In this document: positions 1 to 35,788 of the stretch, one piece after another | How the letters are laid out: every line of letters starts with the position of its first letter | How positions within the stretch are numbered: position 1 is the stretch's first letter | NCBI GenBank assembly: GCA_031271165.1 | Contig: JAISWF010000046.1 | Coordinates: forward strand, 1 to 35,788 | DNA: 35,788 nt | Direction of reading: 5' to 3' | Origin: Deltaproteobacteria bacterium | GTDB lineage: Bacteria; Desulfobacterota; Desulfarculia; Adiutricales; Adiutricaceae | Translations under genes and position numbers: made by a program | The notes under the pieces: model-generated | Told to the model about the DNA's origin: nothing | Databases searched by the model: none | What the model saw: only the letters and a program-made list of their open reading frames with translations

Positions 1-290
1 AGATAGGTATCGTGCTCCAACATTAGGTGTAATTTGACTCCGCCTTTGGTGCGCCTGAAATCTGCCCAGTCAAAGAGCGAATGGCAGAGGTCTATGGTCG
101 TGGAGTCTATCGCATACAAGGGTCCCTTGAATTTGAATTTTAACTTGGGTTTGCCAAACGGTAACGATTGGCAGATTTTTCTGGCATGTCCCACGAAGAC
201 ATTGAAGATATCCTCGAAAACCTTGTAATCCCTATGTTCATTGGCATAGGCTATTGTCAAGCGGCTTGGAGCGTCCTTAAAGAATTTTTC
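1..290 (-). mobile_element. IS4-family (DUF4372-type) transposase fragment, truncated by the window edge and at its N-terminus
   Basis: Reverse-strand translation reads APSRLTIAYANEHRDYKVFEDIFNVFVGHARKICQSLPFGKPKLKFKFKGPLYAIDSTTIDLCHSLFDWADFRRTKGGVKLHLMLEHDTY, matching the typical IS4-family pattern 'APSRSTLSYANEHR...LDSTTISLCLSLFPWAKFRxxKGAVKLHxLLDH'. The supplied ORFs over this region are on the wrong strand. Confidence 0.8.
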
Positions 291-329
291 GTAAGCAATG
301 CCACCGGTTGGAGTTGGGTATGTCAACTG

Positions 330-791
330 GAAGCTGGTATTTTTTTAAGGCCTTCGGTGATTGAACCTGTCATTGTTCGTCTGGTCATGGTCTTTGGCCC
401 AGGCGATCCCAACCGCAGATTTCATGATATAATTGAAGCTATCCAAAATGACTGCGACATAACTCTTCCCGCAGACTTTGCCGCTTGGAAAACATGCTAT
501 ACCGGAGACAACAATATCGCTCAGGGACTGGCTTTAGCTGCTGAAAATGGAGAAACTGGGGAGCTCTACAACCTGGCCGACCAAGAAATCTTCACTCAGG
601 CCCAGTGCTGCGAATTAATTGCGGGGCTATTGAACCGAAAAATCAAAATAACAATAACAACGGAAAAATCGGAAACCGTGAACTACGCTCAAAACCTTGT
701 TTTGGATTCTGCCAAAATTCGGCGGCAATTGGGCTATACTGAACTGCACCCGGCATTCCACCATTGGCTTAATCTCAAATCAATAACTTAA
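330..791 (+). pseudogene. C-terminal remnant of an NAD-dependent epimerase/dehydratase; N-terminal Rossmann half missing
   Basis: ORF 168..791. The part from about 330 reads RPSVIEPVIVRLVMVFGPGDPNRRF...YNLADQEIFTQAQ...LDSAKIRRQLGYTE, typical of the C-terminal half of SDR-type epimerases. No GxxGxxG N-terminus; the 5' part of the ORF overlaps the antisense IS fragment. Confidence 0.6.
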
Positions 792-1280
792 TCCAACATT
801 TAATTTTCAAGCACCAAGCCAGAGCCAGGTCATTGCCTTATTTCCTGCGGACATAAGCTCCTGACGTTTAGCTGCAAGGCCTTGTCTTTATCAAGTTTTA
901 ACTCAATAAATTATTGGCTCCTAATGAACAATCGTGCTTAAATCCACTGGTTAGACCCTTGTCCCAGCAACAAAGTCCAGCCTTCAGATTTAGGTCTGAA
1001 GGCCAAAAAGCCGATCGCCGCACCCCGACACAATCCGGCCGCCTTGAATCTCGGCCTTATAACTCCTTGTTATCGTAATGGATAAAAGCTTTAGCCTTAA
1101 GAGCGCAGGTGGTGACGATAAGCGTCACGACATAGAAAAATCATCAACTGCGGCCAAAGCCGGCGCCTTTCATCTCAGCTTAAGGGCGGGTGCGGCGGCA
1201 AAAAAGAGATTAAATCCATGATTTTAAAGCCGGCCACTGCCTAATCCGGCTTTTGGTCGGCCGCAAACTAAGGCTGCCTG

Positions 1281-1841
1281 TCAGGCGGGCTTTTCGCACG
1301 ACCTCATGGCCAGAATGGTTTTTTCGATGAGCTGCTCAAGGTCCCAGTCAAGCATATCGGCTCCTTTGAGGATAACCGCCCGTGAGCAGCCAGCGGCAAA
1401 GGTGGCGGTTTTAAACTTTTTGCGAACCGATTTGACCTCCAGATCCGAGACGCTTTTAGAGGGACGCATCAAGGCCGCCGCCCAGATGAGTCCAGTTAAT
1501 TCATCAACAGCATAGAGAATCCTCTCCATCCAGTGTTCCGGTTTGACGTCCACAGTCAGTTCATAGCCGTGGCTGACGACGCTCCTAATGACATCTTCAC
1601 CGACCCCGCCGTCGCGCAAAAGCTCGGGAGCCTTCCGGCAGTGCTGGTCGGGATAAAGTTCGAAATCAATGTCGTGAAGGAGCCCGACTACACCCCAATA
1701 ATCAACATCATCGTCAAAACCTTGATCGAGGGCAAACCACCTCATTACCCCCTCGACGGTTTCGGCATGACGAAGATGAAATGATTCTTTATTGTATTTG
1801 ATTAAAAGCTTCCAAGCTTCATCTCTGGAAATAGTCTTCAT
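1281..1841 (-). CDS. HD-domain metal-dependent phosphohydrolase family protein
   Basis: 186 aa; HLRHAETVEGVMRWFA...WGVVGLLHDIDFELYP...VVSHGY, an H...HD...H pattern. Confidence 0.85.
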   Translation of the reverse strand: MKTISRDEAWKLLIKYNKESFHLRHAETVEGVMRWFALDQGFDDDVDYWGVVGLLHDIDFELYPDQHCRKAPELLRDGGVGEDVIRSVVSHGYELTVDVKPEHWMERILYAVDELTGLIWAAALMRPSKSVSDLEVKSVRKKFKTATFAAGCSRAVILKGADMLDWDLEQLIEKTILAMRSCEKPA

Positions 1842-2114
1842 TTTGTCCTCTGGTTTGAAAAAAATTCAGCCCCCGGGTGGGCAGCCAGCATTCAGCCCGC
1901 TTGCGGGCCAGCAAAGGGATTAAAACACCAATAAATTAACATCAGGGGCCCATTTTAGTCAAGATACCTGGCCAACCAACCAATCAGCCGGCCCCCTCAG
2001 AGCCCAAAATTAAACTATTTTAAAACACCTTTGGCCTCTGGCCAAAGGCTGCCAACAACTTGGTCCGCCTGGCGCAGACTTGAGCGCCAAAGATTAAACC
2101 ACAAGGAGAAACTA

Positions 2115-2999
2115 ATGAAAGCCTCTTTTATCGGCTTGGGCCGCATGGGGGGCCACATGGCCCGCCGAGTTTTGCTTAACAAGCTCCCCCTGGGAGTCTA
2201 TAACCGCAATCAGGAAAAAGCCAAGCCTTTAGCTGCCGACGGAGCCGAGGTCTTTTCCTCGCCGCGAGATGCCTACCGAGACGCAGAACTCTTCATAACC
2301 ATGGTCTCTAACGATTTCGCCCTGAACTCACTGACAACTCCCCAGGACCTGACCCTCATGGCCCCTGGCGGAGTGCACGTTTCAATGAGCACAATCAGTG
2401 TCGAACTCTCCGACGCCCTCACCGCCCTTCACGCTTCACTCGGCCAGGCTTTCGTAAGCTGCCCGGTTTTCGGCAGGCCGCTGGCTGCCGAAGCCGGGAC
2501 TCTCAACCTGTGCCTGGCCGGACCACAGGATGCCAAAGCCAAAGCCGCCCCGTATCTGGCGACCATGGGCAAAATTTTCGACTTTGGCCTCAAGCCCTCC
2601 GGGGCCAACTCCGTTAAACTAGCCGGCAATTTTATGCTGGCCACCCTCATTGAAATGCTCTCAGAAGCCTTTTCGCTGGTCGACAAACACGGAGTAACCC
2701 CCCTGTCCTTTTTTGACCTCATCTCGACCACCAATTTCAGCGCTCCAGCCGTGAAAATTTACGGCCAGCTCCTTTTGGACAATAGCTTCGGCCCAGGTGG
2801 TTTTTCGGCAGCCTTAGGTGCCAAAGACATCGGCTTGGTCAAAGCGGCCGCCAAAAACAGCCTGACCCCAATGCCGCTGGCCTCGACCCTCGAAGATCGC
2901 TTTTTGAGGATCCTAGCCCGAGGTTGGGAGGATAAGGATTGGTGTGTCTTGGGACAAATCCAAAAGGAGGACTCAGGCTTAGCCAAACCCTCGGTTTGA
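2115..2999 (+). CDS. NAD(P)-dependent oxidoreductase of the 6-phosphogluconate / 3-hydroxyisobutyrate dehydrogenase-like family
   Basis: N-terminus MKASFIGLGRMGGHMARRVLLNKLPLGVYNR (GxGxMG). C-terminal GANSVKLAGNFMLATLIEMLSEAF...FGPGGFSAALGAKDIGLVKAAAK matches the family. Start moved to ATG 2115 because of the upstream AAGGAG; the longer ORF from 2031 is unlikely. Confidence 0.85.
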   Translation: MKASFIGLGRMGGHMARRVLLNKLPLGVYNRNQEKAKPLAADGAEVFSSPRDAYRDAELFITMVSNDFALNSLTTPQDLTLMAPGGVHVSMSTISVELSDALTALHASLGQAFVSCPVFGRPLAAEAGTLNLCLAGPQDAKAKAAPYLATMGKIFDFGLKPSGANSVKLAGNFMLATLIEMLSEAFSLVDKHGVTPLSFFDLISTTNFSAPAVKIYGQLLLDNSFGPGGFSAALGAKDIGLVKAAAKNSLTPMPLASTLEDRFLRILARGWEDKDWCVLGQIQKEDSGLAKPSV

Positions 3000-3087
3000 G
3001 TTCTTTAAATGGCCAGCTGACTCAGGCTGGGAGAACCGATGGCTTAGGCTCATTAAGCGGCTAGAAACTCCTCGGCTGCCGATACCA

Positions 3088-3132
3088 TTCAATAAAAAAA
3101 CCGGCTCTCCAAGGGCCGGTTTTTTTATTGAA
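3088..3132. terminator. Bidirectional intrinsic terminator between convergent genes
   Basis: TTCAATAAAAAAACCGGC-(tctccaagg)-GCCGGTTTTTTTATTGAA: 18-bp perfect stem with A-tract and U-tract, between the + gene ending at 2999 and the - operon ending at 3297. Confidence 0.9.
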
Positions 3133-3296
3133 TTTTTAAGATTTTCCGAAGGTTTTTTCGGTTTCAAAATAACCAACCGATTAGGCCGGTCTAAAAGCTC
3201 CAGTAAGTTGACGGATTAACTTTTAAGGTTAAAAATTTAAAGACTCTTAAATAGTTCCGGCCAGAGTTTATCGCCTTAATAAAAGGACTTCAAGTT

Positions 3297-3572
3297 TCAG
3301 TGAACCAACGGCCAAACGGAAAACAAGTCACCGGCCCGGCGGTAAGCCGCAGCCGGCATAAGATCGGCCGCTTCCAGAACCGGCAAAATGAGATCCCGAT
3401 CGCTTTCCAAAAAACTGATTGCCAGTCCACAGTTGGGATTCACTTCTTTGGGCACTGGAACCAAAATGAAAGGCAGATTTTTTTCCTCTAAAAGATCTTC
3501 AGCGTTAAGGATCTTAGTATTGGAACTAAATACCAAAATAATTTCAGCCACGTCCATGGCCGCTTCCTTCAA
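3297..3572 (-). CDS. DUF3343 family protein (putative Se/S carrier-like)
   Basis: Short protein: EIILVFSSNTKILNAEDLLEEKNLPFILVPVPKEVNPNCGLAISFLESD. Overlaps the upstream aminotransferase stop by 4 bp. Start may be M1 or the internal M6. Confidence 0.75.
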   Translation of the reverse strand: MKEAAMDVAEIILVFSSNTKILNAEDLLEEKNLPFILVPVPKEVNPNCGLAISFLESDRDLILPVLEAADLMPAAAYRRAGDLFSVWPLVH

Positions 3573-4714
3573 TTACGCCTGGCCAAGGCCAGTTCATTTA
3601 AAGCATCAGCAGCTATAATGACTTCGCTGACAGTGTTTTGAGGACCGAACGAAAACCTGACTGAACCGCCGGGAAAAGTACCAAGATGCTGATGAGTTAA
3701 AGGTGCGCAGTGGAGCCCGGCCCGGGCCATAATCCCATAGTTCTTCTCCAGAGCCGCCGCCAGATCAGAGCTTGACCAGCCTGAGAGATTGAAGCTGACC
3801 GTGGACACCCGTTGTCCTCCGCCTAGCCCGGGGCCGAAAAGCTGAATTCCGTCAATGCCGGCCACCTTTTCCAAAAAGTTGGTGGTCAGCTGCTCCTCTC
3901 TAGCCCGAATGGCCTCCACCCCGGTCGCCAAAACCCACTCTACCCCAGCGGCCAAACCGGCCAGGCCGTGAGTGTTGGCAGTCCCAGTTTCCAAGGCGTC
4001 AGGCAAAAAATCAGGATGCTCCAGACTCTCTGAGCGGCTGCCACTCCCGCCCACGGCCAGCGGCCTTAACTCCAGTCCAGGCCTGACCCACAGCCCGCCA
4101 GTTCCGGTTGGGCCCTGAAGTCCTTTGTGGCCGGTAAAGGCCAGAAGGTCAATTTTCGAACCGTAGTCAGTCATCGGGATGGCCCCAGCGGTCTGGGCAG
4201 CGTCCAAAAGAAGCGGTATTTCACCCACCACCTCTTTAATCTCCAAGGCCGGAGCCAAGGCCCCACTGACATTACTGGCGTGATTTAAAACAACCAGCTT
4301 CGTTTGGGGTCTAAGGCGGGCTGCAAAATCGGAAGCAACCATGGCCCCATCCCTTGGCGGGACGACCTCCCAATCCAGCCCGATCTCCTTGACCAGCCTG
4401 GCCAAAGGCCGGGCAGTGGAGTTGTGCTCCAGAGCGCCGCTTAAAACATGATCTCCTCTTTCCAGACCCAAGCCGGACAGGGCGGCGTTGATGGCCCAGC
4501 TAACATTGGGAGTGAAAACCAAGCGGCTGTTGTCGGACAAACCAAAGATCTTGGTGACGGCCTTTCTAGCCCGATGAACGGTCCGGGAGGCTTCCAGCGA
4601 AGGAGTATGACCACTGCGGCCGGGACTGGCTGGGGCCTTAAGGGCCGCTACCACCGCCTCGATCACCGCCACCGGCTTGGGAAAGGATGTTGCCGCATTA
4701 TCAAAATAAATCAT
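3569..4714 (-). CDS. Class V aminotransferase, cysteine desulfurase-like (TIGR01977-type)
   Basis: MIYFDNAATSFPKP start; PLP-lysine region LLAFTGHKGLQGPTGTGGLWVR; active-site Cys region GIMARAGLHCAPLTHQHLGTFPGGSVRFSFG. Confidence 0.9.
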   Translation of the reverse strand: MIYFDNAATSFPKPVAVIEAVVAALKAPASPGRSGHTPSLEASRTVHRARKAVTKIFGLSDNSRLVFTPNVSWAINAALSGLGLERGDHVLSGALEHNSTARPLARLVKEIGLDWEVVPPRDGAMVASDFAARLRPQTKLVVLNHASNVSGALAPALEIKEVVGEIPLLLDAAQTAGAIPMTDYGSKIDLLAFTGHKGLQGPTGTGGLWVRPGLELRPLAVGGSGSRSESLEHPDFLPDALETGTANTHGLAGLAAGVEWVLATGVEAIRAREEQLTTNFLEKVAGIDGIQLFGPGLGGGQRVSTVSFNLSGWSSSDLAAALEKNYGIMARAGLHCAPLTHQHLGTFPGGSVRFSFGPQNTVSEVIIAADALNELALARRN

Positions 4715-5607
4715 GTTCCGGCCTCTGCGCTGAGACTTTGGGCCTGATTTCGGACCTCCTGAGGGAGGAAGGCCTCCAAGCAGGCCAAGAGATCTTTAAT
4801 GTTAACCAATTTCATATTGGGGCAGAAAACCTCAACCTCGGTCTCGTAAAACCGGCTCCCGGGAAACGCCTCCCTGAGTGATTCGGCCAGTCCCGTCTCG
4901 CTGACGATCAGGTAGCTGCCACCGGGAGCGGCAGCACACCAGTCAAAAATAGCCTGACTATCGCCGACAAAGTCAGCCAGGGCCCTGACCTCAGGCCGGC
5001 AAAGAGAATTGGCGGCTATTTTGGCTCCAGCCGCTTGACTCAAAGCTAGCCGGATGTCTTGAGGGCCCACCTGTTGATGGACCTGACAGACCGCCCCGGG
5101 CCAATCAAAATGAGGCACCCGATCGGGATTGCCCCCGGATAGGGCCGGCAGCACATGTACCGACCGACGATCAAAATCCGGCGGCCACAGCGGCTCCCCG
5201 GTCAACACCAAATCGGCTAAATCTCTGACGGCCGCCGAAGCTTTGATGTCGGCCACGATCAGTGGCCTGACTGGACCAGAGCAAGACCGGCGAACCATCT
5301 CGACTTCCTGGGCCCCGACCGAGTCGCTGAAGGGACAACCGGCGTCTTTTCTGGGCACCAAAAATTCCAGATCCGGCCGGAGCCGCTCCATGGCCCCAAG
5401 CATAAATTCCACACCACAGACCATGATCGCCCGGGCCCTGGTCTTAAGAACCCAGTCGTATAGCCCCCGGCTTCCGCCCACATAATGGGCCAGGGCTTTG
5501 ACCTCAGCCCGTTGATAGAAATGGGCAATTATCTCAACGTCACCGGCTTCGGCCAACATGCTGACCCGGCGGGCCTGGGCCAATTTTCTTTCACTAATCG
5601 CACCCAT
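4711..5607 (-). CDS. Quinolinate synthase NadA-like protein (divergent)
   Basis: IIAHFYQRAEVKALAHYVGGSRG, VCGVEFMLGAMERLRPDLEFLVPRKDAGCPFSD, GAVCQVHQQV and VFCPNMKLVNI retain the NadA architecture and three Fe-S-type Cys positions. Start set at M22 (5607), just after the upstream gene's stop. Confidence 0.75.
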   Translation of the reverse strand: MGAISERKLAQARRVSMLAEAGDVEIIAHFYQRAEVKALAHYVGGSRGLYDWVLKTRARAIMVCGVEFMLGAMERLRPDLEFLVPRKDAGCPFSDSVGAQEVEMVRRSCSGPVRPLIVADIKASAAVRDLADLVLTGEPLWPPDFDRRSVHVLPALSGGNPDRVPHFDWPGAVCQVHQQVGPQDIRLALSQAAGAKIAANSLCRPEVRALADFVGDSQAIFDWCAAAPGGSYLIVSETGLAESLREAFPGSRFYETEVEVFCPNMKLVNIKDLLACLEAFLPQEVRNQAQSLSAEAGT

Positions 5608-5611
5608 GGGC

Positions 5612-6256
5612 TTACCAACGCACCGCAACCACCATGAAATAGATGTCGGTGGATATGTTGAAGCGCCCAACGGTTTTAAAACTCAAGAAATTGGAATAAC
5701 GATCCCGGAGATCGTTGACATCATCATAATAGCGCACTGAACCTTCTTTTGGAAACCTGGGCATGGAAAAAAGAATTGGTTTGCCAGAGGGGATAATCCC
5801 AACAAGGCCCAGATCGTCATCAATAACATCAAGTACATTGAGAAGCAAGTAAGCCTCAAAGCGCTCATAGTGCTGAATGACCTGAGGCGATGTAAAATCA
5901 CCGTAAATGAAGTTCCATCCCGGATAGGCCGCCTTGGCCGTTTGAATTGCCCCATGGCTTTTGTCGACCCCCAAGTAGACTTCCGGCCTCTGGCGCCGCA
6001 AAACCATCACCCCGGTAAAATTGCCGCACCCACAGCCCAGATCGGCGACGTTGGCGATGTTCATCAGCCCAAGCCGGCCATAAGCGTTCTCATACATGGT
6101 CAAATCATAGGGCGGCAAGGGGACTGGTTCGGCCTTGGCCTGACCGGGGACAGGCCCGGGAGTCAATCCGCCCTGACTCCTGACGGTCAGAAGGTTGGCA
6201 GGATTGTTTAACAGCGTGTTGGGATTAAAGGACATTTTATCTCCAAACGGCGGCAC
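5612..6256 (-). CDS. Class I SAM-dependent methyltransferase
   Basis: Motif I VADLGCGCGNFTG, followed by VYLGVDKSHGAIQTAKAAYPGWNFIYGDF. True start may be the internal MSFNPN. Confidence 0.75.
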   Translation of the reverse strand: MPPFGDKMSFNPNTLLNNPANLLTVRSQGGLTPGPVPGQAKAEPVPLPPYDLTMYENAYGRLGLMNIANVADLGCGCGNFTGVMVLRRQRPEVYLGVDKSHGAIQTAKAAYPGWNFIYGDFTSPQVIQHYERFEAYLLLNVLDVIDDDLGLVGIIPSGKPILFSMPRFPKEGSVRYYDDVNDLRDRYSNFLSFKTVGRFNISTDIYFMVVAVRW

Positions 6257-6260
6257 CGGC

Positions 6261-7217
6261 TCAAACCAACACCGACCTCACAACGTGGCAGTCGCAGGGA
6301 CCCACGTTGGCCTTGAAATACTTGAGAGTGGACTCCAAATCGTAACGCTGGAAACGGGGATCGTGCCTGAAAACCTTCTTGGCCTGGGTAAAGTCGCCCA
6401 AGCAGCCCCCCTCGGCCCTCATCTCGGCCTGAAGGGCTTCCCGAAAAATTTTCCAATCCTCGTGCTCGCCGATGGTCAAAATCAACTCCGGACGTTTGAC
6501 GTCGGTGTCGTCTTTGAGCTCCTTGGCTTCCTGGTAGTAAAAGTGCTCAGCCAGACCTTCCAGGATGACCTCCCGGCCGCTTTGACTGTCAGTACCAACC
6601 AGCTTATAAATTTGGCTGCGACCTTCCTGGCCGTCAATGAGCTTTAAAACAGCCAGCATGAGTTTTTCCAGCCTCTCGCGGACAGACAAACCCTCAGCCA
6701 TGGTAAAAAACTTGATTCCCAGCCACAACGAATCAATAAATGCCTTCATGGCCCCGACGTTGTCGGAATTGTCCAGGAGCATCTTGGCTTTGTCAGGCTT
6801 GCCCATGTTGATGAATACCTGTGCCAGGCGTCTGATGGTGGGAAGATCGTCTGGCCGGAAAGACAAAATGGTCTGAAGCTCCTTGACTGCACCACTCCAT
6901 TTGCCCTCCACGCTGTAGACCTCGGCGAGGTTATATCGGGCTTCCAAAAAATCAGGCTTGATTTCCACCGCCTGCTTTAGACAACTTTTGGCTCTGGCTC
7001 CGTCTCCGGAGGCCATATGGGTTACAGCCAAATTGTTCCAGGCCTGAACATTTCCGGGGCATTGTTCAATGGCCTTTTCAAAAAGCGCCTTGGCCTCGGA
7101 CAGAAACCCGTCACCAAACATCTTTTCGCCTTCAAGAACCAGGTCCAGATCCGGGTCCTCCAAAGGATGGTGTTCAAATATCCTATCGGGCAATTCGGTT
7201 ACGTTCTGATTTTCCAT
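6261..7217 (-). CDS. TPR-repeat protein with a distinct C-terminal domain ending CDCHVV (DUF2695-like?)
   Basis: AKALFEKAIEQCPGNVQAWNNLAVTHMASGDGARAKSCLKQAVEIKPDFLEARYNLAEVY TPR repeats. C-terminus STLKYFKANVGPCDCHVVRSVLV. Confidence 0.75.
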   Translation of the reverse strand: MENQNVTELPDRIFEHHPLEDPDLDLVLEGEKMFGDGFLSEAKALFEKAIEQCPGNVQAWNNLAVTHMASGDGARAKSCLKQAVEIKPDFLEARYNLAEVYSVEGKWSGAVKELQTILSFRPDDLPTIRRLAQVFINMGKPDKAKMLLDNSDNVGAMKAFIDSLWLGIKFFTMAEGLSVRERLEKLMLAVLKLIDGQEGRSQIYKLVGTDSQSGREVILEGLAEHFYYQEAKELKDDTDVKRPELILTIGEHEDWKIFREALQAEMRAEGGCLGDFTQAKKVFRHDPRFQRYDLESTLKYFKANVGPCDCHVVRSVLV

Positions 7218-8633
7218 GGTTCACTCCTCTTTAGTCCGGGCAGGCAATAATTACCGCACAAAGCCCCGGCGGTATCCAATCTTGCAAATCCGGTGCCACT
7301 ACTACCAAAGAATCCAAAATCCTTTGAGAGAAATCTATAATTCTTCGTTAGTGGTGACTTGGGTTAACCCGCCTTCCAAAAAGGCACCTAAAGGATTGAA
7401 GGAATTAAGAACTGACCATTAACTTAATAATGACCTAAGGTTTTAGAACCCAATAAACCTCTGGCCGTCAAGAACTAAACTTCAGGTCAAGCCCGGCCAT
7501 ACCGGCGGCTTTTTTTGACCAAAGCCTTGAGTGGCCCTTGACCAAATCCTAATTCAACTTACCCTCAAATCATCAAAAACCGACCAGCCCAATCCTCCAG
7601 AACCTCTGAGCCAAAACTGCCGGCTGCTGTCCCGACCCGGAAGATTCTGCCCAGGGTCAGATTGTGTTAAGCAAAAACGAGGCCTAAAAAACTGAACCAT
7701 TAATTTAAGGTGGACGTCCTATCAATGGGTCTTTTGAGATAGGGCTAAAGGCTAATTTATTTCGACCTGAGGAGGGAACGTACAAAAAATGATAAAAAAA
7801 TGTTATGATCGCTGCGGTAAAGTCAGAGTTCGGCCAAAGGGCTCTTCCTATTTCTTTTTCTTTTAGAAACAAGCCAAAAAACCTCTGGCTTTAGCTAGTT
7901 ATAATTAGCTTCTAAATTTCCTAAAGTCTCGAAATTTTAAAATTTGTGCTTTGGTTAGAACAATTTTTATAGGCACAACTAATTACAATAATATATTCTA
8001 AACAGAAAACAAAGCGATTTATTCGCCTTATTACTGGCTAACAACATAATTTGCAAGATAATTTACAAATTTAGCCTTGAAAATTAGCTTACCCACCGCC
8101 AGCCCACAGGTTGTTCTTGATTTCTTTAAAATCGGACTTTAACTTGCACTATTACTTTTTATCGATATAGATTCTCAACCAATATTAAATATTTAAATCG
8201 GGACGATATACAACTTTTTTGTATCTATATAAATATAAAATATTGGGTAAAGACCCAAACAGAGCTTTAAGCAGCGCATTTAAACAAAAACTGGACAATA
8301 TTATGGTTCCTTAGCACACCCAAACCGGCTACCGCCAGCAGTCAATTAAGATCTCGGCCCAAAACATTTACAATAAGGCTGGCTAAATAACCGGATAAAC
8401 ATGATAAAATTGCCCCACCCAGGCCCCAATCCAAGTTGGACGGTGTGGATTTGCTGATAAAGCCGATAACATCGGCCTGATAATAGTCTTAGCGACTAGC
8501 CGGCTATTTTGGTTGAGCCCAAGAGAGGCGACCTTAGCGGCCTTAATCAAAGGGGAGACGCTCAATGGCCAAGGAGTTTTCAAGGAGTTATTGACTATTG
8601 CCAACCACTAGTGATTTTGGTATAGTCCGCAAA

Positions 8634-8920
8634 TTAACAATCGCCGGCGCCAGCTGACCAACGGCCCCGAGCTTTTTCCAGGATTGCCGGTTGGTCAGGG
8701 TCGATGTGGCTGCCGCCACAGACCTGAATGCCGCTTAAACCATACAGGCTTTTAAAATAACTTAGCCATGGCGGCGAGGTCGGCCCAGCTGCCAAGACGC
8801 CCAGAAGACCAAAATCAGTTTTTTGTAAGTCTTCTGGGACATCGAAATTGGGATCGCATATTTTCTGACACCACGCGGACAACCGGACAAAGCCGGGTGT
8901 ATAAGGAAAATTATCCTTAT
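8634..8920 (-). pseudogene. Possible decayed flavodoxin-like gene fragment
   Basis: Reading frame ...PYTPGFVRLSAWCQKICDPNFDVPEDLQKTDFGLLGVLAAGPTSPPWLSYFKSLYGLSGIQVCGGSHIDPDQPAILEKA looks protein-like and locally GC-richer, but has no proper start and runs into the lipoprotein leader. Confidence 0.3.
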
Positions 8921-8967
8921 TTGTGTCTTTTTATGTTGCATTTACTGCAATTTTTTCTGGAGGAACC

Positions 8968-9264
8968 ATGAAAAACGGCTTTTTAAAACTATGTTTGCTA
9001 TTATCTGTCGCCCTTCTGGCCGGACTGCTGGCCGTAGCCTGCGGCGATTCTTCGTCAACTTCCACCTCAGCTCCAGCTGCTGCTCCAGTTGCTGCTCCAG
9101 CTGCTACTCCGGCTCCTGAAGCTGCTCCGGCTACTCCGACTCCTGAAGCTGCTCCGGCGGCTGGTGAATCTACCCCGGCGGCTGAAGAAACTGCTCCGGC
9201 AGCCGATGAAACGGCCCCGGAGGCTGATAAAGCAGACCCGGCTGAGGCTGCCCCAGCTGAATAA
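8968..9264 (+). CDS. Small Ala/Pro/Glu-rich lipoprotein
   Basis: Signal peptide MKNGFLKLCLLLSVALLAGLLAVAC with lipobox Cys, then SSSTSTSAPAAAPVAAPAATPAPEAAP...; strong RBS (ggagga) 5' of ATG 8968. Confidence 0.75.
   Translation: MKNGFLKLCLLLSVALLAGLLAVACGDSSSTSTSAPAAAPVAAPAATPAPEAAPATPTPEAAPAAGESTPAAEETAPAADETAPEADKADPAEAAPAE
9113..9157 (+). repeat. Direct repeat (27-nt period) inside the lipoprotein gene
   Basis: CTCCTGAAGCTGCTCCGG at 9113-9130 and again at 9140-9157. Confidence 0.7.
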
Positions 9265-9362
9265 GCGGTTATCAGCCTAACTCTCTTCACCAGCCTTGGG
9301 ATAGACTCCCTTGGTTCTGGGGATGCTGTTTAGACTATCTCCGCCAAGAGGCACTCAAAACT

Positions 9363-9411
9363 AAAGCCCGCAACCTCCCCCTCCTCAGGGCTGGATTTTG
9401 TGGGCTTTTTT
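9363..9411 (+). terminator. Intrinsic terminator downstream of the lipoprotein gene
   Basis: AAAGCCCGCAA...TTGTGGGCTTT stem (11 bp with one GU) followed by T-tract. Confidence 0.75.
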
Positions 9412-9520
9412 AATATAATCATTTTTCCGACCACATTGATCTTCGCTGCTTCGACGGTCAATCCGGCTTGGCCGGCTGAGAAGCAATCCCTAGCCGTATT
9501 TTTTTAAAGGGGCTCAGGAC

Positions 9521-10168
9521 ATGACTTATCGTGCCGCTATTTTCGATTTGGACGGTACTATCCTCAACACCTTGGATGATTTAGCTGACAGCCTCAATGC
9601 GGCGTTAGTCTACCTGAAACTGCCGGCACTCGAACTCGAAACCGTTCGCCAGATGATCGGACATGGCCTTAACAATCTCATTGAAACCGCCTGCGACGGT
9701 CGTTGCCCGGTTGAAATCCTCAAAGTTAATTTTAAAAACGAGTACCGCCAAAGACAGCTCAACAAAACCGTTCCTTACCCAGGCATCCGCAATCTTTTTG
9801 AACGACTCGCTGACCGCCGATGGGCCCTGGGAGTGCTGTCCAACAAAGACCATGAAAACACTAAGACTATCGTCGAACATTATTTTCCCGGCGCCTTCCA
9901 AATCGTCCAAGGGGCTCTGCCGGATCTCCCTCTCAAGCCCGATCCGGCTGCAGTGATTGAAATGGTCAAAAATCTGGAAGCGGCTCCCCGCGAGACAATC
10001 TATGTCGGCGACAGCGCCGTCGATATTCTCACGGCCAAAAACGCCAACCTAACTCCTCTTGGAGCCGCCTGGGGCTTCAGAACCAAAACCGAACTCATCG
10101 AAGCTGGTGCGGCGGCGGTATTTGACCGACCAATCGATATTTTGGAATATATCGGTTATGTTCGTTAG
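9521..10168 (+). CDS. gph: HAD-superfamily phosphatase, phosphoglycolate phosphatase-like
   Basis: AIFDLDGTILNTLDDL, GVLSNKDHENTK, LKPDPAAV, YVGDSAVDILTAKNA. Confidence 0.85.
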   Translation: MTYRAAIFDLDGTILNTLDDLADSLNAALVYLKLPALELETVRQMIGHGLNNLIETACDGRCPVEILKVNFKNEYRQRQLNKTVPYPGIRNLFERLADRRWALGVLSNKDHENTKTIVEHYFPGAFQIVQGALPDLPLKPDPAAVIEMVKNLEAAPRETIYVGDSAVDILTAKNANLTPLGAAWGFRTKTELIEAGAAAVFDRPIDILEYIGYVR

Positions 10169-10177
10169 GAGTGTTCA

Positions 10178-10891
10178 ATGTCAAAACTGCCTCAAAAACC
10201 TCGGCTCATCGCTCGCCAGCCGAACGCCCCGCCGCCGCCTTGGGCCGTCGATCCCGATGGTCTTCTAAAAACCAGGCCGGGCTCGATCAAAGCCGCCTTA
10301 ACCGGCGGCATTGCTTCGGGCAAATCCTCGGTAGCTGAGCTTTTCGTGGCCTTTGGAGCCGGACGGGTAGATTTTGATGCTTTATCCAAAAAAATTTTGG
10401 CTCCGGACTCTCCCTACTTGGCTGCAGCCGCCGCACTCTTTGGACCTAAGGCCATCAAAGATGGCTCTCTCGACCGCCGATATGTAGGCAAGAAGGTCTT
10501 TAAAGACCCAAAACTCAGAAAAGCTTTGGAGGACATCGTCCATCCGGCGGTCTGGTCCCTGATGCTTGATGAGCTTAAATCAGCTGAAAGCCGGGGACTA
10601 ACGATCATTGAAGTGCCGCTTTTGTACGAAGCCGCCCTCGACTCCCTCTTTGAGCCGGTCATCGTCTGCTTTGCCAAACCCGAAACTCAGCTCAAACGTT
10701 TGCGGGAACGTAACCCTGAACTGGGCCGCTTTGAGGCCCGAAGAAGGCTCAAGGCCCAAATTCCAATTTTTGAAAAAATCCGGCGCGCCAACATCGTCAT
10801 CAATAATGACGACGACTTGCCCCGGCTCATTGCCAGTACCAGGCAGGCTTGGGAATACCTTTTTCCTGACAAGGGAGTACCAGTCCAGTGA
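10178..10891 (+). CDS. coaE: Dephospho-CoA kinase with a short N-terminal extension
   Basis: AALTGGIASGKSSVAELFVAFGAGRVDFDALSKKIL (P-loop and DAD-like region), LEDIVHPAVW, EVPLLYEA. Confidence 0.9.
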   Translation: MSKLPQKPRLIARQPNAPPPPWAVDPDGLLKTRPGSIKAALTGGIASGKSSVAELFVAFGAGRVDFDALSKKILAPDSPYLAAAAALFGPKAIKDGSLDRRYVGKKVFKDPKLRKALEDIVHPAVWSLMLDELKSAESRGLTIIEVPLLYEAALDSLFEPVIVCFAKPETQLKRLRERNPELGRFEARRRLKAQIPIFEKIRRANIVINNDDDLPRLIASTRQAWEYLFPDKGVPVQ

Positions 10892-12237
10892 CGGAAGAAA
10901 CCTCCTTTGAGCCGTTGGCCCAAAGACTCAGACCTCGAAATCTTGACGAATACATCGGCCAGCAGCATCTGTTGGGCGAGGGCAAGCTCCTGAGGCTGCT
11001 CTATGAGCAGGGCCAGGTCGCCTCCTTGATTTTATGGGGCCCGCCTGGGGTCGGAAAAACCAGCTTGGCCAGACTGATTACCAAAAAGGCCGAAGCCGAT
11101 TATGTGGAATTTTCCGCAGTCCTCTCCGGCATAAAAGACGTTCGAGAGGTAGTGGAAAGGGCCAGAAAAACTCGCCAGGCCTGGCAAAAACCCACTGTTT
11201 TATTTGTTGATGAAATCCACCGTTTCAACAAGGCCCAACAGGACGCCTTCCTGCCTCACGTGGAAAGCGGCCTGATTACCCTGATTGGGGCCACCACCGA
11301 AAACCCCTCCTTTGAAATAATATCGGCCCTCCTGTCGCGAACCAGGGTGCTGGTTTTAGAGCCTCTGACCCGGGAGGACCTCGAAGGCCTGGTCAACCGG
11401 GCTTTGACCGACTGCGAGCGGGGTCTGGGAAGGCTAAAGGCCACCGTTGAACTCCGGGCTTTGGATTTATTGATTCTTAGCTCCGGCGGGGACGCCAGGT
11501 CGCTCCTTAACGCCTTGGAACTGGCCGCCGGTTTGGCCAGGGCCGATCAAAACGGGGAGCGGCTCATTTCCGAGCCGGTGGTCGAAGAATCGGTCCAACG
11601 CAAAGCCTGGCGGTACGATAAAGGCGGCGAAGAACACTATAATCTTATCAGCGCCCTCCACAAATCACTGCGCGACAGCGACCCCGACGGGGCTCTTTAC
11701 TGGCTGGCCCGGATGCTGGAAGGCGGTGAAGATCCAGTCTACCTGTTGAGACGCATGATCAGGTTTGCCTCCGAGGACGTGGGCTTGGCCGATCCCCTTG
11801 CCCTGATGCTAGGAATCTCGGCCCTGGAATCATACCGTCTCTTGGGCTCCCCGGAAGGGGAGCTGGCCCTGGCTCACCTGGCCGTCCATCTAGCTTGTGC
11901 CCCCAAAAGTAACGCCGTTTACGTGGCCTTTAATCAGGCCGTCAAGGACGCCAAAAAATACGGGCCCTTGGGTGTTCCCCTCCATATCCGCAACGCCCCT
12001 ACCAACCTGATGAAAGAGTTGGGCTACGGCCAGGGTTACCAATACGCCCACGACCATAAAAACGCTCTGGTGGACCAGCAGCACCTCCCCGATGAGCTCC
12101 TTGGACGCGAGTACTACCAGCCCACCGACCGGGGCCGCGAAAAGGCGATCAAAGAATTTTTGGAGACCAGACGTCGAGCCTTGAGCCGAAACGGACCCGA
12201 CGATCAGGCGCCCAACCTTCTCAAAAATCCCAAATAG
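10888..12237 (+). CDS. rarA: Replication-associated recombination protein A (RarA/MgsA AAA+ ATPase)
   Basis: [78 protein letters not shown] start overlapping the coaE stop. Confidence 0.95.
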
Positions 12238-12334
12238 CCTATTTTTTAGCTTAAATGGCCCTGGTCCCCAGCCCTACCGTTAGATTGAGTTGACCTCCAC
12301 AAATAATTTCTCGACGGCCAGCCACCTAAATCAA

Positions 12335-12378
12335 ACAACCGCAGCCCACAAGAGCTTTTAACTCCGGGCAGCGGTTGT
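12335..12378. terminator. Long hairpin, possible terminator between convergent genes
   Basis: ACAACCGC-A-GCCC...GGGC-A-GCGGTTGT (8+4 bp with one A.A mismatch); only weak T-richness on the minus side. Confidence 0.4.
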
Positions 12379-12500
12379 GTAAGCACGACCCAATCCAAAT
12401 TAAACCAAAACTCCGACTTAAACCGTCTTATTGACCTTGAAACTAACCGCCGTTTTTAAGCCGGCCGTCTCTAAAAATAGCTCTGGCCTGTCTTGGGGAT

Positions 12501-13145
12501 TTAGTTCTCTGACTGATTACCCTCCACATCATCGGAGGGTGGGTTTGCCTCAGAGCCTTCCGGGCCCGCAGCAGCCTCAGCCGAGGCAGTTTGAGTGGCG
12601 GCCAAGGAATTTTGACTTGGTACTGGCTGCTCCGCAGCTTGAGCCGGTGGAGCCGTCTGGGCTGGTGTCGTCGGCTCTTGAGGAGGGGTTTGTTTTTTCA
12701 AATTCTTAATAAAATTTGCTAGTTCGGTAAAATAGCTTTTAACTTCGGCCAAAAATATAGCCAAAATTTTGATTACATTTTTTGATATATCTTTGGCTAT
12801 ATTTTTGGCTTCAGTTATTGTTTCAGTTGAATCAGACGAATCTATTAAAGAAACCAATTGCTCTGATTTTTTGATTTCATTTTCTTTATTTTTATCATAT
12901 CTAGATTTATCTATTACATTTTTAAATAATGTAAATGGACCAATACCGAATGGGTCTGTCCCAATCATTATCCAAATGCAAACAATAAAACCAAAAAAAT
13001 AAAACACTCCTAGACCATTTTTATCACTAAGCACAGAATTAAACCAATCATTGACAAGAAACTTATAAATAAAAACTATTAATATTGCGCGAACAAATAA
13101 AGATATAAAAACCTTAACTAACCAGGAAACAAAATTATTTGACAT
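12501..13145 (-). CDS. Hypothetical membrane protein: AT-rich TM/coiled-coil N-terminus, GC-rich Pro/Ala/Gln tail
   Basis: 214 aa with two hydrophobic segments (VFISLFVRAILIVFIYKFLV, GVFYFFGFIVCIWIMIG), Lys/Glu-rich middle, then PPQEPTTPAQTAPPAQAAEQPVPSQ... Confidence 0.6.
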   Translation of the reverse strand: MSNNFVSWLVKVFISLFVRAILIVFIYKFLVNDWFNSVLSDKNGLGVFYFFGFIVCIWIMIGTDPFGIGPFTLFKNVIDKSRYDKNKENEIKKSEQLVSLIDSSDSTETITEAKNIAKDISKNVIKILAIFLAEVKSYFTELANFIKNLKKQTPPQEPTTPAQTAPPAQAAEQPVPSQNSLAATQTASAEAAAGPEGSEANPPSDDVEGNQSEN

Positions 13146-13388
13146 AAATTCTCCTTATGCCTATCAATGATTGAATATTATAAATATTGCTTCTCCTGGC
13201 CAAAAACAATATTTTTCCAAAAATTTCTAACGCTTTAACTACAAAATTGGAAATTATAAATTATTCAGGAACACATTAACGAACCATCGTTTACAATTTT
13301 TTGCATCATTAATTTTTTCCTTAATTTAAAACAGATTCCAACCCCAGCTAAATGGCTTCGATTAGCCCCAAACTCTAACCTGACCTTC

Positions 13389-14183
13389 TCACGGCAGAAA
13401 GGTGACCGGCTCCTTGCGTTCCAAGTTGGCTGCCGCTAAAGCAGCCATGTCGTCACAAAAATCATCGTCAACAAAAGCCTTGGCTTTTTCTGGACAAATC
13501 TTAATGCAAGCGGCGCAAAAGATGCATTTGTCACGGTTGATTTTTTTGGGATCATCACCGATAAAGGCTCCGACCGGACAGTTGTGGACACAGGCCAAAC
13601 ATTTTGCACATCGCCGGGAAGTTTCCGGGGTAAAAGGCAACCTCTTGGGATAAGGTCGATAAGGCCGGTGGCCGCCTTTGTTAAGAATAGGCTTATCGCT
13701 CAGAAAGCTATCGCTTAACAGTGTCTGCCTGACTCCTAATCCAAAACATCTGGCCCGCTCATCGTCAGCCGGGTCTGGACGGGCCCGGCCCATGACCTGA
13801 GAATAAGCGTGTTCCCCGATAAAGGCCGCCGCCCCCACCACCTCGTAGCCTTTGGCGTGACACAAATCGTAGAGTTCCAACAGGGCATCTTCGTAGGCCC
13901 GATTGCCGTAAACCACCACAGCCGCCGCCGGCCGCCGGCCAGACGGTAATTTGACGAAATAGTCTTTGATCAACTCAGGCAGCCGGCCTCCGTAAACCGG
14001 AAAAGCCAAGACCAAAAGTTCGTCGCGTTCCAAAGTCACGCCCCGCTCCCTGGAGGCGGGAAGCGTTAAATCGAAATCGCGCGGCCGTAAGGCCAAACCT
14101 TGGGAGATACTTTTAACAATCCGGCGAGTTGTCCCAGTCGGACTAAAGAAAAAGCTGGCGTTTTGTATTACCTGGCGTCCCAT
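13389..14183 (-). CDS. EFR1-family ferrodoxin (flavodoxin-like domain plus 2x[4Fe-4S] ferredoxin)
   Basis: FFFSPTGTTRRIVKSI...AFPVYGGRLP, plus CAKCLACVHNCPVGAF and CIFCAACIKICPEKA. Confidence 0.9.
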   Translation of the reverse strand: MGRQVIQNASFFFSPTGTTRRIVKSISQGLALRPRDFDLTLPASRERGVTLERDELLVLAFPVYGGRLPELIKDYFVKLPSGRRPAAAVVVYGNRAYEDALLELYDLCHAKGYEVVGAAAFIGEHAYSQVMGRARPDPADDERARCFGLGVRQTLLSDSFLSDKPILNKGGHRPYRPYPKRLPFTPETSRRCAKCLACVHNCPVGAFIGDDPKKINRDKCIFCAACIKICPEKAKAFVDDDFCDDMAALAAANLERKEPVTFLP

Positions 14184-14195
14184 CTAAAAAGCCCC

Positions 14196-16394
14196 CTAAA
14201 AACACTTCAACGCCAAGAAACCAAGCGGGGGCAAGGTCAGAGACAGGCTCTGCGGGCGACCATGGGAAGCAATCGGCTCACTTTTGAGACCTCCGCCCAA
14301 ACCAACGTCGCATCCCCCGTAAGAGGAGGAATCGGAATTGATGAGTTCCCTCCAAAATCCCTGACGCGGCACCCCCAAGCGATAGCCATGACGGGGGACG
14401 GGAGTAAAGTTGAAGACAAAAAGGACGGAATCAAAGGGGTCTCGGCCATTGCGGATAAAGCTGACGACGGTGGAGTCGCTGTCGCGAAAATCCACCCATT
14501 CAAACCCGCGCCAGTCGTGATCAAGCTGGTAAAGGGCCGGCTCGGAGGCATAGAGCTTGTTGAGATCACGAACGAAGTTCATAAGGCCGCGATGTTCGGA
14601 GCGCTCAGTGAGTTCCCAACTAAGCTCCCGGGCGTGATCCCACTCACTGATTTGGCCGAATTCTCCGCCCATGAAAAGAAGCTTTTTACCAGGCTCAGCA
14701 AACATGTAACCCAAAAGAAGCCTGAGGTTGGCGCACTTTTGCCAATAATCACCCGGCATCTTGTCCCACAGAGACCTTTTACCGTACACCACCTCATCAT
14801 GGGACAGCGGCAGGCAAAAATTTTCATGAAAAGCGTAAAGAAGGGCGAAAGTAAGCCTGTCCATGTGGTAGTGACGGAAAACAGGGTCTTTGCTTATAAA
14901 ATCAAGCATATCGTGCATCCAGCCCATGTTCCACTTGAACATAAAGCCCAGGCCGCCCAGATGGACCGGCCGGGAGACGGCCGGAAAAGCGGTCGATTCC
15001 TCGGCTATGGTCATGGCCCCTGGAAAAAGCTCGTAGAGCTTGGTGTTGAGGGTCTTGAGCATCTCCAGGGCTTCGAGGTTTTCCCGGCCGCCGTAGCAGT
15101 TGGGAATCCACTCGCCCTCACTGCGGGAGTAGTCCAGGTAAATCATTGAGGCTACGGCATCGACCCTCAGGCCGTCGATATGGTAGGCATCGCAGAAAAA
15201 TAAAGCATTGGCGACCAGAAAGTTTTTAACCTCGTTGCGTCCATAGTTAAAAACCAATGTCCCCCAATCCGAATGAGCCCCCTGCCTGGGATCGGCGTGT
15301 TCGTAAAGATGGGTTCCGTCAAAGTACTCCAGGGCAAAACTGTCACGGGGGAAATGGGCTGGGACCCAGTCCAGGATGACTCCGATCCCAGCCTGATGAC
15401 ACTTATCAACGAGGTATCTAAAATCATCAGGCGTCCCGAACCTGGAGGTGACGGCATAATAACCCGAGACTTGATAACCCCAGGAGGCATCAAAAGGATG
15501 CTCGGAAATTGGCATAAGCTCAAGCCAGTTGAAGCCCAAATCTTTAAGGTAGGGCACCAAAAGGTCGGCCGCTTCCCGGTAGGAAAGCCAGGAGCCGTCG
15601 GGTTTACGGCGCCAGGAGCCGAGATGGCACTCGTAAATGGACATTGGTTTGCCCAGATGGTTGGCCGACCGGCGTTCATCCATCCAGAAACCATCACTCC
15701 AACGGTACTGACCGAGGTCGAAAACCACCGAAGCTGTCTTGGGCCTTTTTTCCATAAAAAAGCCCATTGGATCGGCTTTCATCAAAAGCGAGCCACTTTG
15801 GGTGGTTATCTCATACTTATAGCGATCGCCAGCGCCGAAATGGGGTACAAATATCTCCCAGACTCCCGACGAACCCCGTGGCCGCATTGGCAAACGCCGC
15901 CCGTCCCAAAGGTTGCGATCGCCCACCAAGCAAACCCTGGTGGCCGAGGGAGCCCAAACGGCAAAAAGGACCCCGGAAACGCCCTGATGAACCATCGGAT
16001 GGGCACCCAGCTTTTCATAAATTTGGTAATGGTTACCCTGATTCCACAGGAAAAGATCGAGTTCTCCCAAGACTGGCACAAAGCTGAAAGCATCAAAGAA
16101 GGTGACGGTGTTCTGAGCGAATTTAACTCGGAGGCGATAGGGCTTAAAATCATGGTCAATGACGTCAAAGGTCTCAAAAAAGGATCCTAGCGGAGTTCCG
16201 GCCGCCCCTTGCCGGGTCATTGTAACCTCACGTCCGTTACTCAATAGAGCCGTAACCGCCTCTGCGTCAGGTAAAAAGGCTCTAAAAAGGACCCCGGATT
16301 GGCCGCTGATGCGGGCTGGCCTGGCCCCCAAAAACGAAAAAGGATCCGAGGTTCGTCCAGCAAGGAAACTTTCATAAAGGGATTGGTCCATCAT
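14196..16394 (-). CDS. glgB: 1,4-alpha-glucan branching enzyme
   Basis: FAVWAPSATRVCLVGDRNLWDGR, YECHLGSWRR, ELMPISEHPFDASWGYQVSGYYAVTSRFG, DWVPAHFPRD, HIDGLRVDAVASMIYLDYSR, PLSHDEVVYGKRSL. Confidence 0.95.
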   Translation of the reverse strand: MMDQSLYESFLAGRTSDPFSFLGARPARISGQSGVLFRAFLPDAEAVTALLSNGREVTMTRQGAAGTPLGSFFETFDVIDHDFKPYRLRVKFAQNTVTFFDAFSFVPVLGELDLFLWNQGNHYQIYEKLGAHPMVHQGVSGVLFAVWAPSATRVCLVGDRNLWDGRRLPMRPRGSSGVWEIFVPHFGAGDRYKYEITTQSGSLLMKADPMGFFMEKRPKTASVVFDLGQYRWSDGFWMDERRSANHLGKPMSIYECHLGSWRRKPDGSWLSYREAADLLVPYLKDLGFNWLELMPISEHPFDASWGYQVSGYYAVTSRFGTPDDFRYLVDKCHQAGIGVILDWVPAHFPRDSFALEYFDGTHLYEHADPRQGAHSDWGTLVFNYGRNEVKNFLVANALFFCDAYHIDGLRVDAVASMIYLDYSRSEGEWIPNCYGGRENLEALEMLKTLNTKLYELFPGAMTIAEESTAFPAVSRPVHLGGLGFMFKWNMGWMHDMLDFISKDPVFRHYHMDRLTFALLYAFHENFCLPLSHDEVVYGKRSLWDKMPGDYWQKCANLRLLLGYMFAEPGKKLLFMGGEFGQISEWDHARELSWELTERSEHRGLMNFVRDLNKLYASEPALYQLDHDWRGFEWVDFRDSDSTVVSFIRNGRDPFDSVLFVFNFTPVPRHGYRLGVPRQGFWRELINSDSSSYGGCDVGLGGGLKSEPIASHGRPQSLSLTLPPLGFLALKCF

Positions 16395-16614
16395 TGCTCC
16401 TTTTTCGGCCTAAGCCGCCATTTATTTTTACCCCCCCGAACCGGAAGTGGCTGTCGGCCAACACCGGGGAAGGACTTGCAGCCAGCCCCCGGACCCCAAT
16501 GGGTCAGGAGACCATATAATTCGAAAAAAGGACTTAAGTTTTATTAAAGGCTCCCTTGGGGTGCCGGTCTGCCGCTTCCGCTGAAAGAGTTCTGGCGATG
16601 TAAAAAGAGAACCT

Positions 16615-16642
16615 TTGAAACTATTGAATTATAGCATATAAT
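16615..16642 (+). promoter_or_regulatory. Candidate sigma70-type promoter for the downstream CNNM/CBS gene
   Basis: TTGAAA - 16 nt - TATAAT. Confidence 0.55.
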
Positions 16643-16767
16643 AATCCCAAGAGGTAGACGGCGACACCCATCAAAAATTGTTGGCCAAGCGTCTTGGCGA
16701 TGTGACCCGGATGGTCCGGGCTCATGTCCAACCGCCGCCGCCAGTTATATTTACGCCATTTAACAAT

Positions 16768-18078
16768 ATGAACACATTGATAATGATTTTGGCCGCTGCG
16801 GTTCTGGTCCTCTTAAACGCCCTGTTCGTAGCAGCGGAGTTCGCTTTCGTCAGAGTCAGGAGTACCCGCTTGGAACTTTTGGCTCAGGCTGGAAAATCAG
16901 GCGCCCAGTCGGCCATTTTCGGCTTAAACAACCTTGAGGACTACCTTTCAGTCTGCCAACTGGGCATAACCCTGGCCAGTCTAGGCCTGGGCTGGCTGGG
17001 CGAACCGGCGGTGGCCGCACTTTTACGTCCCACCCTGGCCCTCTTCGGCCTGACCAATCCAACGGTGGTCCATTCTCTATCAGTGGTTTGCGGTTTTTTG
17101 GTCATCACCTTTGTCCACGTCACATTCGGTGAACTGGCCCCCAAAAACCTCTCCATCCGGGGCGCCGAGACGACAGTCTTGTTTTTGGCCTTCCCGATGC
17201 GCTTGTTTCACCTAATTTTTCTGCCGGCGGTCAAGGTTTTAAACTTTGCCGCCAGAATCATTTTGTGGTGTTTAGGAGCCTCCAAACTTAGAGAAAGCGT
17301 CTCCCACTCTACTCAAGAACTTAAGCTCCTGATAGCCGAGTCCAAAATCGACGGGCAGCTTGATGAAGATGAGGAAAGGCTCATCAATAATATTTTTAAC
17401 CTCGACCGCCGAATGGCCCGGGACATCATGGTCCACCGCACCAAGGTGGTGTCACTTGAAGTATCGTCGACGACCGAGGCAGCGATTAAACTTATCCGTG
17501 AACACGGCTTTACCCGGCTTCCAGTTTACGATGACGCCAAAGATAATCCTTTGGGCTTCATTCATGCCAAAGATCTGCTTTTAAACGGCAGCCGCCAAAC
17601 TATCAAGACCATGGTCCGCCCGGCCCTTTACATTTACGACCACATGCTTACCGACGATATTTTGGAAATGATGCGCCAAAACAGAACCAGGCTGGGCTTG
17701 GTCTGGGATGAGTATGGAAGCTGGCAGGGGCTTCTGACCATGGAAGACATCCTGGAAGCCATCGTCGGGGAGATTCAAGACGAATTTGATCATGAAGAAC
17801 CACCGGTAGTCAATCAGCCCGACGGTTCGGTCCTGGCCCAGTCCACAGTGTCGCTCGAAGAATTGAGCCGCTCTCTAACCCTTGAGCTCGGTCCCGACTC
17901 CGAAGAACATTATCGGACTTTAGCCGCCATTTTAGTCGATAAATTTGGGGAATCGCCCAAAGAAGGTGACTGCTGGGAGGGCTACGGTGCCAAATTCATG
18001 GTCGCCGCCGTCAATGGTCCGGTCGTGTCTCAGGTCCTGGTCTGGCCACTGATTCCTAACGATCAGTCTCCTGACTAA
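16768..18078 (+). CDS. Hemolysin/CorC-type CNNM (DUF21) and CBS-domain transporter-like membrane protein
   Basis: DUF21 TM region LNALFVAAEFAFVRVRSTRLELLAQ...; CBS pair DIMVHRTKVVSLEVSS...LPVYDDAKDNPLGFIHAKDLL; C-terminal CorC/HlyC domain. ATG 16768 preferred over TTG 16678. Confidence 0.9.
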   Translation: MNTLIMILAAAVLVLLNALFVAAEFAFVRVRSTRLELLAQAGKSGAQSAIFGLNNLEDYLSVCQLGITLASLGLGWLGEPAVAALLRPTLALFGLTNPTVVHSLSVVCGFLVITFVHVTFGELAPKNLSIRGAETTVLFLAFPMRLFHLIFLPAVKVLNFAARIILWCLGASKLRESVSHSTQELKLLIAESKIDGQLDEDEERLINNIFNLDRRMARDIMVHRTKVVSLEVSSTTEAAIKLIREHGFTRLPVYDDAKDNPLGFIHAKDLLLNGSRQTIKTMVRPALYIYDHMLTDDILEMMRQNRTRLGLVWDEYGSWQGLLTMEDILEAIVGEIQDEFDHEEPPVVNQPDGSVLAQSTVSLEELSRSLTLELGPDSEEHYRTLAAILVDKFGESPKEGDCWEGYGAKFMVAAVNGPVVSQVLVWPLIPNDQSPD

Positions 18079-18147
18079 GTCTTGACAGGGCTCTGGCCGT
18101 TAAGTCCCGCCACAATCTCGGCCCCCAAAAATGCCTGGCCAAAATAA

Positions 18148-18193
18148 AAATATCGGCACCTATTAATCTGAAGATATATAGATGCCGATATTT
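18148..18193. terminator. Bidirectional terminator between convergent genes
   Basis: AAATATCGGCA...TGCCGATATTT perfect 11-bp stem flanked by A/T tracts, between the + gene ending at 18078 and the - gene ending at 18248. Confidence 0.75.
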
Positions 18194-18247
18194 ATTTAAA
18201 AACAAATATAATAGCGCTAGATAACTGTTACTGGCAAGAACTCAGCC

Positions 18248-19048
18248 TCAATATCGCTCGTCGTTAATGTCGGTGATAGTAAAAGGCGAGTTGTAGCCCT
18301 CGGGCCTTTGGTTGCCCTCCTCAATCTCGCCTCTGGCCACCAGATCACGGTACTCGGCGATGTAATTGTAGGCCCGGTGGTGATAACCGGAATCAGGGTA
18401 ATAAGTAATAAGCCCAGTGAACCGTTTCATGGCCGCTTGGTAATCTTTACGCTTAAAATAAAATTCTCCCACATAAAATTCATGGCCGGCCATGTTGTTT
18501 TGGGCCTCGGCAATTCTGGCCTTGGCCATGGCCGCATATTTGTCATCGGGAAATGATTCAACCAGACTGCCCAGGACCTTCACGGTCTGAACGGCCGGCG
18601 TTTGATCACGGTCGATACCCATCATCTGCTGGTAGTGACTCATCCCGCGCTGGTAAAGGACATAAGGAATGGCGTCACTCAATGGGTACCTTTTTTCAAA
18701 GGTTTCGTAGGCATTGGCGGACTCAATATATTTTTTGTTGAGGTAATAAGCATCTCCAAGCCTCAGTGCGGCCAGCATGGAATAAGGGCTGGCCAAATAC
18801 TGGTCGCGCAGCTGCTGCCAGAGTTCGGCCGCCTCAGCGTAATCATCGGCATCCATGCGCTCTTGGGCCTTGTTAGCCAGTATGGCGGCCTCGTCTGTCG
18901 AAAAACCGGTGGGGTCATCTGTATTATAGCCAAAGATGCTTTTGATGTAGTTAAAAGAGTTACCGCAACCCGTCGCCAAGGCCAAGGTCGAAGCCAGAAG
19001 GACCAAGGCCATCAGTCGGGCAGCCCATATGTGTGGTTTGGTAGCCAT
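18248..19048 (-). CDS. bamD: Outer membrane assembly lipoprotein BamD
   Basis: Lipobox LALATGC; TPR-type repeats YAEAAELWQQLRDQYLASPYSMLAALRLGDAYYLNKKYIESANAYETFEKRYPLSDAIPYVLYQRGMSHYQ. Confidence 0.85.
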   Translation of the reverse strand: MATKPHIWAARLMALVLLASTLALATGCGNSFNYIKSIFGYNTDDPTGFSTDEAAILANKAQERMDADDYAEAAELWQQLRDQYLASPYSMLAALRLGDAYYLNKKYIESANAYETFEKRYPLSDAIPYVLYQRGMSHYQQMMGIDRDQTPAVQTVKVLGSLVESFPDDKYAAMAKARIAEAQNNMAGHEFYVGEFYFKRKDYQAAMKRFTGLITYYPDSGYHHRAYNYIAEYRDLVARGEIEEGNQRPEGYNSPFTITDINDERY

Positions 19049-19149
19049 GAATTACGACTTCTCCATCGGTTGGAATGTTAACATTGAAAGCATGATCTTA
19101 AAAGAAAGTTGCCCCGATGCCCAGCTGCCAAGGCCCAAGCCGGCAGTAC

Positions 19150-19482
19150 TCAAGAAGTGATGATTTTATCAAGCTCGGCCAAGAGAGCCTGCTTGCCCTT
19201 GTTGCCGACAATCCGGCCAATCTCCTCGCCTTGACGGAAGACAATAAGACAAGGGATGGAACGGACCTTAAATTTGGTGGGAGCATCCTGATTTTCATCG
19301 ACATTTAACTTGGCAAAAGAAAGCCGGTCGGTCATCTCAATGGCCAGTTCCCCCAATATAGGGGCCAGGGCTCGGCAGGGATTGCACCACGGAGCCCAAA
19401 AATCGACTAAGATTGGAACTTCGGAGGCCGATAAGGCATCTGGAAAAGTCTCATCAGTCAAAATTTGTATATTTTCGGACAT
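19150..19482 (-). CDS. trxA: Thioredoxin
   Basis: PILVDFWAPWCNPCRALAPILGELA...FAKLNVDENQDAPTKFKVRSIPCLIVF; start placed at the MSENIQ methionine. Confidence 0.85.
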   Translation of the reverse strand: MSENIQILTDETFPDALSASEVPILVDFWAPWCNPCRALAPILGELAIEMTDRLSFAKLNVDENQDAPTKFKVRSIPCLIVFRQGEEIGRIVGNKGKQALLAELDKIITS

Positions 19483-19872
19483 ATTACACCTCAAATTGAT
19501 ATCTCGGTCCATTGACGCCTGTCGTCACCCATGGTAGAATTCGGGCTGGCTCCACCTGCAAGAGCTTGAACCGTCTTTAAATCATTCATAAAAATAAAAA
19601 ATAAGACCAAATGACAGAAAAAATCTGGCCTTGCGCAACTTAAAAAGCCCATCGTTTTCCGAGAATATAATATCAAATCTTTGGGATTTTAGAAAGGCTT
19701 CTTTGAGAGGCGGCACCAAACAAAAACTAAATGATGGTCAACTCTGGCCTTCCTTCCAGCTCCCCAACAGAAGCTTAAACCTCATTTGGTCGGCCTTAAA
19801 GTTTATTTTGCCGCCCAACTCTTTTTGCACCATAAGCTTTAATTTCATCACCCAAAAGTAAAGACAATAAAT

Positions 19873-20355
19873 ATGACAACATTAATAGCTATATTGGCTA
19901 TTTTAGTTATGCTGGTTGGTCTGGCCGGCTCAATCCTTCCGATTCTGCCGGGTTTACCGCTAATCTGGGCCGCCTACTTAGGATTCGGCCTTTTTGACCA
20001 CTGGGAAAAATACAGCCTAACGACCATGCTCGTCGTCAGTATCGTCGTAATACTGGGCGTAATCTTTGATCAGCTGGCCTCGGTCTGGGGCGCCAAGAAG
20101 TTCGGAGCCGGCAAAGCCGGAATGATCGGCTCATTTGTCGGCGGTCTGGCCGGCCTAATTTTTTTTAGCCTACCCGGGCTCATAGTTGGAGCCTTTGCCG
20201 GGGCCGTCGTCTGCGAGCGGATTTTTAACGGTCAGGAGATGAAAAAAGCTTTTTCGGCCGGAGCCGGCGCTTTGCTGGGGCTTTTATGCGGCGCTTTTGG
20301 CAAATTTATAGTCAGTTCAATCCTGATTTTAGCTTTTATTTATTTTATAATATAA
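19873..20355 (+). CDS. DUF456-family membrane protein
   Basis: 160 aa, Gly-rich hydrophobic: GLAGSILPILPGLPLIWAAYLGFG...FDQLASVWGAKKFGAGKAGMIGSFVGGLAGLIFF. Confidence 0.8.
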   Translation: MTTLIAILAILVMLVGLAGSILPILPGLPLIWAAYLGFGLFDHWEKYSLTTMLVVSIVVILGVIFDQLASVWGAKKFGAGKAGMIGSFVGGLAGLIFFSLPGLIVGAFAGAVVCERIFNGQEMKKAFSAGAGALLGLLCGAFGKFIVSSILILAFIYFII

Positions 20356-20718
20356 AATATAAACTGATGTTTTTCGTAAGGGATGAAAGCCCAAGTGAGC
20401 TAGCTGGAGTGAGCACCCCAGCTCCTGTAATCCTTTACAATTGATAACTCATACTATTACCAATGTCAACAACTTAAGAGAGCGCCACCTCAATGGCCAC
20501 CGGAATGAGGGAACACCGAAAAAAAGTACTTAATTTTTACTTAACTTTTAATCATGGACTCCTTATCATGTGTTTGGTTTTCAAAAAGAGCTGATAACCC
20601 TTAGGAAACCTCCGCCACTAATGTTAAAGAAGCTCGATATCTATATAAATTTATTTTTATATTAAAATGCAATATATTAATTTATTTATTAAGTTAAATA
20701 TTTAAAATAAATTTATAT

Positions 20719-21118
20719 ATGATAAATAATTAAAATTTGATCGTTGGTTAAAAGCAGTTTAATATGACTTAGAACCAGCTGAAGCCATGCACAGTACATC
20801 TCGTTGGCTTTATGTCACATATATGCGCCAATAATCACTTGAGAAACTCATTAAAGAACAATATACTAATGTTATCGACGATAATGTTCCATATATTTAT
20901 AATATTTCTAAAATTTTAAAACTATTTAAAGACAAATTAACTATTAAAATCCCCGATGACCGATGTAATTTTCGTAACACCTGTCCTTATTTTATATTAA
21001 TTCTCGTCATTGATTAAATAAACAAAAAACTATTAATTATTTTAGATAAAATAAAGTCTATAATGTTCTTACAACAACAAAAAAAAAAGATGTTAAATGG
21101 CTCTTGGCATTGAAATAG
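20719..21118 (+). pseudogene. Decayed HEPN-domain protein (HepT-like) with multiple stops and a frameshift
   Basis: Reads (MINN)LKFDRWLKAV*YDLEPAEAMHSTSRWLYVTYMRQ*SLEKLIKEQYTNVIDDNVPYIYNISKILKLFKDKLTIKIPDDR, then in another frame LSLFYINSRH*LNKQKTINYFR*NKVYNVLTTTKKKDVKWLLALK*; clear HEPN-type layout. Confidence 0.75.
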
Positions 21119-21418
21119 TAACTACAATTGCAAAAAAACTATGCTAATGACGTTCGACAAATTATGCCTGCAGGTAAAGTTATACTTTATAGTTCACATG
21201 CAAAAGCTAAAGCAACTAAAAACAGCGATATTGACGTTTGTTTTTTTCTAAACAGTTTTGCTACTAAAAATAGAGTTGACATTATGAGCATACTAATTGG
21301 AATATCACTTAAAGATATGGATACAAATATTAAAACTGTCGCTTTTGATGTTTTAGAATTGCACGATGATAATCAATTTATAAAAGAAGTCATTCGTACA
21401 GGCATTAAAATCCAATAA
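21097..21418 (+). pseudogene. MNT-type nucleotidyltransferase (MntA-like antitoxin), frameshifted and motif-degenerate
   Basis: MALGIEIVTTIAK (frame of ATG 21097), then NYANDVRQIMPAGKVILYSSHAKAKATKNSDIDVCFFL. Frames join if the 7-A run at 21132-21138 is one base shorter. The usual GSxxxG motif is SSHAKA; SDID retained. Confidence 0.75.
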
Positions 21419-21859
21419 GACATCTCTTTATTCTATAATACTTGCAAAAATTATCGTAGTACAAAATAGCCACAGGAATTATATGCCAAGATAGCGTAAC
21501 CGTTCATGGGTGATTGAAAACTCATAATCTGGGATTGCAAAAATTTCCTTCCACATTTTTTGGTTGAAAGCTCGTTGACAATCACGATCATAAAACCAGT
21601 TTGGCTCCATATATAGCACAAGTATAGAAATTTCCCAATCAAACTTATTAGAAGTGTTAAGATAGGTCAATGAGACAATGCATATTCAGAGTCATTATCG
21701 CCTCTTTGAATTGATTTTTTTAAGAAATTCGTAACTTTTCAGATTAAGTGTGTTTGGGGTAGGACTCGCCACTACTGATTTTAGGAAAATATTACAATTC
21801 TACTCTTGAACTTTAACAAAATTAAGCCGCTTTCATGTGTTGTTCAATATTTATTTGAC

Positions 21860-22010
21860 GAACTTGAGTCTATGAAGTCTGGAAGCCACACGCTTAATAT
21901 CAGTTTCAGTGCATCATAGGGGTCAATCTCATGCCTGGCACAGGTCAAAAGGTAACTGGAATCAAGCAGAAGTCCGATACTTCTCCCTCAATCTGCTTTA
22001 TGACTCAGCA
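21860..22010 (-). mobile_element. Possible IS66-type transposase C-terminal remnant
   Basis: Reverse-strand frame GLLLDSSYLLTCARHEIDPYDALKLIL resembles the IS66 'lysLletCklhgidPyeYLkdvL' region; very short. Confidence 0.3.
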
Positions 22011-22121
22011 ATTAATTGTAATTGAACGGTAACATTATTTATTTTTTATAAATACCACCACAATACGCTCGTAACTTTGGGGTGGTTGCCAAATTACTGG
22101 CCCTTCCATCAAAAACCCCGA

Positions 22122-22640
22122 TTACACGCTAAAGCGTCCATCTAAGTCAATAATCAGCTCAACCTCGCCCCGGTGGAGTTTGGAGCGAACGGCAATTTCC
22201 TCGACGCTCAAACCTTTTTTTGCTAACTGCAGGACCAGGGCTCTGACCTCCGGGGCAGCCGGGTTGGCCTTGGTCTGGTTTTCCCCTAGTCCGGCTCGGG
22301 CGGCTATCTCCTCGTCTAAATCTTTCAATCTCTTTTCCGCAGCGCTTACGGCCTGCTCGGTGCTTTTTAAAAGCTCTTGATATTCGGCCAAGCGGCGATC
22401 AAGTTTTAAAATTAATTCGCTGGAAAGTTCCTTTTTATCGGCCAGAGTGCGCTGAAAAGTCTCGGCGATCCGACCGGATTCAGAAAGGAACCGCTCAATG
22501 CTCTCTTTGAGCTGGCCTGGGATGGAGGCGGGATCTTCAGGCTTCTTTCTTGAGCGCCAGAGAAGAATTCCCACCACGATCAGCAGTACCACCTCCAAGC
22601 TGCTTTGAAGGAGCATCAAGGTATTGAGGCCGAGGTCCAC
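22122..22640 (-). CDS. Hypothetical protein: N-terminal TM, coiled coil, C-terminal HTH-like segment (DUF2802/DUF6115-like)
   Basis: SSLEVVLLIVVGILLWRSRKK; LAKKGLSVEEIAVRSKLHRGEVELIIDLDGRF. Confidence 0.6.
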   Translation of the reverse strand: MDLGLNTLMLLQSSLEVVLLIVVGILLWRSRKKPEDPASIPGQLKESIERFLSESGRIAETFQRTLADKKELSSELILKLDRRLAEYQELLKSTEQAVSAAEKRLKDLDEEIAARAGLGENQTKANPAAPEVRALVLQLAKKGLSVEEIAVRSKLHRGEVELIIDLDGRFSV

Positions 22641-22690
22641 TAAGTTTTACCTTCCTGCCCATGGGGCTCGGATTAAAAAATCCCCGGCCA

Positions 22691-22996
22691 TCAAACCCTC
22701 AGATCGATCACCTGCTCGACGGCAAACTCGCTGTCCGGTTGGGAGCGGCCTCGGCTTTTGACCCGTCTCCGCCGCCGGCCCTTGGGCCGTTCGGGTTCTG
22801 GATGAACATATTCGGCGGCCACCGATTCTTTGGCGGCGGCCACCAATTCCACCGTGTCACGATAGATGGCCTGGGCTTCAGCCAAGCGAGCCTGACGCTG
22901 AATCTCCTCGGAGGCCGCCACCTGACCAGCCACCAACCCGCCCATGGCCGGAAGGTGCAAGAAAAGCTGATTGACATGATGGAGAGTTATGGTCAT
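22691..22996 (-). CDS. Hypothetical protein, basic RRRRR linker
   Basis: 101 aa ORF just upstream of, and on the same strand as, the previous gene; coding-like composition. Confidence 0.5.
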   Translation of the reverse strand: MTITLHHVNQLFLHLPAMGGLVAGQVAASEEIQRQARLAEAQAIYRDTVELVAAAKESVAAEYVHPEPERPKGRRRRRVKSRGRSQPDSEFAVEQVIDLRV

Positions 22997-23464
22997 CAGC
23001 GGCCTTTGAGTTGGCCGGGTTTTTAGCCGGACTAACTGGATTTATAGTGTCAAGGGCAATGTCGGCAGCTTAAGCATTATGCCGTTTATGAGCGGCCGCC
23101 CAAAACCGATCAGGGGAAAAAAATAAACATTTATGCCCGTTTTCAAATCACTGTAAGACTTACCTTACGTTTAAGCCTGGACCAAGCTTCTTAGACTATT
23201 TTACGAGATTGCTGAGTTAAAATCCATAGACAAAAATTTTATCCAAAATTAAAAAAACAATGCTCAAAAGCCGCCCAACAAGTCCTGACAACACAATTTT
23301 CGGTCCTTGACCGGCAAGGCTCTCATGACCTCCTACGCTCCGACACCCCTATGCTCCGGCCGGAAAAAGCTTTATTCTCCCTCCGAAAACTGCCAGACAC
23401 TACTTTTCCGGCCCTTGGACCGACGGCCTGCAGATATATACGGAGTTTAGCCCATAGGCATAGC

Positions 23465-24301
23465 TCAGCCCCGGTCCGGCCGAAAGCGACGAAAAACGAC
23501 CGCCAGGCCAAATAAAAAAACGTTGGCCAGGACAACGGTGGCCCCAACGCTGGTGTTGATGCTAGGCTGAGAGGAAGCCCAAAGCCCAGCTTGACCAGCA
23601 ATCACCCCGCAGACCACGGCTGAGAGGAACATCGCTTTAAATGAGGAGGCCAACACCCGTCCGGTTGCCGCCGGGGCCACTAAAAGAGCGGTCACTAAAA
23701 GAACTCCCACCGCTTGGACCGCCAGCATAACCACGACCGAAAGAAAGGCCCCGAACAGGTATTCGGCTAGTTCGGTACCCGCTTTAACTCTGGGCACAAT
23801 TGAGGCCAGTGTCAGACGGTTGGTCAGAAATAAAAGAAAGATGATGCTCAGAAGAGTAAGAAAACCCAAACTTAGAACTTGGCCGTCAGTCACCGTCAAA
23901 ACGTCGCCTAAGAAAAACTTGGTCAAACCAGCGGTAGCCTGGGGCTCGCGGCTTACCAAAGCCAGGCCTAGGGCCACCGCTCCGGAAAAGGTCAGACCAA
24001 TGACCGTGTCCGGAGCCAATTTCCCATGGCGCGAAAGAAAGATTATCAAAAGACCGATTATAAGGCCCAAAAAAAGGACTGTTGGTTGGATGCCGATATT
24101 TAAAATCAGGGCCAGAGCGACTCCGACAAAAACTGAGTGTCCAACGGCATCGGGGAAAAAGGCCATCCGGCGGTTGACAACCAAAACCCCGACGGCTGAG
24201 GCCGTCAGGGTCAGAAAAAAAAGGGCCGCCGCCGAACGGCGCATAAACCCGGGCTGGTAAACCAGACCGGCCAGCTCATAAAAGGGACTCATGAGTTCCA
24301 T
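23465..24301 (-). CDS. znuB: ABC-3 family metal transporter permease (ZnuB-like)
   Basis: SAVGVLVVNRRMAFFPDAVGHSVFVGVALAL and following TM helices; overlaps the ATPase gene. Confidence 0.85.
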   Translation of the reverse strand: MELMSPFYELAGLVYQPGFMRRSAAALFFLTLTASAVGVLVVNRRMAFFPDAVGHSVFVGVALALILNIGIQPTVLFLGLIIGLLIIFLSRHGKLAPDTVIGLTFSGAVALGLALVSREPQATAGLTKFFLGDVLTVTDGQVLSLGFLTLLSIIFLLFLTNRLTLASIVPRVKAGTELAEYLFGAFLSVVVMLAVQAVGVLLVTALLVAPAATGRVLASSFKAMFLSAVVCGVIAGQAGLWASSQPSINTSVGATVVLANVFLFGLAVVFRRFRPDRG

Positions 24302-25029
24302 GGTGCCTCCCAGGACCGGCCCTCACCGGTTTGAGCTTCCAGTCCCCAGTGGATTCCGAAAGTGGCGGCCAAGACCGCCGGCTTAAAAATATCCTCGGGC
24401 CTCCCCTGGGCCACAACCCGGTGGTTGAGACAGATCACCCAGTCGCCGTGAGCCTTGGCCGTGGCCAAATCATGGCTGACCATGACAATGGTCCGGTTGT
24501 TTTTGAAACTGTCCAAAATCTCGCACAAAAGCTGCTCGCCGCTTATGTCCACCCCGGTGGTCGGTTCGTCTAGAACTACGACGTCAGGCTCGGTCATCAT
24601 GGCCGCCGCCAAAAGGACTCTTTGGGTCTCACCGCCGGAGAGCGAGCCCATGGGTTTGTTGACCAAGTACTCGGCCTGGACCTGCTCTAAGCCCTGAAAA
24701 ACCCGGTCGGCCACCTTGGGACCGAGACCGAGCCACAAAGGCCTTTGACTTATGCCCAGAGCTAAAAACTCCCGCACTAAAAGCGGCATATGACGGTCAA
24801 AGTCCAGCCTCTGGGGCACGTAACCAAAGCGGGGAACGGCCGGGTCAAAGGTGATGGTTCCAGTATGGGGCCATTGCCCCAAAATGGTTTGGATCAAGGT
24901 GCTTTTACCGGCCCCGTTGGGCCCGATAATAACTGTTTGGCGGCCAGCAGGGATTTGGGCAGTTACTTCTGAAAGAACCTTAAACCGGCCCAGCGTCACG
25001 CCGACCCGATCAAGAGTAATGCAGGTCAA
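24289..25029 (-). CDS. znuC: Metal ABC transporter ATP-binding protein (ZnuC-like)
   Basis: VIIGPNGAGKSTLIQTILG, LSGGETQRVLLAAAMMTEPDVVVLDEPTTGVD, MVSHDL. Confidence 0.9.
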   Translation of the reverse strand: MTCITLDRVGVTLGRFKVLSEVTAQIPAGRQTVIIGPNGAGKSTLIQTILGQWPHTGTITFDPAVPRFGYVPQRLDFDRHMPLLVREFLALGISQRPLWLGLGPKVADRVFQGLEQVQAEYLVNKPMGSLSGGETQRVLLAAAMMTEPDVVVLDEPTTGVDISGEQLLCEILDSFKNNRTIVMVSHDLATAKAHGDWVICLNHRVVAQGRPEDIFKPAVLAATFGIHWGLEAQTGEGRSWEAPWNS

Positions 25030-26030
25030 GGGTTGGTACCATTGGTGGGGACGGCCGCCGGAGCGGGTGGCGGGGAGGTGTTAGCGGGAAAAAGTTTGGC
25101 CAAAAGGTCCAGATCCTCTTTAATCACCAGCTGATAATAGTCTAAGGGAGGATTGGCGGGACCGGAGGTGGCAGTGTCAATGATGGCGGCAGCGACTTTG
25201 GTTTCGGCGCTCAAGGTTTTAGCGGCAGCCGGATTAGCTTGGGGATCCAAAAGGATGGCTGAAACTTTCTCATTGATAATCAGTTGGCTCAAAAGCTTCA
25301 ACCGGGCTGCCGATGGTGGGGCCTCACTTCCAGAAGGACTCAAATCGGCTATAACCATCAGCCCGAGATCCTGAGCCAAGTAATCCATAAACCCGTGGCT
25401 GGTTATCACCTTGTATCCCCGGCGGGTTTGCTTGAAAGCGGTAATAAGCTCCTCTAAGGCTTCCATGTCGGAGTTCCACAAATTAAGGCGTTCATCGTAA
25501 AGCGCAGCTCCAGCCGGATCAATCTCTTTGAGCTGCCTGGTGATGTTGGCGGCCATGGTTTTGGCGAACTTAGGCGACAAAAAGACATGAGGGTTGGGTA
25601 TATCAACGGGCGGGCGGCCGTCAAGAGAGCGTCCCAGCTGGCCGTCAAAATCCAGGCGTCCCCAAGCTATCGAAAGGGTCGGCACTCCTTGGCCGGCGTC
25701 AATAACCCTGATGTTGGGCGGCGTCACCTTCAGAGCCTGCTCAAGATAGCTTTCCAGCTGGAACCCATTTTTAACGAGGTAAAGAGTTTGGGTCAGGCGC
25801 TCAAGATCCCTAAAGGTAGGCGCAAACTCGTGAGGACAGCCGGTGGCCGGGTTGGTCACCAAATCGACCTCAAAACGTTCCCGCCCGTGGGTCAGAAAGC
25901 GGGCAAAAAGCCAGACTGGATAACTGGCACAGGCCAGCCGTTCGGCGGCCGCAACGGGGCTAGTCAGAAGGGATATAACGATCACAGCGGCCGCCACCAC
26001 GGTAGCCGCTTTATTTTTTAACATAAACAT
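25026..26030 (-). CDS. znuA: Metal ABC transporter substrate-binding protein (ZnuA-like)
   Basis: Signal peptide; ligand-type motifs CPHEFAPT, NPHVFLSPKFAKTMAANI, VITSHGFMDYLAQDLGL; no His-rich loop seen. Start at the MFMLKN methionine with RBS GGAGG. Confidence 0.85.
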   Translation of the reverse strand: MFMLKNKAATVVAAAVIVISLLTSPVAAAERLACASYPVWLFARFLTHGRERFEVDLVTNPATGCPHEFAPTFRDLERLTQTLYLVKNGFQLESYLEQALKVTPPNIRVIDAGQGVPTLSIAWGRLDFDGQLGRSLDGRPPVDIPNPHVFLSPKFAKTMAANITRQLKEIDPAGAALYDERLNLWNSDMEALEELITAFKQTRRGYKVITSHGFMDYLAQDLGLMVIADLSPSGSEAPPSAARLKLLSQLIINEKVSAILLDPQANPAAAKTLSAETKVAAAIIDTATSGPANPPLDYYQLVIKEDLDLLAKLFPANTSPPPAPAAVPTNGTNP

Positions 26031-26158
26031 CTCGCCTCCCCCGTCGCCTCCCGACCGGAGAGTACCTGGCCCGGTTGATATATCAGGCACCGGGGACGGA
26101 TCCGGACGGGATCCACGAGAAGAAAAAACATAGAAAAAAGAGTTGTAACCCCAAAAAC

Positions 26159-29059
26159 TTACTGGCGGACTTCCCGGAGGATTTTAGCTGCCGGAGCCTC
26201 GTCTCTGACCACCACCAGCTGAGTCTGGTCTGCGGGCATAAGGTTGCGGGCAAAGCCCGATCGATGGGAAGTCATATCAGCAGCGGGACGTATCTGAGCC
26301 TGAGCTATCGCCCGACCCGGCGAGGGGATTCTGATGGTCGGAGGTAAAATCCGGCTGCTCGGGCTGGTGCTTCTGGTCACCGCTGGCGAAGGCTGGACCG
26401 CAACCGGGACCACATCGACCTCATGGACCTCATCGACATGAACCAAAGAGGCCGATGAGTCGGAGGGCTGGAGCTTGGACGGCGGGAAGGGAACCTGCGG
26501 CAGCTGAGTAGAAGCGGGCCTTATCTGGGGCTGGCTGGCGCCTGGATTGACCGGGATGGTCTGGGCGAACGGAGTATCGGATTTGGTGACCGGACGGATA
26601 ACCGGCTGACCGGCCCCCCCATTACCTCCGCTGCCATTAGAGGGAACGGCCGGGGTCCCGGCCTCGGCGGCCGACTTTTTAGCGGCCAGTCTAGCCAGCG
26701 CTGAGGGCTTAGAGGCTGTAGCCACATTAGCCCCGCCGACGGCCCCAGCTTTGGAAGCCTGGGCAATGGGCCGGCTGGAGGTTGGAGCAGTTCCGGCCGA
26801 GCCGACCGTGGCCGTCAGCTGGTTGACGTAAGTACGTTCCAGCTCAATACGGTTTTGCATCATTTCCGAGAGGCGATTACTTGATTCATTGAGCCTTAAC
26901 ACCAAGGTGTCGATGATCTGCTTTGAAATATCAGGGAAGTTCTCCAAAACCTCTCCGAGTTTATCGCCGGGGAAGACCTTGACAATGCTCCGTCCCTTGC
27001 TTCTGATGGTGGCGCTGCGTCGGGAGCCAACCAGCGAACTCATTTCACCAAAATAGGTGTTGGTCTGGGAAATCTCAGCGATCAGGTTCTGGCCTTTGAA
27101 GACCTCCAGGCAGCCTTGAATAAGTTTGTAAAAAGAGGTGTCGGTATTGCCCTCTTTGATAATGGTGTCGCCGTTTTCAAAGACCATTTCATCGGGGTTA
27201 AGCAAATAGTGCGGCAGGCTCTCTTTTTGAATAACAGTTTTCTCCAGCACCTGGTCGAGAGTGGTCATACCCTGCTGGCACTTGAGCAGTCCATCTTGCC
27301 TTAGGGTATACATGCCTTCTTTCAAGGCAATTTTTCTAAGGTGACCTTCGGGGACTTTGGAGGCGATGGCGTCGGAAATGGGCGGCGTATTTTCCATGAC
27401 CTCAAAGACGCCCAAGCGGCCTTTGTAGCCGGTCCCTTTGCAGGTGGGGCAGCCGCGGCCCTCATAAAGCTGGATGCTGGCCACTTCTTTAGAGTCAAAA
27501 CCGGCTTCCATAAGCTTATTGACTGGAAGCTTGGCCATAGGCTGCTTGCAGTTGGGGCAGACTCGCCTCAGGAGCCTCTGGGCGGAGCAGACAACCAGAG
27601 CGGCAGCGACGTTGAAGGGAGCTACTCCCATGTCCACCAGACGGGTAACGGTGGAGGGGGCGTCGTTGGTGTGAAGGGTCGACAGGACCAAGTGGCCGGT
27701 CATGGCCGCTTCCACTGCAATTTCGCCGGTCTCCAAATCTCGGATCTCGCCGATCATACAAATGTCAGGATCCTGACGAAGGAAGGCCTTCAGGGCCCTG
27801 GCAAAGGTCATGCCTACATCTTTGATGACGTTGACCTGGTTGACCCCAGGAAAGTTGAATTCGACCGGGTCCTCAGCGGTGAGAATCTTCACGTCATCGG
27901 TGTTGCGCAATGACAACGTAGAATAAAGGGTAACTGTCTTGCCGCTACCGGTAGGTCCGGTCACCAGTAAAAGTCCGTTGGGACGGTAGGCGGCCCGCAT
28001 AAACTGGTCGAGGTTCTTTTGGGTAAACCCCAATTTGGTCATATCCACGTTCAGGCCAGATTTGTCTAAAATACGCAGAACGACCGATTCCCCGAACAGA
28101 GTCGGCAAGGAGCTAACGCGGAAGTCGATTTCCTTATTTTTGCCCAGACGCATCTTGATGCGGCCGTCCTGGGGCACCCGACGCTCAGTGATATCAAGGC
28201 TGGCCATGATCTTCAGGCGGGCGATCAGGGCGTTTCTGATTTCCAAAGGCAGTCTGGTGTGCTTGTAAAGCGAGCCATCAGTGCGGTACCGGACGTAGAA
28301 CTGTCTTTCAAAAGGTTCAATGTGAACGTCGGAGACGCCCAGCTGAACGGCCTGGACCAGGATCTGGTTGGCCAAGTTAATGATGGCACTGTTTTCAGCC
28401 GAGTACGAATCATTAGTTGCTTCCTCATCTTTGGCATCACCGAAAGAAAAGTCATCCAAAGCATCGGAAATAAGGGCTCCGAGGTTGTCAACAGTTACCG
28501 GGCCCGAATCATCAACTACCGCCGTCGGGTCCAAAGGCGCAGTTATACTCGCTTCCTCAGCATCATCAATTTTATAATGCTGCTTGAAAGCATTGATCAA
28601 ATCACGCTCGGTGATAACTGCCGGACTTATCTGGAGCTTGGTCTGACTGGCGAACTCTTCAACCAACTTATTATTGGTGGGTTCAACCATGGCCACCAAC
28701 AATTTGTTGTCCTTAACTTGATAAGGAATGGCCATAAAACGGCGGGCCATATTGTATGGGACCAGCTCCAGCAAATTTTTGGGGAGCTCACGCTCGTTGA
28801 GGTTGACCATGGGGTAACTGTACTGCCTCGACAGCACACTGGGAATAGTGTTACCCTCAACATAACCTTTGCGAAGTAAAAATCGTGAGATGGAGTCGGT
28901 TGGATGGCTTTTAAGCCATTTAGTGGCTTCCTCCAGGTGGCCCCTGGTAATCTGTCCCGCCTTCAAAAGATATTCACCCAGAATCAGTCGAAAATGATCT
29001 GAACTCTGATCTTTGATGGTGCCAGACAGGGTTGAACGGCGACGGGATATTTCTGCCAT
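26159..29059 (-). CDS. GspE/PilB-type secretion/pilus ATPase fused to a cyclic-nucleotide-binding domain and a Pro/Ala-rich tail
   Basis: MshEN-type N-terminus; VTGPTGSGKTVTLYSTL, DPDICMIGEIRDLETGEIAVEAAMTGHLVLSTLHTNDA, CPNCKQP...CPTCKGTGYKGRLGVFEVM; then VFENGDTIIKEGNTDTSFYKLIQGCLEVFKGQNLIAEISQTNTYFGEMSSLVGSRRSATIRSKGRS (cNMP domain). Confidence 0.92.
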   Translation of the reverse strand: MAEISRRRSTLSGTIKDQSSDHFRLILGEYLLKAGQITRGHLEEATKWLKSHPTDSISRFLLRKGYVEGNTIPSVLSRQYSYPMVNLNERELPKNLLELVPYNMARRFMAIPYQVKDNKLLVAMVEPTNNKLVEEFASQTKLQISPAVITERDLINAFKQHYKIDDAEEASITAPLDPTAVVDDSGPVTVDNLGALISDALDDFSFGDAKDEEATNDSYSAENSAIINLANQILVQAVQLGVSDVHIEPFERQFYVRYRTDGSLYKHTRLPLEIRNALIARLKIMASLDITERRVPQDGRIKMRLGKNKEIDFRVSSLPTLFGESVVLRILDKSGLNVDMTKLGFTQKNLDQFMRAAYRPNGLLLVTGPTGSGKTVTLYSTLSLRNTDDVKILTAEDPVEFNFPGVNQVNVIKDVGMTFARALKAFLRQDPDICMIGEIRDLETGEIAVEAAMTGHLVLSTLHTNDAPSTVTRLVDMGVAPFNVAAALVVCSAQRLLRRVCPNCKQPMAKLPVNKLMEAGFDSKEVASIQLYEGRGCPTCKGTGYKGRLGVFEVMENTPPISDAIASKVPEGHLRKIALKEGMYTLRQDGLLKCQQGMTTLDQVLEKTVIQKESLPHYLLNPDEMVFENGDTIIKEGNTDTSFYKLIQGCLEVFKGQNLIAEISQTNTYFGEMSSLVGSRRSATIRSKGRSIVKVFPGDKLGEVLENFPDISKQIIDTLVLRLNESSNRLSEMMQNRIELERTYVNQLTATVGSAGTAPTSSRPIAQASKAGAVGGANVATASKPSALARLAAKKSAAEAGTPAVPSNGSGGNGGAGQPVIRPVTKSDTPFAQTIPVNPGASQPQIRPASTQLPQVPFPPSKLQPSDSSASLVHVDEVHEVDVVPVAVQPSPAVTRSTSPSSRILPPTIRIPSPGRAIAQAQIRPAADMTSHRSGFARNLMPADQTQLVVVRDEAPAAKILREVRQ

Positions 29060-29850
29060 TATGCCTCTCGTTCGACCGGTAAAACTCCAAATTGACCGCC
29101 GAAAATACAGCCTGAATGCGGTGCGGTCTTGGGCAGTTTTAAATAGGAATTAATATTCCAAAAAGAACAAACAGTCCCCCATTAACGCGGGTGGACTTGA
29201 ATGATTATGGTGCCAAACCAACTGAAGAAACAAACCTTAGTCACAGATTTTAAGGCTCAAGACCAGACCAACTCTAACAAACTAGTATAAATATTTTAGC
29301 CTTAGATGTCAAAAAAAAAGAGCTAGACAATAAAAAATAACTTCACCAAAAATCTATTTATAATTTTATAGACTCTTAGCCAAATAAAACTTTTAACTGA
29401 GTAGCCTGGAATCCTAATTATCAAAAGACTCTTTAATTTATCTAGGGGAAAACACTGCCAGCTTGGCGCTCACTGAAGTTTTCCGACTACCCCATTATTT
29501 GGGTCGGGGTCTGCTCTATCAGCTTATACTAATATAGAGCATTATTTCAAGTGTTTTGATGACTTTTTTTTTCAGAATTATTTGTCTTTAGTGTTTGGAC
29601 AGACGATTCTCCAAAATTGGGACGCTTAGAAGCTGCGCCGGCTAAAAAGAACCTTCCCCGGCCAACCGGGCCGCTCCCGCTTTGGGCCCAAAACCAAGTC
29701 CGCCCCTGTCATTTCCCGAAATTTACATTATACTAGCCGTCAGCGGAAGGTTGTTCAGCTTTTTTGCCTTTTGAGCTGGGCACCTTTTTGGCGCCGGTGA
29801 CCAAAAGCTTTTCACCCCATCCCTTTGCCCCAAAAAACAGGACCAAAATT

Positions 29851-31260
29851 ATGGCCAAAACCAAAGCCCGATATGTCTGCTGCGACTGCGGCTTTTCCTC
29901 CGCCGGTTGGCTGGGCCGTTGCCCGTCCTGTGGAGCCTGGGAGAGCTTCAAGGAGGAATCCGTCACCCCCCAAAGTCAGACCAAATCCATCCTGGGCAAA
30001 TCACAGAAACCTAGCTTAGGCCAAGCCATGACTTTGGCCTCGGTCCCAGCTGAAAGCACCATCCGCCTCCGCACCGGTTTAGGGGAGCTTGATCGGGTGC
30101 TGGGAGGAGGGCTCACCCCAGGGGCGGTGATCCTTTTGGCCGGCGAACCCGGAGTAGGCAAGTCAACTCTTCTGCTGCAAGCCGCCGCTACGACGGCCAA
30201 GGAGGGCGGCAAACTTTTGTACGTAACGGGCGAAGAATCGGCCGCCCAGGTCAGACTCCGGGCCGAACGGCTGGGCCTGGACACCTCCCTTTTGTGGGTT
30301 CTGCCGGAGACCTCTTTACCAGATATTGAACGGGAGATTATCAACGGCGATTGGAACATCTGGGTGGTTGACAGTATCCAGACCCTCCAATGGCCGGAGC
30401 TGGGCAGCCCGGCCGGAAGCCCTGGACAAATCCGCGAATGCGCTGCCCGCCTCATCGGACTGGCCAAGACCAAGGGGACCCCACTGTGGCTGGTCGGTCA
30501 CATCACCAAGGAAGGACACATAGCCGGCCCCAAGCTTTTGGAGCACTTGGTGGACACGGTCCTATATTTTGAGGGCGAACGTGACCGGCCTCTGAGGTTA
30601 TTGAGGTCACTTAAAAACCGATTCGGCTCAGTCAACGAGACCGGAGTTTTTGAGATGACCGGAGCCGGTTTGGGCGAGGTGGTCAACCCTTCGGCTTTTT
30701 TCCTGGCCGAGCGGCCCAAAGGGGCGCCCGGCTCGGTGGTTACTCCGGTCATGGAAGGACACCGGCCGCTGCTGATGGAAATCCAGGCCCTGGTCAGTTT
30801 CAGCCCGCTGGCCATGCCCCGGCGCCAAACCCTGGGGGTGGATCACACCAGAATTGGACTTTTAGCGGCGGTGCTAGAAAAAAAGGTGCGCCTGAAACTT
30901 TTTGACCGGGATATTTTCGTCAACGTCACCGGCGGCGCCAAAATTGGAGAACCGGCCGCTGATCTGGCGGTGGCGGCGGCCATTGCCTCCAGCATGCTTG
31001 ACCGGCCTCTGCCGCCGGATCTGGTGGTGGTCGGCGAAGTGGGGCTGGCTGGCGAAGTCAGACGGGTGGGCCGCCTGCGAGACCGCCTGGCTGAGGCGGC
31101 CAGGCTGGGATTCAGCCGGGCCGCCGTCCCCTTGGGGGAGGCTACCGGCCTCACGGGCCTCAAAATGAAAATAGACGGGGTCGGCAGCGTCGGACAATTT
31201 CTTTCCCGACACCTGGATTTTCACGGGGGGCGCCGAGACGACGGCGATGGTCATGACTAA
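29851..31260 (+). CDS. radA: DNA repair protein RadA
   Basis: CCDCGFSSAGWLGRCPSCGAWESF zinc motif; LLAGEPGVGKSTLLLQAAA; LKNRFGSVNETGVFEM; Lon-like C-terminus. ATG 29851 preferred. Confidence 0.95.
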   Translation: MAKTKARYVCCDCGFSSAGWLGRCPSCGAWESFKEESVTPQSQTKSILGKSQKPSLGQAMTLASVPAESTIRLRTGLGELDRVLGGGLTPGAVILLAGEPGVGKSTLLLQAAATTAKEGGKLLYVTGEESAAQVRLRAERLGLDTSLLWVLPETSLPDIEREIINGDWNIWVVDSIQTLQWPELGSPAGSPGQIRECAARLIGLAKTKGTPLWLVGHITKEGHIAGPKLLEHLVDTVLYFEGERDRPLRLLRSLKNRFGSVNETGVFEMTGAGLGEVVNPSAFFLAERPKGAPGSVVTPVMEGHRPLLMEIQALVSFSPLAMPRRQTLGVDHTRIGLLAAVLEKKVRLKLFDRDIFVNVTGGAKIGEPAADLAVAAAIASSMLDRPLPPDLVVVGEVGLAGEVRRVGRLRDRLAEAARLGFSRAAVPLGEATGLTGLKMKIDGVGSVGQFLSRHLDFHGGRRDDGDGHD

Positions 31261-31567
31261 AGCTGCAGCCCGGTGAAATGCCAAAAATTATCCTTTAGAA
31301 ACGACGCCTTGGGCTTTTAAGAGCCAGCTTTCAGGAGCAAGCCTCAACGACTAACCGGAGACCGTGATTTAAACAATTTGGGCGATCAGGATATTGGGCA
31401 AAGGACCTTGTTGGTCTTTAACTCATTGGGTTTTAAGCGCTTGGGCTTTTTTTGTTAGCAATCAAACAGGCACCGGCCGATTTCAGCCTGACTCTTTTCT
31501 ATTAACTATTGGCTATTATGATATTACTGCAATATGATTTTATGACAATTTTTTTAAGTTAATTTCC

Positions 31568-32122
31568 TTATTTGACGTCCAGCAGCTTTTTAATTCGAGT
31601 CCAGGCGTTCTGCCGGGAGTCGTTAAAACGTTTAAGATCATCTGCTTTGTGGCTTTCAGTAAAATCCCTCAGGGCTTCGGCCTCGATCAACAAATCAGCC
31701 AAGATGTCGCTAATAGAATCAATGAAACTTAAATCGGTCTTCGATAATGGGATCTGAAGGGTTTGATAGTCCACCAACTGCTTGCGGGCATTGTTGAGGT
31801 AGGTAATGGTTTCCCCCAGCATGGAGCGGACAATGCTGGGGTCATAGATATTCTGACTGAAGACATCGGCTAGGACGCCAATGTAGCCGTATGACTGGAG
31901 AACAAATCCAGCGCTGTAGGTTCCGATGGTGTTCAGATGATGAGCCAGGGCCGCTTCAGAAAACTGTTCGGGCACGACCGGGAAAGACGATGGCGAGGAG
32001 GGAGCGTCGGGAGCGGCAGCGGGGGCAGTCGGCCCGCTTTGGGCCCAAAGGCAGGGAGACAAGAGCAGGATCGCAAAAAACAGGACCAGGCCGCTTAGGC
32101 CCAAACGAGAAATATTTGGCAT
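31568..32122 (-). CDS. Secreted hypothetical protein
   Basis: 184 aa, Sec signal peptide LSGLVLFFAILLLSPCLWAQS, Pro/Ala-rich linker, helical remainder. Confidence 0.6.
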   Translation of the reverse strand: MPNISRLGLSGLVLFFAILLLSPCLWAQSGPTAPAAAPDAPSSPSSFPVVPEQFSEAALAHHLNTIGTYSAGFVLQSYGYIGVLADVFSQNIYDPSIVRSMLGETITYLNNARKQLVDYQTLQIPLSKTDLSFIDSISDILADLLIEAEALRDFTESHKADDLKRFNDSRQNAWTRIKKLLDVK

Positions 32123-32709
32123 GGTGACTTTCCTGGTTCAGGGCTGGTCGTCTCCAGCCCGAAGGAGCTCGGTGCAACCTGAGCCTATACAAGGCCGATT
32201 CGTTTCGGCCCAATCAAAGCCGCAGGCGGCTTATGGAGACTCCTCTTTTTATACTTGTCTTAAACCTTTTTGGCAAGTTTTTTGTTTGGCTCCACAATGA
32301 ACAATGGCTGAACTGCCTTGTATGGGTCCAGCTGGAAAGTTTGAAGACAGCCTAAATCTTTCTAAAAAACTATTTACCAGATTTTTAGATATCCCTAAAC
32401 TTTTTACTGGACTAAAAACAGATTTCAGGGTAAAATCAATAAGTTTTTTTAGTGGTGGTTGTCTGTTGACCTCCCTAACAACAACCAACCCAGTGAAAAT
32501 TATACAAAAAAACTGCTCAAAACCTTGATTGCAGGTCAACAACCTAATTTTTTTCGTTAAAGGTTTGCTTTTCCTGCTTAGTTTTGCGTGTAAAATATTT
32601 GTTAATTATCTGCATTTTAAATTATTTATTCATAATCGAAACAATATATCATTTATCGCTTTTAAGTAGCGTTTTAATATCAGGGAAAGTGATTCACAGG
32701 ATCTATCTT

Positions 32710-33729
32710 ATGGATTTCCCCCATTACCTTGGTCGCCGCCTTAACCGCGTCGCTGCTTTGGTGTGTTTTTTAGCGGTTTTAACCTCTCTGACTATGGGCT
32801 TGTTCGGACCGGCTCTGAGGCCGCTCGCAGCGGCCACTACGGTTGACCGTATCGTAGCTAGAGTCAACAACGACGTCATTACTTTAAGCGAACTTCAAGC
32901 CGCTTTAAAGCTTATCAGTCCTCAACAAAAGGCTTCTTTTCCAGAGCGGGACCTCCAAATGATGGTCCTGGAAAATTTAATTGAAAAAGAGCTCATCAGT
33001 CAAATTGCCAGAAATATGGGCATGATGGTCGGTGAACAAGAAATTGACAATGCCATTGAATCCATCAAACAGGAAAACAATCTGACCGACGCCCAATTCC
33101 GCAGTTCCCTGGCCGCCCAGGGACTGTCACTGCCAAGCCTTAGAAATCAAATTAAGTTTCAGATCCTCAGCGACCGGGTGGTTAGGGAAACGGTACTGCG
33201 CAAAATCGTGGTCACCGACAACGAGGTAACCGCCTTTTTAAACGGCGAAGGCGCCGCCCTGGTGGGCGGTCAAGGTGTGACCTCGCTGTACGACCAGGTC
33301 AGGCTCTTTTTCCTGCCATCCAAATCTCCCCAGCTCCTCAAGCAGCTAACTGCCCTCCAAAATAATGTTTCCGCCGGCACCACCCCCTTTTCCGAGGCGG
33401 CCAGCACTATAACCAGCAGTCTTGGCGGTCAGGAAGCCGAAAGCCTGACCATCGGAGAACTTCACGAATCCCTTCAACAACTGGCTTTGAGCCTTTCACC
33501 TGGTATGATGAGCCAGCCTCTCGACATCGGCCAAAATTTGTTAGTTATCTATGTCATGCCCAACGAGGCCCCCAAAGCTCCCCGAAGCACTCCGAGTAAG
33601 GCCTCTGACTTCACCCAGCAAGAACGCGACACCGCCAGGCGCCAGATCGAACAAATTAAAAGACAAAACAAGTACACTACCTGGCTGCAAGAGCTTAAGC
33701 AAAAAGCCGACATCCAAATTACACTTTAA
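32710..33729 (+). CDS. SurA-like periplasmic chaperone
   Basis: TTVDRIVARVNNDVITLSELQAALKL...LENLIEKELISQIARNMGMMVGEQEIDNAIESIKQENNLTDAQFRSSLAAQGLSLPSLRNQIKFQILSDRVV. Start ATG 32710 gives a signal-peptide N-terminus. Parvulin domain appears reduced or divergent. Confidence 0.75.
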   Translation: MDFPHYLGRRLNRVAALVCFLAVLTSLTMGLFGPALRPLAAATTVDRIVARVNNDVITLSELQAALKLISPQQKASFPERDLQMMVLENLIEKELISQIARNMGMMVGEQEIDNAIESIKQENNLTDAQFRSSLAAQGLSLPSLRNQIKFQILSDRVVRETVLRKIVVTDNEVTAFLNGEGAALVGGQGVTSLYDQVRLFFLPSKSPQLLKQLTALQNNVSAGTTPFSEAASTITSSLGGQEAESLTIGELHESLQQLALSLSPGMMSQPLDIGQNLLVIYVMPNEAPKAPRSTPSKASDFTQQERDTARRQIEQIKRQNKYTTWLQELKQKADIQITL

Positions 33730-33887
33730 TCGGCCAGTGTTACAAGTCGTTGAGGTCCCGGATTTTTGGGAGGCTTCCGGTTTCCACGACCACACATTTT
33801 GTTCTTAAGTTGTTATTCTTAAATTATTCAGCTTTAATTTAATTTTCAGGTATTAACTCTTTCTAACCTAGGTATTTGGAGAATTAG

Positions 33888-34718
33888 GTGACCGAAAAAC
33901 TAGCCTCTTTGCCCCCCAACCATCCCACACTGGAATCACTAGGACAATTTCTTAAAGAAGAAAGAGAAAAAGCTAGTCTGACCCGTTCGGATATATCCTC
34001 AAGGACCAAAATTTCTCTCGATCAAATCGCCATCCTTGAAGACGGTAAATTACCCAACATGGCCCCTGTTTATGCCCGGGGTTTTTTAAAATCGTACGCT
34101 GATCTGCTTAATTTGGACACTGAGTCTATCGTCAGTGAATACCGCCAGCTCACCCAATGTCAACAAGAAGAAGCTCAAACCCTTTATATTTCCCACGTCC
34201 CAACCAATCTCAACAACGAATCCAAAAGTTCAACCTTAACCATTGTAGCCCTGCTCCTGGTAGCCCTCGCTTTATTGGTCGCCGGATTCTTTATCAGTCC
34301 CTCTTTCAGGGAGACTATAACCTCCATCCTGCCGGATACCCTCAACGAGCAGGTGGCCTCTATTTTGCCCTCGAATACCGATCAGGCCGCTCACGCTAAT
34401 CCAACGCCAATTGCCGAAGCCCAAATTGCCGAGACTTCCCCTGCTGTCTTCTCCGGACGGTTAACCTTAAAGGCCGAATCCGCCACTTGGGCCCAAGTGA
34501 GCGTTGACGACCAACCAGTGGAACATCTTTTGTTGGAGCCTGGTCAGTCAAGATCCTTTGATGGTCAAAACATTATCAATGTCATTTGCGGTAATGGTCA
34601 GGCTCTGAGAACCGAATGGAATGGTCAGGACCACGGCCTTCTGGGCCAGTCAGGCCCGGTGGAAGTATCCTACCAACTCAGTCCGCCTAAAAGCAACCTA
34701 CAGGTAGGTTCTCCATAA
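33888..34718 (+). CDS. RodZ-like HTH/DUF4115 membrane protein
   Basis: SLGQFLKEEREKASLTRSDISSRTKISLDQIAILEDGKLPNMAPVYARGFLKSYADLLNLD; TM TIVALLLVALALLVAGFFI; C-terminal LKAESATWAQVSVDDQPVEHLLLEPGQSRSFDG; GTG start. Confidence 0.85.
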   Translation: MTEKLASLPPNHPTLESLGQFLKEEREKASLTRSDISSRTKISLDQIAILEDGKLPNMAPVYARGFLKSYADLLNLDTESIVSEYRQLTQCQQEEAQTLYISHVPTNLNNESKSSTLTIVALLLVALALLVAGFFISPSFRETITSILPDTLNEQVASILPSNTDQAAHANPTPIAEAQIAETSPAVFSGRLTLKAESATWAQVSVDDQPVEHLLLEPGQSRSFDGQNIINVICGNGQALRTEWNGQDHGLLGQSGPVEVSYQLSPPKSNLQVGSP

Positions 34719-35720
34719 AGGTATAATATTTTTCTTTTTCACCTGAAAACCAGGTCCCCCTCCCAAACCCTACTCAGACCCTACTTTTTTTTACTTAGCT
34801 TTCAAACCTTTTGTTTTATCACCTCAATTTCTGTCCTTACCAGCCTCCAGTCATCTCAGTTATCCTATCACCGCTTCTTTAAAATCCTGACAGCTGTTAT
34901 TTACTTATAGTCGTCACCGAATTAAGATGTCATCTAAGTATTTACAGAAAACTAGCTTTAATATACTATTAATTTAGCTATAAATATTATAATTAAATCA
35001 AGTAAAATATTGACAAGAAAACTGGTAACAAGTAAGGCAACAACTAAACGTATCCTTTGTTGCACTATTAAATATTTAAATAATCACCATATTAATACCA
35101 TTTAAAATAGCTAACGATGCCAATCAATTATTCAAGAACATGTTTTAGTCAATTAACACCGAAAATATTGTGCCCAAGTTGGCCCTCACCGAGTATCGCC
35201 GCCCATTTCAACCGCCCATTTTGGGCTTAGGCCTTCAGGGCGAAATTACCAAATTTTAGGCCTGAGTAAACATGTGCATCTTTGGCCATTAAAGCAGAAA
35301 AAGTCAACAAACAACATATAAGCATCTCAAACAGTAAATTAGGATATCTTACGGCCAGAAAAATTTATTTTCTGATCATTTAAATGCTATCATATAAGCT
35401 TAAGGATATCATGATATATATATAAAGCCAACAAAACCATTTTGCTAAATTTTGGCCTTTCAGTCCCTTTCTGTAATTTTTACATGTTAATCTTTTTCTT
35501 TTACACATTGAACAAGCATTGCTGTGCGAAATATTTTTTTATCAAGCATTTTTAATATGTTAATATATATAAAAGAAATCTTTATGTTTTTAACTAAACT
35601 TTAAATATATCAAAAAACAATCATTAATTTTTGTTAAGTAATTATATAATTAACTTTAAACAATACTAGCTTGTTATAGTATAGTATATTTTTCTAAACA
35701 AATTTTTTTTAGTCTTTGTC

Positions 35721-35748
35721 TTGCAAATCTCGATTGATTGAGTATAAT
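35721..35748 (+). promoter_or_regulatory. Candidate sigma70-type promoter
   Basis: TTGCAA - 16 nt - TATAAT, about 28 bp upstream of an AAGGAGG RBS and an ATG at the window end. Confidence 0.6.
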
Positions 35749-35776
35749 TAGGCTATCAAATCTAAGGAGGCCCTTT

Positions 35777-35788
35777 ATGCTCAAAAAA
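35777..35788 (+). CDS. Start of a gene truncated by the window end (MLKK...)
   Basis: taAGGAGGccctttATGctcaaaaaa. Confidence 0.5.

Follow-up and report, generated by a model that had tools for sequence, protein, structure and literature searches.

Quinolinate synthase NadA (PF02445, TIGR00550) combines a three-domain fold with three cluster cysteines, and its catalytic and substrate residues include Tyr107, Asn109, His193, and Glu195; we know of no NadA-fold protein that has been shown to perform any other reaction. YedF belongs to a sulfurtransferase-like family of selenium metabolism, while group II cysteine desulfurases (SufS, CsdA) and SclA possess a PLP lysine and a catalytic cysteine. 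In one selenium-associated set, YedF is accompanied by a TIGR01977 desulfurase and a DUF3343 protein, both of which have been linked to selenium genes (PMC2276186, PMC5322559). In plants, the SufE3 protein fuses NadA to the sulfur carrier SufE, on which the NadA domain depends for its function (PMC5890173). Here, we describe a bacterial operon that, like SufE3, combines a NadA-fold protein (termed NadA2) with a dedicated partner predicted to take sulfur from a cysteine desulfurase. Unlike SufE3, a functional quinolinate synthase that works with SufE, the operon has separate genes, replaces SufE with a DUF3343 protein, and lacks the active site of a quinolinate synthase. With the YedF set, it shares orthologous desulfurase and DUF3343 genes in the same order, as seen in sister families, but it carries NadA2 instead of YedF, adds a TPR protein and a methyltransferase, and shows no dependence on selD.

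The window (the whole analyzed stretch of 35,788 nucleotides from a Deltaproteobacteria bacterium) was first interpreted in a sequence-only reading as containing a compact five-gene operon on the minus strand that ends at a strong terminator. All five open reading frames and the terminator were recovered (Table 1), the latter lying between the operon and a convergent gene at 2031-2999. The domain calls were likewise correct, with matches to PF02445 (143 bits), PF00266 (228 bits), and PF11823 (55.5 bits against a gathering cut-off of 25 bits), TPR repeats, and weak SAM-methyltransferase matches. The exact joins, judged by conserved starts, differ slightly from the overlaps and gaps of about 4 bp given originally: gaps of 25 nt (TPR/methyltransferase), 4 nt (methyltransferase/NadA2), and 11 nt (aminotransferase/DUF3343), and a 4-nt overlap between NadA2 and the aminotransferase. 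The methyltransferase start was placed at ATG 6235, from which MxFNPNQLLNN is conserved in the orthologue alignment. No riboswitch or other known RNA was found in the window at the Rfam gathering thresholds.

Table 1. Features of the NadA2 operon and its terminator (window coordinates).
Feature	Coordinates	Strand	Remarks
TPR protein gene	6261..7217	(-)	318 aa; TPR repeats at about residues 26-150
Class I SAM-dependent methyltransferase-like gene	5612..6235	(-)	207 aa; DLGCGxGNF motif
NadA2 (NadA-fold protein) gene	4711..5607	(-)	298 aa; cluster cysteines C91/C174/C262
Group II cysteine desulfurase-like PLP enzyme (TIGR01977-type; class V aminotransferase) gene	3569..4714	(-)	381 aa
DUF3343 / Se_S_carrier gene	3297..3557	(-)	86 aa; VPKEVNPNCGLA motif invariant
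Intrinsic terminator	3088..3132		20-pair stem and T tail

The full gene order is kept in 22 genomes from nine genera of one bacterial family (f1), counting one genome in which a contig end truncates the TPR gene, with protein identities of 36-80%; such recurrence shows that the arrangement is not due to chance. In a tenth genus, only the NadA2/aminotransferase pair survives. The two genes are neighbors in every case in which the flanking sequence has been assembled, including those in which the other operon genes are scattered. The linkage of NadA2, desulfurase, and Se/S-carrier-like protein is strongly conserved in relatives, and purifying selection acts on each of the five genes (dN/dS 0.05-0.43). 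Across 395 genomes of the phylum, NadA2 was restricted to family f1, a family of uncultured gut bacteria, scoring at least 384 bits, and every other NadA match scored at most 235 bits. A contig scan for NadA2 beyond the family turned up named relatives in three cases, each a 'Deltaproteobacteria bacterium' MAG. In the sister families, it is YedF that precedes the orthologous desulfurase-DUF3343 pair, in an identical gene order, and NadA2 therefore stands in the place of YedF.

Comparison of 32 NadA2 orthologues with 27 canonical NadA proteins, with NadA residue numbering taken through 4p3x, revealed a rebuilt active site within a retained framework. The three cluster cysteines (C91, C174, and C262, equivalent to Tm C81, C168, and C254) are invariant in all 32 orthologues, and the equivalents of His19, Tyr21, His171, Met257, and Lys258 are kept. 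Tyr107, Asn109, His193, Glu195, and Ser209, conserved in all 27 canonical proteins, are replaced in NadA2: Tyr107 by Asp, Gly, or Glu, Asn109 (Lys in 31), Glu195 by Leu or Met, and Ser209 by Asp in every orthologue, and His193 by Asn in 28 of the 32. Asp35, likewise conserved in the canonical set, is replaced by Gly, and the Ser124 equivalent is also replaced or lost. New charged residues have become fixed, with Lys122 and Asp216 occupying former active-site columns and Glu259 adjoining a cluster cysteine. The confident AlphaFold2 model of NadA2 (pLDDT 88) adopts the NadA fold, and its best PDB matches are all NadA, with TM scores mostly of 0.75-0.80 and up to 0.80. In the phylogenetic tree, the NadA2 proteins group as a single long-branched clade with support of 1.0. 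None of the papers searched was found to describe a NadA paralogue of this kind.

The desulfurase-like protein preserves the PLP-binding Lys197 and the catalytic Cys336 in all 13 orthologues, and these intact residues align with those of SufS-type enzymes. All 13 match TIGR01977 (best E 2e-120), the window protein scoring 373.6 bits against a cut-off of 377, and we class the enzyme as TIGR01977-type; it lies well below the SufS (196 vs 475 bits) and SclA (292 vs 525 bits) cut-offs. In the DUF3343 protein, C43-G44 is invariant.

Taken together, we consider it rather probable that the operon encodes a neofunctionalized [4Fe-4S] NadA-fold enzyme together with a cysteine-sulfur relay dedicated to it, for which we infer the sulfur flow, the cluster, and the chemistry as follows. 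The PLP enzyme would take cysteine sulfur as a persulfide on Cys336, the DUF3343 protein would carry it on Cys43, and NadA2 would be the receiver, its Cys91, Cys174, and Cys262 binding a [4Fe-4S] cluster in which, as in NadA, one iron is left free for substrate. The delivered sulfur may serve to build or repair this oxygen-sensitive cluster, which seems somewhat more likely, or may be inserted into the product. NadA2 itself is predicted to make no quinolinate, since the triose-phosphate-step and iminoaspartate-binding residues are gone. The other two proteins would be accessory, the TPR protein probably a scaffold and the methyltransferase probably an enzyme that methylates either the product or some protein or RNA target. 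The relay is favored by the NadA2-desulfurase adjacency, the kept cluster cysteines and replaced catalytic residues, the single NadA2 clade and its modeled fold, the intact desulfurase residues, the separate nadABC set and the retention of the pair in a genome without canonical nadA and nadB (see below), the YedF position, and the SufE3 precedent. A NadA paralogue that is conserved, under selection, and remodeled at its active site, and that has, as predicted, its own sulfur donor would offer a test of function change in site-differentiated [4Fe-4S] enzymes. More speculatively, NadA2 might represent a new NadA-fold enzyme class that performs a never-described condensation or sulfur insertion, in which the Lys at the former Asn109 and the open [4Fe-4S] iron would cooperate, a private persulfide relay would feed the enzyme, and the pathway would be confined to a single gut-bacterial family. 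General Fe-S assembly machinery could also supply the NadA2 cluster, which counts against a private relay.

The proposal that all five genes serve one pathway was weakened. The TPR and methyltransferase genes constitute a separable module, which moves and is lost independently of the NadA2-desulfurase core. The TPR protein was found in family f1 and in genome G038 only (45 relatives), and the methyltransferase profile likewise matches f1 genomes and G038 only. The C-terminal half of the TPR protein is lineage-specific, with no Pfam match and a low-confidence model, and structure searches matched TPR repeats only; it contains an invariant EGGCLGDxTQ and a C-terminal GPCDCH. The CxCH ending noted from the sequence is invariant as CDCH in all 12 aligned orthologues. 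The methyltransferase conserves its DLGCGxG motif (12/12), scores 24.2 bits against a cut-off of 24.1 bits for FtsJ (the remaining Pfam matches fall below theirs), and has weak PDB and NCBIfam matches at the superfamily level only. Assignment to the DVU_1556 family was rejected (24 vs 155 bits). One possibility, to which we give a minor share of belief, is that two unrelated modules share a promoter, one a flagellum-linked protein-modification pair (TPR-methyltransferase) and the other metabolic (NadA2-desulfurase-DUF3343). In G038, the former follows DVU0524-flgM with NadA2 absent; in genus g6, it precedes fliF (G026), the TPR gene lies beside fliL-fliM (G022), and the NadA2-desulfurase pair follows flhA (G013, and G006 by synteny); in G013 and G018, the core is retained after loss of the TPR-methyltransferase pair. 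However, a single event seems to underlie the g6 contexts, leaving the two halves separated by a flagellar cluster; the five genes remain together in nine genera; and flagellar co-occurrence is uninformative because almost every genome has fliF. This arrangement would be compatible with a private sulfur relay for the core.

A sharper version of the relay, which we regard as doubtful, holds that NadA2 is a sulfur-inserting enzyme whose open iron would bind relay sulfide and pass it on to tRNA or a small molecule, in the manner proposed for [4Fe-5S]-type thiolases, after which the methyltransferase would methylate the sulfur. The YedF position next to the orthologous pair is that of a sulfur acceptor, and a methyltransferase is encoded in the operon, yet the latter has been lost from some genomes that keep NadA2, and neither a tRNA-binding nor an adenylating domain was detected. 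In genus g6, where DUF3343 lies outside the operon, an observation against the relay, the operon-type DUF3343 protein is encoded beside the tRNA-modification gene mnmE, which would fit sulfur insertion but reflects a single event in one genus.

It is improbable that NadA2 is a degenerate, non-catalytic NadA paralogue that serves the desulfurase as scaffold or sensor. Catalytic residues have been lost, and NadA2 evolves fastest of the five genes; this rapid evolution could also fit a non-catalytic role and counts against the relay. Nevertheless, none of the 32 orthologues shows a substitution at the three cluster cysteines or at several pocket positions, and the new invariant charged residues fit a changed rather than a lost site.

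The original suggestion of a sulfur- or selenium-transfer pathway stood in its dedicated Fe-S-protein operon and not in its selenium half. The operon is present in 11 genomes for which no selD was found, among them the source genome and ones that are 91%, 93%, and 96% complete, so the anticipated co-occurrence with selD was not borne out. The two selD-positive genomes examined (G006 and G026) carry a separate desulfurase-SelD-YedF-DUF3343 cluster whose paralogues differ from those of the operon. On both grounds a selenium role for the operon is unlikely, and its explicit form, a selenocysteine lyase and Se carrier with NadA2 handling selenium, is very improbable despite the literature links of TIGR01977 and DUF3343 (PMC2276186, PMC5322559) and the orthologous pair behind YedF in selD-bearing sister families. 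The desulfurase-DUF3343 pair, usually taken as a selenium marker, persists without selD, and therefore should not by itself be used to infer selenium use.

The operon is likewise independent of the NAD genes, showing no linkage to nadB or nadC. The check for a separate canonical nadABC set found all three genes elsewhere in the source genome, with the canonical nadA at G000:C12:9842-10780. Together with the changed active site and the conserved desulfurase/carrier linkage, this upholds the view of a dedicated operon whose NadA-fold protein, a predicted Fe-S protein, is distinct from the NAD enzyme. That NadA2 is a second quinolinate synthase isozyme, as its fold, cluster cysteines, 143-bit NadA family match, and the lack of any other detected NadA in G026 and G007 (both keeping nadC) might suggest, is hardly credible in view of scores far under both NCBIfam equivalog cut-offs (109 vs 262.9 and 137 vs 294 bits), catalytic residues replaced in all 32 orthologues, canonical nadA in nearly all NadA2-bearing genomes, the additional absence of nadB from G026, and a G007 gap that is probably one of assembly because its congeners carry canonical nadA. 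Judged from its residues, NadA2 is almost certainly not a quinolinate synthase, the label that annotation pipelines tend to give its gene and that would be wrong for the whole family, and it probably performs a different reaction. G026, which lacks canonical nadA and nadB, has kept the NadA2-desulfurase pair; its NadA2 has Arg for the key Lys and retains His193, appearing by sequence somewhat closer to NadA than other NadA2 proteins, an observation that also counts against the relay.

The operon comprises, in order, genes for a TPR protein, a methyltransferase, a NadA-like protein (NadA2), a TIGR01977-type cysteine desulfurase-like class V aminotransferase (the desulfurase) and a DUF3343 protein, and lies on contig C123, of which the window is part, in a 3.72-Mb genome (283 contigs, 82% complete). 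The domain assignments of the sequence-only reading were upheld, and the strong terminator that it had placed at the operon's end is indeed present beyond the last gene. Because starts were placed by their conservation in orthologues, the intergenic gaps are 25, 4, -4 and 11 nt. No Rfam family matched in the upstream ~1.7 kb or in the terminator-like region.

Coordinates of the operon and of accompanying features
Feature	Position	Strand	Remark
Five-gene operon	7217 to 3297	minus	strong terminator past 3297
Methyltransferase	start 6235 (ATG)	minus	start kept across orthologues
NadA2	start 5607	minus	start kept across orthologues
DUF3343	start 3557	minus	start kept across orthologues
~1.7 kb 5′ of operon	7218-8900		no convincing gene
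Terminator-like sites	2900-9000		20 vs 10.8 shuffled expectation (~2x)
Long ORF	26159-29059	minus	resembles GspE/PilB-type ATPase, cyclic-nucleotide-binding-like C-terminal part (by eye only)
L040, NadA2 of G003	G003:C7:18587-19414		one TAG stop in frame; assembly error or decaying gene
L116, TPR-methyltransferase locus of G038	G038:C305, 880-3336	one strand	DVU0524-family, flgM, TPR, methyltransferase; no NadA2

NadA2 orthologues occur in nearly every genome of the window's family, which we infer to be Adiutricaceae, termite-gut Desulfobacterota that are putatively acetogenic (PMC9137090). The linkage of NadA2, desulfurase and DUF3343, for which a neighborhood search had been proposed, is kept, and the full five-gene order was found in 22 genomes of nine genera (g1, g2, g3, g5, g7, g8, g9, g10 and g11); in one of these the TPR gene is truncated at the edge of its contig. 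Because every genome is a draft assembly, absence from any one of them carries little weight; NadA2 had no match in the one g4 genome (61% complete). The flanking housekeeping genes are more variable than the operon, and purifying selection acts on each of the five operon genes (rough dN/dS estimates of 0.05-0.43 where synonymous sites are unsaturated). The NadA2 profile scored at least 384 bits within the family and at most 235 bits elsewhere among 395 genomes drawn from the phylum. A GTDB scan that reached beyond the phylum, and that used exact peptide patterns alone, returned three named contigs, all from 'Deltaproteobacteria bacterium' MAGs. Upstream of the operon in g7 (L046, L047), genes resembling those of a sulfonate/nitrate-type ABC importer were noted by eye only.

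Genus g6 has the operon in separate pieces. The NadA2-desulfurase pair is intact in six genomes, lying 3′ of flhA in G013 (L054, G013:C64; FlhA identity confirmed) and, by synteny, in G006, and 3′ of gltX in G018 and G030. The TPR-methyltransferase pair precedes fliF in G026 (L114, G026:C1), TPR adjoins fliL-fliM in G022 (L151, G022:C185), and both genes are missing from G013 and G018. The operon-type DUF3343 gene lies away from the pair, next to mnmE in G006, G013 and G026. TPR and methyltransferase also occur without NadA2 in G038, from another family. The core is therefore NadA2-desulfurase-DUF3343, and the TPR-methyltransferase module is separable; its context in G038 suggests that this module may be flagellum-linked. 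A single rearrangement best accounts for the flagellar contexts in g6, where the operon halves sit at flagellar genes as though a flagellar cluster lay between them. A QueH-like gene near DUF3343-mnmE (L150, L152, L146) was noted by sequence, not confirmed by NCBIfam.

We aligned 32 NadA2 with 27 canonical NadA (quinolinate synthase) sequences, using Thermotoga numbering via 4p3x. The cluster cysteines Cys81, Cys168 and Cys254 (91, 174 and 262 in the window protein) are invariant, all desulfurase orthologues keep the PLP lysine and catalytic cysteine, and the DUF3343 orthologues keep a Cys-Gly. Together with the strict NadA2-desulfurase adjacency, this conservation supports a private sulfur relay, in which desulfurase and DUF3343 would feed NadA2. 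The relayed sulfur would supply the cluster of NadA2, much as the NadA domain of plant SufE3 requires its SufE partner, a precedent for such supply (PMC5890173). The main alternative is that sulfur is instead inserted into the product.

The selenium role that had been proposed alongside sulfur was not supported. Of the 28 family genomes tested, 13 have a true selD, and none was detected in the others; the operon is retained in 11 genomes without it, some of them 91, 93 and 96% complete, and no sampled carrier in g2, g8 and g9 yielded a selD. We read the operon as probably handling sulfur rather than selenium. G006 and G026 carry a separate desulfurase-SelD-YedF-DUF3343 cluster, whose paralogues are divergent from those of the operon. 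In sister families (G037, G039, G040), YedF (216 and 223 bits to TIGR03527 in the two tested; cut-off 110) is followed by a pair orthologous to the operon's desulfurase-DUF3343. An ancestral YedF-desulfurase-DUF3343 set, which perhaps served selenium, likely acquired NadA2 while losing YedF, and today it functions without selD.

NadA2 is very unlikely to be a quinolinate synthase, since it misses the equivalog cut-offs (109 bits vs 262.9; 137 vs 294), has key residues replaced and coexists with a canonical nadA. Equivalents of His19, Tyr21, His171, Met257 and Lys258 vary little or not at all. In NadA, Tyr107, Asn109, His193 and Glu195 help to bind substrate and to carry out the triose-phosphate step; in NadA2 they become Asp, Gly, Glu, Gln or Thr; Lys (Arg in one); Asn (His retained in four); and Leu or Met, respectively. 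Asp35 is replaced by Gly and Ser209 by Asp, and Glu259 is new and invariant. The structure, predicted with confidence (pLDDT 88), best matches NadA structures, and NadA2 forms a single long-branched clade (support 1.0) in a roughly rooted tree. As the sequence-only reading had asked, we looked for a separate nadABC and found it in the same genome: nadA on C12 (310 bits to TIGR00550), nadB on C241 (573 bits) and nadC on C46 (311 bits). Canonical nadA and nadB matches were absent from G026 (three contigs, 93% complete), which keeps nadC, NadA2 and the desulfurase; in that genome, NadA2 therefore does not depend on NAD synthesis, provided that the missing genes do not lie in the 7% that may be unassembled. 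G026 is possibly a salvager of quinolinate or nicotinate.
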